From assembly GCF_006376615.1 (NCBI RefSeq), contig NZ_VEXQ01000001.1, positions 310,001 through 374,000 on the forward strand: a DNA stretch of 64,000 nucleotides, written 5' to 3'. The stretch's first letter is position 1. Each line of letters starts with the position of its first letter. A program made the translations under genes and the position numbers. This DNA comes from Buttiauxella sp. B2. Its GTDB lineage: Bacteria > Pseudomonadota > Gammaproteobacteria > Enterobacterales > Enterobacteriaceae. Shown here one piece after another: positions 1 to 64,000 of the stretch. Under the pieces are notes generated by a model. It saw nothing but the letters and a program-made list of their open reading frames with translations. It was not told where the DNA came from and did no database searches.

Positions 1-31
1 CGCTGTCTCTATTTTACAGTAAAACAAGCAG

Positions 32-634
32 TTACTCAGTTACAATGGTCTGCACTTGTGCTGGACCTGGATTGTACCAACCGCCACCCCATCCTCCGCC
101 GTAGCCGTAACGACCGCGGTAAGGATACGGCCCGCCCCAGAACCACGGGTCTATCGGCTGTGGTGGCATGACGACTTGTTGTACGACACGCCAACGTTTG
201 TAGCCATTCGCCTGCATCACCATAAATTTGTATGGAGTCTCACCAATTTTGCCGTCGACCACGCCAGTGATTGGCCCAACAACCGTAATCAATTGCCCGC
301 GAAAATCGACCGGGTCAAGGAAACCATTTACATCAGCGTAGATGCGCCCTCTTGATGGCTCACCCAATTGAGGACGTGCGCCTTCGTCAAGGTTAACCGT
401 GGCGATTTCCAGACGAGTTCTGCCTTGCATGTTATCAATGTTCACCACTCGCCCGCCGAAACGCGCTTCTTGCCCGATATAGAGCTGCGGTGCATTCATC
501 ACCCGCACTAAATCCTGTTGAGGCGTAGCACTGGTGCCTTTGATGGCATCCGGTATGCTGACGCAACCGCTGAGCAAAATGACTGCCGCAGTTGCCATTA
601 ATCGGCTAACAATCCTGACGTTTATACCAGCCAT
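32..634 (-). CDS. yeaY: Slp-family outer-membrane lipoprotein YeaY
   Basis: A 200-residue lipoprotein of the Slp family. The N-terminus is a lipoprotein signal peptide with lipobox LLSGC, so Cys24 should be lipidated after cleavage. The body is a single Slp domain, and the C-terminus is a low-complexity Gly/Tyr/Trp/Pro stretch (about residues 165-190). The start has a clear AAGGAG Shine-Dalgarno. It sits just downstream of tsaB on the same strand, the E. coli order fadD-yeaY-tsaB-yoaA, so fadD is expected left of the window. The cellular role is unknown; the E. coli gene is reported as sigmaE-responsive, and no promoter was identified here. Confidence 0.9.
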
Positions 635-679
635 ATCCTTTCTCCTTAACTCAGTTTCGCTTCACGAAAACGTTGAGTG

Positions 680-1375
680 TTACTCTCTGCCAGGAAGTTT
701 CTTCCATGTTACTTCGTTACGCAGATAGACCGGCTCAGCGTGCTCTACCGCCACAGTGCGACCGGCATTCAATGCCTGAATCGCCAGGGGTAGCATATCT
801 TCAGCCGCAGGAAGTGAAACGCCACCATCACAGATGAGTAGTTCACTCTCCTGAGCCATATCAGGCCAGGCTTGCCAACCAGTGCCGACGTAAGCCCACT
901 CGCCCTGAAGTTGTTTCAACCTTTCAGTAACCGCTTCTGGTTTCAACACGGCTTCTGTTTCTTCACCGTGCCAAACACCTTGTTCATCACGCTGATATTC
1001 AGCCCAATAAACCTCACCCATGCGTGCATCGATTGCGGCCAACACACGCGTCGCACCTGTCATACGCCATGCTCCCTGAGCCATGGTGGCAAGAGTGGAA
1101 ACGCCAATCATTGGTAACTCAGCACCCAGCGCCAACCCTTGCGCGATACCAATGCCAATGCGCACACCGGTAAAACTGCCAGGACCACGCCCATATGCCA
1201 ACGCATTCAATTGGTTAAGCGCTATACCACCTTCATCCAGGATATCGCGTACCAATGGCAGAATGCGTTGCGTGTGTTCACGTGGGCAGAGTTCGAAATG
1301 GGCACAGGACGACCCTTCGTTATACAGGGCAACCGAACAAGCTTCTGTCGCGGTATCGATGGCTAAAATTCGCAT
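680..1375 (-). CDS. tsaB: tRNA t6A37 synthesis protein TsaB
   Basis: A 231-residue ASKHA-fold protein, the usual length of the family. TsaB partners TsaD, TsaE and TsaC in making N6-threonylcarbamoyl-adenosine at position 37 of ANN-decoding tRNAs; it dimerises with TsaD and is normally essential in Enterobacteriaceae. Seen in the sequence: the N-terminal [17 protein letters not shown] phosphate-1-like strand/loop and the [13 protein letters not shown] motif around residues 62-75. It lies between yoaA and yeaY on the minus strand, about 70 bp from yoaA. Confidence 0.96.
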
Positions 1376-1444
1376 GTTTTGCCAACCTCTGGCGGGAAAA
1401 TAGGGTCAAAAATCGGCGCGTATCTTAACATAGTCTGGCACAAA

Positions 1445-3355
1445 TTACTGCGCCGGACGGATGCTTAGGAATTCAACTGCCCGATTTATATCCCGTGTAC
1501 GCGGTGCCGGAGGCAAACTATTGAGGAACACAGCGCCATATGGACGCATCACCAGGCGGTTATCACAAATCACCAGTACTCCGCGATCGTCAATGTCGCG
1601 GATTAAGCGGCCAACCCCCTGTTTTAAAGTGATAACCGCATCAGGCAATTGGACATCCTCGAAGGGATCGCCACCACGCAGGCGGCAATCTTCCATACGG
1701 GCTTTTAGTAATGGATCGTCTGGCGAGGTGAACGGTAGTTTGTCGATAATCACCAATGATAACGCATCGCCACGCACATCCACCCCTTCCCAAAAACTAC
1801 TGGTCGCCACAAGCAGTGCATTACCCGCATCAACAAATTGCTGTAACAGTTGGCCTTTACTGGTTTCACCTTGCAACAATACCGGTAATGTCATGCTGGC
1901 GCGGAATTGCTCCGCCAAATCACGCATCATTGAATGGGAGGTGCACAGCATGAAGCAACGACCATTGTTAGCTTCAATCAGTGGTTTGAGCATTTTTGCC
2001 AGATGCCTGCCCGCAGCCGGTTGATTGGGTGTTGGCAAGCCTCGCGGCACGCACAACAACGCCTGGCTGGCATAATCAAATGGGCTAGCTAACAACAGCG
2101 TTTCGGCATTGGCAATTCCCAGACGCTCAGTGAAATGGCTGAGTTGGTCGTTTACCGAAAGCGTTGCCGAGGTAAAAATCCAGGTTCCCGCTTTCTGGCT
2201 GATCACTTCCTGGAATTTATCGGCAACCGAGAGCGGCGTTAACGCCAATGTGAAGTTACGCGAGTTGCATTCATACCAGTAACTGTAACCCGGCGTATCA
2301 ACCTCTTTCAGGCGTTTAATTCGTGCACGCAAAATCACCGCCCGGTCAAAGGCGGCATCTAATAAAGCAGAACGCCCGAGAGACATTTTTGCCACGTCGT
2401 AACACAACTCAAGTGCGTCATCGAGCAACAAGAGCGCACGTTGAATAGACGGTTCGGCCAGTAATTCACGCAGATTGCCGCGATAGCCGGGGTCGCCCAT
2501 TTGCAAGCGGAAGTCCTGGGTACTTTGCGCCAGTCGGTCAGCACTTTTTTGTAACTGCTGGGCATCACGGACTTCTGTGCGATAAGCGATAGAAATATCT
2601 TTCGCAATATCGAGTAACTGGCGGCTGGACACTGACTGGCCGAAATACTGGCTCGCGATGTCTGGAATTTGGTGGGCTTCATCGAAAATCATGACTTCGG
2701 CTTCAGGAATCAACTCACCAAAGCCACCCTCTTTCACCACCATATCGGCCAAAAAGAGATGGTGGTTAACCACCACCACGTCAGAATCCATCGCTTTTTT
2801 ACGTGCTTTCACCACGAAACAATCTTTGTAGAGCGGGCAATCCTGGCCAAGACAGTTATCGTTGGTGCTGGTCACCATCGGCCAGACAGTGGAATCTTCA
2901 GCAACACTTGCACAGGTGCTAATATCGCCATCCACTGTTTCAATCGCCCAACCACGGAGTTTTACGATATCGCTGAGCGTCTGAACTTGTAAGTCACCAC
3001 CCGCCAGAGCCTGTTGCTCCAGCCTTTCCAGGCACAAATAGTTTGAACGCCCTTTTAGCAGAGCCAGACGCCCTTTGAAGTCGAGCGCCCGAGCAACCGT
3101 AGGTAAATCCCGGGAAAAAAGCTGGTCCTGCAGTGCTTTTGATCCAGTGGAGATAATAACTTTTTTGCCTGAACGCAGAGCCGGAGCCAGGTAAGCGTAG
3201 GTTTTACCGGTACCGGTACCCGCTTCCACCACCAACTCACGCCCGGAAACGATAGCTTTGGCGACGGCTTCGGCCATTTGCCGTTGCGGTTCACGCGGTT
3301 TAAAACCTGTTATCGCCATGGCGAGTTGGCCGTCTGCTGCGAAATCGTCTATCAC
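1445..3355 (-). CDS. yoaA: XPD/DinG-type ATP-dependent DNA helicase YoaA
   Basis: A 636-residue superfamily 2 Fe-S helicase. Walker A GTGTGKT is at residues 46-52 and the DEAH box at 226-229. Four cysteines placed as in XPD-family Fe-S domains (C109, C169, C174, C180) should ligate a 4Fe-4S cluster, and C-terminal motif VI (QGVGRLIR) is present. In E. coli YoaA binds the HolC (chi) subunit of DNA polymerase III and helps repair damaged replication forks. All motifs are intact and the length is normal. It diverges from yoaB across about 125 bp. Confidence 0.96.
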   Translation of the reverse strand: MIDDFAADGQLAMAITGFKPREPQRQMAEAVAKAIVSGRELVVEAGTGTGKTYAYLAPALRSGKKVIISTGSKALQDQLFSRDLPTVARALDFKGRLALLKGRSNYLCLERLEQQALAGGDLQVQTLSDIVKLRGWAIETVDGDISTCASVAEDSTVWPMVTSTNDNCLGQDCPLYKDCFVVKARKKAMDSDVVVVNHHLFLADMVVKEGGFGELIPEAEVMIFDEAHQIPDIASQYFGQSVSSRQLLDIAKDISIAYRTEVRDAQQLQKSADRLAQSTQDFRLQMGDPGYRGNLRELLAEPSIQRALLLLDDALELCYDVAKMSLGRSALLDAAFDRAVILRARIKRLKEVDTPGYSYWYECNSRNFTLALTPLSVADKFQEVISQKAGTWIFTSATLSVNDQLSHFTERLGIANAETLLLASPFDYASQALLCVPRGLPTPNQPAAGRHLAKMLKPLIEANNGRCFMLCTSHSMMRDLAEQFRASMTLPVLLQGETSKGQLLQQFVDAGNALLVATSSFWEGVDVRGDALSLVIIDKLPFTSPDDPLLKARMEDCRLRGGDPFEDVQLPDAVITLKQGVGRLIRDIDDRGVLVICDNRLVMRPYGAVFLNSLPPAPRTRDINRAVEFLSIRPAQ

Positions 3356-3481
3356 ATTACCCCCTGGATTAGCCCGCGATTATGTCAGCCCCGGCAATGT
3401 TAATCCAGCAAGCCAGTGGAAGCCGTCTGCGGATTGTGGCAGGCTGTGGCGCAATATGAACCAGCTGATAAGGAAACAGTG

Positions 3482-3826
3482 ATGAGTATTGTGCGTATAA
3501 AACCGGAAGCACGTTGGTCTGATGCGGTTATCCATAACAACACCCTGTACTACACCGGTGTGCCAGAAAACCTGGATGCGGATGCCTATGAGCAAACCGC
3601 GAATACCCTTGCGCAAATCGACACTGTGCTGCAAGAGCAAGGTAGCGATAAGAGTAAGATCCTCGATGCGACGATTTTCTTGCCCGAAAGTGCAGATTTT
3701 GCGGCGATGAACAAGGCCTGGGATGAGTGGGTTGTCGCGGGTCATGCGCCGGTACGTTGTACCGTGCAGGCAAAATTGATGAACCCGCGCTACAAAGTAG
3801 AAATTAAGATTATCGCAGCAGTGTGA
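3482..3826 (+). CDS. yoaB: RidA/YjgF-family protein YoaB
   Basis: A 114-residue RidA-family protein. Family members are trimeric enamine/imine deaminases; the specific substrate of YoaB is not established. The open frame extends upstream to 3416, but the ATG at 3482 (MSIVRI) is chosen because it follows AAGGAAACAGTG and matches the E. coli length. The conserved C-terminal RCTVQAKL segment carries the arginine that binds the substrate carboxylate in RidA. It sits next to convergent yoaH. Confidence 0.93.
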   Translation: MSIVRIKPEARWSDAVIHNNTLYYTGVPENLDADAYEQTANTLAQIDTVLQEQGSDKSKILDATIFLPESADFAAMNKAWDEWVVAGHAPVRCTVQAKLMNPRYKVEIKIIAAV

Positions 3827-3849
3827 AACGACGCGGGCGCAAGCTCGCG

Positions 3850-4107
3850 TTATTCGTCGTCGTTTTCTTCGTATCTATCCACATATCTTTCTGTGCCATC
3901 ATCATTTTCTTCGTCAGCTTCAGCGTTGCCTTCATCGTCATCTTCAAAGCGGACGGCAACCATTTCGCCGGTATGATTGGCTCGAATTTCTGCGGCGACC
4001 ATGGCTATCGCCTCACCGCTGTTCATGCCGTTCATCATCAGCTCTTGAATACGCTCAACTGCTTTCTGCTGTTGCTCATGGGATAATGCGGGTAATCCTG
4101 AAATCAT
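3850..4107 (-). CDS. yoaH: UPF0181 protein YoaH with acidic C-terminal extension
   Basis: Small protein of unknown function. The first 55 or so residues ([16 protein letters not shown] onward) match E. coli YoaH, which ends there at about 59 residues. This copy has 85 residues, with an extra tail made almost entirely of Asp, Glu and Asn. The gene is convergent with yoaB and divergent from pabB, as in E. coli. The extension is directly visible; whether it matters is unknown. Confidence 0.88.
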
Positions 4108-4216
4108 TTTCGACTCCTGTTACATTGCCTGGGATAATTATTTCACGCTGCTTTCACGGTTTCCAGAGGGTTCCTCGTAATAGCAGGATGATCTGTCTCT
4201 TTTTTAGTTGTGGTTT

Positions 4217-5581
4217 ATGACGTTGCAAACTCTAACTTTTCGTACTCGCCCATGGCATCCAGATGCTGTTCAACACACTTTCAAAGCGTTAGCGCAGAAA
4301 CCGTGGGCAATGCTGCTGCATTCCGGCTTCGCTGACCATCCCCATAATCGCTTTGATATTCTGGTTGCCAAGCCGCGCGCAACTTTAGTGACTCGTGGTG
4401 CTGAAACGACAATTTGCACAGAAGGCGTAAGCACCACTCATCACGGCTCGCCACTGCAACTTTTGCAGCAAACGCTAGACAGTTTCGGTTACCAGCCCGC
4501 AGCACACCCGGAGTTACCTTTCTTAGGAGGTGCTCTGGGTTTATTTGGTTATGACCTGGGCCGGCATTTTGAGAAATTACCTGAACATGCTCAGGCTGAT
4601 CTCACCACACCGGATATGGCGATTGGCATCTATGACTGGGCTCTAATTGCCGACCATCAAAATAAGCAGTTGACGTTACTCAGTTGGGGGGACATTGACG
4701 CCCACCAACATTTCCTTGAAACACTGACGCCTGACAGCCCGCGCCAGCCGTTCCACCTGACCGGTGCCTGGCGGTCGAATATGACCCGCGAGCAGTATGG
4801 ACTTAAATTCCGTCAGGTACAGGATTATCTCAAAAGTGGTGATTGCTATCAGGTAAACCTTGCGCAGCGTTTTGAGGCTAGCTACGAAGGTGATGAATGG
4901 GAGGCATTCGAGCGTTTGAGTGCAGCAAATCGTGCACCGTTCAGTGCGTTTATTCGATTGCCAGAAAGTGTGATCCTGAGTTTGTCGCCAGAGCGTTTCA
5001 TTTTACTGGAAGGCAAAAGCATCCAGACGCGGCCAATTAAGGGCACTTTGCCACGCCTTGAAGATCCAGTTGCCGACGCGCAGCAGGCAGAAAAGCTGGC
5101 AAATTCGCCGAAGGATCGCGCAGAAAACCTGATGATTGTGGACTTGCTGCGTAACGATATTGGACGTGTCGCCATTCCCGGTAGCGTAAAAGTCCCTGAG
5201 TTATTTATCGTTGAGCCGTTCCCTGCGGTTCATCATCTGGTGAGTACGATCACCGCGCAACTACCTCAGAATCTAAAGGCAACAGATTTACTACGTGCGT
5301 GCTTCCCTGGTGGGTCTATCACTGGCGCACCAAAAGTACGGGCGATGGAAGTTATTGAAGAATTAGAGCCCCAGCGTCGTAATGCCTGGTGCGGGAGCAT
5401 CGGCTATTTGAGCTTCTGCGGCAACATGGATACCAGCATCACCATCAGGACTCTTACAGCTGAAGGTGGAAAATTATATTGCTCAGCAGGAGGAGGTATT
5501 GTGGCTGATAGTGTTGAATCTGCGGAATATCAGGAAACTTTTGATAAAGTTAACCGTATCCTCCCTCAATTAGAGAGTTGA
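4217..5581 (+). CDS. pabB: Aminodeoxychorismate synthase component I
   Basis: PabB converts chorismate, with ammonia supplied by PabA, to 4-amino-4-deoxychorismate in folate synthesis. The protein has an N-terminal anthranilate-synthase-I-like domain and a C-terminal chorismate-binding domain. Visible motifs include RPIKGTLPR (the lysine used by PabB enzymes), [10 protein letters not shown] and the C-terminal AGGGIVADS. An in-frame TTG lies at 4208; the ATG at 4217 is preferred because it gives 454 residues, the E. coli length. No strong Shine-Dalgarno is seen. nudL starts 4 bp after the stop, so the two are likely cotranscribed. Confidence 0.95.
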
Positions 5582-5585
5582 TGAG

Positions 5586-6164
5586 ATGTCTGGTTTGTCA
5601 CTGACCATGAATGATTTTTTATCACGTTTTCAACTGTTGCAACCGCCTGTAACCCACCAGAGTGGTAATAAACGCCAGGCTGCGGTGCTGATCCCCATTG
5701 TCCGCCGCCCACAGCCTGGGCTGTTGCTGACACAACGTTCATCCATGATGCGTAAACATGCCGGGCAAGTAGCATTCCCCGGCGGCGCGGTTGATGAGAG
5801 TGATGAATCCTTAATTGCAGCAGCGCTTCGTGAAGCCTGGGAAGAAGTCGCTATTTCGCCTGACAGTGTAGAAGTGATTGGTACTCTGCCACCGGTTGAC
5901 AGTGTCACGGGATTTAAGGTCACACCTGTGGTCGGCATCATTCCCCCTAATTTGCCTTACCGCGCAAGCGAAGATGAAGTGGCAGCGGTTTTTGAAATGC
6001 CATTAATGGAAGCGCTGACGCTTGGTCGCTACCATCCTCTGGATATCCATCGCCGCGGTAACGCCCATCGCGTGTGGCTATCCTGGTATCAGCATTACTT
6101 TGTCTGGGGAATGACCGCCGGAATTATCCGGGAGTTAGCTTTACAGATAGGTGTGGAACCCTGA
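5586..6164 (+). CDS. nudL: Nudix hydrolase NudL (CoA pyrophosphatase-like)
   Basis: A 192-residue Nudix protein related to CoA pyrophosphatases (formerly YeaB). The Nudix box starts at [10 protein letters not shown] and ends with REAWEEV, keeping the Glu residues that bind metal. A UPF0035/CoA-type element ([18 protein letters not shown]) precedes it. The start is 4 bp after the pabB stop, consistent with a pabB-nudL(-sdaA) transcript. The physiological substrate is not established. Confidence 0.93.
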
Positions 6165-6376
6165 TCACTCTTTAATTCTGCAAATACGGCTATATTTAGC
6201 AGAGTGTCTCGCTGTGTTTGAGTGGCTTTTTAGTCATTATTACTACAGCTAAGGTTAACCATTAGTTTAATTCATGTGAATAGTTTACTACAGTGAGCAA
6301 TAAATTTTTAAACTAGTCAGCTGCTATTTTACAGCAGCAAATTTTATTTAGCCGGTGTCCTGAAAGGAGTTTTAGT

Positions 6377-7741
6377 GTGATTAGCATATTCGACATGTTC
6401 AAAGTCGGCATTGGGCCATCCAGTTCCCATACCGTCGGTCCGATGAAGGCCGGTAAGTTGTTTGTCGATGATCTGGTCGAAAAAGGATTACTGGAAGACA
6501 CGACACGTATTGCTGTCGATGTTTACGGTTCCCTGTCGTTGACAGGTAAAGGGCACCATACTGACATCGCAATTATCATGGGTCTTGCGGGTAACGAACC
6601 TGCCACCGTTGATATTGATTCCATCCCGGCGTTTATCCGTGATGTAGAAACCCGCAGCCGTTTGTGGCTGGCGCAGGGTCGACACGAAGTCGATTTCCCG
6701 AAAGATTCCGGCATGTGTTTCCGTAACGACAATCTGTCGCTACATGAAAACGGCATGACTATCCACGCGTTCAGCGGCGATCAAGAAATCTATACCAAAA
6801 CCTATTATTCCATCGGCGGTGGTTTTATCGTTGATGAAGAACATTTCGGCAAAGAAGCCACTGACGAAGTTGTAGTGCCTTATTCGTTCAATTCTGCGCA
6901 AGAAATGCTTCAGCACTGCAAAGAGACGGGCATGTCTTTGTCCGGCGTGATCATGCAGAACGAACTGGCATTGCACAGCCGTAAAGAAATTGAAGAGTAT
7001 TTTGCAAATGTCTGGCAAACCATGCGCGCTTGTATCGACCGCGGCGTAAACACCGAGGGCGTGCTGCCTGGTCCATTGCGTGTTCCGCGTCGTGCTTCTG
7101 CGTTACGCCGCATGCTCGTTTCCAGCGATAAACTGTCCAATGACCCAATGATCGTTGTTGATTGGGTGAACATGTTTGCGCTGGCGGTTAACGAAGAAAA
7201 TGCCGCCGGTGGACGAGTTGTTACCGCACCAACCAACGGTGCCTGCGGTATCGTACCGGCAGTGCTTGCGTATTATGACCACTTTATCGAATCGGTTAGC
7301 CCGGACACGTATATCCGTTACTTCCTCGCATCCGGTGCTATTGGTGCGCTGTATAAGATGAATGCGTCTATTTCTGGTGCAGAAGTCGGCTGTCAGGGTG
7401 AAGTGGGTGTGGCTTGCTCTATGGCCGCCGCAGGCCTTGCTGAGATCCTCGGCGCAAGCCCAGAGCAAGTTTGTGTTGCCGCTGAAATCGGTATGGAGCA
7501 TAACCTTGGTTTGACCTGTGACCCAGTTGCCGGACAGGTTCAGGTGCCGTGTATCGAACGTAACGCCATTGCTTCCGTAAAAGCCATCAACGCCACCCGT
7601 ATGGCGATGCGTCGTACCAGCGAACCACGTGTCTCCCTCGATAAGGTTATTGAAACCATGTACGAGACAGGCAAAGACATGAACTCCAAATACCGTGAGA
7701 CGTCACGCGGTGGTTTGGCAATTAAAGTGCAGTGTGACTAA
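6377..7741 (+). CDS. sdaA: L-serine deaminase I (4Fe-4S)
   Basis: L-serine ammonia-lyase making pyruvate and ammonia with an oxygen-labile 4Fe-4S cluster rather than PLP. The 454-residue length matches E. coli SdaA. The N-terminal beta domain begins MISIFDMFKVGIGPSSSH. The catalytic alpha domain carries the cluster cysteines in the SGAEVGCQGEVG, GLTCDPVAGQ and VPCIERN segments. The start is GTG, after AAAGGAG. A 212-bp gap separates it from nudL, and a GC-rich hairpin follows the stop. Confidence 0.97.
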   Translation: MISIFDMFKVGIGPSSSHTVGPMKAGKLFVDDLVEKGLLEDTTRIAVDVYGSLSLTGKGHHTDIAIIMGLAGNEPATVDIDSIPAFIRDVETRSRLWLAQGRHEVDFPKDSGMCFRNDNLSLHENGMTIHAFSGDQEIYTKTYYSIGGGFIVDEEHFGKEATDEVVVPYSFNSAQEMLQHCKETGMSLSGVIMQNELALHSRKEIEEYFANVWQTMRACIDRGVNTEGVLPGPLRVPRRASALRRMLVSSDKLSNDPMIVVDWVNMFALAVNEENAAGGRVVTAPTNGACGIVPAVLAYYDHFIESVSPDTYIRYFLASGAIGALYKMNASISGAEVGCQGEVGVACSMAAAGLAEILGASPEQVCVAAEIGMEHNLGLTCDPVAGQVQVPCIERNAIASVKAINATRMAMRRTSEPRVSLDKVIETMYETGKDMNSKYRETSRGGLAIKVQCD

Positions 7742-7750
7742 TCCCCTTCT

Positions 7751-7770
7751 GGCCCTCTGAAAAGAGGGCC
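7751..7770 (+). terminator. Hairpin after sdaA, probable terminator
   Basis: A perfect 8-bp GC-rich stem (GGCCCTCT / AGAGGGCC) with a GAAA loop lies 10 bp after the sdaA stop. The following bases are only weakly T-rich, so it may be an inefficient intrinsic terminator or a 3'-end-protecting hairpin. Confidence 0.6.
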
Positions 7771-7794
7771 AACTTCTATCATGGGTACTTCTGA

Positions 7795-8088
7795 CATTCC
7801 TGTCGCAGCGCTAATAAACATTGCCGCGCTGTCGCTGTCAAATCAGACTTCTGCGACCAGATAACGCAATATTGTGCCGATGGCAACTCGACCCACAGCA
7901 TCCACTGTAGCGAAGACTTCTCGTCCGATAAGCAGAATGTTCCCGATTGCTTTATTTTCATCGGTAGCAAAAAACCGGATAAAGGTGCGGTGCGGAATGT
8001 CCACAATCCTCATTTTCTGCTTGATGATGAAGCAATGAAGGCCGGTTTCAAAACCCACCTAAGTTTAATAAACCAACTGTTTGATTAG
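7795..8088 (+). pseudogene. Remnant of a small cysteine-rich protein
   Basis: One frame stays open for 97 codons and reads like real protein (DFCDQITQYCADG, HCSEDFSSDKQ, CFIFIGSKKPDK), with about six spaced cysteines and a natural end at INQLFD. It has no ATG, GTG or TTG at its 5' end: it follows an in-frame TGA at 7792. An ATG at 7781 opens a different frame that stops at 7864, so a frameshift or 5' truncation is likely. The family is not recognised. Cysteine spacing suggests an exported or periplasmic product, but no intact signal peptide remains. Confidence 0.4.
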
Positions 8089-8103
8089 ACATTCACAACA
8101 ATA

Positions 8104-8129
8104 ACAAGCGTCATATATGCGACGCTTGT
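8104..8129. repeat. 9-bp inverted repeat between remnant and pdeD
   Basis: ACAAGCGTC and its exact complement GACGCTTGT flank an 8-base AT-rich loop. No T tract follows on either strand, so a terminator call is weak. It may be the old 3' hairpin of the decayed gene just upstream. Confidence 0.4.
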
Positions 8130-8252
8130 GCGAAAGAAAGAATTAGCTTTCATGTAAAAGTATGATTTTCCCATCATGTGTCCAATCCCCCACTACACTT
8201 GGAATGTTCTGTGTGCCGATTTCGGTCACGGTTCTAAACAGGGTGATCGCTG

Positions 8253-9857
8253 ATGCAGACGCAGACGGCACAACGCATATTACGGAGTTATCGTCGCAGG
8301 CGTTTAATTGTCTGCATTGGGTTAGCTATTCTGGCATTGTTCCTGACACTTAGTGCGCGCTTCGTGGCTGAACGAAAAGTCAATGAACAGCATATGCTGT
8401 CATTTAATCAGCGCGTTATCAGTACGCTGGAAAGTATTCTTATTCCCCTGGGAGATACGAATAAAGACATTACTCCTTTGGTAGGAATGTCCTGTCAGAC
8501 CGCACAAGTAAAGATGCTTGAGCATGCTGCACGCTTGCAAACGGTGCGTTCCATCGGGTTAATTAAAGATGGTATTCTTTACTGCTCAAGTATTTTTGGC
8601 CCGCAGGCGGTCCCTATTAACTTGCTTCAACCGCGATTACCCTCAGCTCTCCCACTGCTATACCTTTCGATAGACCATACGTTACTGAAAGGGACGCCGA
8701 TCCTGCTGTCCTGGACGCCTGCAGAAAACAGCAGCCGTGATGGCGTCATACAAACTATCAATATTGAGTTGCTGACAGGATTAATACTAGAACCAGAACG
8801 CCCATGGGTATCGCGTGCTGTGTTGAATGTTGCGGATTCACACCTTGAGTATGGCAAAGGGTTGCTGCAAAGAATTACCGTTGCAGAGGGAGAGGTTAGC
8901 CATGAAATGGCTTCCGAAAGGTTCGCATTTTCCGTCACCACCATTGGGCCACCACCGGGTCTTTTAGCATTAAGCAACCTGCCGACTCAACTGCCGCTGG
9001 CTTTAATTCTCAGTATGTTGATTGGCTATATCGCTTGGCTTGCCACCGCAAATCGTATGAGTTTTTCATGGGAAATTAACGTTGGACTTGCCTTGCATGA
9101 GTTCGAAGTCTTTTGCCAGCCTCTGCTTAGTGCACGCAATCTTCAATGTGTGGGAGTAGAGTTGCTATTGCGTTGGAATAATCCACGCCAGGGCTGGATA
9201 CCCCCTGACGTATTTATTCCTCTTGCGGAACAGCAAAATCTGATAGCCCCATTGACCCGCTTCGTGCTCGAAGAAACGGTACGTCATATCGATATTTTTC
9301 CAAAAACGCGCGATTTCCACATTGGCATAAACGTGGCAGCTAGCCATTTCCATGAAGGTGTGATTATCGCCGATCTGCGGCGCTACTGGTTACCGGCTAA
9401 AGCCGTCCAGAAACTCACTCTGGAATTAACTGAACGAGATGCCTTGCCCGATGTTGATCATCGTGTCGTTCGTGATCTGCATCGTATGGGCGTGAATTTG
9501 GCAATTGATGATTTCGGTACCGGGCAGAGTTCGTTAGCTTATCTGGAAACACTGAATCCAGATGTGCTGAAAATAGATAAATCGTTTACTGCGGCGATTG
9601 GGACGGATGCGGTGAATTCGACGATAACCGATATTATTATTGCTTTGGCACAGCGGCTGGGAATTCAGTTAGTGGCGGAAGGTGTTGAAACGCCGCAGCA
9701 GGCAGAGTATTTGCGTAGCCACGGCGTGAATGTACTGCAAGGTTATTTATATGCGCGGCCAATGCCATTGAGCGAGTTTCCTCGCTGGCTCAGGGGGAAC
9801 AATACCCCCCCTCCTCGACGTAAGGGACATCCTGTTCCAGTCATCCCGCTACGCTAA
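8253..9857 (+). CDS. pdeD: Cyclic-di-GMP phosphodiesterase PdeD (CSS-EAL)
   Basis: A 534-residue inner-membrane phosphodiesterase, formerly YoaD. Layout: TM helix near residues 17-38, periplasmic CSS domain with the redox-sensing ILYCSSIFG motif, second TM near 245-266, then a cytoplasmic EAL domain. The signature reads GVELLLRW, ELL instead of EAL, so the metal-binding Glu is kept. The DDFGTG loop and VAEGVET motif are intact, so the enzyme should be active. The start follows AGGGTGATCGCT. Its stop abuts the convergent yoaE stop. Confidence 0.95.
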   Translation: MQTQTAQRILRSYRRRRLIVCIGLAILALFLTLSARFVAERKVNEQHMLSFNQRVISTLESILIPLGDTNKDITPLVGMSCQTAQVKMLEHAARLQTVRSIGLIKDGILYCSSIFGPQAVPINLLQPRLPSALPLLYLSIDHTLLKGTPILLSWTPAENSSRDGVIQTINIELLTGLILEPERPWVSRAVLNVADSHLEYGKGLLQRITVAEGEVSHEMASERFAFSVTTIGPPPGLLALSNLPTQLPLALILSMLIGYIAWLATANRMSFSWEINVGLALHEFEVFCQPLLSARNLQCVGVELLLRWNNPRQGWIPPDVFIPLAEQQNLIAPLTRFVLEETVRHIDIFPKTRDFHIGINVAASHFHEGVIIADLRRYWLPAKAVQKLTLELTERDALPDVDHRVVRDLHRMGVNLAIDDFGTGQSSLAYLETLNPDVLKIDKSFTAAIGTDAVNSTITDIIIALAQRLGIQLVAEGVETPQQAEYLRSHGVNVLQGYLYARPMPLSEFPRWLRGNNTPPPRRKGHPVPVIPLR

Positions 9858-9858
9858 C

Positions 9859-11418
9859 TTACTCTTCTTCATCTTCATGCTCAGAGCGTTCTTTTACCAC
9901 ACGAACCAGATCCACGCGGTAATTGTTGGCTTCAACAATCTGAATGCGAAGCGGAGCCAGTTCTATCACGTCACCTGCTTTCGGGATCTGGCCATTCACC
10001 GAGATAACCAAACCGGCAATCGAGGCGATATCTTCATCGTCGTTAACCAGCGTATTGATATCCAGGTGTTGCTGAATCGCATGCAGGTCGGTTGAACCTT
10101 TAACCAGCCAGCCATCGCCATCACGCACAATTTCTGGCGTTTCGTCAGCATCCGGGAATTCGCCAGCTATCGCTTCCAGGACGTCCAGTGGCGTGACCAA
10201 CCCCTGCACCACACCAAACTCATTGTTCACGATAACGAAGCTACCGCGAGCACGACGCAGCACGCCCAATAAGTTGATCGGATCAAGCGTTTCCGGAACC
10301 ACGATAGCCGGTGACTGAGCGGCTATCCCTGCCACATCTCCACCATTTTCCAGTGCCACCAGCAGCTCTTTCGCCCGCACAATACCGATGATTTCATCAA
10401 GCTCACCACGGCAAACCGGGAACAGACTGTGCGGTGACTCAAGCAATTGTTCACGGATTTCAGCCGTTGTTTTATCGGCGTCAACCCATGAAATTTCACC
10501 TCGTGGCGTCATGATGCTGCGCAACGAACGAGATGCCAGAGTCAGCACACCGTTAATCATATAGCGCTCTTCTTCAGCAAAAGATTCCGCTTCAATTGGC
10601 GTGATCGTCTTGTTGTCTTCATTTTGCGTACGCTGTTGGCGTTTGCCATTCATCAAGCGCAGAATCGCGTCAGCCGTACGGGCTCGAAGGGGTACATTAG
10701 ACTGATGGCGAATAAAGTTACGGCGCGCAACCTGGTTGAAAAATTCGATAATAATCGAGAAGCCAATCGCGGCGTACAGGTAGCCTTTAGGAATATGGAA
10801 ACCGAAGCCTTCTGCCACCAGGCTCAGACCAATCATCAACAAGAAACTCAGGCACAGCACCACGACCGTCGGGTGTTGGTTAACAAAATTCGTTAATGGT
10901 TTTGACGCCATCAGCATCACACCCATCGCAATGACTACGGCAGCCATCATTACTGGCAAGTGGTTCACCATCCCAACAGCAGTAATCACCGCATCCAGTG
11001 AGAACACCGCATCCAGCACGACAATCTGCAACACCACAACCCAGAAGCTGGCGTAACCTTTCCCATGCCCGTCATCATGCTGGCGATTTTCCAGCCGCTC
11101 ATGTAGCTCTGTTGTTGCTTTAAACAGCAAGAACAAACCACCGAAAAGCATGATGAGGTCACGTCCGGAGAACATAAAGTTGGCGATGCTAAACAGAGGT
11201 TGGGTGAGCGTCACCATCCATGAAATTAATGACAGCAAACCTAGTCTCATCACCAAAGCCAGGGATAAACCGATAAGCCGGGCTTTATCTCTTTGTTTCG
11301 GCGGAAGTTTATCTGCAAGAATGGCGATAAAGACCAGGTTATCAATACCCAGCACTATTTCCAGCACGATAAGCGTCAGTAAACCCACCCAGATCTGGGG
11401 ATCCATTAAGAGTTCCAT
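9859..11418 (-). CDS. yoaE: TerC-family membrane protein YoaE with CBS/CorC domains
   Basis: A 519-residue inner-membrane protein. The first 230 or so residues form the TerC-type seven-helix region with its acidic membrane motifs ([28 protein letters not shown]). A pair of CBS domains follows (about 300-420), then a C-terminal CorC/HlyC transporter-associated domain. TerC relatives are linked to manganese and other metal export; the substrate of YoaE is not settled. Translation starts after CAGGAGCTTGTC. Confidence 0.94.
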
Positions 11419-11897
11419 GACAAGCTCCTGCTTTGGAAATAACTAAGCGGCGTCCTGCATAACGTGGACGCAAAAGGTTGAGTTGAGGTATTTACGGGGC
11501 GTGAAACGCCAATGTGAAGGACTGAACATTCAGACCTGAAATTGAAATGACGTCGGTGACGGTCCATACGGTGGGCTACAGCCCTTTACTCCTTAGCAAT
11601 TAAACGAGAAGTAAACAATATCAGAGCAAAATACCCTTTTGCAAAGATTTACCTGATTTTGCAATTTTACTGTCATTGACCAAGTCTATAATTTGAACCG
11701 CAATTCAGAATGTTTGTAACAAAGCTAAATTACGGATCTTCATCACATAAAATATTTTTTTCACTGTCTAAAATAAATCCGTCTCAAGTTGCACATCTTC
11801 ACTCATACCGTTATCTGAATCGATTCGCTTTATGAAACGGATAATCTACAAAACACCCATTTAAGGGTGTGGTTATGACCAACACAGGAGGTAGCAA
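11419..11897. promoter_or_regulatory. yoaE/manX divergent control region with CRP site
   Basis: This 479-bp gap serves yoaE (minus) and manXYZ (plus). At 11727-11748 is a CRP-type site with a good right half (TCACAT) and a degenerate left half (TTACGG). The same site is present upstream of E. coli manX, where CRP activates and Mlc/NagC repress. The yoaE side is a leader of about 150 bases with short hairpins, including GGGCT-GT-AGCCC on the minus strand. manX has an AGGAGG Shine-Dalgarno. No gene is seen. Confidence 0.65.
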
Positions 11898-12866
11898 GTG
11901 ACTATTGCTATTGTCATAGGCACGCATGGCTGGGCAGCAGAACAATTGCTGAAAACCGCAGAGATGCTATTAGGCGAACAGGAAAATGTTGGCTGGATAG
12001 ATTTCGTTCCCGGTGAAAACGCCGAAACTCTGATCGAGAAGTACAACGCTCAACTGGCAAACCTGAAAACCGACAAAGGTGTGCTGTTTCTCGTCGATAC
12101 CTGGGGCGGAAGCCCGTTCAATGCGGCCAGCCGTATTGTCGTCGATAAAGAGCATTACGAAGTCGTCGCCGGGGTCAACATTCCGATGCTGGTAGAAACG
12201 TTGATGGCTCGGGATGATAATCCTTCATTTGATGAGTTGGTTGCTCTGGCCGTGGAAACAGGCCGTGAAGGGGTGAAAGCCCTTAAAGCGAAACCTGTTG
12301 AAAAAGCGGCCCCGGTTGCAGCAGTCGCTGTACCTAAAGCTTCTGCACCCGCAAAACCAATGGGCCCAAATGATTACATGAATATTGGTCTGGCACGTAT
12401 TGACGACCGTTTAATTCATGGCCAGGTGGCAACCCGCTGGACTAAAGAAACTAACGTTACCCGCATCATCGTCGTCAGTGACGAAGTAGCGGCTGATACC
12501 GTGCGTAAAACGCTGCTGACTCAGGTTGCTCCTCCAGGCGTTACTGCGCATGTTGTAGACGTAGCCAAAATGATCCGCGTTTATAACAACCCGAAATATG
12601 CAGGCGACCGTGTGATGCTGCTTTTCACTAACCCAACTGACGTTGAGCGTGTTGTGGAAGGTGGTGTGAATATTAAGTCAGTCAATATCGGTGGTATGGC
12701 GTTCCGCCAGGGTAAAACCCAGGTCAACAATGCTATCTCTGTCGATGAAAAAGATATTGAAGCCTTTAAGAAACTGAACGAGCGTGGCATTGAGCTGGAA
12801 GCCCGTAAAGTTTCAACCGATCAAAAATTGAAAATGATGGATCTGATCGCGAAGGTGAAAAGCTAA
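11898..12866 (+). CDS. manX: Mannose PTS enzyme IIAB (ManX)
   Basis: Cytoplasmic IIAB component of the mannose/glucose/glucosamine phosphotransferase system. The IIA domain (1-130) has phospho-accepting His10 in IGTHGWAAE. An Ala/Pro/Lys-rich hinge (about 131-155) leads to the IIB domain, with His174 in RIDDRLIHGQV. HPr passes phosphate to His10, then to His174 and to the incoming sugar in ManYZ. GTG start after AGGAGG. It is the first gene of manXYZ; in E. coli the mRNA is a target of the SgrS sRNA. Confidence 0.97.
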   Translation: MTIAIVIGTHGWAAEQLLKTAEMLLGEQENVGWIDFVPGENAETLIEKYNAQLANLKTDKGVLFLVDTWGGSPFNAASRIVVDKEHYEVVAGVNIPMLVETLMARDDNPSFDELVALAVETGREGVKALKAKPVEKAAPVAAVAVPKASAPAKPMGPNDYMNIGLARIDDRLIHGQVATRWTKETNVTRIIVVSDEVAADTVRKTLLTQVAPPGVTAHVVDVAKMIRVYNNPKYAGDRVMLLFTNPTDVERVVEGGVNIKSVNIGGMAFRQGKTQVNNAISVDEKDIEAFKKLNERGIELEARKVSTDQKLKMMDLIAKVKS

Positions 12867-12941
12867 TTACCGATGTGATTTGCTTGATTCAACGTTTTGC
12901 TCAGTTTTCACACTTAAGTCATACGTCATAGGAGAAGTACA

Positions 12942-13739
12942 ATGGAGATTACCACTCTTCAGATTGTGCTGGTGTTTATCGTAGCCTGTATTGCCGGTAT
13001 GGAGTCGGTGCTCGATGAATTCCAGTTCCACCGTCCGCTGGTCGCCTGTACCTTAATTGGTCTGGTACTAGGTGACATGAAAACCGGTATTATTATCGGT
13101 GGTACGCTGGAAATGATCGCTCTGGGTTGGATGAACATTGGTGCGGCAGTTGCGCCCGATGCGGCCCTTGCGTCAATTATCTCAACCATTCTGGTTATAG
13201 CCGGACATCAGGGCATCGGTTCTGGTATCGCTCTGGCAATCCCGTTGGCAGCAGCAGGCCAGGTACTGACAATTATCGTTCGTACTATTACTGTGGGCTT
13301 CCAGCACGCAGCAGATAAAGCCGCCGAAAACGGGAATTTATCAGCACTATCCTGGATCCATGTTTCCTCTCTGTTCTTGCAAGCAATGCGTATCGCAATT
13401 CCTGCCGTTATCGTCGCAATTTCCGTCGGTACCAGTGAAGTGCAGAACCTGCTGAGCGCCATTCCTGAAGTGGTAACCAGCGGTCTGAACATCGCCGGTG
13501 GCATGATTGTTGTAGTGGGTTATGCGATGGTCATCAACATGATGCGCGCAGGCTACCTGATGCCTTTCTTCTATCTGGGCTTCGTTACCGCAGCATTTAC
13601 CAACTTCAACCTGGTTGCGTTGGGCGTAATTGGTGCAGTGATGGCAATTCTGTACATCCAACTCAGTCCTAAATACAACCGTTCCGCAGCCCCAGCGCAG
13701 GTTGCTGGTTCTAACGATCTCGATAACGAATTAGATTAA
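12942..13739 (+). CDS. manY: Mannose PTS enzyme IIC (ManY)
   Basis: Membrane IIC subunit (265 residues) that forms the sugar pathway with ManZ. It is highly hydrophobic with multiple TM segments, starting MEITTLQIVLVFIVACIAGM. The Shine-Dalgarno is GGAG. It lies 75 bp after manX and immediately before manZ. In E. coli ManYZ is also the receptor for some microcins and helps lambda DNA cross the inner membrane. Confidence 0.97.
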   Translation: MEITTLQIVLVFIVACIAGMESVLDEFQFHRPLVACTLIGLVLGDMKTGIIIGGTLEMIALGWMNIGAAVAPDAALASIISTILVIAGHQGIGSGIALAIPLAAAGQVLTIIVRTITVGFQHAADKAAENGNLSALSWIHVSSLFLQAMRIAIPAVIVAISVGTSEVQNLLSAIPEVVTSGLNIAGGMIVVVGYAMVINMMRAGYLMPFFYLGFVTAAFTNFNLVALGVIGAVMAILYIQLSPKYNRSAAPAQVAGSNDLDNELD

Positions 13740-13751
13740 TAGGTGAGCGAA

Positions 13752-14606
13752 ATGGTTGATACCACCAAAACAACGACTACTGAGAAGAAACTCACCCCAA
13801 GTGATATTCGTAGCGTGTTCCTGCGTTCGAACCTCTTCCAGGGTTCCTGGAACTTCGAACGTATGCAAGCGCTGGGTTTCTGCTTCTCGATGATTCCGGC
13901 AATCAAACGCCTGTATCCTGAGAATAACGATGCCCGCAAACAAGCGATAAAACGTCACCTGGAATTCTTTAACACCCATCCGTATGTAGCAGCACCAGTA
14001 CTGGGTGTAACGCTTGCGATGGAAGAACAACGTGCTAACGGTGCAGAGATTGACGATGGTGCCATTAACGGTATCAAAGTTGGTTTGATGGGGCCGCTGG
14101 CGGGTGTAGGTGACCCAATCTTCTGGGGTACTGTTCGTCCAGTATTCGCAGCTCTGGGGGCAGGTATTGCAATGAGCGGTAGCCTGCTGGGTCCGCTACT
14201 GTTCTTCATCTTGTTCAACGCGGTACGTTTGCTGACTCGTTATTACGGTGTCGCTTACGGTTACCGTAAAGGGATCGATATCGTTAAGGATATGGGCGGC
14301 GGCTTCTTGCAAAAACTGACAGAGGGGGCGTCAATTCTTGGCCTGTTTGTCATGGGGGCGCTGGTTAACAAGTGGACACACGTTAATATACCGCTGGTCG
14401 TGTCGAAAATAACCGACCAAACCGGTGCAGTTAAAGTGACCACAGTTCAAACGATCCTCGATCAGTTGATGCCAGGCCTTGTACCATTGCTGTTAACGTT
14501 TGCTTGTATGTGGCTGCTGCGTAAGAAAGTCAACGCGCTGTGGATAATCATGGGCTTCTTCGTTATTGGTATTGTCGGTTATGCTATCGGCCTACTGGGT
14601 CTGTAA
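13752..14606 (+). CDS. manZ: Mannose PTS enzyme IID (ManZ)
   Basis: IID subunit of the mannose PTS, 284 residues from the ATG at 13752. An in-frame GTG at 13743 would add three residues; the ATG is preferred because AGGTGAG precedes it at good spacing. Characteristic parts are the N-terminal RSNLFQGSWNFERMQALGF region and GPLAGVGDPIFWGT. It ends the manXYZ operon, with a strong terminator after it. Confidence 0.96.
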   Translation: MVDTTKTTTTEKKLTPSDIRSVFLRSNLFQGSWNFERMQALGFCFSMIPAIKRLYPENNDARKQAIKRHLEFFNTHPYVAAPVLGVTLAMEEQRANGAEIDDGAINGIKVGLMGPLAGVGDPIFWGTVRPVFAALGAGIAMSGSLLGPLLFFILFNAVRLLTRYYGVAYGYRKGIDIVKDMGGGFLQKLTEGASILGLFVMGALVNKWTHVNIPLVVSKITDQTGAVKVTTVQTILDQLMPGLVPLLLTFACMWLLRKKVNALWIIMGFFVIGIVGYAIGLLGL

Positions 14607-14622
14607 TTAACTTTGTGAGTTC

Positions 14623-14648
14623 AACCGGGGGCCTGCCCCCGGTTTTTT
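14623..14648 (+). terminator. Intrinsic terminator of manXYZ
   Basis: A GC-rich stem (AACCGGGGGC / GCCCCCGGTT, CT loop) followed by a run of T begins 16 bp after the manZ stop. Confidence 0.9.
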
Positions 14649-14667
14649 ATTATGTAAGGGAGGTGTC

Positions 14668-15126
14668 ATGACGTTAACAGACGTGGTCTTGCTGGTATTT
14701 ATTGTGCTTTTGCTTGCCTGGGCGGTTTACGATGAATTCATCATGGATAAGCTCAAGGGAAAAACCCTGCTTAAAATCACCCTGCTGCGCCGCAATCGCA
14801 TCGACAGCACCATCTTTGTGGGTCTGGTCGTGATCCTCATCTATAACAACGTGGCCAATCACGGAACCCCTATCACCACCTGGTTATTAACTGCTCTGGC
14901 CTTGATTGCTATTTATATTTCGTGGATTCGACAGCCTAAATTATTATTCAAAACAGATGGCTTCTTCTTTGCAAACGTATGGATTTTATACTCTCGAATT
15001 AAAGAGATGAATTTATCTGAAGACGGTGTTTTGGTCATGCAATTAGAACAACGGCGTTTGCTTATCCGCGTAAAAAATATTGATGACCTGGAAAAAATAT
15101 ACAAACTAATGGTTAATAATCAATAA
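14668..15126 (+). CDS. yobD: DUF986 membrane protein YobD
   Basis: A 152-residue inner-membrane protein of the DUF986/UPF0266 family, function unknown. Three predicted TM segments fall in the first 90 residues, followed by a soluble C-terminal half. It starts after GGGAGGTGTC, 20 bp past the manXYZ terminator. Its position between manZ and mntP is conserved in E. coli. Confidence 0.93.
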
Positions 15127-15130
15127 ATTA

Positions 15131-15153
15131 TAGATATAGCAAAGTCTATATTT
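15131..15153. promoter_or_regulatory. Probable MntR-binding site upstream of mntP
   Basis: The palindrome around ATATAGC-AAAG-TCTATAT closely matches the E. coli MntR box (ACATAGC-AAAG-GCTATGT). MntR with Mn2+ activates mntP in E. coli. The site is immediately downstream of yobD, about 170 bp before the riboswitch. Confidence 0.65.
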
Positions 15154-15243
15154 TGATATTTTTTGTACAACCACTAAATATAGCCACTGCTATTTCGCAC
15201 AGTTAATGTGCTCTTGTATTAACGTTTCATTTACCTTATAAAG

Positions 15244-15262
15244 CAAATGAAAATCGTTATCA
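15244..15262. promoter_or_regulatory. Fur-box-like site upstream of mntP
   Basis: The core ATGAAAATCGTTATC differs at two positions from the matching part of the Fur consensus. It fits iron-linked control of the Mn exporter, but binding is inferred from sequence only. Confidence 0.5.
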
Positions 15263-15320
15263 CTTGAGTGTCAAGAATAATAGCCCTCAATTATTGTTTT
15301 ATCTTTGAAAAACATGTTAA

Positions 15321-15463
15321 GGTTGCGTCCGTCGTTGGGGAGTAGCCGATTTTCGCCATTGCGAAAATGTACATGTCAACATACTCGTTCCTTATTCTAT
15401 CAAGAATAAAACGTGGCATGTACGACTCAAGCACTGAGTAGGCGAGACCATAGGCACGTAACC
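15321..15463 (+). ncRNA. Manganese riboswitch (yybP-ykoY type) of mntP
   Basis: The two invariant elements are present: GGGGAGTAGCC (L1 side) and GGCGAGACCATAGG (L3 side). Closing stem P1 pairs 15321-15328 (GGTTGCGT) with 15456-15463 (ACGTAACC) with one wobble. Downstream, AGTTGGG at 15472-15478 pairs with CCCAACT at 15503-15509, right beside the mntP ribosome-binding site (GAGGCG). This could act as the expression platform. This RNA class binds Mn2+ and turns on exporter synthesis. Confidence 0.88.
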
Positions 15464-15520
15464 ATCATTTAAGTTGGGGATGGCGGCGTGTATATGGATA
15501 TTCCCAACTGAGGCGTTTGC

Positions 15521-16093
15521 ATGAATCTCTCCGCTACTATTATTCTCGCTTTCGGCATGTCGATGGATGCTTTTGCTGCATCAATCGGGAAAGGTGCCTC
15601 ACTCCACAAACCTAAGTTTTCTGAAGCGTTACGAACTGGCCTTATCTTTGGTGTCATCGAAACACTCACCCCGCTTATTGGTTGGTGTCTGGGTCTTTTG
15701 GCAAGTCAGGTTGTGCTGGAATGGAACCATTGGGTCGCCTTTATCCTGCTCGTTTTTCTTGGTATCAGGATGGTATATGAAGGTGTTCGCGGTAACGATG
15801 CAGAAGAAGCACCAAAGCTTCAACGTCACGGATTTTGGTTGCTAGTGACCACCGCAATAGCCACAAGCCTTGATGCAATGGCTGTTGGTGTTGGCCTGGC
15901 GTTCCTACAAGTCAATATTATCGAAACTGCATTGGCGATTGGCTGTGCGACAATGATCATGTCCACACTGGGTATCATGTTGGGCCGTTTTATTGGCCCA
16001 TTGCTCGGAAAGCGCGCCGAAATTCTCGGCGGCGTGGTCCTAATTGGGATTGGTTGTCAGATTCTTTACAGCCATTTCAGTACATTACGCTAA
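15521..16093 (+). CDS. mntP: Manganese efflux pump MntP
   Basis: Small inner-membrane Mn2+ exporter, formerly YebN, 190 residues with six TM helices in two inverted halves. Each half carries the conserved acidic motif: [13 protein letters not shown] (Asp16) and [11 protein letters not shown] (Asp118). It is controlled by the upstream riboswitch and probable MntR and Fur sites. The 3' end overlaps convergent rlmA by 9 bp. Confidence 0.96.
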
Positions 16094-16897
16094 AGATTCG
16101 CGTCGCCAAACGCGAATCACAAAATCTGTTTCACAATTGAATGCCGTTTCAGCCGTTAAGGTTTCCCAGACTTCGGGACGTGCACGCCATGCAAGCGGCG
16201 TCATTTGAAGTAGAGCAACGGCTTCATTCCCTTGTAAAGTCATTGGCCAGCCAATTTGTTGTGTTTGTTCGGCAACAAATCCTGGTAGTGACTCAGATTC
16301 AGTACTGTGTAGCACCACGGTGTCATAGATTAAACCTTTAAGCTGCATCAAATGACGCGGGCCTGGTGTTGCGGTAATAACCACACCATCCGGTTTTACA
16401 ACACGTGCTAATTCTTCGGCTTTGCAGGGTGCGAAAATACGGACCACGGCATCGAGACTATTGTCGTCAAACGGTAAACGATGGCTTGATGCCACGCAGA
16501 ACTGCACCTGCGGATAACGTTTTGCCGCATAGCGAATCGCTACTTTCGCGACATCTAATCCCCAGGTTGTTCCATTTTGTGTTGCAGCGACCTGCGCAAA
16601 ACCCGCAGTGTAATACCCTTCCCCACAGCCAATATCCAGCAAAGTCACAGGTGCAGCCTGTTCTAATATCTGGCAAATCGCTTCGCGTAGTGGCTGGTAG
16701 TGCCCGGCATCCAGAAATGCTCTGCGCGCCTGCATCATTTCGCTGCTGTCACCTGGATCTTTTGAACGTTTGTGCTGAACAGGCAGCAAATTCACGTAGC
16801 CCTCTTTTGCCTTATCGAATTGATGGCCTTGCGGACAAACAAAACTCTTCCCTTCGGGAGCAAGCGGTGAATGACAAAGCGGGCAAAGATAGGACAT
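16085..16897 (-). CDS. rlmA: 23S rRNA (guanine-745-N1) methyltransferase RlmA
   Basis: SAM-dependent enzyme methylating G745 of 23S rRNA. The N-terminal zinc finger has Cys5, Cys8, Cys21 and His25, and the Rossmann domain shows [12 protein letters not shown]. The 270-residue length is normal. It is convergent with mntP and separated by 63 bp from the downstream penicillin-binding protein gene on the same strand. Confidence 0.95.
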
Positions 16898-16960
16898 GAG
16901 AACTCCAGTAAATCATAAAGGGCGCAAGTGTACCGCTAAACACCTTGGTTCGAAAAGCAA

Positions 16961-18712
16961 CTAACCGGCAGAGTCATTGCCCTGCGGTTTAATTAATACC
17001 GTTAAATTTGTATCTCCTGGCGGTAAGCCATCAGGTTCAATATTTTCCAGGCGTAGAACGTCACTCATAATCTGGCTAAATACCGGTGCAGAAACCGCAC
17101 CGCCGTAGTAAGCCCCATTTTCAGGATCGTTTATTACTACCACCAACGCAAAACGTGGATTACTGGCTGGAGCCACTCCGGCGGTATAAGCAATGTATTT
17201 ATCGATGTATTTCCCATCATCGCCAATTTTTTTTGCGGTCCCCGTTTTCACCGCGACACGATAACCACGCACTGCTGCTTTAATGCCTCCGCCGCCAGGC
17301 AGAGCCACACTTTCCATCATATGTTCAACCTGATGAGCAATGGTTTCTGACATAACTCGTTGCCCAACAACAGGCGGATCGACACGAGTTATCGAAAGTG
17401 GTCTGGCAATACCAAAGCTGCCGATGGTTGCGTAAACATGTGCAAGTTGTAGCGGTGTGACCATCAAACCGTACCCAAAGGAGAATGTTGCCCGATCCAG
17501 TTCGCCCCAGAACTTACGATGTGGTAATAGCCCACTACTTTCCCCTGTCAGACCCAGCCCAGTAGGCATACCAAAACCAAAGTTTTTATATGTATCCAGC
17601 AGCTTCTGAATAGGCATTGCCAGCGAAAGACGTGAAACGCCGGTATCACTCGATTTTTGCAATATACCCGTCAATGTAAGTTGCGGGTAGTAGCCCACAT
17701 CACGGATGCGATGACCATCAAGCATGTAGGGGTGTGTATCCACCACACTATCTGGCTGAACGATACCCTGCTGCAATGCAGTCATTACAACCATCGGTTT
17801 AACAGTTGAACCCGGTTCAAACGTGTCACTTATTGCCCTATTTCGGAAATCGTCCAGAGTGGCGCCATCCCGGTTATTCGGGTTAAAGGTTGGACAACTC
17901 GCCATCGCTAATACTTCGCCAGTATTCACATCAAGAATAACGGCAGCGGCGGACTCGGCTTTATTCCATGAAACAGCATTGCTCAGCGCATCTTCAGTCA
18001 CCGTTTGCAAACGTTCATCAATGCTCAGCATCAGATTATGAGCAGGATTTGCCGGGTTCTCAGTGATATTTTCGATAACGTGACCATGCCGGTCTTTACG
18101 TACTAATCTCTCACCAGTTTTGCCCGTAAGTTGGCGATTGAAACTCTTTTCAACACCTTCAATTCCCTGGTCATCAATATTGGTAAAGCCAAGCAAATTC
18201 GCAGCGATGTGCCCCGCTGGATAAAATCGACGTGATTCATCACGCAATGAAATTCCCGGCAGTTTTAGGCTTTCAATATACTGTGCTTGTTGTGGGTCAA
18301 GCTGACGGGCGAGATAGATAAATCGGTCACTTGGGTTGCGGCGAATACGTGAAGCAATGTCATCGAGCGGCATATGTAGCGTTGTCGCAAGTGCCTGCCA
18401 GCGGCTAGTAACTTGCACGCCGCCCTTTTCCATTACCGTTTTAGGGTCAGCCCAAATGGCTTTTACCGGCACACTGACTGCCAAAGGTCGGCCATTGCGA
18501 TCTTCTATCATGCCGCGGGGAACCACTATGGGTTCTTCACGTAACGAACGCATGTCTTCCTGCTTAACAAGATTATCTGGCGAGATGATTTGCAGCCACG
18601 CAACGCGCCCTAGCAAGAATACCAGGCACATAAATATAGCGAAGCAAAGCAGAGCAAAACGCCACTGAATAAAGTTACCCACGATACCAGGGGCGATTTT
18701 TCTCACGTTCAA
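16961..18712 (-). CDS. FtsI-paralogue peptidoglycan transpeptidase (PBP3SAL-like)
   Basis: A 583-residue class B penicillin-binding protein. One N-terminal TM (about 18-40), a PBP dimer domain (about 60-210) and a transpeptidase domain follow. Active-site motifs are STVK (302-305, nucleophile Ser302), SSD (354-356, SSN in FtsI) and KTGT (489-492). The real ftsI is in the dcw cluster, so this is a second copy. The same locus in Salmonella carries PBP3SAL, reported to support division at acidic pH; equivalence is inferred from position and similarity. E. coli K-12 lacks it. Confidence 0.88.
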   Translation of the reverse strand: MNVRKIAPGIVGNFIQWRFALLCFAIFMCLVFLLGRVAWLQIISPDNLVKQEDMRSLREEPIVVPRGMIEDRNGRPLAVSVPVKAIWADPKTVMEKGGVQVTSRWQALATTLHMPLDDIASRIRRNPSDRFIYLARQLDPQQAQYIESLKLPGISLRDESRRFYPAGHIAANLLGFTNIDDQGIEGVEKSFNRQLTGKTGERLVRKDRHGHVIENITENPANPAHNLMLSIDERLQTVTEDALSNAVSWNKAESAAAVILDVNTGEVLAMASCPTFNPNNRDGATLDDFRNRAISDTFEPGSTVKPMVVMTALQQGIVQPDSVVDTHPYMLDGHRIRDVGYYPQLTLTGILQKSSDTGVSRLSLAMPIQKLLDTYKNFGFGMPTGLGLTGESSGLLPHRKFWGELDRATFSFGYGLMVTPLQLAHVYATIGSFGIARPLSITRVDPPVVGQRVMSETIAHQVEHMMESVALPGGGGIKAAVRGYRVAVKTGTAKKIGDDGKYIDKYIAYTAGVAPASNPRFALVVVINDPENGAYYGGAVSAPVFSQIMSDVLRLENIEPDGLPPGDTNLTVLIKPQGNDSAG

Positions 18713-18866
18713 TCCTCATCAGCAACTAAGCAATTGAAAGTTTAAACATAATGAGGAAATTAACCAGACAGGAACAGTGCTACAAGATGCGCTGCTTTGC
18801 TACAAAACATAACTGCAAGCGGTTTACAGAAACATCTGGAAAAATATTTGATAAGATTTCTTTATG

Positions 18867-18896
18867 AAAAAGCCCCGCTACATGAGCAGGGCTTTT
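18867..18896 (-). terminator. Terminator of yobF-cspC
   Basis: On the minus strand a near-perfect GC-rich hairpin (AGCCCTGCT ... AGCGGGGCT) is followed by TTTTT, about 45 bp beyond the cspC stop. Confidence 0.8.
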
Positions 18897-18939
18897 ATCA
18901 GAATTTGGCGTTATTCGCGCCAGGTCTAATTCAAACGAA

Positions 18940-19149
18940 TTAGATAGCAGTTACATTAACTGCTGCAGGGCCTTTCTGGCCGTCCTGGATTTCGAACTCA
19001 ACGTTCTGGCCTTCAGCCAGAGTTTTGAAGCCGTTACCCTGGATTGCAGAGAAGTGTACGAACACATCTTTGCTGCCGTCAGCAGGAGTAATGAAACCAA
19101 AACCTTTAGACTCGTTGAACCACTTAACTTGACCTTTAATCTTTGCCAT
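18940..19149 (-). CDS. cspC: Cold-shock-like RNA-binding protein CspC
   Basis: A 69-residue single cold-shock domain with RNP1 (KGFGFI) and RNP2 (VFVHF). CspC is a constitutive RNA chaperone that promotes stability of rpoS and stress-gene mRNAs in E. coli. It lies 46 bp downstream of yobF and is probably cotranscribed with it, as in E. coli and Salmonella. Confidence 0.96.
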
Positions 19150-19195
19150 TTTGCAAAATTCCTTAGATTGTTTTCTTCGCCCGCAGGCGCAGGCA

Positions 19196-19312
19196 TTACT
19201 TAGCTAAAACAGAGACATTACTGCATGAGGCACTAATATAAGGCTCGGCAGAGAAGCGGTATTCAACGACAACGTGTTTACTCAGGACTTCTTTACTGAA
19301 AATGCCACACAT
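19196..19312 (-). CDS. yobF: Small protein YobF
   Basis: A 38-residue ORF ([14 protein letters not shown] ... CSNVSVLAK) closely matching the E. coli stress-linked small protein YobF. The frame is open further upstream, but the ATG at 19312 follows GAGGTACAG and gives the conserved N-terminus. Function is unknown; it leads the yobF-cspC transcript. Confidence 0.88.
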
Positions 19313-19844
19313 AAACAGAACTGTACCTCGTTTAACCCAAAGTGTTATCACATACAACGCAATCAATGGCAAGCCATTTTTCGGTATGTATCGATCTGTC
19401 GCACAAATTCTGAAACGCATATTGTTCATGAAAATGAAATGCACAAAATGTGCATAAAATTAACACTGAACAAACAGAATTCCATGTATGCAAATGGCGA
19501 CCGCAGACAACATTTTTACCATAGCCTAAAGATATCTTTTCGTCCAGGCGAAGCGCAAAAAAATCGACAAAATAGTCATTATGCTTATGATTTTTTTAGC
19601 ATAGCTATTCAAAAAATGAGCAATGCAGTACAGCCAAAGAAAGAGTTAAATAGATAAATGAAATAGCGAATAATTGCAGAATGAATAAAGCTTGAGCAGT
19701 CAGCTATTTATATTGCACCAAAATAATGAAAGTTTAATGACACGCTGCGCCATAGTGATGCAATAAAAATGTTTCGCTTTATAAGCCGTATAATATAAAT
19801 GCCTTAGGCTATCAATATATCGCTTTAAAAAATTCGGATGTTAT
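19313..19844. other. AT-rich yobF-cspC upstream region
   Basis: No convincing gene in 530 bp; frames of up to about 130 codons here lack ribosome sites and protein-like composition. The region must hold the yobF-cspC promoter. One visible element is a palindrome at 19439-19455 (ATGCACA-AAA-TGTGCAT), possibly an operator. Several tracts of A and T precede the RomA-like gene's 3' end. Confidence 0.5.
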
Positions 19845-20852
19845 TTAAACTTCGACTTTAGATAAGGGCAAACTTTGACCAATGCGTAGCGGTACAAAAA
19901 GACCACTCTCTTCTCCTGCATCTTTTAAGGCTGCAAACAACTCTTGCGGCGGCATATCCAAGGACTCGTCAGCAAGTTCAAACACTCCCCAATGTATTGG
20001 AACCGTGAATGGTTTGCCCAACTGTTGCCAAAGCATAACAGCCTGTTGCGGATCCATGTGATGGCTGCTCATAAACCAACGCGGGGAATATGCACCTATC
20101 GGTATCAGTGCCACATCAAGTGGACCTCGGCGTAAAGCAATATCCGCGAGCCCTGATGTATATCCTGTGTCACCACTGAACCAAATACGCAAATTATCGC
20201 TTTCAATAATCCACCCACACCACAAACTTCGATTGCGATCCCAGAACGAACGCATGCTCCAGTGCTGTGCAGGTACTGCGGTAAATGTCATTTCCTGCCA
20301 GCTAAAACTCTGCCACCAGTCAAGTTCTGTCACATGACGAATGCCACGGCGGGTAAACCAGCGCTTTAAACCTAGTGGAACGAAGAAATGGGTATCAGGA
20401 AAACGGTGGGCAATCTGACGGACTGTAGAACTGTCCAGATGATCATAATGATTGTGTGAAATCAGAACTGCATCGAGTTGATGCAATTCATTGATACGAA
20501 GCGGTGTGGGTGTTTTGCGTTCAGGGCCTGCAATGGTTAAAGGCGAAGCACGCCGGGAAAAGACAGGGTCAGTCAGTAAATATCGGCCATTAATTCGCAA
20601 CAATGCTGTTGCATGGCCTAGCCACCAAAGACGATCATCCCGGCCATTAAGCTCGGCTTTCTGCCACCACTGCTCAGTGAAAGCAGCATAACCCGCAGTT
20701 GGTGGATGAGGCAATCCCTGTGCTTTTCGCTCTTTACGCCACCGTTCAACATCACCCGGTTTTCGTAAGTTTGATTCCAGATTACGAAAGCCGTCTATTT
20801 GATGATGAAATTTTTGGGGATCAAACCAAGGATTTTTCCACCGCATGGGCAC
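19845..20852 (-). CDS. RomA-like metallo-beta-lactamase-fold hydrolase
   Basis: A 335-residue MBL-fold enzyme of the UlaG/NAPE-PLD-like branch. The zinc motif HNHYDH is at 133-138, with downstream GDTGYTSG and HWGVFELADE segments supplying further ligands. No signal peptide is seen. Homologues are named RomA (once called an outer-membrane protein of Enterobacter), but the fold indicates a cytoplasmic hydrolase of unknown substrate. It sits 28 bp downstream of yebO on the same strand and is absent from this position in E. coli K-12. Confidence 0.85.
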   Translation of the reverse strand: MPMRWKNPWFDPQKFHHQIDGFRNLESNLRKPGDVERWRKERKAQGLPHPPTAGYAAFTEQWWQKAELNGRDDRLWWLGHATALLRINGRYLLTDPVFSRRASPLTIAGPERKTPTPLRINELHQLDAVLISHNHYDHLDSSTVRQIAHRFPDTHFFVPLGLKRWFTRRGIRHVTELDWWQSFSWQEMTFTAVPAQHWSMRSFWDRNRSLWCGWIIESDNLRIWFSGDTGYTSGLADIALRRGPLDVALIPIGAYSPRWFMSSHHMDPQQAVMLWQQLGKPFTVPIHWGVFELADESLDMPPQELFAALKDAGEESGLFVPLRIGQSLPLSKVEV

Positions 20853-20880
20853 TCCAACAACACAACCGCGTGTTTAAGGA

Positions 20881-21171
20881 TTAACGTTCAGCCACCAGAC
20901 GAATAAAATCGTCTTCTTCCACATCATCTTCCTTAATCTCTATAGGTTGTTCTTCCTTTACTACTTCTGGTTCATTTGCTTCACATAAGCGGCGCAACAG
21001 GGCATTTTGTCGCTTTTGTTGATCCAGCAACTCTTCGAGTAACTCAATCTGCTCGTTGGTACGGCTGCTCGCACGGTTTACAAAAAACCAAATAACCAGG
21101 CCGATAACCAGTACCACCAGGGCAACGGTCAGGGACACAATATTCAACGCACCAATACTTAATTCGTTCAT
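20881..21171 (-). CDS. yebO: YebO small membrane protein
   Basis: A 96-residue protein with one TM segment (about residues 8-32), a coiled-coil-like stretch (EQIELLEELLDQQKRQ) and an acidic tail. Function unknown. It is located between mgrB and the RomA-like gene on the same strand, as E. coli yebO lies next to mgrB. Confidence 0.9.
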   Translation of the reverse strand: MNELSIGALNIVSLTVALVVLVIGLVIWFFVNRASSRTNEQIELLEELLDQQKRQNALLRRLCEANEPEVVKEEQPIEIKEDDVEEDDFIRLVAER

Positions 21172-21244
21172 CTTACCACCTCAGTAAAACCAGCATTCTA
21201 CACCTGCTGTACCTTAAGGTAATCACTATCTGGATAAAAACACA

Positions 21245-21388
21245 CTACCAGGGAATAAATTTGTTAATCGTGCAGATGCCACTAAAAAATTGTACATCCT
21301 GATCGCACATCACGTTGACCATTTGCGTCCATAGCAGCAGGCAAACAATAAAGACTGCAACCAAAATGAGCCATCTGTACTTTTTCAC
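21245..21388 (-). CDS. mgrB: PhoQ-inhibitory small membrane protein MgrB
   Basis: A 47-residue inner-membrane peptide that binds and inhibits the sensor kinase PhoQ, closing the PhoPQ feedback loop. One TM helix ([15 protein letters not shown]) is followed by a periplasmic tail with conserved cysteines ([14 protein letters not shown]) ending KFIPW. The GTG start at 21388 follows GGGGAGAAAGTA. In relatives, loss of mgrB gives polymyxin/colistin resistance; this copy is intact. Confidence 0.95.
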
Positions 21389-21437
21389 TACTTTCTCCCC
21401 CCGCCACCATTAAATGTAAAGTCTGACATAGACAGCC

Positions 21438-21454
21438 TAAACCACAGCTAACCC
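21438..21454 (-). promoter_or_regulatory. PhoP box upstream of mgrB
   Basis: On the minus strand GGGTTA-GCTGT-GGTTTA is a direct repeat with 11-bp periodicity, matching the (T/G)GTTTA-N5-(T/G)GTTTA PhoP box. It lies about 50 bp upstream of the mgrB GTG, consistent with PhoP activation. Confidence 0.8.
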
Positions 21455-21544
21455 CAACACATATTATTTAAGAATCATCATATTGATACTGCAGGCTTAT
21501 CCGCTACGCTTAGAATCTTGATGATTGTATAAAAAGAGGGTTAG

Positions 21545-21787
21545 ATGCGTATTTTGATTCGCTCTATTATTGTAATAGCGCTGTTGTGGATCAGCATGCT
21601 CCTCTCTGGGTATGGCGTTCTGATTGGAAGTCGTGAAAATGCTGCAGGTCTGGGGCTTCAATGCAAATACCTGACTGCACGAAATGTCATCACTGCACAA
21701 TTCATTCATACTGAAAGTGGAATTATTGGGCTTAGTGATTGCCCTGTATTGCGTAAAAGTGGTGATGTTATCGATAATGGGCAATAA
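21545..21787 (+). CDS. yobH: YobH family protein
   Basis: An 80-residue protein with an N-terminal signal or TM segment (IIVIALLWISMLLSGYGVL) and a short exported tail with conserved cysteines (LGLQCKYLT, SDCPVLRK). It matches E. coli YobH in sequence and place, divergent from mgrB and convergent with kdgR. Function unknown. Confidence 0.9.
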   Translation: MRILIRSIIVIALLWISMLLSGYGVLIGSRENAAGLGLQCKYLTARNVITAQFIHTESGIIGLSDCPVLRKSGDVIDNGQ

Positions 21788-21790
21788 GAA

Positions 21791-21814
21791 AAACGCCGCT
21801 ATTGAGCGGCGTTT
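21791..21814. terminator. Bidirectional terminator between yobH and kdgR
   Basis: A perfect 10-bp stem (AAACGCCGCT / AGCGGCGTTT) with ATTG loop is flanked by T-rich bases on both strands. Confidence 0.85.
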
Positions 21815-21823
21815 GAGTTTTCA

Positions 21824-22615
21824 TCAGAATGGATATTCGTGATAACCCATTTGTTCAGAAATAGTACGAGCGGCATCGTGGAGCATCGCCACATATTCAT
21901 GAAGACGGTCTTCAGAAAAACGCAATGTTGGAAATGAAATACTTAAACCAGCAATCACTACACCAAAGCGGTCGAATACCGGTACACCAATACAGCGTAA
22001 ACCTTCTTCTTGTTCCTGATTATCTTCGCCATATCCTTGCTCGCGAACAGTATCCAGGACTTTCAGTAACTCATCGGTGCTGGTAATAGTACGTTCCGTA
22101 CTGCGGGTGTATTCCACATCAGCCAGAATTTCACGGACTTCATCGCGATCGCGCCATGCAAGCAGGACTTTACCAATTGCAGTACTGTAAAGCGGATTGC
22201 GACGACCAATGCGCGAATACATACGCAAGTTGTACATCGAATCAATCTTGTGGATATAGACAATACTGTCTTCATCCAACGCACCCAAGTGGATAGTTTC
22301 TTTCGTAAGACGCGACAGTTCACGCATTTGAATGTCTGCACTACGAATCAAATCGACGTTTTGTAATGCACGCGCGCCAAGTTCAAAGAGCTTAAGCGTA
22401 AGCGAGTATTTTTCAGATTCACCTTCCTGGGCAACATAACCCAAGGATTTCATTGTCTGTAAAAAACGATAGACGGTGCTTTTTGACATCATTACGCGTT
22501 GCGATAATTCAGTAATACCAATTTCGCGTTCTTCGCCAAGAGCCTGTAAGATGCCAAAAACTTTCAGGACAGAAGAGACAGAATCAGGTTGTTTATCCAG
22601 ATCTGCGATTGCCAT
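21824..22615 (-). CDS. kdgR: IclR-family repressor KdgR
   Basis: A 263-residue transcriptional repressor of pectin/2-keto-3-deoxygluconate metabolism. The N-terminal winged helix-turn-helix (GITELSQRVMMSKSTVYRFLQTM) precedes an IclR effector domain (about 95-255). KDG releases it from operators in E. coli and Dickeya. It diverges from yebQ across 179 bp. Confidence 0.96.
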   Translation of the reverse strand: MAIADLDKQPDSVSSVLKVFGILQALGEEREIGITELSQRVMMSKSTVYRFLQTMKSLGYVAQEGESEKYSLTLKLFELGARALQNVDLIRSADIQMRELSRLTKETIHLGALDEDSIVYIHKIDSMYNLRMYSRIGRRNPLYSTAIGKVLLAWRDRDEVREILADVEYTRSTERTITSTDELLKVLDTVREQGYGEDNQEQEEGLRCIGVPVFDRFGVVIAGLSISFPTLRFSEDRLHEYVAMLHDAARTISEQMGYHEYPF

Positions 22616-22794
22616 TAAATCACCTCGATCGCATTTGTTTTATAAAAATCAGAACCGGTTTTTAGTATAAGTTGACTACCATGTCATCGCAATGAATCTA
22701 TTCTATTTCGTTACAAATCTGCGACATATCCCTTAAATTTAGTGCTATTATTATTTCTCTTCGAATATATCACGCATTAAGTCAAACTTTTCCT

Positions 22795-24171
22795 ATGGAT
22801 AAAACTCTTGCAGATGGGCTGCCCTTGCCGCAGCGCTATGGTGCTATTTTAGCCATTGCGTTGGGTATTACCATGGCGGTACTCGATGGTGTCATCGCAA
22901 ATGTAGCCCTTCCCACTATTGCTCACGATCTGAATGCCAGCCCGGCAGAATCCATCTGGATTGTTAATAGTTATCAAATTGCGATTATTGTTTCGTTACT
23001 CTCAATGTCCTTTTTAGGCGATATTTTCGGCTATCGTCGAGTTTATCAATGCGGCCTCGTTCTGTTTTGTATGACGTCACTTTTCTGCGCGCTATCTGAC
23101 TCGCTAACAATGTTGACCTTTGCGCGCGTACTTCAGGGTTTTGGTGGTGCCGCATTAATGAGCGTTAATACCGCGCTCATCCGGCTTATTTATCCGCAAA
23201 AATTCCTGGGGCGAGGTATGGGAATTAACTCCTTTATTGTCGCAGTTTCATCAGCTGCAGGGCCAACGATTGCCGCTGCCATTCTTTCCGTCGCCTCCTG
23301 GAAATGGTTATTTTTGATTAACGTCCCGATTGGCATTCTTGCGTTATTTCTGGCATTGCGTTTTTTGCCGGCTAACCAACAAAAATCGCAGGGCCAGCGC
23401 TTTGATATCCCAAGTGCCATTATGAATGCCTTAACGTTCGGCTTATTGATATCAGCAATCAGTGGCTTTGCTCAGGGACAATCTGGTTGGCTTATCATCG
23501 CGGAGCTGATTGCATTGGTCGTGATTGGTTTCTTCTTTATTCGCCGCCAGTTGAAACTTCCTTTCCCATTGTTGCCAGTCGATTTACTGCGCATTCCCGT
23601 TTTCTCATTATCTATGGGGACCTCAGTTTGCTCCTTCGCCGCACAGATGTTGGCAATGGTATCACTCCCCTTCTTTCTGCAATCCACTTTGGGGCGCAGC
23701 GAAGTTGAAACCGGTCTGCTTCTCACACCCTGGCCCATCGCAACGATGATAATGGCTCCGATTGCTGGCCATTTAATTGAGCGAGTGCATGCCGGCTTGC
23801 TCGGTGGGATTGGGTTGGCTGTGATGGCTTGCGGGCTGTTTGCATTGGCTCTATTGCCGTATAACCCAACGGATATCGATATTATCTGGCGCATGATTTT
23901 ATGTGGTGCGGGCTTTGGCTTGTTCCAGTCACCTAATAATCACACTATTATTTCTTCCGCTCCTCGTCACCGCAGCGGTGGTGCCAGCGGAATGCTAGGC
24001 ACTGCGAGGTTGCTCGGTCAGAGTTGCGGTGCGGCGCTGGTGGCGTTGATGTTCAACCTCTTTGCGGTGCATGGAACGCACGCATCATTGTTACTGGCGG
24101 GAAGCTTCGCCACAATCGCGGCGATTGTCAGTAGTTTACGCATGTCTCAAACCACTGCCTCGCAGGTATAA
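22795..24171 (+). CDS. yebQ: MFS multidrug efflux-type transporter YebQ
   Basis: A 458-residue, 14-TM DHA2-family transporter, with the family motif GGAALMSVNTALIRLIYP and motif C-like AVSSAAGPTIAAAIL. The substrate is not established; E. coli YebQ is annotated as a putative drug efflux protein. It is divergent from kdgR and followed by a strong terminator shared with htpX. Confidence 0.9.
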   Translation: MDKTLADGLPLPQRYGAILAIALGITMAVLDGVIANVALPTIAHDLNASPAESIWIVNSYQIAIIVSLLSMSFLGDIFGYRRVYQCGLVLFCMTSLFCALSDSLTMLTFARVLQGFGGAALMSVNTALIRLIYPQKFLGRGMGINSFIVAVSSAAGPTIAAAILSVASWKWLFLINVPIGILALFLALRFLPANQQKSQGQRFDIPSAIMNALTFGLLISAISGFAQGQSGWLIIAELIALVVIGFFFIRRQLKLPFPLLPVDLLRIPVFSLSMGTSVCSFAAQMLAMVSLPFFLQSTLGRSEVETGLLLTPWPIATMIMAPIAGHLIERVHAGLLGGIGLAVMACGLFALALLPYNPTDIDIIWRMILCGAGFGLFQSPNNHTIISSAPRHRSGGASGMLGTARLLGQSCGAALVALMFNLFAVHGTHASLLLAGSFATIAAIVSSLRMSQTTASQV

Positions 24172-24203
24172 AAAAAGCGTGCCATCGCTGGCACGCTTTT
24201 TTT
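24170..24203. terminator. Bidirectional terminator between yebQ and htpX
   Basis: Stem GCGTGCCA / TGGCACGC with a short loop is flanked by A7 on the left and T7 on the right, so it can end transcripts from both sides. Confidence 0.9.
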
Positions 24204-24217
24204 CACTCTCTATACGA

Positions 24218-25099
24218 CTACTTCAAATATTCGCCGTTACGCAATGCTTCAATACGTTTATCCAACGGTGGGTGTGTCATAAACAATTCGCTCATAGACT
24301 TTGCCTTACCGTTGATACAAAACGCCATCATGCTGCTGGCTTCTTGCGGTTCATAACTGGTTTTCAGGCGTTGCAGTGCGGCAATCATTTTTTCACGGCC
24401 GACCAATTTTGCTGAACCTGCATCCGCATGGAATTCACGGTGGCGTGAAAACCACATGGTGATGATGCTCGCCAGAATACCAAACACCAGTTCCAGGACG
24501 GTCGCAATCGCAAAATAGACAAACGGGTTACCGTTGTTGCTTTCACCTTCATCCCGGTTACCGGACAAGAACCCTGAGGCGATCTGAGCGATGATTCGGG
24601 AAATAAAGATAACGAAGGTGTTCACAACACCTTGAATCAGCGTCATGGTTACCATGTCACCATTTGCAATGTGGCTGATTTCATGCGCAATAACCGCTTC
24701 AGCTTCATCACGGCTCATGTTCTGCAACAAACCGGTACTGACAGCAACCAGCGATGCATTACGACGAGCGCCAGTGGCAAATGCGTTAATGTCTGGTGCA
24801 TGGTAAATAGCCACTTGTGGCATAGCAATACCCGCCTGCTGTGACTGCTGACGCACAGTATCCAGCAGCCAACGTTCTGTTTCATTACGTGGTTGCTCAA
24901 TTACTTCCCCGCCTACTGAACGCAATGCCATCCATTTGGACATCAGTAATGAGACGATTGAACCACCAAAGCCAAATAACACCGCCATGATCATCAGACC
25001 CTGTACGCTGCTTGACTGGATCCCCGTCAGGCTTAGCACAAGCCCGAAAACGACCATGACTGCAAGGTTGGTCAACAGGAAAAGCCCGATACGCATCAT
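24218..25099 (-). CDS. htpX: Membrane metalloprotease HtpX
   Basis: Zinc metalloprotease of inner-membrane quality control, working with FtsH. 293 residues from the ATG at 25099; the frame extends 11 codons further upstream, but this start matches E. coli. Two N-terminal TM helices are followed by HEISH (His139, Glu140, His143), two more hydrophobic segments and [10 protein letters not shown], which supplies the third ligand. CpxR induces it in E. coli; no site was assigned here. Confidence 0.95.
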
Positions 25100-25253
25100 A
25101 ATTTTCTTTTTACCTCGGTTAAAAATACGCATTCTGCGTTACCCCACATCGTAGGGGCAAGCTTGCTATTTTCAAGTATTCATCGTTGCCAAGTCGTTAA
25201 TAATACATAACTTTACATTCCAGAAGAGATTGATTTACGCGGCGTGATAGAGG

Positions 25254-25286
25254 TAAAAAAAACAGGCACAAAATTTTGTGCCTGTT
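25254..25286 (-). terminator. Terminator of proQ-prc
   Basis: On the minus strand a 26-base perfect palindrome centred on AAAATTTT (AACAGGCAC arms) is followed by eight T residues, just after the prc stop. Confidence 0.9.
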
Positions 25287-25293
25287 GGAGGAG

Positions 25294-27342
25294 TTACTTA
25301 GCAGGAGCCGGTTGCTCGACTGGTTTATCTTGCTGCATTTTTGCAAGGTCCAGCGCGATATGTACCGTCTCATCGAGATAAGGATCGGGTTCTTGATAAT
25401 CCTTCGGCAAGTCGTCCAATTTCTTCAACGGCGCTTTACCTTCTCGCTTGTAACGATCGTTAATGCGAGCCAGACGCGTAGCATCGTCTTCCTGGTTTTC
25501 TTTCTCACGTTGAGCAAGATTCAGGGACACAATATTGCGCTTCTCTTTCAGGGCATTAAAACGAGCAATGTCCTTCATGATGTACTGGAATTCAGGATCA
25601 GCGGCGATTCTATCCTGATGCAGTTTAAGCAATTGCGGCTCAAATGCGGTGAGATCGCCTGACTTAACGTAAGTTGCAGCATTGATGCTATCCCAAGGGA
25701 GCGCATTATCTTCAAACTTCTCGCCAGTTTCCGTCTCTTCAGTACCAGTTGGCATCATCACATCTGGCGTTACACCTTTACGCTGAGTACTGCCGCCATT
25801 AATGCGGTAGAACTTCTGGATGGTGTATTGCACAGAACCTAATGCAGGCCATTCTGGACGCAACATCTGGTCGTAGATTCGGTTCAAAGAACGATACTGC
25901 TGAACAGTGCCTTTCCCGAAGGTAGGTTCACCAACAATCAGCGCTCGTCCATAGTCCTGCATTGCAGCAGCAAAGATTTCAGAAGCAGACGCACTGAAAC
26001 GGTCAACCATTACGACCAGCGGGCCTTTGTAGTACACAACGCCATCGGTATCGCTATCTTCGCGTACTTTACCGTTGTTATCACGTACCTGAACAACTGG
26101 TCCGCCTGGGATAAACAGGCCAGAAAGTGAAACAGCTTCGGTTAATGCACCACCACCGTTAGAGCGTAAATCGATGATCACACTCTTAACGTTCTGCTTT
26201 TCCATCTTCTGCAACTGAACTTTAACGTCATCGGTTAAGCCAACGTAGAAACCTGGAATATCCAGCACGCCAACCTTGTCTTTGCCAATTGTTTTAATCG
26301 TCAGTTTGACCGCGCGGTCTTCAAGACGGATACGTTCACGCGTTAATGTGACCACTCGCGTTTTGGTGCCCTTGCCTGCAGGTAGGACTTCAAGACGAAC
26401 CTTGCTACCTTTTGGCCCCTTGATGAGCGCAACCACATCATCAAGACGCCAGCCAATAACATCGATCATTGGCTTGCCGGTTTGACCAACACCAACAATA
26501 CGGTCACCTACGGTGATCGCTTTGCTTTTTGCTGCTGGGCCACCCGCGACCATTGAATTGATAACTGTGTAGTCATCGTCCATTTGCAGTACGGCACCAA
26601 TACCTTCCAGAGATAAACTCATTTCGGTATTGAACTGTTCCGTATTTCGCGGCGACAAATAGTTGGTATGCGGGTCGATTTCGTGGGCAAAAGCCGTCAT
26701 CGCGAGGGAGAAAACATCTTCGCTGTTGGACTGCGCCAGACGACGAATCGCAAACTGATAACGCTTGGTCAGTGTTTCACGAATTTCCTGATCCGTTTTA
26801 CCTGTCAGTTTCAGGCTAAGTTCATCGAACTTAACTTTGCTATCCCAAAGCGTATTCAATTCGGCGACGCTCGCAGGCCACGGTGATTTGCTGCGATCCA
26901 AATTGAACGTATCTTTGCCGGTGAAATCCATCGGCTTTTCCAGCACCTTCAGCGCGTATTGATAACGCTCAAAACGTCGCTTCTGGGCCAGATTGTAGAG
27001 ATCGTAAAAAACGTCCAGTTTGCCGGTGCGCAATTCATCGCCAATTTGCTTCTTCCGCGACACAAATTGCTCAATGTCACTGGCAAGCAGGACGTTGTGG
27101 CTATAGTCGAGGAGGTTTAGATAGCGATCGAAAATTTTCGCGGAAAAATTTTCATCCAGGTCAAACTGACGGTAATGCGAGCGAGTGAAGCGTGAAGTTA
27201 CACGCTCACTCACCGTTGAGTGCTGCGTCTCTTCCTTTAACTGCGGGATTTGAGAAGCACTCGTGATGTTTTCGACGGCCAGTGCGCTACCTGCAAGAAA
27301 CAACAGACTAGCGACCGCCGTACGCTTAAAGAGTTTGTTCAT
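25294..27342 (-). CDS. prc: Tail-specific periplasmic protease Prc
   Basis: A 682-residue periplasmic serine protease that trims FtsI, degrades MepS with NlpI and removes proteins with apolar C-termini. Signal peptide 1-22 (cleavage after ALA). An N-terminal helical region, a PDZ domain and the S41 catalytic core follow. The Ser/Lys dyad is visible as FSASASEI (about residue 450) and TFGKGTVQ (about 475). The C-terminal DUF3340 region is intact. It starts 20 bp after the proQ stop. Confidence 0.96.
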   Translation of the reverse strand: MNKLFKRTAVASLLFLAGSALAVENITSASQIPQLKEETQHSTVSERVTSRFTRSHYRQFDLDENFSAKIFDRYLNLLDYSHNVLLASDIEQFVSRKKQIGDELRTGKLDVFYDLYNLAQKRRFERYQYALKVLEKPMDFTGKDTFNLDRSKSPWPASVAELNTLWDSKVKFDELSLKLTGKTDQEIRETLTKRYQFAIRRLAQSNSEDVFSLAMTAFAHEIDPHTNYLSPRNTEQFNTEMSLSLEGIGAVLQMDDDYTVINSMVAGGPAAKSKAITVGDRIVGVGQTGKPMIDVIGWRLDDVVALIKGPKGSKVRLEVLPAGKGTKTRVVTLTRERIRLEDRAVKLTIKTIGKDKVGVLDIPGFYVGLTDDVKVQLQKMEKQNVKSVIIDLRSNGGGALTEAVSLSGLFIPGGPVVQVRDNNGKVREDSDTDGVVYYKGPLVVMVDRFSASASEIFAAAMQDYGRALIVGEPTFGKGTVQQYRSLNRIYDQMLRPEWPALGSVQYTIQKFYRINGGSTQRKGVTPDVMMPTGTEETETGEKFEDNALPWDSINAATYVKSGDLTAFEPQLLKLHQDRIAADPEFQYIMKDIARFNALKEKRNIVSLNLAQREKENQEDDATRLARINDRYKREGKAPLKKLDDLPKDYQEPDPYLDETVHIALDLAKMQQDKPVEQPAPAK

Positions 27343-27362
27343 GCCCGGGTCTGGCCTCCGTT

Positions 27363-28046
27363 TCAGAACTGCAAGTGTTCTGCGCGTACGATCATTGCCA
27401 TACCAGAAGTCAGCTGTACACGGACGCCATCTTTGGTAATTTCCAGTACAGTGGCATCCATCGCGTTATTACCCGCTTTGACTTTGATTGCCTGACCCAC
27501 CTGCAAAGCAGTAATGTCTGTAACCGGAGTGCGTTTTTCTTCTTCACGCGGAGCCTGAGGCGCCGGTTTTTCTGCACGTGGTTTACGTTCTGTAGTCTCA
27601 GGACGACGCGGAGCAGGACGTGGCTTGCGATCGCGACGAGGCTTATCAGTAACGGTTTCACCATTAGCCAATGCTGCTTCGCGTTTTTTCGCTTGCTGTT
27701 CTGCGCGCTGTGCCTGAACACGAGCTTTTGCTTCTTCAAGCTGCTTACGAGCATGCTCAACATGCTGCTCATCAAGTTCACCACAAGGGTTACCGTCGAG
27801 ATCAACACGGATTGCGCCGACTTTGATACCGTACAGGTAACGCCAGCTTGAAGTATAAAGACGTAACGCGGAGCGAAGTTGAGTTTTACTGAGGCTCATC
27901 TCCCCTTCAACACGCGCGACTAAATCCTGGAAGATACCAATCTTCAGGGGGCGGGCTTCACCTTCAGCGCTAAAGCACTTTGGGAAACGCTCTGCCAAAA
28001 AGGCAATGACTTCTTTGCTACTATTCAACTTAGGTTGATTTTCCAT
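27363..28046 (-). CDS. proQ: RNA chaperone ProQ
   Basis: Global sRNA/mRNA-binding protein. The N-terminal FinO/ProQ domain (about 1-120) carries the conserved region around [20 protein letters not shown] basic Arg/Lys/Pro-rich linker (about 125-180) leads to a small C-terminal domain. The 227-residue length is close to the 232 of E. coli. Its position before prc fits their joint transcription in E. coli. Confidence 0.96.
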
Positions 28047-28150
28047 GAAATTTCCTGATTACAACGGAGTTGCCAACAATCCGCAGGCATGAACAGGCGA
28101 CATTATAATGACGCTATCAGCAAATGCCACGTTATCCGTTGTTTATCATG

Positions 28151-28639
28151 CTATCGAGTGAAGAATTTTTTAAAATCCGTGTCGGCAAGCACCAGCGAAA
28201 GCTGCGTTACCAGTTGAGATAAGCCGAGTTGGTCTTCAGGAGTAAAGCGCCCAAACTCAGTGCTATCAATGTCCAGAACCCCTATTACCTCGCCGTTTAC
28301 TGTCAACGGCAGTACGATTTCAGAGTTACTGGCAGCGTCACACGCGATGTGACCATCAAAAGCATGCACATCCTCAACGCACTGAATGCTGTTGGTAGAT
28401 ACCGCTGTACCGCACACTCCTTTTCCTACCGGGATCCGGACACAAGCGATTTTGCCCTGGAATGGCCCAAGAACCAGAGAGTCGCCTTCTAATAGATAGA
28501 AGCCTGCCCAGTTAACACCTTCCAGACGTTCAAACAGCAATGCACTGGTATTGGAAAGCGTAGCCAGAAAACTTGTTTCACCTGCCATTAGCGCACTAAA
28601 ATCGCGGTTTAAGTCCGCGTAAAATTGTTCTTTGTTCAT
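28151..28639 (-). CDS. msrC: Free methionine-(R)-sulfoxide reductase MsrC
   Basis: GAF-domain enzyme reducing free methionine-R-sulfoxide. 162 residues. The catalytic/resolving cysteines correspond to Cys66, Cys76 and Cys100 (KIACVRIP, KGVCGTAV, HIACDAAS); Cys87 is an extra one. It is divergent from letA, as in E. coli (yebR). Confidence 0.94.
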   Translation of the reverse strand: MNKEQFYADLNRDFSALMAGETSFLATLSNTSALLFERLEGVNWAGFYLLEGDSLVLGPFQGKIACVRIPVGKGVCGTAVSTNSIQCVEDVHAFDGHIACDAASNSEIVLPLTVNGEVIGVLDIDSTEFGRFTPEDQLGLSQLVTQLSLVLADTDFKKFFTR

Positions 28640-28810
28640 TGATTAACCATAGTATGTTGTCTTACTCAACTGCATAGCATAGTAAAATAAGCACTAAATG
28701 CGTTATGCCACAAGGTGTATCATTCCATGAATTACTATACGCTTAACGAATATTTCATAATCCATTGAGATACCCCATGAGCCAACGGTATTCCCTGCTT
28801 ACGATGAAAC

Positions 28811-30055
28811 ATGAAAATACACGCCATTAGCCATGCTGTACCGCAGGCACGTTATCAGCGTTGTCCCCAATGCGATACCCTTTTCTCGTTACCGTTGGTT
28901 AAATCATCGCAAAGCGCGTACTGCCCGCGCTGCGACGCAAAAATTTACCATGGGCGCGACTGGTCTCTAACGCGCCTGGCGGCGATGGCCGTCGCCATGT
29001 TGTTACTGATGCCCGTCGCGTTTTCAGAACCCTTAGTGCGCATCTATTTGCTGGGCACTCGCATCGATGCCAATCTCTTACAGGGGATTTGGCAGATGAC
29101 CAGCCAGGGCGATCCCCTGACCGCCGCGATTGTGATGTTTTGCGCAGTCGGCGCACCCGCTACATTAGTTGCCGGTATCATTTATCTCTATTTTGGCAAT
29201 ATTCTTGGGATGAACTTGCGTCCAGTTCTGTTGATGCTTGAGAAACTTAAAGAATGGGTGATGCTGGATATTTATCTCGTTGGTATCGGTGTGGCCTGCA
29301 TAAAGGTACGCGAGTTTGCGTATATCCAACCCGGTGTGGGTCTGGTGGCGTTTATCGCATTGGCAATATTGAGCCTGCTTACGCTGATTCATTTAAACAT
29401 GGAACAGTTGTGGTCGCGTTTTTACCCGCAACGCCCACCTCGTGCATGGAGCCCTCAGCTTCGCGTGTGCCTGGGCTGCCATTTCACTGGCGTACCGGAT
29501 AATCGCGGGCGCTGTCCACGCTGCCACGTACCGCTAAGAGAGCGTCGTCGCCATAGCCTGCAAAAATCCTGGGCGGCATTAATCGGTTCGTTAATCTTTT
29601 TACTTCCCGCGAACCTGCTTCCGATTTCGATACTTTACATCAATGGTTCACGCCAGGAAGATACCATCCTTTCGGGGATTATTTCCCTCGCCAACAGTAA
29701 TGTCGCTGTGGCTGCAGTAGTATTTATTGCCAGTATCCTTGTGCCTTTCGTCAAGGTTATCGTGCTGATTTCATTACTACTAAGCATTCGTTTCAAATGC
29801 GAGAAAGGGCTTAGAACGCGCATTTTACTGCTACGCTTTATCACCTGGATTGGCCGCTGGTCGATTCTCGATCTCTTTGTTATTTCGCTTACGATGTCGC
29901 TGGTCAATCGCGATCAGTTACTGGCATTCACTATGGGACCGGCTGCGTTTTATTTTGGCGCGGCGGTTATTTTAACTATTCTTGCTGTCGAATGGCTGGA
30001 TAGCCGACTACTTTGGGACGCACATGAGTCAGGAAATGCCCGCTTCACCGACTGA
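28811..30055 (+). CDS. letA: Lipid-transport inner-membrane protein LetA
   Basis: A 414-residue integral protein of the PqiA/LetA family (formerly YebS) that feeds lipids to the LetB tube. Two zinc-ribbon domains are visible: Cys18/21/38/41 (CPQC, CPRC) and a second before the other TM block (CLGC, CPRC). Eight TM helices are expected. An in-frame TGA just upstream makes 28811 the earliest ATG, so the N-terminus is about 13 residues shorter than in E. coli. The end overlaps letB by 32 bp. Confidence 0.94.
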
Positions 30056-32657
30056 AGCGCGAATTAAAACAAAGCGTAGAATTTCGCCCTTTTGGTTACT
30101 GCCAATTATCGCGCTGATGATTGCCAGTTGGCTCATCTGGACGACATGGGAAGAGCGCGGAAACACAGCGACCATTGATTTTCTTTCAGCAGACGGCATT
30201 GTGGCCGGGCGCACCCCTGTACGTTATCAAGGCGTGGAAGTGGGCACTGTACAAAGCATCAGCCTGAGTAAAGATCTGCGCAAAATAGAAGTTAAAGTTA
30301 GTATCAAAAACGACATGAAAGACGCTTTGCGTGAAGACACACAGTTTTGGCTGGTCACACCGAAAGCTTCGCTTGCTGGCGTTTCAGGTCTGGATGCGTT
30401 AGTTGGCGGGAACTACATCGGTATGATGCCAGGGAAAGGCAAGTCGCAAGAACACTTTACCGCTCTGGATACCCAGCCAAAATACCGCCTGAATAATGGT
30501 GAGTTGATGATTCATCTCCACGCCCCTGACTTAGGTTCGCTCAACAGCGGTTCACTGGTTTATTACCGTAAAATCCCGGTTGGTCGGGTCTATGACTACA
30601 CCATTAACAACAATACACAAGGCGTCACCATTGACGTGTTAGTTGACCGCCGTTTCACAAAACTGGTGAAGAAAGGAAGTCGCTTCTGGAATGTCTCTGG
30701 CGTGAAAGCCAATTTCAGTTTGTCAGGCGCGCAGGTTCAGTTAGAAAGCCTTGCGGCACTGGTTAATGGAGCCATTGCTTTTGACTCCCCGGAAAACTCC
30801 GCGGAGGCCGTAGCAGACGATGAATTCGGCCTATATGAAGACCTGGCGCACAGCCAGCGCGGCGTAATTATCGATCTCGACCTACCCAGCGGCAGCGGCT
30901 TAAATGCTGGGTCTACCGCATTGATGTATCAAGGGCTTGAAGTGGGTACGTTGACCAAGCTTGATCTCAATCCTGGTGGCACTGTCACTGGCCAAATGAC
31001 GGTAGATCCGAGCGTGGTCAATTTGATGCGCAGTGGAACGCGCATTGAGTTACGCAGCCCTAAAATATCACTCAGCAATCCGAATATCAGCAGCCTGTTA
31101 ACCGGGAGTACCTTCGAATTAGTCCCTGGCGAAGGCGATCCGCAAAACCACTTTATCGTCTTCCCAAGCGATAAAACACCGCTACAGCAACCGAATGTTC
31201 TGACACTAAATCTCACCGCACCGGAAAGCTACGGGATTGATGCTGGCCAGCCCATTATTTTGCATGGTGTGCAGGTGGGCCAGATTCTTGAGCGAACACT
31301 GTCAGCCAAAGGCGTTAGCTTCTCTGCGGCAATCGAACCCGAGTACCGCCATTTGGTTCAGGGTGACAGCAAATTTGTCGTTAACAGCCGTATTGATATG
31401 AAACTGGGTATTGATGGTTTAGAAGTCCTGGGCGCTAGCGCCAGTGAATGGGTGAACGGTGGCGTCAGGATAATTCCAGGCAATAAAGGCGAGATGAAAA
31501 AAAGCTATCCGCTGTATGCCAACCTTGAAAAAGCGGTAGAAAATAGCCTCAGTGATTTGCCAACCACAACACTCACATTAACCGCCGCCAGCTTGCCTGA
31601 TATTCAAACGGGTTCCGTCGTGCTGTACCGTAAATTCCAGGTGGGTGAAATTATCAGCGTGCGTCCTCGCGCTAATAGTTTTGATATCGACGTGAATATT
31701 AAACCGGAATATCGCAACCTTCTCACCTCCAACAGCGTGTTCTGGGCGGAAGGTGGTGCGCGCGTCCAACTCAACGGTAGCGGTCTGACTGTTCAGGCCT
31801 CTCCACTATCGCGTGCCTTAAAAGGGGCGATAAGCTTTGACAACATGAGCGGCGCGAGCGTCGGCCTTAAAAACGGCGATAAGCGGATGTTGTATGCATC
31901 CGAAACTGCCGCACGAGCTGTGGGCAGCCAGATTACGCTGCACACTTTTGATGCCGGAAAGCTTTCTGCGGGTATGCCGATTCGCTATCTGGGGATTAAC
32001 ATCGGCCAGCTCGAATCACTCAACCTGACAGCTTCGCGCAGCGAAGTAGAAGCCAAAGCCGTGCTCTACCCTGAGTTTGTTGAAACGTTTGCTCGTATCG
32101 GCACACGTTTCTCGGTTGTCACACCAAAAATTTCAGCCTCTGGGGTCGATAACCTCGACACTATTCTCCAACCCTACATTAACGTTGAGCCGGGCCGTGG
32201 TGCACCGCGTCGCGATTTTGAATTGCAGGAATCGACCATCACCGACTCGCGCTACTCCGATGGCCTGAGTGTCGTACTGGAAGTTCCTGAAGCCGGGGCT
32301 TTGAACATCGGGACACCGGTGCTGTTCCGCGGTATCGAAGTGGGTACGGTGACAGGATTAACGCTCGGTAATCTCTCTGATCGTGTCATGGTCGGTTTGC
32401 GCATCAGCAAACGCTTCCAGCATCTGGTGCGCGACAGCTCGGTATTCTGGCTTGCATCAGGCTATAGCCTTGATTTTGGCCTGACTGGCGGAGTGGTTAA
32501 AACGGGGACCTTTAATCAGTTCATTCGTGGTGGCATCGCATTCGCAACGCCACCAGGTACACCGTTGGCACCTAAAGCTGAAACCGGTAAACATTTCCTG
32601 CTAGAGGAAAGTGAACCGAAAGAGTGGCGTCAGTGGGGTACTGCTCTACCGCGTTAA
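30024..32657 (+). CDS. letB: MCE-domain lipid tunnel protein LetB
   Basis: An 877-residue membrane-anchored periplasmic protein (YebT) whose seven tandem MCE domains stack as hexameric rings into a tunnel between the membranes. One TM near residues 22-40, then seven copies of a GxPVxYxGxxVGxV-type unit (for example [33 protein letters not shown]). The ATG at 30024 is chosen over an upstream in-frame start at 29982 because it matches E. coli. Confidence 0.96.
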
Positions 32658-32663
32658 CTCCCA

Positions 32664-32689
32664 CGCCCCGGTGTCTCACCGGGGCGTTT
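32664..32689 (+). terminator. Hairpin between letB and rsmF
   Basis: A perfect 10-bp stem (CGCCCCGGTG / CACCGGGGCG, TCT loop) followed by TTTAT, 7 bp after the letB stop. The short T tract suggests a partial terminator that may reduce read-through into rsmF. Confidence 0.65.
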
Positions 32690-32729
32690 ATGCTACACTC
32701 CACCCTTCATTTTTTTCTGGACTTCCTTC

Positions 32730-34172
32730 GTGGCTCACTCTCAAACCGCCTTTCTCCCACAAGCCTTTCTTGATGTTGTTCGCGATGCGCTCCCGGCAGG
32801 CCAAACACTCGACAGCTTTATCGAATATTGTCAGCGCCCGCTGCGTCGTAGCCTACGCGTTAACACACTCAAGATTTCGGTCAGCGACTTTCTAACACTT
32901 GTCGCCCCTTACGACTGGCATTTGACGCCGATTCCATGGTGTGCAGAAGGGTTCTGGATTGAGCGGGATGACGAAGAAAGTCTGCCACTTGGTAGCACCG
33001 CAGAACATCTAAGCGGCCTGTTTTATATTCAGGAAGCGAGTTCCATGCTGCCGGTTGCAGCCCTGTTTGCCGACGGCAATCAACCAGAACGCATTATGGA
33101 TGTTGCCGCAGCCCCGGGTTCAAAAACCACGCAAATAGCCGCCCGTATGGGTAATCACGGTGCAATCCTTGCCAATGAATATTCCGCCAGCCGGGTGAAG
33201 GTGCTGCATGCAAATATCAGCCGTTGTGGTATCAGCAACGTAGCACTAACACACTTTGATGGCCGGGTATTTGGTGCCGCATTGCCAGAATGTTTCGACG
33301 CTATTTTGCTGGATGCCCCATGTTCAGGCGAAGGCGTGGTGCGTAAAGATCCCGATGCGCTACGCAACTGGTCGCCAGAAAGTACCACTAGCATTGCGGG
33401 TACCCAGCGTGAATTGATTGCCAGCGCTTTCCATGCACTCCGTCCTGGTGGCACGTTAATTTATTCAACCTGCACCCTAAACCGTGAAGAAAATCAGCAA
33501 ATTTGCCAGTGGCTGCTCGACGAATGGCCTGATGCAGTTGAAATCGCACCGCTTAACGATTTGTTCCCTGAAGCAGAGAAAGCCATTACAGCAGAAGGTT
33601 ATCTGCATGTATTCCCACAGATTTATGATTGTGAAGGCTTTTTCGTTGCCCGTTTGCGTAAAACAGCATCGGTAGAAGCCCTTCCTGTGCCGGGCTATAA
33701 AGTCGGTAAATTCCCATTTGCGCCACTGCATGGCAAACAAGCGGCTGAAGTTACTGCCGCTGCTAAACAATCGGGAATAACCTGGCAAGATGACCAACAA
33801 CTTTGGCAACGAGACAAGGAAATTTGGTTATTCCCAAAAGAGATTGTTTCTTTATTTGGCCAGGTTCGTTTTTCACGGATTGGATTGCGCCTGGCTGAGC
33901 AGTACAACAAAGGCTATCGTTGGCAGCACGAAGCGGTTATCGCTTTAGTGCCGGGAGATTCCCCGCTGGCGTTTGCGCTCACTGAGCTTGAAGCTGATGA
34001 ATGGTATCATGGGCGTGATATTTACCCTGAGGTGACACCGTCACTTAACGAAGTTATTGTCACTTACCAAGGACAACCTCTTGGTCTGGCAAGAAAAGTA
34101 GGATCACGATTGAAAAACAGTTACCCGCGTGAGCTTGTCCGTGACGGAAAACTGTTTGCATCCAGAGGCTGA
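32730..34172 (+). CDS. rsmF: 16S rRNA m5C1407 methyltransferase RsmF
   Basis: A 480-residue RNA m5C methyltransferase (YebU). The SAM-binding motif [10 protein letters not shown] and the two catalytic cysteines in [14 protein letters not shown] and STCTLN are intact, and a C-terminal PUA-like region follows. The likely start is GTG at 32730. It follows letAB as in E. coli. Confidence 0.95.
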
Positions 34173-34283
34173 TGGCCTAAAAAATAGTCGTCATGATGTT
34201 TGCAGTTTTTGTACGTTTGTCTACGCTCTAAAGTGGTGGCCTTACTGGTCATACCACATGTACGCAGACCCAAGGAGAGCTAG

Positions 34284-34523
34284 ATGACGAGAACTAACGT
34301 ACGAATAGGCATCTTCGAAATTGATGATGCTGAATTACATGGTGAGCAACAAGGGGATCGAACGTTGAGTATCCCTTGTAAATCTGACCCAGACCTGTGC
34401 ATGCAACTTGATGGCTGGGATGATGAAACTAGCATTCCAGCCGTTCTTGATGGAGAACATTCAGTCCTTTACCGTCAACATTACGACCAAAAATCTGATG
34501 CCTGGGTCATGCGTCTTGCATGA
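34284..34523 (+). CDS. yebV: YebV protein
   Basis: A 79-residue soluble acidic protein matching E. coli YebV, with a strong AAGGAGAGCTAG ribosome site. Function unknown. It lies between rsmF and yebW, the usual order. Confidence 0.9.
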   Translation: MTRTNVRIGIFEIDDAELHGEQQGDRTLSIPCKSDPDLCMQLDGWDDETSIPAVLDGEHSVLYRQHYDQKSDAWVMRLA

Positions 34524-34629
34524 TTCAAATGAACCCGTCGGCCTGGCGGGTTAATTAATCTGGCCTGATTACCCTTCTTCCTGTGACTTCCCCTACAATT
34601 AAGCCAAACGGTGCAACTCAGAGGCGTCA

Positions 34630-34821
34630 ATGTTTGCGTTGGTTTTATTTGTTTGCTACCTGGACGGTGGCTGCGAGGATATTGTGGTAGACGTGTTTAA
34701 TACCGAACAACAATGTCTGGTTGGGATGGATGAGCAACGGATCCGCTATGGCGGATGCTTTCCGGTAGAGGATTTTATTGATGGCTTCTGGCGTCCGGCT
34801 CACGAGTATAGCTCGCTTTAA
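34630..34821 (+). CDS. yebW: YebW protein
   Basis: A 63-residue protein with a short hydrophobic N-terminus (MFALVLFVCYLDGGC) and four cysteines, matching E. coli YebW. Function unknown. Its stop lies 2 bp from the stop of convergent pphA. Confidence 0.85.
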   Translation: MFALVLFVCYLDGGCEDIVVDVFNTEQQCLVGMDEQRIRYGGCFPVEDFIDGFWRPAHEYSSL

Positions 34822-34823
34822 CC

Positions 34824-35468
34824 TTATTGAACCTGCACCATGGTCAGCTTATTACCGAACACAGCTCCGGTATCAATGTAGTATTGATTATGAAAATGGC
34901 CGGCCTCTTTTAGTGGTGTATGCCCAAAGTAGAATTCATCTGCGCCGTCGATATCTTCGCCTCGTCCTTGTAAATTCTTGTTGAGACGGTCGCGGCTCCA
35001 GACCAGCAAATGCTCATCAACAGGCTGATTCCAGCTGTAGTGCGATGCGGGATAGTCGGCATGGGCAATAACCAGTGTCTTACCGTGCGTGTGCAATTCA
35101 ATCACCAACGGCAAATCACGGCAGTGTAATATCGCTTGCTGCACGTTTTGCTGGAGTTGTTCGGGTAATTCCCGATACCAGTCACCCCCATTCATTTGCC
35201 AGAGCATTCCTTCACCTTCGTCCAGCGCTTCTAATGCCATCTCCTCGTGATTGCCCTTCACCGCTTTAAACCACTTACTGCCGAGCAACGCCAGACAACC
35301 GGGGCTGTTTGCCCCGCGATCGATAAGATCACCCACCGAAATAACCAGATCCTTGTGATAATCAAAATGTTGCAGTTTGAGTTGGCTTATAAAATCAGGA
35401 AGGCAACCGTGTAAATCCCCAACAATAAAGACATGACGCCAGTTTTCACCGTCAATTCTCTGATACAT
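34824..35468 (-). CDS. pphA: Serine/threonine protein phosphatase PphA
   Basis: A 214-residue metallophosphoesterase of the lambda-phosphatase type. The metal-binding signatures GDLHGC, GDLIDRG and GNHE and a C-terminal HADYP histidine are present. In E. coli PphA signals protein misfolding. The start follows GGAGGCAGT. It is the last syntenic backbone gene; E. coli has the SdsR/RyeA sRNA locus just beyond it, which is missing here. Confidence 0.92.
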   Translation of the reverse strand: MYQRIDGENWRHVFIVGDLHGCLPDFISQLKLQHFDYHKDLVISVGDLIDRGANSPGCLALLGSKWFKAVKGNHEEMALEALDEGEGMLWQMNGGDWYRELPEQLQQNVQQAILHCRDLPLVIELHTHGKTLVIAHADYPASHYSWNQPVDEHLLVWSRDRLNKNLQGRGEDIDGADEFYFGHTPLKEAGHFHNQYYIDTGAVFGNKLTMVQVQ

Positions 35469-35523
35469 ACTGCCTCCACTTTGTTTATTTATTGCTCAAT
35501 TATAAACCAGTGGGAGGCAATGG

Positions 35524-36051
35524 TTAGCGCTGAGGTCGAATGAACATTTTTATCTGCTTACCGTGGTATTCGACATAATGCTCAAACTGGAAGCCAAATC
35601 GTTCGGCCAGGTGGATGGAACGCAGATTATCGTCATCAATAATGCAGCAAACGGGCATGGTAAATTCACAATCAGCCCATTGCAAAATGGCACTCAACGC
35701 TTCGTTTGCATAGCCTTTGCCGTGTACCGACGGAATTAACGACCACCCTGCTTCCGGGAGTTCGAGTGCCGGTGTCAATTCGCGATGTGCATCCTGAAAA
35801 CCAAACGAGCCTATAAATCGCCCTGAATTTTTTTCAAATACTGCCCAATATCCGTAACCAAGTGCCTGCCAATGGCCGATATAACGCAGCAGCCTTCCCC
35901 ATGTCATTTCCGCCCCTTGCGGCTGTCCACCACCAATAAATTTCACCATTTCTGGATCGGCCCAGCAGGCAGCTAAATCTGTGAAATCGTCCAGAGTAAA
36001 ATGCCGGAGAATTAAACGCTCAGTTTCCAGGCGAGGTGCTGCATTAACCAT
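35524..36051 (-). CDS. RimJ-like GNAT acetyltransferase
   Basis: A 175-residue GNAT-family N-acetyltransferase (Acetyltransf_3 type). Typical elements: ETERLILRHF at the N-terminus, the acetyl-CoA loop region around PSVHGKGYANEALSA, and NLRSIHLAERFGF near the end. The open frame starts with TTG at 36066; the ATG at 36051 is preferred because AAGGAAAAGG precedes it. Substrate unknown. It is upstream of pphA on the same strand and belongs to the inserted segment rather than the E. coli backbone. Confidence 0.85.
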   Translation of the reverse strand: MVNAAPRLETERLILRHFTLDDFTDLAACWADPEMVKFIGGGQPQGAEMTWGRLLRYIGHWQALGYGYWAVFEKNSGRFIGSFGFQDAHRELTPALELPEAGWSLIPSVHGKGYANEALSAILQWADCEFTMPVCCIIDDDNLRSIHLAERFGFQFEHYVEYHGKQIKMFIRPQR

Positions 36052-36184
36052 GACCTTTTCCTTCAATATATTAATTACGAAACATTTTTAAGTTATTCTG
36101 CCGACATACAGACTACGACACAACACGCATAACGAGAGAAAGAACCGCAGGAGTTGGGCAGGAGAAAACAGACTGAAAAATAGA

Positions 36185-36208
36185 AAAGGCTGCAAATCTG
36201 CAGCCTTT
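36185..36208. terminator. Hairpin between GNAT gene and remnant
   Basis: AAAGGCTGCA pairs with TGCAGCCTTT around a short loop; A4 precedes and the other strand ends in T-rich bases. It could terminate the minus-strand remnant transcript. Confidence 0.6.
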
Positions 36209-36224
36209 AGAGAGGTGATACGAG

Positions 36225-36331
36225 TTATCTGGTAAATTTTTCCGCTTCTTCAAGCGATTCAATACGGCTTACACCCAAGAGTACTGCAGTAATCTTTCTA
36301 CCAAGTACCCACCAGTTTACTATCGAGGATC
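36225..36331 (-). pseudogene. 3' remnant of an unidentified gene (aldo/keto reductase-like end)
   Basis: A minus-strand frame reads NWWVLGRKITAVLLGVSR then IESLEEAEKFTR and a stop. WVL...LLGVSR...LEE loosely resembles the last helix and NADP loop of aldo/keto reductases. Upstream the reading shifts frame (VPESLKLILDSKLVGTW) and is interrupted by stops, so this is decayed. Identification is tentative. The rest of 36067-36470 shows no gene. Confidence 0.3.
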
Positions 36332-36470
36332 AGTTTCAAACTTTCTGGCACCTCCGTTTCACTCTGGAACTGGTACTAATCTAGCAGCACTGATGATGCA
36401 AAAGTAACGGCAGATTCACAGTTTTGTCATCTGATGTTCAAATATGTCTTTTCATCGCCAAAGCTTGTAA

Positions 36471-37961
36471 TCAGACCTTACCGCTTAGCCGTTCATGGAA
36501 TTTACTGCTGCGCACATCCAATCCCAATATTTGCACTTTACTTTCATAACGTTGATAGCGGTTTTCGATAGCATCAAGCACCGCTACCGTCGACACATCC
36601 CATATTTGCGCCTGAGACAAATCAATAATGACGTTCTGCGGATCATCGGCATACTGGAAATGCTCAAACAAATCGTTACTACTGGCAAAGAACAGCGGCC
36701 CGACTACCTTATAATGAACTGATTTTCCGTCATCAGATAATGTTCTTTCCGCGCGTACCACGTGAGCGATTCGGCGAGCAAAGAGAATCATTGCAAAGAT
36801 AACCCCACCAACCACACCAAGCGCCAAATTCCCGGTTGCGACCGTGACCGCCACTGTAGACAACATCACCAGCGTTTCCGGCAGAGGTATTCTTTTTAAT
36901 GTGGCTGGCTTAACGCTATGCCAGTTAAGCGTTTTCACCGCCACTATCATCATAATTCCCGCTAAAACTACCATCGGGATCATTGCCATCAATTCACTCA
37001 AACCGGTAACTAACAGCAACAGTACCAAACTTGCGGCAAGTGTCGAAACTCGCGTGCGTCCTTTGCCAAGTTCCACATTAACCATGGTCTGACCAATCAT
37101 CGCGCAACCGGCAATACCACCGTAGAAACCCGCAAAAATATTGGATAACCCTAATCCCCAGCATTCACGACGCTTGCTTGAAGGAGTGTCGGTCAACTCA
37201 TCAACTAATTTGGCGGTCAATAAAGACTCCATTAGGCCAACGAATGCAATACTCAACGCACAGGGCCAGATAACCCGTAGCGTATCCAGATTCAGTGGCA
37301 CTAACAGTTCCGTTAATCCTGGCAAGCCAGCAGCCATTGTCCCCGAATCCCCCACCGTCGGTACTGAAAAACCCATGCCTATGCACAAAGTGGTAATGAC
37401 AATCACCGCCACCAATGGCGACGGAACAGATTTGAACACTCGCGGGAGGAACAGAACAATTGCCAGCGTCAATGCGAACAACCCCCAAACCAGTGGGTTA
37501 TTTCCCCAAATATGTGGCACCTGCGCGAAGAAAATCAGAATGCCGAGTGCATTTACAAACCCGGTCATCACAGAAAGTGGTATATAGCGCATCATGCGAG
37601 CAAGCCCGCTGACACCAAACAGAATCTGTATCAACCCAGCAAGCAATACGGCAGGGAAAATGTATTCAACACCATACTGATGCACCATCGGGCCGATGAC
37701 TAACGCCACTGAACCTGCGGCGGCAGTCACCATCGCAGGGCGTCCGCCAAGAAACGACATGGATAAACACAACACGATGGAAGCAATCAGACTGACTTTC
37801 GGGTCAACACCCGCGATAACTGAAAATGAAATAATCTCCGGGACTAACGCCAATGCGGTTACCACTCCAGCAAGGGTTTCCCGAGCAAACAGACGTGGGC
37901 TACGCAAAACATAGGCGAGAGAATTTTCCCGGTTATGTGCTTCAGTTTGGGTTGTGGTCAT
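36471..37961 (-). CDS. SulP-family anion transporter
   Basis: A 496-residue SLC26/SulP transporter with about 10-14 TM helices and a C-terminal STAS domain (about 385-490, NVIIDLSQAQIWDVSTVAV). The N-terminal signature GVVTALALVPEIISFSVIAG is characteristic. Substrate could be sulfate, bicarbonate or another anion; not decidable. A palindromic site lies about 70-90 bp upstream. It is in the accessory segment between pphA and the autotransporter. Confidence 0.88.
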   Translation of the reverse strand: MTTTQTEAHNRENSLAYVLRSPRLFARETLAGVVTALALVPEIISFSVIAGVDPKVSLIASIVLCLSMSFLGGRPAMVTAAAGSVALVIGPMVHQYGVEYIFPAVLLAGLIQILFGVSGLARMMRYIPLSVMTGFVNALGILIFFAQVPHIWGNNPLVWGLFALTLAIVLFLPRVFKSVPSPLVAVIVITTLCIGMGFSVPTVGDSGTMAAGLPGLTELLVPLNLDTLRVIWPCALSIAFVGLMESLLTAKLVDELTDTPSSKRRECWGLGLSNIFAGFYGGIAGCAMIGQTMVNVELGKGRTRVSTLAASLVLLLLVTGLSELMAMIPMVVLAGIMMIVAVKTLNWHSVKPATLKRIPLPETLVMLSTVAVTVATGNLALGVVGGVIFAMILFARRIAHVVRAERTLSDDGKSVHYKVVGPLFFASSNDLFEHFQYADDPQNVIIDLSQAQIWDVSTVAVLDAIENRYQRYESKVQILGLDVRSSKFHERLSGKV

Positions 37962-38032
37962 AATTATCGTCTTTGCAGGTTTATTGTTATGAATGGGGGG
38001 GCTGAACGGGCCGGACGTGATTGTACAGACAG

Positions 38033-38050
38033 GTTAGTAAGGATACTAAC
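38033..38050. promoter_or_regulatory. Operator-like palindrome upstream of the SulP gene
   Basis: GTTAGTA-AGGA-TACTAAC is a perfect 7-bp inverted repeat with 4-bp spacer, placed where a repressor of the minus-strand SulP gene would bind. The TTAGTA/TACTAA pattern is of the kind used by HxlR/MarR-type regulators; the regulator is not known. Confidence 0.45.
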
Positions 38051-38054
38051 TAAA

Positions 38055-38349
38055 GTGATTGTCGCTTTTCATTTCTATAGCGAAGAGGGTTGAAGCATTC
38101 TTTAGCAGGTCATTGCCGCTTTGCAACTGACAAACTGCGTTTCAAGTTCCTGTGCTCGCCGTTGTTCAGGTGTGATAGCACTGACGGTCGGGGTATCCCC
38201 CTGACTTCTCCACGATACTGACGTAACCAGCCGTACAATGTTGAAAGACCAATATTCATTGTTTCAGCAGCCCAGGGCACCGAATATTTATGCGGAAGAA
38301 CAAGATTGACACTTTCTTGTTTGAACTCATGGGTAAACGTTTTTTCACA
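38055..38349 (-). pseudogene. Degenerate IS3-family transposase OrfA
   Basis: On the minus strand, frames broken by indels spell an IS3-type OrfA: HEFKQESVNLVL, VPWAAETMNIGLSTLYGWL (helix-turn-helix), TPTVSAITPEQRRAQELE and a broken leucine-zipper end. A GTG AAA AAA CG start is at 38349. No OrfB or intact inverted repeats are seen nearby, so the element is dead. Confidence 0.75.
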
Positions 38350-38437
38350 TTCTCACCTCGTTAGTATTGCTCATCATATCTCTAACAAAGTGACCTGTTT
38401 GATTAGACCATTACAAAGCATCGTAGGGTAATATCGT

Positions 38438-38487
38438 TGTTAATACTTGCGGAGAATGTATTCAGACATTCCCCGCAAATATTAACA
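38438..38487. repeat. Long 22-bp inverted repeat downstream of the autotransporter
   Basis: Arms 38438-38459 and 38466-38487 are complementary over 22 bp around an ATTCAG loop, with two imperfect positions. These are A-C mismatches if transcribed left to right but G-U pairs on the minus strand, the transcription direction of the autotransporter. No T tract follows, so this is not a standard terminator. Otherwise 37962-38602 holds only the IS relic and the SulP operator. Confidence 0.6.
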
Positions 38488-38602
38488 TCAGTGTCACTGG
38501 ATAAAGCCCTACAAAAATTACAGCGGCTATATTCAGATATGATGCTTATCTACTGATAGTTACTGGGGATCCCTCAGGGGGAAACCCCATTCAAATTTCA
38601 AT

Positions 38603-41600
38603 TTAGAAGCTGTACTTCACTCCAACCATCGCGGCTGCGTCGTTATAGCCTTTATCACCGACCTGAACGCCGACATTACCCCACAGATTCAGGTTATTAT
38701 TAAGCTGCCCCTCAACACCGGTTTTGATTTCCCCGATATCGCGTGCACCACTCTGATAAACGCTCTCGCCATCCATTCGGGTGCCGAAGTCATTGGTGTT
38801 ATGGATCCAGTTAACTTCTACAAACGGCTGGAAGGTTCGGTTTTTACCATCATCAATTTTGTTGTGGCCCTTCAGGAAAGTACGCACACCCAGACGCGTT
38901 TGGACATTACCGTCACCTTCACCATTCACACGAGTGCCGTTACTTTCACGGTGGTCATCTGCCTTAACCCCCATCCAGATAGCTTGCGCCTGAGGCTGGA
39001 CATACCACTCATTCAGAGAACCCTGGCTGCCAGTATATTCACCCAGTTTGTGGGTGTAGCCCAGCTCGATGGATGCGGTGATGCCACTGGATTTGTAGGA
39101 CTCACCCTGAATATCCTGGCCTTTCACATCGTTGTTGAACCAGCCGTATTGCGCCCAACTATCAACATAGGTCCCTTGATAGGTTTCGTCGTTTTCATAC
39201 CAGGTGGCGTACAGGCCCGCACTGTAACCATTCACAGAACCTTTGGAATGATATCCGGTAACTTTGGAGTGAGTGTTGCTGCTGTTATTACCGTAACCCG
39301 CCATTGCCCCAAGGTGCAGACGTTGCAGACCATCGCCGCTCCACTGCGCCAGATCGCCGCCCAGTTGCACGACGTAACGGTTGCTCTGAGTGTTGAGCTG
39401 GCCGCTGCTATCTTTCCAGTTGTTATGCCCACCAACCTGGCGCAACCACAGACTGGTGACTTTCTGCTCACCGGTTAGTGCGTCGGTGTACTGAGTTTCC
39501 CCCAGACGGTCATGCAGTCGGGTGACAAACATGGTATTAGCAGCAGCAAGGTTCGCGGTATAGCTGGCCGATTCCGGACGAACGACAGGAGTACCTTGAT
39601 GTCCTGACTCAGGTGTCGTTGGTTTTGATGGCTCAAGCGGAGTGAGTGGCAATTCTGTTGACGGCTCAATCGGTACAATCGGTACAATCGGTACAACCGG
39701 TACAACCGGTACAACCGGTTCGATTGGCGGTTTATCCCCCATACTAGTCAAATACCAGTTGGCCCCTTTTTGCACCAGGTTGTAATCATACGCCCCGGCA
39801 ACAATACGTCCTGATTTGGTGAAAGTACCGTCAGATAGACCTTTCACATCAACAAGTTCGATGCCTTCAACTGTTTCCGCGCCATGGCCACCGATATTGC
39901 TGATCTTCATGAAGGTGTTGCCAGTGGTATCACCGTTGACCACCAGTTTATCTGTCACAGAAGCGTCATCACCCAAAACAGTGTTCATCACCAGAGTGCC
40001 GTCCTGCCCGTGCCAGTTATTGGCGGTCAGGGTGTGCCCGGCTGTCATTGGTGAAGTGGTTGGCTCAGCATAATTTATCGTACCCGCCAGGTTTACGTCG
40101 TCGACCACAGAGTCACCCGTCATGTTCCAGGTACTGGGTTTATCGATGTTTACATCGGCTGGGTCGATCTTGCCGGTTAGCGTGGCACCGTTACGCAGAG
40201 AAAGCGCGCTGTTGTCTTTGCCGATGATATTACTGGTTAACTGGGAGCCACCCTTACTGCCATCAAGCACTAACTCGCCGCCATCGATATGGGTGTCACC
40301 AGTCCAACCTGTTTTGCCGGTCAGCGTCAGGGAACCGTCACCGGTTTTAGTTAGGCTGCCTTCAGAAGTGCCATCGACAATATTTCCGGCGTAACTGGAA
40401 TCATCTGCGGCTGTCACATTGTTGACGGTCAGTGTTGCACCATTCAACTGAACTTCCCCCCCGGTACCGCCAAGACGGTTCACCCGTTGGTTATTGCCGT
40501 TCAAATCAAATACGCCACCATTGATATTCACTTCATCGCTGCTGGCAATGCTATCAACTTCATCAGTACGCAGCGCACCTGCGTTGATGGTCGTTTTACC
40601 GGTATAGGTATTTGCGAAAGCTAAAATGGTGGTGCCATCGCCTTGTTGGGTCAATGAACCTGTGCCTGAAATCACACCTGAAAGCGTGGTTTCCGTTGGG
40701 TTAGTGATGACAAATGCGCTGTTGTTGAGGACGTTACCGACGATGGTGCCTGAAGTGCTGCCATCACCCAGTTGCAGAGTACCGCCGCTGATAGTGGTGC
40801 CACCGGTGTAAGTATTCGCGCCAGTCAACACAGTCGTGCCACTGAGGTTCTTCACTACTCCCTTACCTGAAACTTTCGCAGAAAGAAGGTAATTTCCTGA
40901 GGTGTCTGAGTGGTTAAACACCAGCGCATTATTTGCATTCAGCAAATCAATTTTTGGTGTTCCCAGCGTGCCTGCTGAAGTGGCAGGCGACCCTTCTTCA
41001 GCGCCGATATAAATAGTGCTGCCATCGCCCGCTACATTGATGCCATCTCCAGCTACGACGCGGCCTTGATCGGCAACGACCAACTTCCCGGTACTGTCAG
41101 CGAGGCTGCCATCCTCGGAGTTAAAACCGATGGAGAGTGTGCGATCCGTTCCAAGATCCCAGGTTGAGCCTACGCCAGTGATGGTCGCATTGCCTGTCGA
41201 TCCCGCGGATGTGGCAATACCACCGCCATTACTGTTGATGGTGCCACCTGTTGAAATATTTAAGGTGCCAGTTCCGCTGCCACCCACATTCAATGGACCA
41301 TCAGTAATCGTCAAATTGGAGCCATTTCCTGCGACATTCACGGTACCGTTAGCATTTGCACCATGGCCAAGAGTGGACGATGAGTTGGAGATCACTTTCC
41401 CACCGTTGGTGATGTTTAGTGTTCCAGTACCGTTGGTTCCGACGGTTATCCCGGAACTTGGGTCTACATTCACAATTAACTGAGAACCTGCGCCATCAAC
41501 GTTGACCACACCGGTTCCACCATCATTCTGTCCGATGTTTATAAACTTAGCGTAAGCTTCGCCACCGTTCTTAATATCCAGCGTGCCATCACCCCCCCCG

Positions 41601-41944
41601 CCCACAGTTGTGGTTCCGCCGCCACCTGGAAGGTTAGAACTGGCGACACTGTCGTACCAAGTGCCACCATCAATGGTTAGTGTTCCTTTATCGCCGCGAC
41701 TGTAACCCAGTACTGAACCCGAACTCTGACCCGAGGTATGCCCTGAGGCAACAGTCTCACCCTGGTTGATAATCAGCGAGCCAGTACCGCCATTACCGAT
41801 AAATAAGGCATCCGGGTTTTCAGGAAAATCAGCAATGGTTTCATCTTGATTGATTGTTACGGCGTGGACTGCAGTAGTACACAGCGAGACTGCGATAAAT
41901 AAACCCAGACCTTCGCGTGATACCGCTTTATAAATATACTTCAT
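38603..41944 (-). CDS. Autotransporter adhesin-like protein (type Va secretion)
   Basis: A 1113-residue autotransporter. Signal peptide about 1-28 (ends AVHA). The passenger (about 29-735) is rich in Gly/Asn/Thr and built of beta-helix repeats of the GTGTLNITNGG and LTGANTYTGGTTISGGTL types. A Pro/Val/Ile linker (about 738-790) precedes a 12-strand outer-membrane barrel from about residue 823, ending in the classical GVKYSF C-terminus. Likely surface-exposed, possibly adhesion or aggregation; the ligand is unknown. Its isolation among island remnants suggests acquisition. Confidence 0.92.
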   Translation of the reverse strand: MKYIYKAVSREGLGLFIAVSLCTTAVHAVTINQDETIADFPENPDALFIGNGGTGSLIINQGETVASGHTSGQSSGSVLGYSRGDKGTLTIDGGTWYDSVASSNLPGGGGTTTVGGGGDGTLDIKNGGEAYAKFINIGQNDGGTGVVNVDGAGSQLIVNVDPSSGITVGTNGTGTLNITNGGKVISNSSSTLGHGANANGTVNVAGNGSNLTITDGPLNVGGSGTGTLNISTGGTINSNGGGIATSAGSTGNATITGVGSTWDLGTDRTLSIGFNSEDGSLADSTGKLVVADQGRVVAGDGINVAGDGSTIYIGAEEGSPATSAGTLGTPKIDLLNANNALVFNHSDTSGNYLLSAKVSGKGVVKNLSGTTVLTGANTYTGGTTISGGTLQLGDGSTSGTIVGNVLNNSAFVITNPTETTLSGVISGTGSLTQQGDGTTILAFANTYTGKTTINAGALRTDEVDSIASSDEVNINGGVFDLNGNNQRVNRLGGTGGEVQLNGATLTVNNVTAADDSSYAGNIVDGTSEGSLTKTGDGSLTLTGKTGWTGDTHIDGGELVLDGSKGGSQLTSNIIGKDNSALSLRNGATLTGKIDPADVNIDKPSTWNMTGDSVVDDVNLAGTINYAEPTTSPMTAGHTLTANNWHGQDGTLVMNTVLGDDASVTDKLVVNGDTTGNTFMKISNIGGHGAETVEGIELVDVKGLSDGTFTKSGRIVAGAYDYNLVQKGANWYLTSMGDKPPIEPVVPVVPVVPIVPIVPIEPSTELPLTPLEPSKPTTPESGHQGTPVVRPESASYTANLAAANTMFVTRLHDRLGETQYTDALTGEQKVTSLWLRQVGGHNNWKDSSGQLNTQSNRYVVQLGGDLAQWSGDGLQRLHLGAMAGYGNNSSNTHSKVTGYHSKGSVNGYSAGLYATWYENDETYQGTYVDSWAQYGWFNNDVKGQDIQGESYKSSGITASIELGYTHKLGEYTGSQGSLNEWYVQPQAQAIWMGVKADDHRESNGTRVNGEGDGNVQTRLGVRTFLKGHNKIDDGKNRTFQPFVEVNWIHNTNDFGTRMDGESVYQSGARDIGEIKTGVEGQLNNNLNLWGNVGVQVGDKGYNDAAAMVGVKYSF
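39663..39725. repeat. 9-bp tandem repeats encoding the autotransporter linker
   Basis: Seven 9-bp units, five exact copies of GGTACAATC or GGTACAACC plus degenerate ends, encode repeated Pro-(Val/Ile)-Val tripeptides in the linker. Unit length is a multiple of three, so copy-number change would alter linker length without a frameshift. Confidence 0.85.
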
Positions 41945-42997
41945 ACGATTTATTATCTCGAAATCTATTATTAAAAATCTAATAGATTGGGATTCATTCC
42001 CATGTTTCTGGTTGCAATAAATGCAATTCCTAATTATATAAAAATGAGCAAAAGTCAGTATCCGAAGACACTGCTTGTTTAGTTTTCATACAACTCATTA
42101 CTCATTAATGTATCATTTCAAACAGAGAGAAGGGAATTGAGTGCCAGTATTATTAATTTTAGATAAGTGTAATCATTCAAATTGGTTTAAGAAGTCAGGA
42201 TAAACCCTTATCTGTTATGGTCTACATTTTTAACCAATTTCAATAAAATAACGATATTATCTTATGATCATTAATTTAATTAAGATGTTGATTTTAAATA
42301 CTTTTATTTATTCATTAAACAGCAAATTATTGATGGGCAATCATCAGGTGATACTGCTAATTTTAAAACAGTTTCTCTTGGTAAAAATTTAGCCTTATTG
42401 ATTTAACTTAAGCGCATCGGTGGAAGTTTTTATTTACATGCAAGTCGTAGTATTTTTAAATTATTGTTAAATGATAATCATCTCATTTCCCGTATTGACT
42501 ATTTATTCTCCTTTTAATCGTATATATAGCTTAAAAACCATAATTTTATAGTGGAGTTATGGTTTGGCGGGAACAAATTTGATCATGAAATAGACAATGG
42601 TGATTAATATTGTTGTTTATTTGTTCATAGATGAGCGGGAAATAATCCCGCTTGGTTAATACCGTTTCAATGAAATAAAGAAGGGTGTCTGAGACAACAC
42701 TTTTCACATTTTGGTGGAGTAAAAAGATCACAAATCTCTATGCTTGTCTCGATTTGTGGGGATGTCTCAGCGCTCCGGCGGTTTTTTAATGCTTATCTGT
42801 AACAGTCGCTAGTACCCGTTGGGCTTGATCAAACTCTGGAATGTAATGATGTTGTGAGGATTTTGCATATGACATTATCCGCAAGCTGGATACACCTCAC
42901 TTTAGCTGGCTTGCTGTAGGTATAATTATTGGCAATTCTCCTACCCTGTAACCCAATATGTATTCGTCTAAGCTTTTTTCATCTGCATGATACAGCT
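41945..42997. other. 1-kb AT-rich intergenic region
   Basis: Markedly AT-rich, with no supported ORF on either strand; the longest frames (about 60 codons) lack ribosome sites. It must hold the promoter of the autotransporter at its left end. The composition fits an H-NS-silenced region upstream of an acquired surface-protein gene, which is inference. Confidence 0.5.
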
Positions 42998-43189
42998 CTA
43001 ATTAACCTGCAATGCCGCTACCTGCATGGCATGGTGAGAGACATTTCGCTTTGTGCATTGCAACTTCTCCAGCGCACGCACCTTATGTGATGACAACGTT
43101 TTCTCAGACAGCATAAATTTCGCGCATAAGTCAACCACTGGTATGCCCGGAAAAACTGCTTTCAGTACTTCCAATACTGTTTTCATCAT
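42998..43189 (-). pseudogene. Remnant of a LuxR-type DNA-binding regulator
   Basis: A 63-codon frame contains LCAKFMLSEKTLSSHKVRAL followed by EKLQCTKRN, recognisable as a LuxR/NarL helix-turn-helix. The receiver or N-terminal domain is missing and the fragment is too short to be a normal regulator. Confidence 0.45.
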
Positions 43190-43493
43190 TTTCTCCAGAA
43201 TCAGACGCTGGCCATGTTAATTTTTTCGTTGTCGTGGATGCGCTGGGTATTTTCTTACCAGAGCTTGTCCCAAATACGTTTGGCAGCGTCCGGGGACATA
43301 TTTTTGATGTCTGCCGTGGTCGCGGAATTACGTGTTGCAATTTCAATGACGCTTTTTTCAGGATGTTTACACTTGAACCAAGAAAGCGTTTGCGAGCGAG
43401 TGGCCGATACCCCTCGAATCTTTCGAAACTGAAACGTGTCTTAGGGCAGAGGTATCGGGATATTTTGAAATCTTTAACCCAGAGTTCCGCACG

Positions 43494-43865
43494 GTGATCG
43501 ATAACCAGGGTCAGCTCGTCAGCAACGTATTTCCCCACTGGTACGTGCCGGACAAATCACGACCATTCGTCAGCAGCCTGGCGAACCGTTGTGATTTTCT
43601 GATTAGTTCTGGCAGAAGAAAAAACAGCGTTGACGGCAGTGTCAATCTTGATGGGTTAACCAAAGGATTTGTGAAGGCAAGAAATGCTTCTGGAATTGAA
43701 TTTTCTGAACAACCGCCGACCTTCCACGAGATACGGAGTCTGGTCAGTAGATTATATGAAGCGGAACACGGGAAGGAATTTACTCAGAAACTTTTAGGTC
43801 ATACGACTCAAAAAATGACTGAAAAATATTTGGATTCGAGGAAAAAGGAGTTTATGTTGTTATGA
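43494..43865 (+). pseudogene. C-terminal fragment of a lambda-type tyrosine integrase
   Basis: The last 70 or so codons read FVKARNASGIEFSEQPPTFH then EIRSLVSRLYE, KLLGHTTQKMTEKYLDSR and a stop, matching the lambda/HK022 integrase catalytic end: His-x-x-Arg, Leu-Gly-His and the Tyr nucleophile. The N-terminal binding domains and first catalytic Arg region are absent. The frame runs upstream to about 43380 with unrelated-looking residues. The stop is 80 bp from the sdsR-like att sequence and points toward it, the usual int-att arrangement. Confidence 0.7.
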
Positions 43866-43944
43866 GTCTATTAAGCGGAAACTCGAAAGCCCGGATATTA
43901 GTTCTCAAACCGACTCACGTAAGCAATTGTTTTAAAACATATAT

Positions 43945-43968
43945 AAAAAAAGACCGAATACGATTCCT
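43945..43968 (-). other. att-like copy of the sdsR (ryeB) 3' end
   Basis: On the minus strand the bases read AGGAATCGTATTCGGTCT followed by a T run. This matches the last 23 bp of the E. coli SdsR sRNA gene, its 3' terminator arm, with about one difference. The sequence to the right does not continue as SdsR. This 23-bp end is a reported insertion site for phages and islands in Salmonella. The neighbouring integrase fragment and the distance from pphA support a junction between two integrated elements. The rest of 43866-44194 shows no gene. Confidence 0.7.
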
Positions 43969-44194
43969 ATTCTCGTCAAACACCATTAATATCATTTAAA
44001 ATCAATGCGTTAGGAAACAAACTCACCATTCTTTTCTCTTGAAAGCATGTTAATTCATTTCAGCATAATCAAATACTTGGCATTTTTACCGTAACCTTTC
44101 GTGGAATTTTCGAGATAACTTCGCACCGATCCAACCCACCTTCTGCTCTAATAACTTTGCGTAATCTATACTTCCATTTTAATTGGAGGTGACC

Positions 44195-44863
44195 ATGTGC
44201 GGACGTTTTTCCCAGTCCCAAACACGTGAAGATTATCTTTCCTACCTTGCAGATGAAGCTGAACGTAACATTCCCTACGACCCCGAGCCTATTGCTCGTT
44301 ATAACGTCGCGCCCGGCACTCGGGTTTTATTACTTTCTGAACGCGACGAAAAGCTGCATGTTGACCCTGTTCACTGGGGTTATGCACCCGCATGGTGGGA
44401 TAAAACCCCGTTAATTAATGCCCGTGTTGAAACAGCAGCTACCAGCAGAATGTTTAAACCGCTGTGGCAACATGGCCGCGCTATCGTTTTTGCTGACGGT
44501 TGGTTTGAATGGAAAAAGGATGGCGAGAAGAAACAGCCCTACTTCATTCACCGCGCCGACGGGAAGCCTATATTCATGGCCGCCATTGGCAGCACACCAT
44601 TCGAACGTGGTGATGATGCAGAAGGGTTTCTGATAGTGACTACGGCTGCGGATAAGGGGCTTATTGATATTCACGACCGTAGGCCATTAGTTTTGTCACC
44701 AGAAGCTGCTCGTACGTGGATGAGACAGGATATTGGTGGGACGATATTGGAGGATCTAGTTGTACAGGGTGCTGTTGCAGCAGATAAGTTTGCCTGGTAT
44801 CAAGTTACACGCGCTGTGGGGAATGTAAGGAAGCAAGGTTCCGACCTTATAAATCCTATATAA
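44195..44863 (+). CDS. yedK: SRAP-domain abasic-site shielding protein (YedK)
   Basis: A 222-residue HMCES/YedK protein, which forms a thiazolidine DNA-protein crosslink with abasic sites in single-stranded DNA. The ATG at 44195 is chosen over the upstream frame because GGAGGTGACC precedes it and Cys must become the N-terminal catalytic residue (MCGRF). Active-site residues match YedK: Cys2, Asn75, Glu105 and His160. Here it lies inside prophage cargo next to the att-like site, unlike the E. coli chromosomal copy. Confidence 0.93.
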   Translation: MCGRFSQSQTREDYLSYLADEAERNIPYDPEPIARYNVAPGTRVLLLSERDEKLHVDPVHWGYAPAWWDKTPLINARVETAATSRMFKPLWQHGRAIVFADGWFEWKKDGEKKQPYFIHRADGKPIFMAAIGSTPFERGDDAEGFLIVTTAADKGLIDIHDRRPLVLSPEAARTWMRQDIGGTILEDLVVQGAVAADKFAWYQVTRAVGNVRKQGSDLINPI

Positions 44864-46090
<1,227 letters not shown>

Positions 46091-46336
46091 TTTCTGAATG
46101 GGGCAGGATTCGACTCAGAGTCACTTTTCTCTCATGACAGGCTTCTCCTGCCAGAAACGGACATTATTACCAATTTTTTGGTGTATTACTTCAATGTTTC
46201 TACGGTTTCTAGATGATTTATTTGATACGATTGAAGACTCAATAAAAATTTGCATTTATAATTCATTACAAATTAATGGGCGCACTAACAGTGCCCACTG
46301 GGAACTCCAGCCATTAATCAAATGATATAGGTCACC

Positions 46337-46861
46337 ATGGATACTTCAGAACACTGTAAAGAAGTTTACGCATACTTTGGCCTTGCCATGTATAGGGCCC
46401 AATGTGTTGAGCAGTCAATAGTACAGTTACTAATTTTCTTTGATTTCTTTAAAGAAAATGTGCCTAAATTCCGCACCAGTGAGGAGTGGGAAAAGGACTT
46501 CGATAAGTTTGATAAGGTGTTATCAAAAAAAACAATGGGGAGTCTTTTAGGTTTAGTAAAAGATCTAGGAATGTTAGACAATGATATTGAAAATATACTT
46601 TCTTTAGCTTTACAAAAACGAAACTGGTTAGCTCATGAGTATTTTGTTGATCATGCTTTAGACTTTATAAATGAAGCTGGTAGAAATAAAATGCTTAAAG
46701 AACTTGAATGTACTATCGAGATATTTAATTTGGTTGAAGATACATTGCAACCTATTTCCAGTTCTGCTGCACTTAAGTATGGGTTAACTGACGAGGCTTT
46801 GGAGGAAATCAAGAGAGAAATGTACAAATCTGTTGAAAGTGATTTTAATGCAAACAACTAG
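46337..46861 (+). CDS. HEPN-like hypothetical protein
   Basis: A 174-residue, mostly helical, AT-rich gene product. KRNWLAHEYF (residues 94-103) has the R-N-x3-H pattern (Arg95, His100) of the RX4-6H motif of HEPN ribonucleases, and the context (amphipathic helices, hydrophobic N-terminal half) fits that four-helix fold. No partner antitoxin is visible beside it. It faces the reverse-transcriptase gene tail to tail. HEPN assignment is inference from the motif. Confidence 0.55.
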   Translation: MDTSEHCKEVYAYFGLAMYRAQCVEQSIVQLLIFFDFFKENVPKFRTSEEWEKDFDKFDKVLSKKTMGSLLGLVKDLGMLDNDIENILSLALQKRNWLAHEYFVDHALDFINEAGRNKMLKELECTIEIFNLVEDTLQPISSSAALKYGLTDEALEEIKREMYKSVESDFNANN

Positions 46862-47042
46862 TCTGTTTTTCATTAACAATGAGAGGTTACACCGGAAAGA
46901 AAAATAGAAATAGTTATTAATATTTATAGCCTGACGACAGGGCCACGCCAACTGCCCTGCCCAAAATTAAATACGCAAACCTAATTTTTTATACATTGGT
47001 TGCAAAACAAATATGCGAAATCCATTAATGTTCTTGAGTACA

Positions 47043-48422
47043 TTAAGAAAAGCCAGAAATGTCCTGCTCAAGTTCTTTGACAGATGTTGAGATCTTGTAA
47101 TTAAACATTCTAGTAACTGATGCATTACTTAGCTTATTAACCTCTTCTTTCCCAATCCATAAAGAGACAATCTCTCTTTGCTGTTCTATTGCTAATGAAT
47201 CAAAATTGGGAATATATCGATGAGAATCTTTATCTCCACGCTGCCATTCATAGTATGTTTTGATCAAAGACTTTGGCCTGATATCCGTCTCTAACCCAAA
47301 GCGTTTAGTTAACTTTCTTATTGTGTGATTAACAGTTCTGAACTGAACGGTGTTTGATACTTGAGAAAAATAAGCCACCCAGCCCATACGTTTCCCATTA
47401 AAAATACAACCTGTAATACGCAAGTTTATCTTCCATTGACAGTACGCTATTGCTCGTTGCTTATCTCTCTTATTATTAGCTTTAGATAAAGCATGTCGAT
47501 AGGCAGTAAATATTTTTGCAAGTGAGGATTCAAATCGAAGTATGCTATCCTTCTTTATTCCAATTCCTTCATTATTTACTTCATAACCTAAGAAGTTAAA
47601 GCTTTCACTCAATAACCCTACTTTTGATTTTGATTTTGATTCAACGCTATCTATTGGATGAGGAGAAAGGCCAATACTTTCCAGTTTTTTCACAATAATG
47701 TTGGCCATTTCAACTGCTCGGCCAGTCGGAGTTAATATGAGTATGTCATCAACATATCTTTTATACCAGATATCAGTAACAAGGTTAATTTCAGTATCGA
47801 CATTTTGCAATGCAATTTCTGCCAATACATTAGAAATGGACAATCCCTGCGGTACACCAATGCTATTTTTAATTACGCCCTTGCTCCCTTTCGTCTCGCT
47901 TACTGTAGGGGTAGAGATAGCATTGTAAATTAATCCTCTGAACTCGGCTTTTCTGATTTTATTTTTTATGGAATCTTTAATTAATGCATGCGGAATTGAG
48001 GGGTAGAAGTTCTTAAGATCAATTTTGGCATACTCAGAGTACAGGCCAGAACTTATAGACTCTTTAAGTGACTCAATCACAACCTGAGGTAGCGAAAGCT
48101 TTGCACTCGGGAATACATTGATTAGAGCATCACATAGTGCTCGAAGAGTAATTCTATCCCGCACCGTCGGAATCGAAATCTGTCGAGGGTTTGAATGAGC
48201 GCCTTTAGAAATCAATTTTTCTTTGTAAGCAGTGAACTTATAGTTACCATCAACTACCTTTCTCACTATCAGGGCTATTTCATCCGCGCTGTTTTTTTCG
48301 AAACCACTTGGTCGTACACGATCTATACCAATTGCACCTGAGTCTTTAATCTTATCAAAAAATATTTCCTTAAGGTGTTTAGAAGTAAAATATCGTTTAA
48401 AACTACGCGCTGCACTACTCAT
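47043..48422 (-). CDS. Reverse transcriptase (UG/DRT- or retron-like)
   Basis: A 459-residue RNA-directed DNA polymerase. Palm motifs are intact: IDLKNFYPSI (134-143), GVPQGLSISN (189-198), catalytic RYVDDILIL (222-230) and FNFLGYEV (275-282). A C-terminal thumb/X-like region includes INLRITGCIFNGKRMGW. There is no maturase HNH domain or other fused enzyme, so it is not a group II intron RT. The ATG at 48422 overlaps the SLATT stop by 8 bp; an earlier in-frame ATG at 48461 lies inside the SLATT gene. Membership in a named defence-RT class could not be fixed. Confidence 0.88.
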   Translation of the reverse strand: MSSAARSFKRYFTSKHLKEIFFDKIKDSGAIGIDRVRPSGFEKNSADEIALIVRKVVDGNYKFTAYKEKLISKGAHSNPRQISIPTVRDRITLRALCDALINVFPSAKLSLPQVVIESLKESISSGLYSEYAKIDLKNFYPSIPHALIKDSIKNKIRKAEFRGLIYNAISTPTVSETKGSKGVIKNSIGVPQGLSISNVLAEIALQNVDTEINLVTDIWYKRYVDDILILTPTGRAVEMANIIVKKLESIGLSPHPIDSVESKSKSKVGLLSESFNFLGYEVNNEGIGIKKDSILRFESSLAKIFTAYRHALSKANNKRDKQRAIAYCQWKINLRITGCIFNGKRMGWVAYFSQVSNTVQFRTVNHTIRKLTKRFGLETDIRPKSLIKTYYEWQRGDKDSHRYIPNFDSLAIEQQREIVSLWIGKEEVNKLSNASVTRMFNYKISTSVKELEQDISGFS

Positions 48423-48954
48423 AGAGGAACAATCCAACGATAAAAGGGGCCAGATATGCAAATGCTAACATTATATATTTAACAAAAAAGGCAGCATAAA
48501 CATGTATATATTCTGTCCACTTAGGAGATCGAGATATTAACAGTGAAGAATTTTTCACGCGGAAAATTTTGTCATCCATGTCATTATGATTATCTACTTC
48601 ATTTAAAAGTTCGTCATATTTTGTAATATCGGTATCCATTACCGATCCCCTAGAATTTATTACATTATAAAGATGCTGCAATGCCAAGTAATTATTACGC
48701 ATATTCATTGCGCGACCACGGAAATTTCTGTTTGTAACAGATAATGACACACCGAGTAATGCAATTGACAAAATTGCGCTAAAAATATCAGTATCGCTAC
48801 CCAATAAATTTGGGTAACGAATTACAACCACAGCCAAAGCAACCCCTAAAACAGCGTACCAAACGAGAAGAAATTGGGAGTGTGTATCCATCCACTCTAA
48901 TCGATGATATGCATGAATTCGCGCCTTATAGGTGAACCATATTTTGTCCTTCAT
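48415..48954 (-). CDS. SLATT-type membrane effector protein
   Basis: A 179-residue protein resembling SLATT family 5: an N-terminal basic/aromatic helix (TYKARIHAYHRLEWMD), two close TM helices (27-46 and 57-73), a soluble helical region with NNYLALQHLYNV, and a third hydrophobic segment (157-177). SLATT proteins are predicted pore-forming effectors of nucleotide- or nucleic-acid-sensing immune systems, and family 5 has been linked to reverse transcriptases. Start chosen at 48954: GGAG sits 6 bases before this ATG but abuts the earlier one at 48960. Translationally coupled to the RT. Confidence 0.8.
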   Translation of the reverse strand: MKDKIWFTYKARIHAYHRLEWMDTHSQFLLVWYAVLGVALAVVVIRYPNLLGSDTDIFSAILSIALLGVSLSVTNRNFRGRAMNMRNNYLALQHLYNVINSRGSVMDTDITKYDELLNEVDNHNDMDDKIFRVKNSSLLISRSPKWTEYIHVYAAFFVKYIMLAFAYLAPFIVGLFLYE

Positions 48955-48977
48955 GAACATCTCCGTATGAAAAGAGA

Positions 48978-49109
48978 GAAGAGAGACAGGGAAAATTGGA
49001 AACTATTGAACATCCCGAAGGGATCAGTGAGCCGAAGCTCAACAGCTTACGCTGTTCTTTATCAGAGCCGCCCTTACCATAAGTAAGAGGAAGAACCTGC
49101 CTCTCTTCC
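48978..49109 (-). ncRNA. Structured leader RNA of the SLATT-RT operon
   Basis: Read on the minus strand, 5' arm GAAGAGAGGCAGG (49108-49096) pairs with 3' arm CCTGTCTCTCTTC (48990-48978) over 13 bp with one G-U. Inside are four hairpins: CTTAC-TTATG-GTAAG (49087-49073), AACAGC-GTAA-GCTGTT (49056-49041), TGAGC-TTCG-GCTCA (49041-49028) and ATCCC-TTC-GGGAT (49024-49012). GUAA and C(UUCG)G are stable RNA tetraloops only on this strand. On the plus strand the long stem has an A-C mismatch. It could be the RT template/primer RNA, as in retrons and DRT systems. Confidence 0.7.
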
Positions 49110-49113
49110 GTCA

Positions 49114-49143
49114 TTTATAACACTGATGAATAGTATTAATCAA
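49114..49143 (-). promoter_or_regulatory. Promoter for the leader RNA-SLATT-RT operon
   Basis: On the minus strand TTGATT (49143-49138) and TATAAA (49119-49114) are separated by 18 bp. The predicted start falls about 5-7 bases on, at 49107-49109, where the long stem begins. The AT-rich stretch 49144-49291 shows no gene. Confidence 0.65.
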
Positions 49144-49291
49144 CATAATATCAAAGCTTTAATCTATTATTTATTAATTTAGTTGGGATAGTTTAATGGG
49201 ATCTTTTTTGTAGCATTACTAATAAACTGCAAGGTAGATTTAACGTCTGCTTCTCGCTCTTAGCTGACTTTCAGTTCTAAGTTAATGCAAG

Positions 49292-50560
49292 CTAACGAAC
49301 TACCAGCAAATCCGCATAGCGTGTTGTGTATCGCGGCGACAACATTTTTCTTTTCATCTGCCACGGTTGCTGTATGCCCTGCCCCGCAAAGTACAGCGTG
49401 CAACGACCCTCTTTACGGTTGAGCTGATCCAGTACCTTCATGAGTGGCTCGCTGTTCTTTCGCGGGGCGTTGTCATCAAACAGATTCAACTGAGCAATCC
49501 CCTGACTGAAGAAATCACCGAGCATGATGCCCGCCTTCTGGTAACGGTGGCCATCCTTCCAGATAGCATCGAGGCAGCGCGTCGCGGCGGCAATAATATC
49601 CCGGCTGTCCTGCGTGGGTGTCAGCAACGTTACAGCCACCTGATTACCATAATAGGGCTCGTTAAGTGCAAAGGGGCTCGTCTTAACGAATGCTGAGATG
49701 TGCCGACAGAACTGGTGTTCACTCCGGAGTTTCTCAGCTGCACGCGAGGCATAACTGCAAATCGCCTGGCGCATCTGTTCATACTCCGTGATCCGTTCAC
49801 CAAAGGAACGGGAACAGACTATTTCCTGTTTTGTAGGCGCAAATTCTTCAAGCCCCAGGCAAGGCTCGCCGCGCAGCTCGCGCACGGTACGTTCGAGCAC
49901 GACATTGAAGTGTTTACGGATAAAACGGACATCAGTATCCGCCAGCTGGAGCACGGTTTTAATCCCCATCGCCTCGAGCTTCTTCGTTATTCGCCGCCCC
50001 ACTCCCCAGACTTCATCAACCGGCAACGCTGCCATCAGTTTGCGTTGCTTATCAATATTCGACAAATCAACGACCCCACCAGACTCGGTTTGCCATATCT
50101 TTGCTGCGTGGTTCGCGAGCTTGGCCAGCGTTTTGGTTTGCGCAATGCCTACACCTACAGTCAGGTGGGTTCGCTTCAATACGGTTGCGCGTATCTCCTT
50201 GCCAAATTCCCGCAGGTTCCGGCAATTACGCACGCCCGTCAGGTCGCAGAAGGCTTCATCAATTGAGTATATTTCGCAGCGCGGGGACATTTCCTCCAGC
50301 GTGGTCATCACCCTGTCGGACATGTCAGCATACAGTTCATAATTACTGCTGAAGCAGACAACACCATACCGGCGGAACAAATCCTTTTGTTTGAAGAAAG
50401 GCTCCCCCATTTTGATATCCAGTTTTTTGGCTTCAGCACTGCGCGCGATAACGCAGCCGTCATTATTCGAGAGGACAACAACAGGACGGCCTTTCAGGTC
50501 AGGCCTGAATGCCGTCTCGCAGCTGGCATAGAAAGAGTTAACATCGCAGAGGGCAAACAT
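49292..50560 (-). CDS. umuC: DNA polymerase V catalytic subunit UmuC
   Basis: A 422-residue Y-family translesion polymerase. N-terminal FALCDVNSFYASCE, YSIDEAFCDL (catalytic acidic pair) and a helix-hairpin-helix region (VWGVGRRITKKLEAMGI) are intact. The C-terminal region includes a QLNLFDDN clamp-binding-like motif. It starts 2 bp after the umuD stop. A complete polymerase V on a prophage gives damage-induced mutagenesis to the lysogen. Confidence 0.95.
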   Translation of the reverse strand: MFALCDVNSFYASCETAFRPDLKGRPVVVLSNNDGCVIARSAEAKKLDIKMGEPFFKQKDLFRRYGVVCFSSNYELYADMSDRVMTTLEEMSPRCEIYSIDEAFCDLTGVRNCRNLREFGKEIRATVLKRTHLTVGVGIAQTKTLAKLANHAAKIWQTESGGVVDLSNIDKQRKLMAALPVDEVWGVGRRITKKLEAMGIKTVLQLADTDVRFIRKHFNVVLERTVRELRGEPCLGLEEFAPTKQEIVCSRSFGERITEYEQMRQAICSYASRAAEKLRSEHQFCRHISAFVKTSPFALNEPYYGNQVAVTLLTPTQDSRDIIAAATRCLDAIWKDGHRYQKAGIMLGDFFSQGIAQLNLFDDNAPRKNSEPLMKVLDQLNRKEGRCTLYFAGQGIQQPWQMKRKMLSPRYTTRYADLLVVR

Positions 50561-50562
50561 AT

Positions 50563-50982
50563 TCAGCGCGCGGATTTAACGATGAACGTGACCACGCCGA
50601 ATATCTCCAGCTCTTCTTCACTACCAATAATGATAGGGCTGTAGGCGCTGTTTTGAGGATTAAGCTGAACGGTCGGGCGCAGCTGTAATGTTTTGGCCGT
50701 AAACTCTCCGCCCACTGCCGCAATAACGATATCGCCATGCTCGGCGGTGCGGGAACTGTCGACCACCAGCAAATCCCCGTCGCTGATCCCACCATCTGTC
50801 ATTGAGTCACCTGCCGCTTTGACGAAATAGGTCGCGCTCGGGTGTTGGACCATCAGCTCATTGAGATCGATACGTTGCTCTACGTAATCCTGAGCCGGTG
50901 ACGGAAAACCGCACTGTACCAAATCACTGAATAATGGAAGCATTGCTACTGGGCGCAATTCAGCAGGTTTATAAATTTGCAT
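50563..50982 (-). CDS. umuD: DNA polymerase V accessory protein UmuD
   Basis: A 139-residue LexA-like self-cleaving protein. The cleavage site Cys24-Gly25 (VQCGFPSPA), Ser60 in AAGDSM and Lys97 in TAKTLQ match E. coli UmuD numbering exactly. RecA-stimulated cleavage gives UmuD', which joins UmuC. It is the first gene of umuDC, under a LexA box. Confidence 0.96.
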
Positions 50983-51005
50983 AATAAGTAACCACTGGAC
51001 GATAA

Positions 51006-51021
51006 CTGTATTTATATACAG
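51006..51021. promoter_or_regulatory. LexA (SOS) box upstream of umuDC
   Basis: CTGTATTTATATACAG fits the CTGT-N8-ACAG consensus with an AT-rich core, 23 bp upstream of the umuD ATG. Confidence 0.92.
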
Positions 51022-51346
51022 TATTAATATCCTATCCCCAAATCAAGCTCGATCCCGGTGTAAACTCAGTCAAGATGGGGGTTACAGCACAAACTTGATT
51101 ACCAATGAAGGGCTTACGGGCTTGTAAATATTTCATCCATGCCTGGCAACTTACATCAGTGTTCACCCCACTCTGAAAAGCCAAGTGCAAAGGACTCGTG
51201 AGTGAAAAGACCTGCAGAACTGAGTAACACGACTTACAAGGCTACGGTAAGGATCCATGTCAGCTATGAGCGAGGAGCTGACGTCATATGTAATTTATAG
51301 GAGCGGTTATAGGCTGACCTGAGCAGTGGGAAACGGATACAGCAGC

Positions 51347-51380
51347 ACCTGATGTCCCAGATGAATCTGGGACATCAGGT
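51347..51380. repeat. Perfect 34-bp palindrome
   Basis: Arms ACCTGATGTCCCAGAT and ATCTGGGACATCAGGT (16 bp each) are exact complements with a GA loop. A short A run follows on the right, so as a terminator it could only be very weak on the minus strand. The rest of 50983-51463 has no supported gene; a smaller repeat (GTCAGCT ... AGCTGAC) lies at 51259-51282. Confidence 0.8.
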
Positions 51381-51463
51381 ATGTAAAAAAGAGATGGGGA
51401 TCTAGGGGGGCCGTAGGTTTAAATCAGATGAAAACCTGCATGAGGCGCGAATAAACCAAAGGG

Positions 51464-52279
51464 TTAGTCAGAAAAAAGCCGAGCATAATTAATAACCCTC
51501 GACATAGTCATCTGCTGACCATTATCTCCATTTGCTTTTGGAGCCTGATCATCTGGTTTCTTCTGCGGCTGTCCCGCTTTAGAGAGCGAGGCTGCCGGAT
51601 TGAGCTGGGCATTCTGTCTCATATTCATTATCTCTAAGTACCTGTTATGGATTATCTTTAATGTTTCTTGTAAATTTAAGCAGTATCGATTCTTAGCAAA
51701 ATCATTAACCAAGGGAATGTTATTGAATTCCATTCCGTTGCGACCCCAAGTTGCTCTATACACTTTTCCGCCAGATAACGGATCTCGCCTGTATGCATAT
51801 TGTATAGCACTTGAGACTTTACACCTAACCGATGACGCTGAAAACCCTTTATAACGTCTCTTTTTCCTGAGTTTTTTTTCAGTATAGTAGATGCATTCAG
51901 CAGCAAACATCCCTCCAGACGAACCTAAATCATAGGCGACCGACTTACGTCTGACCTGAACCATGGGGGGCGTGTACATACCTAGCATGATACTACCTGT
52001 ACTTTTCTCAAGGACGACCGTACCGAAGAAAAAATCATCCACATCCATATACAAACTCATCAGGCTGGCGTATTGATCGCCAGTTATCACTTTCAGCTGA
52101 AGCGCTTGCATAAGTGCTATCATGGGATGATCTCCACACATAAAAGAGACAGCCTCGTGCCCCTTGAAGTTGATGTGGATTGCCTTCTTTTCAAGAACAT
52201 CCCTTCGCTGACGCCCATCAGAAGACCATTTCCCATCACATGCGGCAAATTCGTATTCACGGTATATCGTTGTTGTCAT
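51464..52279 (-). CDS. Hypothetical prophage protein, 271 residues
   Basis: A full-length ORF with protein-like composition, not recognised. The N-terminal half (about 1-110) is mixed alpha/beta with a small-residue-rich opening (YREYEFAACDGKWSSDG) and MCGDHPMIALMQAL; the middle is very basic (EKKLRKKRRYKGF) and the C-terminus (about 215-260) is a Pro/Gln/Lys/Ala-rich disordered tail. No signal peptide or TM. Its place between umuDC and the tail-fibre gene is typical of late moron genes, whose products are often unrelated to virion structure. Confidence 0.6.
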   Translation of the reverse strand: MTTTIYREYEFAACDGKWSSDGRQRRDVLEKKAIHINFKGHEAVSFMCGDHPMIALMQALQLKVITGDQYASLMSLYMDVDDFFFGTVVLEKSTGSIMLGMYTPPMVQVRRKSVAYDLGSSGGMFAAECIYYTEKKLRKKRRYKGFSASSVRCKVSSAIQYAYRRDPLSGGKVYRATWGRNGMEFNNIPLVNDFAKNRYCLNLQETLKIIHNRYLEIMNMRQNAQLNPAASLSKAGQPQKKPDDQAPKANGDNGQQMTMSRVINYARLFSD

Positions 52280-52503
52280 AAGAAAAGCTGGATTATTTGA
52301 AATCGCTGGAAATATAACACAGTTAATGTACCTTCAGCCAATGAGACCTAGAATAAAACGCACTGAGGAATCTATCAATGCTCGCACCAGCATAAGTGAG
52401 TTCGTCGGACGTCTACGCTACTACGTTGGCTAATACACCTAGGGGCTAAACTTCCACTTCTGGTACACAAGCAACATTCAGGTTTCAATCCAGCCCCCTC
52501 ACA

Positions 52504-54402
52504 TCAATACTCACCCCATGCTGAAAACTCCAACGGCTCCCCAAATGCAAAGCGCCGGTATTCTTTGTCAGAGTTGTATGGCCAGTAGAACTGTCGACAT
52601 GCACCTTCATCCACGCCCGTCCCCACAACACGTAGCGCACCGGCAACCTCTTCCGGATAGTTGAGCTCTGCCGTGGCGCTGCTGCTGACGTTCTGAAAGT
52701 AGTCACCCGGTACCGTCAGGCTGTTCAAATCTGTCTCTGCCGGTAGTGAATCTTTCGCCTGTGGCACCGCGCCAACGTCTGCGGCTTCCAGCGAATCCTT
52801 TGTGGCCAGTTTCCCCAGACCCAGATTGTCCCGCGCCTCTTGCTGGTCCTCTTCACCTGCGTCTGCAATCTCAGAAAGATTGGCATCAATGCGTAAATAC
52901 TCCTCAACCACTTCAACCGGCAGCACCTTTATGGTTTTAGAGGCCACCACCCCTGAATACACCCCTGTCACCGAAATCGTGGCGGTACCGGCTCCCCTTG
53001 CCTCAACGTCCCCTTCTATGAAGGTTAAAACAGACGAGTCGGACGAGCTGTACTGAACGCTCTCGGTATAGTTGGTTGGCGTGAACGTTAAACCTGCTGT
53101 AATGCTCTCCCCTTCGTTCATTTTGTCAGGCACGACGAGCCCGATTTTTGTCAGCCAGATATTCTGTGTGACGATGGCGGTGCCGGTGACGGTTCCATTA
53201 TCTGTTTTCACCGTCGCAATAACGGTCTGCTCACCGGCTTCTCCCGCGGTTGACGTATACATGCCCGATGCGTCAATACTACCCAGCGTCGCATCCGCAA
53301 TGCTCCAGGTGATGACATACCCCCCGGCAATCGATGCGGGCAAAATGGTCCCGGTGAATTTTCGTAGTGAACCGGCCTGTATGGTTCCGGTGGCAGGCGA
53401 CACCACGATAGCGGTCGGGTACTCAGCGCCGTCCTGTTCTTCCGCCTGGTCCGTTTTAATGATGTACATCGCCGCGATATTTCGTGGGCGTGTTTCGGCA
53501 GCACCTTCCTCCGATGTACCCGCATTCGTGGTGATACGCGTGTACTTCCCCGGCCAGTAAACCCCGCGGATAACCTGCGGACCGGTCAGACCATCGTTTG
53601 AGCGTTCCAGTGGTGCGGAGTGGCTATGTTTTTCAAACGCGCTGAATTGCTCACTGCCAATCCCACGTCCCCCATCCGGATCAACGCCTGCGCCATTATC
53701 CCAGGCACGAACAAAGCGGCCTCGCCAGTCAGGCACCTGTCCTGCCGGGTAAAGTTTAAAGAGTTCGGGGTTGTCCGCCGTATTAAACGCCTGGCCATTG
53801 ACCTCGATCCACCCGTCAGGCGGCACCGTTGCCCCCCACATCACAATTGCCCCCACGGGCAGGATAAAAGGCGTGACGGAAGTATTGATCGACTCCTCAA
53901 TTTTATCCTGAAGCTCATCGGTCACTTTCTTCAGGCGGCGCGGGGTAATAATCAGCACCCCACTCTGGCCTGTCGCTGTGTCAGCATCGCTCGCTTCCGC
54001 GTAAATAAACTCCTGCCACTGGGTGGTATCACCCCCCGGAACGGCGGTGTTCCCGTCGACCAGAGAGACATAACTTTTAAAGGCCACGTCAGCGGTTACC
54101 CGGTAGCGCACCACGGTGCCCACACCATAAGCAAAAGCGGCCCCGCCATTATCAGCCGCGGTAATAAACTCAGGGAAGGCTCCGGTCTGGTACTGACGCA
54201 GCGCGACAGTGATAGCGTTGAGAATGCCGTTCATCGCATCACGCTCTACCGCTTTGGCATGAGCGTCAGCATCCATATCTTTTTCGTAATCCAGCCCCCA
54301 GCCTTCGTTAAAGCTGACTGTGCCATCCGGATTATTGGTTTCTGATATTGCAGCTTTATCCCCATTTGCTGCCCAGGGCGTTCTGAAAAAGTGTTGTTCC
54401 AT
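52504..54402 (-). CDS. Tail fibre protein with collar and Ig-like domains
   Basis: A 632-residue fibre. The ATG at 54402 (MEQHFFRTPW) is chosen, 7 bp after the preceding gene; the longer frame would overlap that gene. Order: N-terminal attachment region (1-175), phage tail-collar domain (about 181-265, LPVGAIVMWG...PPDGWIEVNG), bacterial Ig-like repeats (about 325-415 and 420-498), then a short helical linker and a receptor-binding C-terminus ending WGEY. No tail-fibre assembly chaperone gene follows in view. Confidence 0.85.
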   Translation of the reverse strand: MEQHFFRTPWAANGDKAAISETNNPDGTVSFNEGWGLDYEKDMDADAHAKAVERDAMNGILNAITVALRQYQTGAFPEFITAADNGGAAFAYGVGTVVRYRVTADVAFKSYVSLVDGNTAVPGGDTTQWQEFIYAEASDADTATGQSGVLIITPRRLKKVTDELQDKIEESINTSVTPFILPVGAIVMWGATVPPDGWIEVNGQAFNTADNPELFKLYPAGQVPDWRGRFVRAWDNGAGVDPDGGRGIGSEQFSAFEKHSHSAPLERSNDGLTGPQVIRGVYWPGKYTRITTNAGTSEEGAAETRPRNIAAMYIIKTDQAEEQDGAEYPTAIVVSPATGTIQAGSLRKFTGTILPASIAGGYVITWSIADATLGSIDASGMYTSTAGEAGEQTVIATVKTDNGTVTGTAIVTQNIWLTKIGLVVPDKMNEGESITAGLTFTPTNYTESVQYSSSDSSVLTFIEGDVEARGAGTATISVTGVYSGVVASKTIKVLPVEVVEEYLRIDANLSEIADAGEEDQQEARDNLGLGKLATKDSLEAADVGAVPQAKDSLPAETDLNSLTVPGDYFQNVSSSATAELNYPEEVAGALRVVGTGVDEGACRQFYWPYNSDKEYRRFAFGEPLEFSAWGEY

Positions 54403-54409
54403 ATGATGA

Positions 54410-55558
54410 TTAATCCATGCCGTTTTGTGTGAGGGTTGTTCCAACCACCATTTGAATGACAACCCTGAACGGTAAGATTGCATTAGGCTCCAGGATGACT
54501 TCCTGTCCATCTTCGAGGTTAAACACACGTTTAGGGGGGCCACTCATAATGACGGCAAAGGTGACTGTGGCGGTCGTGGCCGTAAATTTTAAGTGGGTCT
54601 CAAAGATTTGATAAGAGATGTATTTGTCGTTCACATCGAAATAATAATTCTCAGGTTTAAACCTTAACAGACTATAAAGCCCGACCCCTCCCAGCGCGGT
54701 CATCCCCACAGGGTTATTGAGGGTTAATTCAAACGTATAACGTTCAGCCCCACCGGGTAAGAGTGTGCTCTTGTCCAGCAAGTCGGTTAACGATGCCGTA
54801 CTCACTTTGGGGATGACAGGGTGGGCACCATTTACAAATAATCCATCACGGTTCTGCTTAATAATATTCCTGTCGGCGGGGTCAAGAACAACGGATGCAT
54901 TGCCTTTAAGCCATTCAAGAAAATCCTCCTCAGTCCCTTCATGACCCGCATCAAGCCAAATCTGGAACGCAGATTTTCCGTCATCGCCACCTTCACCATC
55001 TTTTCCTGGTTTGCCCTGCATGTAAGCCAGATATGCGGTTTCACTGGTGTCGGCCCCTTCCGGTTGCGCCGCAGCCCATACGTCATATGCAGATGCCCCG
55101 GTATCACCGTCTTTCCCTGTTTCTCCTGGCTTCCCTTGCTGAAACTCAAGATAGGCTTTCTCAGACGTATCAGCGCCCCCGGGTTGTGCTGCGGCCCAGA
55201 TGACATAGGCGGATTTTCCAGGGTCACCCGCATCCCCGTCTTTACCGTCAGTCCCTTCTTTTCCCTTCTGGAACGCGATATAAGCGGCTTCGGAGGTATC
55301 CGTTTCGTCGGGCTGGGCATCGACCCAAAATTGATATGCAGACTGGCCATCAATACCGGAGGGGATAAGATCTCTTATTTGCTCAATCGTCGCGTGCCGG
55401 GTTTCATTACTTTGCACTACCGGGAATAATTCAGAGCCTGAGAGTTTTTCTGCCGGTGTCAGATTGGATATTTCGACACCATCATCACCAACGCGACAAA
55501 TAGCGGAAATACCTGCAGGCAAAACGCGTAAAGGTTTGCGCTTTCTTTTTCTTTCCAT
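54410..55558 (-). CDS. Collagen-like repeat tail fibre/needle protein
   Basis: A 382-residue phage fibre component. Between about residues 70 and 225 it has four copies of a module of roughly 40 residues: SAYxxWxxAQPxxxDTSE, AYLxFxQGKPG and short Gly-x-Asp collagen-like spacers (GKDGDAGDPGK). The N-terminal 70 residues resemble a baseplate/fibre adaptor, and the C-terminal 140 residues form a distinct beta-rich domain. Located between the DUF2612-like and collar-fibre genes. Confidence 0.8.
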   Translation of the reverse strand: MERKRKRKPLRVLPAGISAICRVGDDGVEISNLTPAEKLSGSELFPVVQSNETRHATIEQIRDLIPSGIDGQSAYQFWVDAQPDETDTSEAAYIAFQKGKEGTDGKDGDAGDPGKSAYVIWAAAQPGGADTSEKAYLEFQQGKPGETGKDGDTGASAYDVWAAAQPEGADTSETAYLAYMQGKPGKDGEGGDDGKSAFQIWLDAGHEGTEEDFLEWLKGNASVVLDPADRNIIKQNRDGLFVNGAHPVIPKVSTASLTDLLDKSTLLPGGAERYTFELTLNNPVGMTALGGVGLYSLLRFKPENYYFDVNDKYISYQIFETHLKFTATTATVTFAVIMSGPPKRVFNLEDGQEVILEPNAILPFRVVIQMVVGTTLTQNGMD

Positions 55559-55601
55559 TAATTAAGTCCAACCTGAATGTAGATTGTTAAAACACCGGAA
55601 A

Positions 55602-56471
55602 TTACGGTGATAATTTAATGCTGAGAGGTTCTGATTCCAGTTCCAGCGCCTGGCAGTCGAACTGAATCAACATGACTCGGGCAACCGCTGTCACCGGCGC
55701 GACAATATCCCTGACGCTGAAAGCGCCTTCTGCATCAGATACGACATGTTTAACGGACTGGCTACCGTCTGCCGTGGTGAGAATGACCGCCACGTCCTGA
55801 TCGCCAACGCTGAGGTCATTAACGATAATCTGGCCACTCAATACGCCTCCCGCCCAGGCCAGCGTTATCGACCCGTAGTAATACTGCGGAGGTGTGCCGT
55901 CGCCATACCAGAACGGCGCACGGCCAAAATTGTTGTTGAACCGGCCAAAGCCAAAGGGTTTACGCTTAATCACCCGGTGCTTCAGCATCCCAACCCCCTG
56001 TGGTCGGGGTATCAGGTCGTAATCTTCCACCAGCTGCTGCACGGCGATGCTGACCGTGTCTTCGTGCCACACCAGGCGCATTGTCATGTCCTGCGCATCG
56101 AGGACGATGGCCTGAACATCGAGAATGTAATCCGCTGCAGCCTTCACATCATCGATGGTGGCGATCCCGTTGTTCTTGCAGATTTTGGCCTTAATCATTT
56201 TCCGGTACAGCGCATCATCCACTTCTGCCATGACACACCCGGGATAAAAACGTCCCACCGGCCTCTTACGGTACCCGGCGATACGCCCACAAATATTCAG
56301 CTGTTCCCCCTCGGCACTGTCGATATGAAGAATGCGCCGTACCTTATCCAGCTGCGCCGCAAGGTCAGACTGAATGATGTCCGGAAGCGTCAGTATCCAC
56401 TGCAGGAGTTTGGGGGCGTTTCTGTACTGCAGGTAAATTCGGGACGTGGCTTTCTTGCGGTAATCAAACAT
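55602..56471 (-). CDS. DUF2612-like baseplate/tail protein
   Basis: A 289-residue tail protein downstream of baseplate J, in the position of tail-tip component I/DUF2612 genes. The start ATG at 56471 overlaps the J stop by 8 bp (ATGTTTGA); the longer frame would intrude further. N-terminal helical part (QWILTLPDIIQSDLAAQLDKV...LNICGRIAGY) then an Ig-like beta domain (SITLAWAGGVLSGQIIVNDL). Confidence 0.78.
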   Translation of the reverse strand: MFDYRKKATSRIYLQYRNAPKLLQWILTLPDIIQSDLAAQLDKVRRILHIDSAEGEQLNICGRIAGYRKRPVGRFYPGCVMAEVDDALYRKMIKAKICKNNGIATIDDVKAAADYILDVQAIVLDAQDMTMRLVWHEDTVSIAVQQLVEDYDLIPRPQGVGMLKHRVIKRKPFGFGRFNNNFGRAPFWYGDGTPPQYYYGSITLAWAGGVLSGQIIVNDLSVGDQDVAVILTTADGSQSVKHVVSDAEGAFSVRDIVAPVTAVARVMLIQFDCQALELESEPLSIKLSP

Positions 56472-57669
56472 AGTTAACCTGGATATTTTCCGGGCTGAAG
56501 ACACCGAGCTGATTGAACGCGGCTGCAATCACCCCTTTGGTAATATCGTCAGGGCTGGTACCGATAAGGATACTGCTGACGTAATCATTACCCGCCACAT
56601 AATGGTTAACCGGCGTATAGAGACGCCCGGCAGCCAGCGCCTCACCAATACGAAAGCCCTGCTTTGCAAAACCGCTGGTTTCGTCGAAGCCGACCAGCGT
56701 GTAGTCCACCAGGTCCCCTTTGATTTTCTCCTTCTCATCCTCACCCAGCGTGCGGGTGCTGATATTCACCTGCACATAGACAGTGACGTATTCCGGGCGG
56801 AAAAACGTAATATTCACCGGCTGCTTTTGAGGGGTGAACGCGTCGATGCTGGTTTTGTTCGGGAAGGTGTTATGGCGATTCAGGCCGCAGCCCGGGTTTT
56901 TGTGGGTCGCCATGGCCAGCACAATATCTTCCATTTCACCGCCATCGATGAACACCGCCATGCTGTGGCCATAAACTCCATGCTGGTCGATTTCTGAATC
57001 CGGATTCTCGTAAACCAGCGACTGCTTTACGCCGGTGACGTTATCCAGTGCAGCACGCATGTTGTCGATTTGGTTGTTGCCGGGCAGCGCAACAGAGTAA
57101 TTGCGGCGTACCCGGAAGGCATTGTCACTTTCTTCGGCCCGACCCAGACTGGCGCCACTGGTGTTGATTACCGAACGAATGCGGGCGACCGGTGAGGCAA
57201 TGATGGTCAGCGTGCCGGGGTTTGCCCCCTCAGCGCCCGCTGTCGTACACGTCACGCTCACGGTGGCCTTACCATTGCTGTGAGTTATCACTGCAGAATC
57301 GGTTCTCCACAGCGTGCTGCTGACGCGGTGACGAACCAGGGTACCGGCAGGGATTTCGATAAGACCATCCCCTTCAAACTCCACCACGTCCGTTGAAAAG
57401 CTTTCAGGCTTACGGTGCAGACCGGCAAAAGCAGCAATCTGATCGAGCTGCTGCCCGACCGCTGAGTTGGGGTCCGTCGAGTGATAGGCGTTCACCACTT
57501 CCTCGTCGACGTTCGCCAGCGCTTCTGACCACGCAGCAATCGCCAGGCCGTCCGGAGTTTCCGGGTCGATATTCCAGGCACGGTCTACCGCCAGATACTT
57601 CTGGCTCACCTCTTCTTTGTACTCCTGCAGGGTTTTACCGGTGACCCCATACTTCGTAATTTCGGCCAT
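56464..57669 (-). CDS. Baseplate J-like protein
   Basis: A 401-residue baseplate wedge protein of the gpJ/T4 gp6 superfamily, with the typical start TGKTLQEYKEEVSQKYLAVD and central GAEGANPGTLT and RVRRNYSVALPG segments. It starts at the ATG of a TGATG overlap with the gp25-like gene, so the two are translationally coupled. Confidence 0.9.
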   Translation of the reverse strand: MAEITKYGVTGKTLQEYKEEVSQKYLAVDRAWNIDPETPDGLAIAAWSEALANVDEEVVNAYHSTDPNSAVGQQLDQIAAFAGLHRKPESFSTDVVEFEGDGLIEIPAGTLVRHRVSSTLWRTDSAVITHSNGKATVSVTCTTAGAEGANPGTLTIIASPVARIRSVINTSGASLGRAEESDNAFRVRRNYSVALPGNNQIDNMRAALDNVTGVKQSLVYENPDSEIDQHGVYGHSMAVFIDGGEMEDIVLAMATHKNPGCGLNRHNTFPNKTSIDAFTPQKQPVNITFFRPEYVTVYVQVNISTRTLGEDEKEKIKGDLVDYTLVGFDETSGFAKQGFRIGEALAAGRLYTPVNHYVAGNDYVSSILIGTSPDDITKGVIAAAFNQLGVFSPENIQVNYV

Positions 57670-58016
57670 CACACATCCTTTTCAAACAGGAATTCGAACT
57701 GCTCGTGATTGATATCCGTCAGGCTGGCCAGCACGGTGAATTTGCGCTTTTTGGTGTCGCTGTTCATCTGGAAGACATTGATGGCCATCACCCCGCGGGT
57801 GGATAAAATGCGCTGCTTGATATTCGCCTCCGCAATGTCCCGGGAGGTTTTGCCGAGGATGCTTTGAAACCACGGCGTGCCGTCGGTCGCATCCAGAAAG
57901 TACTCCCCCAGAAAAAGACGAAGCCTGCAAATGCAGGCCTGTTGAGTTTCGGTTTTGCCGGTGACGAAGGGGTTGCCACTGGTGGCGATATCGCCGTCCT
58001 GAAAATTTCGGATCAT
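57669..58016 (-). CDS. gp25/DUF2634-like baseplate wedge protein
   Basis: A 115-residue protein located between spike and J genes, where contractile phages encode the gp25/gpW-type wedge subunit. Segments TETQQACICRLRLFLGEYFLD and GVMAINVFQM fit that family. It starts 2 bp after the spike gene stop. Confidence 0.8.
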   Translation of the reverse strand: MIRNFQDGDIATSGNPFVTGKTETQQACICRLRLFLGEYFLDATDGTPWFQSILGKTSRDIAEANIKQRILSTRGVMAINVFQMNSDTKKRKFTVLASLTDINHEQFEFLFEKDV

Positions 58017-58018
58017 GT

Positions 58019-58621
58019 TTACTCCGGTGTATTGGTTTTACTCCCGCCCGATTCAACGCCGCCATGCTTGTGTGTGCTGCCAACATTCACACCGTTATGT
58101 TTTAACCCTCCTGCTCCCAGTTCGAGTGTCTGACCACCGGCTGACATTTTTATGCCCCAGCTGGTCAACTGCAGCTGTACTGAACCATCGGCATGACTCA
58201 GGCCAATACCTTCAGTTGGTAGCCCGGCAATACAGGTGGCGCGTGAGCGATAGCCCGGGGCAAAGAATGCATCTGATGCATCAAACATCCGTGCATCGAG
58301 AGGACGCACCGGCCCGCCCTGTTCAAGCCAGTAATCAACGGAACGGTGCGAAAAGTGGATATAGCCTTCAGTACCTTCAGGTAGCTCATGAAACACAGAC
58401 CACTGCGCAGTGCCAGCGAACTGCACGGGAACATGCTCGATGTGCGGCAGGGATTTAAAATCCCCCTTGCCTTCATGCCGTTGAATACCGCATTCCACAA
58501 CAGCACGCTGCAGGTCGGGGTCATAGCTGATAACTTTGCCCGGGAGGCCAATCATCATGTCCCACAGCATTGCTGGCTTGAGCTCTTTCAGTAGTGTGGT
58601 AAAGGGATTTGAGTCATTCAT
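58019..58621 (-). CDS. Baseplate spike protein (Gp138/gpV-like)
   Basis: A 200-residue membrane-piercing spike. The N-terminal OB-like Gp138 domain (GLPGKVISYDPDLQRAVVE) is followed by a beta-helix-like C-terminal part. Near the end, GSTHKHGG carries the His-x-His metal-binding apex seen in P2 gpV-type spikes. It overlaps the hub gene by ATGA. Confidence 0.82.
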   Translation of the reverse strand: MNDSNPFTTLLKELKPAMLWDMMIGLPGKVISYDPDLQRAVVECGIQRHEGKGDFKSLPHIEHVPVQFAGTAQWSVFHELPEGTEGYIHFSHRSVDYWLEQGGPVRPLDARMFDASDAFFAPGYRSRATCIAGLPTEGIGLSHADGSVQLQLTSWGIKMSAGGQTLELGAGGLKHNGVNVGSTHKHGGVESGGSKTNTPE

Positions 58622-59520
58622 CCACTAATCTCCTGCCGCCACTGACAGATAACGGTGGTTTTCCAGTTGTTGCCCCATAGCGCACCTTCATGCAGCGTGC
58701 GCAACACGGTGAACTTGCCAGTTTTTCTCTGCTTATCTGACAGGTCCTGTAAATCGGTGAAATACGCACCGCTGAAGCTCAACGTCCAGAAGCTGGATGT
58801 CACATTCACTACATCTCCCGGTTGGATCTCGTGATTGAGTTTTATATCGACTTCCATGGAACTGGCATACCAGCGAGGTATCCCCTCCATGCCATTCAAC
58901 GCACTGATTTCATGTTCAACCCAGTCACGGGCAGCACCCTCACGTGAAATGACGGTTTTAGTTGGGGTGTGGAGCCAGGAGAAATGGAAGAAGTTCTTAA
59001 TCTGATCAAGCAGTTCACGGCACAACTTGCCCCCGCCGTTATAACCGATAAGCAAAACCGGCAGATCGCTAAAATCACCAATAAACTCCACCGGCGCACC
59101 AAACCCAGCGGCCAGGTCGCGGATCACGTCTTTGTAAGGCGTATTCTCACCCCATGCCTGAAAAGATAACGCGCTCCACTGCTCTGATGCGGAATTGCAA
59201 TACAGCGATATGCAGGTACTGACACCATCCTTAGAAACCTGCACGCTGTTTATTCGCCCGGTGAATATCATCCCTGCATTTTCTTCATACCCTGCCACGA
59301 GCTCGACATGGCCGTAATTGTTACCCATGTCGTTCCGGGTCTGTATTAGCTCTCGGGCTTTCGGTGAGATGCCAAAGATGCTGATCTTCGCCGTGGCATT
59401 GGTATGTTGCGGGAAATTATCGACCACGTACCTCACCTCCATCGGCGGAGCATAGGTCAACACCTCGCCGCTGGTTGTCGTTATTGTCAGTAAAAAACTG
59501 CGCCCAAAGAACTTACTCAT
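58618..59520 (-). CDS. Baseplate hub protein (gpD/gp27-like)
   Basis: A 300-residue hub protein. Features are ATAKISIFGISPKARELI and YKDVIRDLAAGFGAPVEFIG, typical of tail hub proteins linking tube and spike. The ATG at 59520 overlaps the upstream stop by 8 bp (ATGAGTAA) and is preferred to the longer frame. Confidence 0.8.
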   Translation of the reverse strand: MSKFFGRSFLLTITTTSGEVLTYAPPMEVRYVVDNFPQHTNATAKISIFGISPKARELIQTRNDMGNNYGHVELVAGYEENAGMIFTGRINSVQVSKDGVSTCISLYCNSASEQWSALSFQAWGENTPYKDVIRDLAAGFGAPVEFIGDFSDLPVLLIGYNGGGKLCRELLDQIKNFFHFSWLHTPTKTVISREGAARDWVEHEISALNGMEGIPRWYASSMEVDIKLNHEIQPGDVVNVTSSFWTLSFSGAYFTDLQDLSDKQRKTGKFTVLRTLHEGALWGNNWKTTVICQWRQEISG

Positions 59521-59830
59521 TCGGGATCCACTCCAGTTTATTGTCCACCCCAAGATTACTGATGGTGGGGGTCGCGCCGCGTAGCACCAGCTTTCCCAGG
59601 TTGTTATTCAATCCCGCCAACAAATCCACGCCCGGATGCAGCGCGCGACCGCACGCCACCGGTTGCCCTTGTTCATGGATATCCACGCAGAAATAGCCGT
59701 AGAGCGTCAGCCAGCGAAGGCGAATGACCAGATAATGGTCGCCAAGTTGAATACGGAATCGGCAGTAAGCGCTACCGCGGCTAAGGGGAATTGACTTGAA
59801 TGTTGTCCGGGTATGGGGGGACGGATTCAC
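59513..59830 (-). CDS. Small conserved phage tail protein
   Basis: A 105-residue beta-rich protein starting with GTG at 59830 after GAGGTACTAA and overlapping the Dit-like gene by 50 bp. The sequence around YLVIRLRWLTLYGYFCVDIH resembles a small conserved protein found between Dit and hub genes in related tails. Function unknown. Confidence 0.68.
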   Translation of the reverse strand: MNPSPHTRTTFKSIPLSRGSAYCRFRIQLGDHYLVIRLRWLTLYGYFCVDIHEQGQPVACGRALHPGVDLLAGLNNNLGKLVLRGATPTISNLGVDNKLEWIPNE

Positions 59831-60488
59831 TTAGTACCTCCTCAGGTATAACTTCTCCTGCTGATATCTCTTTTTGCCCCTGGGTTGTTGCTGAGTCGCT
59901 CCACGGTAGATTGGCGTTCGTTTCCGCTACGCTGTCGTGGATGATAGTGAGCTGCAGCATATCGACCACGATGATCAACCCACCTTCGGTTTCCTTATCG
60001 GTTTCTGTCCGGGTATTGGTGATGATGCAATTTTTGTAGGACGCACCACGGCTTGCCACCAGATCAAAGGTTTCATGATTGCGCTGGATGGTACGCAGCT
60101 GTTCGAGTAGAGACTGAGAACGTGTTGTTCCCTGCCCATTTTGGTATACAGCCAACCCAACGCTGGCCGCGATACCAGTCAGTGCAGCCAGTCGCCCTGA
60201 AAGCAAACTTGCCGCCATGCCAGCTGTCAGGCCTCCACCGATATCCAGGAGTGGTTGCGCCATTTCTTCCTGTTGAGCAATCAGTCCGCGGTACCAGTTA
60301 TCAGAAACACCAATCTCCATCGAGAGGGTCAGTGAGCGCGTCACCGCATTGTCATGTGCCGTAGCCGCCGTTTCGAGAGGGAACTCACTGACATCCGTCC
60401 TGAGTTCGGTACTCTCTTTCAGCAAGGCATCGAAATAGATGTTCCCGATTTTGGGTCGGTTACGGGTAAACATTCCGGTTATGGCCAT
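59781..60488 (-). CDS. Dit-like distal tail/baseplate protein
   Basis: A 235-residue tail protein. The N-terminal half (KIGNIYFDALLKESTELRTD...TRSLTLSMEIG) and SRGASYKNCIITNTRTETDKE match the Dit-like/phage baseplate protein family that joins the tube end to the hub. An alanine/glycine-rich hydrophobic stretch (about 85-112) interrupts it. It starts at a TGATG overlap with the tape-measure stop. Confidence 0.75.
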   Translation of the reverse strand: MAITGMFTRNRPKIGNIYFDALLKESTELRTDVSEFPLETAATAHDNAVTRSLTLSMEIGVSDNWYRGLIAQQEEMAQPLLDIGGGLTAGMAASLLSGRLAALTGIAASVGLAVYQNGQGTTRSQSLLEQLRTIQRNHETFDLVASRGASYKNCIITNTRTETDKETEGGLIIVVDMLQLTIIHDSVAETNANLPWSDSATTQGQKEISAGEVIPEEVLSESVPPYPDNIQVNSP

Positions 60489-62119
60489 CAGAATTTATCC
60501 GTTTTATGGAGTGCGAGGGCCTGGCTCAGATCGGTCGTGGTTTTCTGGTCCATTCGGCGCACCACTTCGTCGGCGTCAGCGCCGCCTGCCTGCACCGTGT
60601 TGTGATTAACCTGGTGAATAGTGACTTGTGAACCACCAGCAGACGACATGTCAGGTACCGAATTCGCCGTAGATTGGTACCCCGCCAGCATGTCCGGTGC
60701 CTGATTATTCCGTAGCCCCGTCCAGACATTTTTGAGATTGCTCGTCGCGGCCTGATAGTTACCGCTTTTGATATTGTCACCCTGTCCGGCACGCTCAGCC
60801 AACCAGAGTGCCGCTTTGTCCTGATTTGCAGGTGAGAAATCCTGAAGCCCAAGGGCCTGCCGGGCATCGTCCCAGGAGGATGCGGTAATCTGGTAACGAC
60901 CGGCAGCCGAAGTACGCGAGCCGTTATGTTCAAAGTATTGCCGTGGGTGATCGTTGAAATCGCTGAACTGATTGCCACCATAGAGGGTCTGGTAACCATT
61001 ATTCGCCTTACTCGCCGTCCCTTCGGCCCTGGAGATAATATCCAGATACCCCTTTTCGTTTGCCGACATGCCCCCGTTCTCAAGCTGGTCCATATAAGCC
61101 GTCTTCCAGTCCTTCACACCTGCTGGTAGTTCTTTTCCGGGATTGTTCTTTTGCCAGTTCTTGATGGGGTCGCTCATGGCCTGAGCATCTTCTTTCTCAA
61201 CGAAAGCATTCCCGGGAGCAATAATACCGAGGATGGTGGCAATCACAGGATTAGCCAATAGTCCCGCTCCAAACGTAGATGCAGCCTGTCGGCCAAACAG
61301 TGACGCCGTTATTTTCCAGGCACCGCCCGCAGCACCCGCCCCCATGAGATAAGCCACAAGTTTGGTCTGATCCGGAAATTTCTCCATAAGATCGTTAATA
61401 ACCTGAATGATACTTATCAATGGGCCCAGCAAGTCCTCGCCAATCCCTTTCCGGAGATTTTCAAAATTCTGCGATAGATCGGCAAGTTCACTATTTAAGA
61501 TGGCTGAGTTTTTGATTAACTCCGGGCTGGTTTCTTTGTACAGTTTTTCAAACTGCTCATTGATATCTTTAAAGCTACTGCCCCCAACCTCCATGAGTCG
61601 CGTAAGCGGGTCGTTATCCCCGGCACCTAATCCCCCTCTCAGGGTCCTCTGCTGGTCGTTGTTCATCTTTGAGTATGACTCGACCAGATACTGAACGGCA
61701 TCCTGACCATTTAAACTGGCGAATTCGGTAGGGTTGAACGCCCCGTTCCAGTACGCCTGGTTATTCAGTCGTCCTTCTCTGGCTGCCTGCTGTATAGACG
61801 GGATTTTCTGCGCAATGCTGTAGGCGGCCCCGTCATCAGTCACACCCACTTTTTTCAACGCAAATTGCAGACCCTCAACCTGCTTTGCAGTGAAATTGGT
61901 GATGCGACCAAGACGTTGGATTTCGTTAATTTTGGTACTTAAACCGAAAGTAGCCGAGTTGAAGCCCAGCCCGACACCAGCAGCAGCCCCTAACTGGAGA
62001 AAACTCGACTTCAGACCGTTGATTGTGTCGGTTGCCGTTCGGAAGCTTTTGGCATCAACATCTAGCCCAAGTGATACCAGTAAGCTGTCCACAACATCCG
62101 TTGCGCTGCCCTGTGCCAT
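60488..62119 (-). CDS. Tape measure protein with lambda-R-like lytic domain
   Basis: A 543-residue tape measure. The ATG at 62119 is used because GGAGGGAATT precedes it. Helical and hydrophobic segments fill 1-340. Residues about 356-470 form a muramidase/lytic transglycosylase domain like the lambda endolysin R, with IISRAEGT (Glu366), LYGGNQFSDFNDHPR and SAAGRYQITASSWDD. Such domains locally open peptidoglycan during DNA entry. It is short for a tape measure, implying a short tail. Confidence 0.87.
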   Translation of the reverse strand: MAQGSATDVVDSLLVSLGLDVDAKSFRTATDTINGLKSSFLQLGAAAGVGLGFNSATFGLSTKINEIQRLGRITNFTAKQVEGLQFALKKVGVTDDGAAYSIAQKIPSIQQAAREGRLNNQAYWNGAFNPTEFASLNGQDAVQYLVESYSKMNNDQQRTLRGGLGAGDNDPLTRLMEVGGSSFKDINEQFEKLYKETSPELIKNSAILNSELADLSQNFENLRKGIGEDLLGPLISIIQVINDLMEKFPDQTKLVAYLMGAGAAGGAWKITASLFGRQAASTFGAGLLANPVIATILGIIAPGNAFVEKEDAQAMSDPIKNWQKNNPGKELPAGVKDWKTAYMDQLENGGMSANEKGYLDIISRAEGTASKANNGYQTLYGGNQFSDFNDHPRQYFEHNGSRTSAAGRYQITASSWDDARQALGLQDFSPANQDKAALWLAERAGQGDNIKSGNYQAATSNLKNVWTGLRNNQAPDMLAGYQSTANSVPDMSSAGGSQVTIHQVNHNTVQAGGADADEVVRRMDQKTTTDLSQALALHKTDKF

Positions 62120-62158
62120 AATTCCCTCCATAAAAAAACCGCCGAAGCGGTCTTGTAT

Positions 62159-62578
62159 TTACGTCTTGGTTAAGTCGCTATTACAGTATCGACATTTTAT
62201 TGCATCGATTTTTATTTCCTCAGAACAAAAAGGACATATCTTAGTCGTCCATGTTAATGCGGATTTCTCCTTAACTTTATTCTTCCCCGTAAATGACCAG
62301 ATAAGCGCAATTATCCACCCTAAGGCAGTCCACCCCAGAAACACGTTTAAAACCCATATAGCCTTGCTGTCTTTGTGGCCACGATTGGATGCATTTATTG
62401 CCGGGTAAAGATAAGCAGCCAACATAAAAATTAAAATTAATACGCTCATTATATTCCCGTCAAAGTACTTATTCAGTACATCACGGAAAGGAAATATAAC
62501 CAGTGAAAAACAGTAGGCCAGAACCAGAAATAGAAACACACCAAATAAAAATCGAAGTGCCATTTTAAGGTTATTCAT
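62159..62578 (-). CDS. Imm-like superinfection immunity protein with zinc ribbon
   Basis: A 139-residue membrane protein. Two TM helices (9-27, 44-62) precede NVFLGWTALGWIIALIW, the hallmark of the T4 Imm-type superinfection immunity family, then a C-terminal zinc ribbon with Cys115, Cys118, Cys129 and Cys132 (CPFC, CRYC). The ATG at 62578 follows GGAGGGTAT. It lies between the chaperone and tape-measure genes. T4 Imm blocks DNA entry of related phages; that role here is inferred. Confidence 0.75.
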   Translation of the reverse strand: MNNLKMALRFLFGVFLFLVLAYCFSLVIFPFRDVLNKYFDGNIMSVLILIFMLAAYLYPAINASNRGHKDSKAIWVLNVFLGWTALGWIIALIWSFTGKNKVKEKSALTWTTKICPFCSEEIKIDAIKCRYCNSDLTKT

Positions 62579-62681
62579 ATACCCTCCATGTAAAAATATC
62601 ATTTTCCAACTTTTTAACATCGAAAGTATAAATATAGTGTTAATGAGATATGGATTTACCATGTTGACATTAATTACTGAC

Positions 62682-62876
62682 CTATTTCCCATTTTTGCTC
62701 TCGATGGTTGTCAGTATTTCATCAAGGGCATCGTTCATCTCCTGAACATCCTCAATGCTATAAGTCCCGTCCAGCATTTCGGACCAGGTGGCCAGCGGGG
62801 GACATATCTGCCCTAACCCTGTACAAGGACGCCACAGGAACCAGTTCAGCGTTGATTTGCTGTCTTCTGGTTTCCC
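62682..62876 (-). CDS. -1 frameshift extension of the tail-assembly chaperone
   Basis: A frame with no start codon that continues from the chaperone by a -1 shift at slippery heptamer G-GGA-AAC (62876-62870), of the same type as lambda G/GT G-GGA-AAG. The zero frame reads GGG GGA AAC; the -1 frame reads GGG AAA and continues KPEDSKSTLNWFLWRP to TTIESKNGK and a stop at 62682. The full fusion would be about 184 residues. Two-form chaperones of this kind guide tape-measure folding and tail length. Confidence 0.78.
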   Translation of the reverse strand, partial: GKPEDSKSTLNWFLWRPCTGLGQICPPLATWSEMLDGTYSIEDVQEMNDALDEILTTIESKNGK

Positions 62877-63235
62877 CCTCCTTTTTCTTCCGGTTTGAGC
62901 TGCCAGAAAGGGCCAATGTTTTCTTCCACCACGCGTCCCAGTAACACAAGAAAGAGATGGATCTCATCCTGGAACATGTTCTCTGCTACCGGAACGGTAT
63001 CGGTACTACGAATGATCCCCCCTTTCCCGATTGCCAGTTCTGTCAGCCGTTGAGTCGCGCCCATGTTTAGAGTGGATAACGTGGCCGCAATAGTCATGTC
63101 ACCGACTTTTTTATCCATCAACGGTAAAAGACTATTCTGGCTGATGATATTCAGGATCTCGAGCTGGTCGCGGGCCGGTGCTGTGTCGCCGGTGTAGAGA
63201 ACATTGTTTACTGTAATTTCAATTTTTCGTGCCAT
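62846..63235 (-). CDS. Phage tail-assembly chaperone (short form)
   Basis: A 129-residue zero-frame product starting MARKIEITVNNVLYTGDTAP, placed between the tail tube and tape-measure genes where G/GT-type chaperones lie. The C-terminal KPEEKGGGNQ segment overlies the slippery site. It starts 3 bp after the tube gene stop. Confidence 0.8.
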   Translation of the reverse strand: MARKIEITVNNVLYTGDTAPARDQLEILNIISQNSLLPLMDKKVGDMTIAATLSTLNMGATQRLTELAIGKGGIIRSTDTVPVAENMFQDEIHLFLVLLGRVVEENIGPFWQLKPEEKGGGNQKTANQR

Positions 63236-63238
63236 AAA

Positions 63239-63643
63239 TCAGGTTTCCTCGCTGTCTGCAAATTCAAAGGTAAAGGTTTCGTCACTGGCGCTGGTCTTGC
63301 CGCCACGGGTCATACTGCCGCGTTGTGTCATCACGCCGTCAAAGGCCGCGACATACTCATCCGTTCCGCGCTGGCGGAAGGTAAAGAAGAAATCCACACC
63401 GGACTTTTCTATCGCCAGTAGCTGGCGCACCTGAACACATCCCGGCATCAGGCTGATGGAGAGGCGTTTCGGACGGGTTGGGCCGTCGAGACGCACCGAG
63501 GTTCGCCCAATACCGCGTTTTAATGTTGCACGGGCATCAATATCTTCAATGGTGACCGGCGGGTCCGTATCCCCAAACTCATCAATTGGCAGGCCGTTGA
63601 TGGTCAGGTCAGCGTGGCTGGCGCCGTAGTTCTTCATTGCCAT
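63239..63643 (-). CDS. Tail tube-like structural protein
   Basis: A 134-residue beta-rich protein (DLTINGLPIDEF near the start, TFTFEFADSEET at the end), in the tube position between sheath and chaperone genes and resembling DUF3277-type tube proteins. GGAGTAACGG precedes the ATG. Confidence 0.75.
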   Translation of the reverse strand: MAMKNYGASHADLTINGLPIDEFGDTDPPVTIEDIDARATLKRGIGRTSVRLDGPTRPKRLSISLMPGCVQVRQLLAIEKSGVDFFFTFRQRGTDEYVAAFDGVMTQRGSMTRGGKTSASDETFTFEFADSEET

Positions 63644-63649
63644 AATCCG

Positions 63650-64000
63650 TTACTCCACGGTGACGTTCATTTCCGCGACATGACCGGCACGGGCCAGAAT
63701 GACGAGGATGGAGGTGGGCGGGAATTCACGTTTCTTGCGCTGCGCACTGGAGAGTTTCAGCACGTCCTCCGCTTTTGAGAGAATGACAAAACCGAAGTTT
63801 GTCGTTTTCTCATCACCGGTGGCTTCATCGATAAACGATCCCTGTCCCAGCACGCCGTTGTTATAGAAGCGCTTGAGGGTATTCGTGACGACGTTAAGCA
63901 ACCCTTCGTAGCCTTTCGGTGTCAGAGGGCGCTTGGTGCCCACGTTGGCGATGTAGTTATAGCCATCCACCTGCAGGTGATTCTTCAGCACGTCCAGGTT
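63650..64000 (-). CDS. Tail sheath-like protein, C-terminal part (cut by window end)
   Basis: The frame is open to the window edge, so only the last 116 codons are seen. VDGYNYIANVGTKRPLTPKG, TLKRFYNNGVLGQGSF and REFPPTSILVILARAGHV fit the end of DUF3383-type sheath proteins of contractile tails. The start lies beyond 64000. Confidence 0.7.
   Translation of the reverse strand, partial: NLDVLKNHLQVDGYNYIANVGTKRPLTPKGYEGLLNVVTNTLKRFYNNGVLGQGSFIDEATGDEKTTNFGFVILSKAEDVLKLSSAQRKKREFPPTSILVILARAGHVAEMNVTVE

Follow-up and report, generated by a model that had tools for sequence, protein, structure and literature searches.

A probable DRT10 system of the Eco3 type, with a putative template RNA, in a prophage of Buttiauxella sp. 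B2

The locus described here lies within a stretch of 64,000 nucleotides from Buttiauxella sp. B2 (contig NZ_VEXQ01000001.1, positions 310,001 to 374,000; hereafter the window, in whose positions all coordinates are given), flanked by a phage integrase fragment (43494-43865) on one side and by genes for tail fibres and the baseplate on the other. Read along the minus strand, it comprises a promoter-like pair of hexamers (49114-49143), a DRT10-type ncRNA of about 134 nt (48976-49109, both ends placed by reference to Eco3-type RNA), a gene for a SLATT protein (48415-48954) and a gene for a reverse transcriptase (RT; 47043-48422), the ORF of which overlaps the SLATT stop. SRAP, PD-T4-3 and umuDC-like genes are found nearby, and from these surroundings the DRT10 locus looks like prophage cargo. 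The integrase fragment (plus strand) is C-terminal and is probably the prophage edge. The PD-T4-3 gene (45284-46090, plus strand) encodes an anti-phage protein with a GIY-YIG domain (PADLOC 1.3e-135; Pfam LEM-3_GIY-YIG) and is a second defence gene at the same end of the prophage. Between it and the RT gene lies a gene for an unknown protein (46337-46861, plus strand; phrog_12893, 1e-12), possibly a third defence gene, which is matched by neither Pfam nor PADLOC at E ≤ 0.001 and contains a segment, RNWLAH, that resembles what we take to be the HEPN R-x4-H motif. An identical RT and RNA occur on a 57-kb viral contig in IMG/VR. Among the genomes listed in a search with the RT, five others are of the same genus, and none of these has the RT at E ≤ 1e-30; in its own genome, the only RT found at E ≤ 0.001 was the query itself. 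Among phage records, 19 have an RT match, none of them covering 80% of the RT, and there is no DNA match to 44000-52400. At the megablast level, E. coli has no match for the locus, nor for another window gene.

The RT is 459 aa long when read from the ATG at 48422, carries a YVDD motif and ends in a serine, S459. Its best PADLOC profile is RT_UG17 (519.1 bits, 2.1e-156), with the next family, Drt3a, at 116.2 bits. All 35 RT readings with an identity of 55% or more contain YVDD, and 32 of them terminate in serine, the exceptions being a cut copy of the window RT (L112) and two readings that end out of line (L029 and L062). A profile of 11 UG17 RTs searched against solved structures matches group II intron RTs, Drt3a and Drt2, as well as TERT chains at E 6.9e-7, with group II intron and other bacterial RTs outscoring telomerase. 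The SLATT protein matches Pfam SLATT_5 (7.9e-28) and PADLOC RTasSLATT (5.4e-56) and has no match among solved structures up to E = 1; its start is more likely the ATG at 48954 than position 48960, which abuts a GGAG. SLATT_5 proteins were reported near 82% of UG17 RTs in a 2021 survey (PMC8934634).

Upstream of the SLATT gene, the minus strand reads TTGATT (49143-49138) and TATAAA (49119-49114) with an 18-nt spacer, a pair absent from the output of a strict promoter scan. For 20 of 25 RNAs (that of the window counted among them), a hexamer matching TATAAT at 5 or more of its 6 positions is found just 5' of the RNA, as compared with 36% of shuffled windows, relatedness being uncontrolled in this comparison. 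The RNA would begin at about 49107-49109, matching the GG that opens the 137-nt span of Eco3-type RNA. The two arms of the terminal stem, SL1 (GAAGAGAGGCAGG, 49096-49108, and CCTGTCTCTCTTC, 48978-48990), pair at 13 of 13 positions with one G-U and with 105 nt between them, and enclose four hairpins, viz., SL2 (49071-49089), SL3 with a GUAA loop (49042-49055), SL4 with a C(UUCG)G loop (49028-49041) and SL5 (49012-49024), the last a 5-bp stem with a UUC triloop in the computed fold. A preliminary description made from the letters of the window had proposed the promoter-like pair with the same start, the 13-base arms and the four hairpins with their two tetraloops, and a letter-by-letter check finds each of them in place.

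By itself, the single-sequence evidence for a structured RNA is suggestive only. When the 251-nt region was shuffled 1000 times with its dinucleotides preserved, 25 of the shuffles contained a helix of 13 bp or more closing a loop of 80-130 nt, so that the 13-bp stem alone is weak evidence. Folding energy cannot pick the strand, since the plus strand (z = -4.14) does as well as the minus strand (z = -3.86). At the gathering score, Rfam has no family in the RNA region, and at E ≤ 1 it yields only a weak BsrC match on the plus strand (19.6 bits vs a cut-off of 38). Elsewhere in the window, Rfam recognizes two families, a cspA thermoregulator (18865-19320) and a Mn2+ riboswitch (yybP-ykoY; 15325-15518).

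Comparison with homologues is more informative. With the RT as query, relatives were fetched from plasmids as well as from genome contigs, which gave 10 loci, and viral contigs, which gave 4 and 44. A related locus with its RNA is present in 185 of 5426 E. coli genomes, 32 of them at least 99% identical to the L024 type discussed below, and RT matches at the limits set were obtained in 5 of 392, 2 of 369, 10 of 394 and 3 of 398 genomes of further sets, the own genome or centre included. Relatives with an RT identity of at least 55% have the same RNA upstream of SLATT wherever the contig extends that far. Loci with an identical upstream stretch were collapsed, and those with RT identity below 55% or on cut contigs were left out. 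The resulting alignment (A3) holds 23 of 25 curated RNAs, the window and 22 homologues, aligned by sequence; L018, whose RNA is identical to that of L004, and L028, nearly identical to L016, were omitted. Double-sided changes are seen in 20 of the 35 base pairs, as compared with a mean of 11.0 in shuffled controls, none of 500 being as high, though these controls do not fully remove relatedness. Ten of the 13 pairs of SL1 show such changes, as do four of seven pairs in SL2 (97.5% of cells paired) and two of five each in SL3 (99.1%), SL4 (88.3%) and SL5 (100%). The window fold is kept in 95.2% of cells across the 23 RNAs vs 45-56% when it is slid.

A covariance model (R2) built from the 22 relatives with the window excluded, its structure likewise computed only from them, locates the window RNA on the minus strand with 121.7 bits and an E-value of 1.4e-29. 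This is, together with the 128.9 bits obtained with a model that includes the window (R1), the sole significant covariance-model match in the window; the other match listed is on the plus strand at 46531 (8.0 bits, E 4.7). R1 reports one match genome-wide, with 150 of 1191 first-look candidates scored. R2 matches 42 of 48 loci given to it (duplicates L040-L045 and L065 left out), of which 22 were members of the model and many others duplicates of these; the contigs of the six loci lacking a match stop short, 3-532 nt upstream of the RT. Against 40 sources R1 gives 15 matches, weaker in more distant relatives, in six of which (L069, L067, L034, L035, L030 and L032) the matched positions are no more than about 55 nt upstream of SLATT, and at E ≤ 1 it has no match at several distant SLATT-RT loci, e.g., L019, L031, L033, L070 and L073. 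Pattern matches in viral contigs number 25, 17 of them on contigs already included; R1 matched three of the eight new loci (L090, L099 and L101) and missed five.

Two other readings of the same stretch were rejected. The GGCUC of a conserved junction could pair with the 5' arm of SL4 (49037-49069), giving a possible alternative fold, and RNAalifold proposes this GGCUC/GAGC helix in place of SL4. It has one-sided changes only, as against the two double-sided pairs of SL4, and R2, though built with this alternative, still finds the window RNA. An ORF for a small protein (49114-48926) keeps its frame between two conserved anchors in eight of the 25 RNAs, the window included, and none of the 25 both keeps the frame and is open as far as SLATT; some frame is open across the stretch in five relatives (L004, L007, L018, L058 and L064). 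Covariation among homologues and the minus-strand model match settle fold and strand, and a structured minus-strand RNA tied to the SLATT-RT operon, as the preliminary description had proposed, is confirmed as real by sequence comparison. Among the checks named in that description were compensatory changes and a covariance model of homologous loci, and both bear it out.

The arrangement of these parts is that of DRT10, described as a UG17 RT, a SLATT protein and a ncRNA upstream of SLATT that together act as a telomerase-like synthesiser of tandem-repeat DNA (Tang et al. 2025 preprint, PMC12632851). In that account, the ncRNA of 137 nt has a central stem, four smaller hairpins and an A-B-A' arrangement after SL5; the RT binds the RNA, the A-B-A' loop right after SL5 templates the tandem repeats of the cDNA, the priming residue is a C-terminal serine in Eco3 and probably a tyrosine in Eco1, and all three parts are needed (PMC12632851). 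The window has a UG17 RT adjoined by a SLATT gene, a ncRNA of about this length, by its predicted ends, upstream of SLATT with a terminal stem and four hairpins, an A-B-A' candidate directly 3' of a stable hairpin, weak evidence alone and placed as in Eco3-type RNA, and a YVDD motif with a candidate C-terminal priming residue. A link to the published system is given by three E. coli loci (L024-L026) that share one upstream stretch and contain CAATGATTCCAAT, which is the published Eco3DRT10 template letter for letter. Numbering L024 with A from 107 reproduces U110, C116, A117 and U119, as well as a 137-nt span bounded by the terminal stem. The three loci encode 456-aa RTs that end in serine, in agreement with the published S456, and S459 of the window RT aligns with this residue; since the RT is 459 aa from the ATG at 48422, S459 is the predicted priming residue. 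The window RT is about 63% identical to these RTs, and the prophage neighbours differ. Common to Eco3 and the window are the UG17 RT, SLATT_5, the ncRNA upstream of SLATT, the terminal stem with four hairpins, a template that directly follows SL5, CAAU in both the A and the A' position, and the C-terminal serine; they differ in the unit, which is 9 nt in Eco3 (CAAUGAUUC) and 10 nt in the window (CAAUAGUUUC). The preliminary description had drawn a parallel with retrons, as the long terminal stem and hairpins adjoining an RT would suggest. A retron msr-msd with an a1/a2 stem is nevertheless scarcely credible here: the window RT is of another family, with RT_II-A, which we take to be a retron type, at 43.5 bits against 519 for UG17 (among the best 25 of 68 matching families), layout and template agree with DRT10, and a msr-msd product is not expected.

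Other systems share some of these traits. DRT9 (UG28) likewise combines a Class 2 UG RT with an upstream ncRNA, sometimes SLATT, and a protein-primed repetitive cDNA, but its template is poly-U and its product poly-dA (PMC12483538). The same paper could not bring DRT9 into a K-12 strain without sbcB and reports this gene as essential where UG17 is present (PMC12483538). The Drt9 profile scores only 58.5 bits on the window RT vs 519.1 for UG17, and the window loop, CAAUAGUUUCCAAUUUUCC, has short U runs only. DRT3a, the second-best profile, also makes ncRNA-templated tandem-repeat DNA, but with a partner RT, DRT3b, and in dinucleotide repeats (PMC13174585). Telomerase, with which DRT10 is compared in PMC12632851, has a template with an alignment segment, a boundary hairpin and repeat addition, whereas the window system involves no chromosome end. 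Among the matches listed, the literature search gave no DRT10 study besides PMC12632851 and a DRT3 preprint citing it. The window system is of a kind already described, as a further, naturally diverged, prophage-borne homologue.

Based on position, the RNA is very probably the template RNA of this system. After SL5 and a GUU, in the place occupied by the Eco3 template CAATGATTC, it reads CAAU-AGUUUC-CAAU (49008-48995), an A-B-A' pattern that the preliminary description did not name. The predicted template A-B (CAAU-AGUUUC) spans 48999-49008 and the predicted re-annealing segment A', a CAAU identical to A, spans 48995-48998, with SL5 as the template boundary by homology (PMC12632851). We therefore infer a cDNA of (GAAACTATTG)n with a period of 10; the corresponding Eco3 cDNA is GAATCATTG (PMC12632851). 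The longest repeat in the window loop alone is UUUCC with a period of 8, rather than CAAU with a period of 10, and neither this repeat (P = 0.09) nor the CAAU repeat is significant within the loop by itself. The longer repeat would favour another register, UUUCC-AAU-UUUCC, and an 8-nt product, ATTGGAAA. This register would start 6 nt farther from SL5 than that of Eco3 and its A' would enter the terminal stem, while in 17 of 18 distinct loops the segment after SL5 and GU has a downstream copy of at least 3 nt (the preceding base counted in some; L005 has only 2), and we consider it improbable. For the 10-nt register, matching of A to A' within the own RNA is 69, as compared with 58.4 when re-paired (P = 0.008; permutation over 18 distinct loops from 31 RNAs, relatedness uncontrolled). 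The signal is modest, most loops sharing CAA regardless, and stems mainly from the fourth base, since CAA is nearly fixed in both copies.

Template units in relatives range from 9 to 11 nt. Of the fetched loci that are not identical to the window, the nearest, L013 (RT 73% identical), has a 9-nt unit, GATACTTTG. In E. coli, L016 and L024 are 98.3% identical in SLATT and 98.5% in RT, and their templates (CAACGGTTC vs CAATGATTC) differ at two of nine bases. Fast evolution of the template under diversifying selection finds no support in the clade; the 5 scorable columns of B average 0.82 bits of entropy, more than unpaired columns overall (0.70) but less than the hairpin loops (1.20-1.62). The role of the RNA as a template, one of two roles offered in the preliminary description, is thus probable from the Eco3 position. 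The other, that of a primer, is not borne out because published DRT10 priming uses the C-terminal residue of the RT (PMC12632851). The template position together with YVDD and the C-terminal serine leads us to take the RNA as template and the RT as its own primer, in a system that is not a retron. What endures of the earlier interpretation is therefore the RNA, its strand, its tie to the operon, its DRT kind and its probable template role; what has to be given up is the retron parallel, the primer role and the view that no family fits, given that the DRT10/UG17 ncRNA (PMC12632851) fits even though no Rfam family covers it.

We hold it highly probable that the locus is an anti-phage DRT10 system of Eco3 type, complete and probably functional, its mechanism being partly drawn from relatives. 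The RNA would be transcribed from about 49109 and fold into the terminal stem and four inner hairpins, and the UG17 RT would bind it, prime from its own C-terminal S459 and copy the loop just 3' of SL5, with CAAUAGUUUC (A-B) as template, up to the SL5 boundary. The end of the cDNA would then slip back and re-pair with A', and cycle after cycle would extend an RT-attached single strand of (GAAACTATTG)n. The SLATT protein, presumed to be a membrane effector, would likely sense the repeat DNA or its loss. The fold seen in covariation, the operon, the RT family, the template position and the catalytic and candidate priming residues belong to the window itself. RNA binding, protein priming, repeat addition and the requirement for three parts are carried over from the published relatives, and by the same analogy the window copy is predicted to be expressed and active, its RT to bind the RNA and to make protein-linked tandem-repeat cDNA, and the system to give phage defence.

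Prophage cargo often decays, and two related RTs, those of L029 and L062, end out of line, so a decayed and silent copy deserves consideration. It seems unlikely: both window genes have open reading frames, the RT has YVDD and S459, all helices can form, A equals A', and the identical RT and RNA recur in IMG/VR, though possibly from the same strain. Since the RNA shares the strand of SLATT and lies immediately 5' of it, it could also be, instead of an independent partner RNA, a cis-acting leader that controls the SLATT-RT mRNA as an attenuator or riboregulator. A terminator scan over 2.6 kb lists one terminator-like hairpin, at 49109-49089 inside the 5' end of the RNA, where 1.4 are expected from shuffles, and none at its 3' end. 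The former would favour a leader and the latter speaks against it, as do RIP-seq of three relatives, in which the RT-bound RNA comes from the corresponding place, and Eco3, in which deleting the RNA or scrambling its hairpins abolishes or severely lowers defence (PMC12632851); a leader is accordingly very improbable.

Directly upstream of the system, and outside it, lies a umuDC-like operon (49292-50982, minus strand; IMS/IMS_C/DUF4113 and Peptidase_S24) that runs toward the RNA, which starts 182 nt past the end of umuC on the same strand. An exact LexA-like box, CTGTATTTATATACAG, precedes umuD at 51006-51021; exact matches to what we take to be the LexA-box motif number two in the window, this one included. 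It is conceivable, if speculative, that this operon might feed transcription of the RNA. In E. coli, Eco3-type loci follow a DinI-like gene at a distance of about 70 nt, and this gene has one or two LexA-like boxes; in L016, two such boxes (2621-2664) stand before the DinI-like gene directly upstream of the Eco3-type DRT10. Over 59 loci there are 12 LexA-like boxes in 108,451 bases upstream vs 3 in 114,716 downstream, and exact boxes occur upstream of seven of the 59, six of these belonging to the E. coli lineage; the window locus as sampled (L001) is too short to reach its own box. SOS control of some DRT10 systems in prophages is nonetheless doubtful, given that the RNA has its own promoter-like site and that the terminator-like hairpin sits at its very start. 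As a general DRT10 trait SOS linkage was rejected, and we treat it as a lead rather than a finding because most other relatives do not have such boxes. The main text of PMC12632851 makes no mention of SOS, LexA, DinI, umuC or prophage, and a literature search on defence RTs together with the SOS response and LexA found only the DRT3 preprint. If there were such control, DNA damage or prophage induction would raise the template RNA, SLATT and the RT together by read-through.

As a prophage-borne homologue of DRT10, the system yields an exact and cheap prediction, (GAAACTATTG)n. Furthermore, pairs such as the window and L013, or L016 and L024, could help separate what SLATT senses, i.e., the repeat sequence, its length or the amount of single-stranded DNA.
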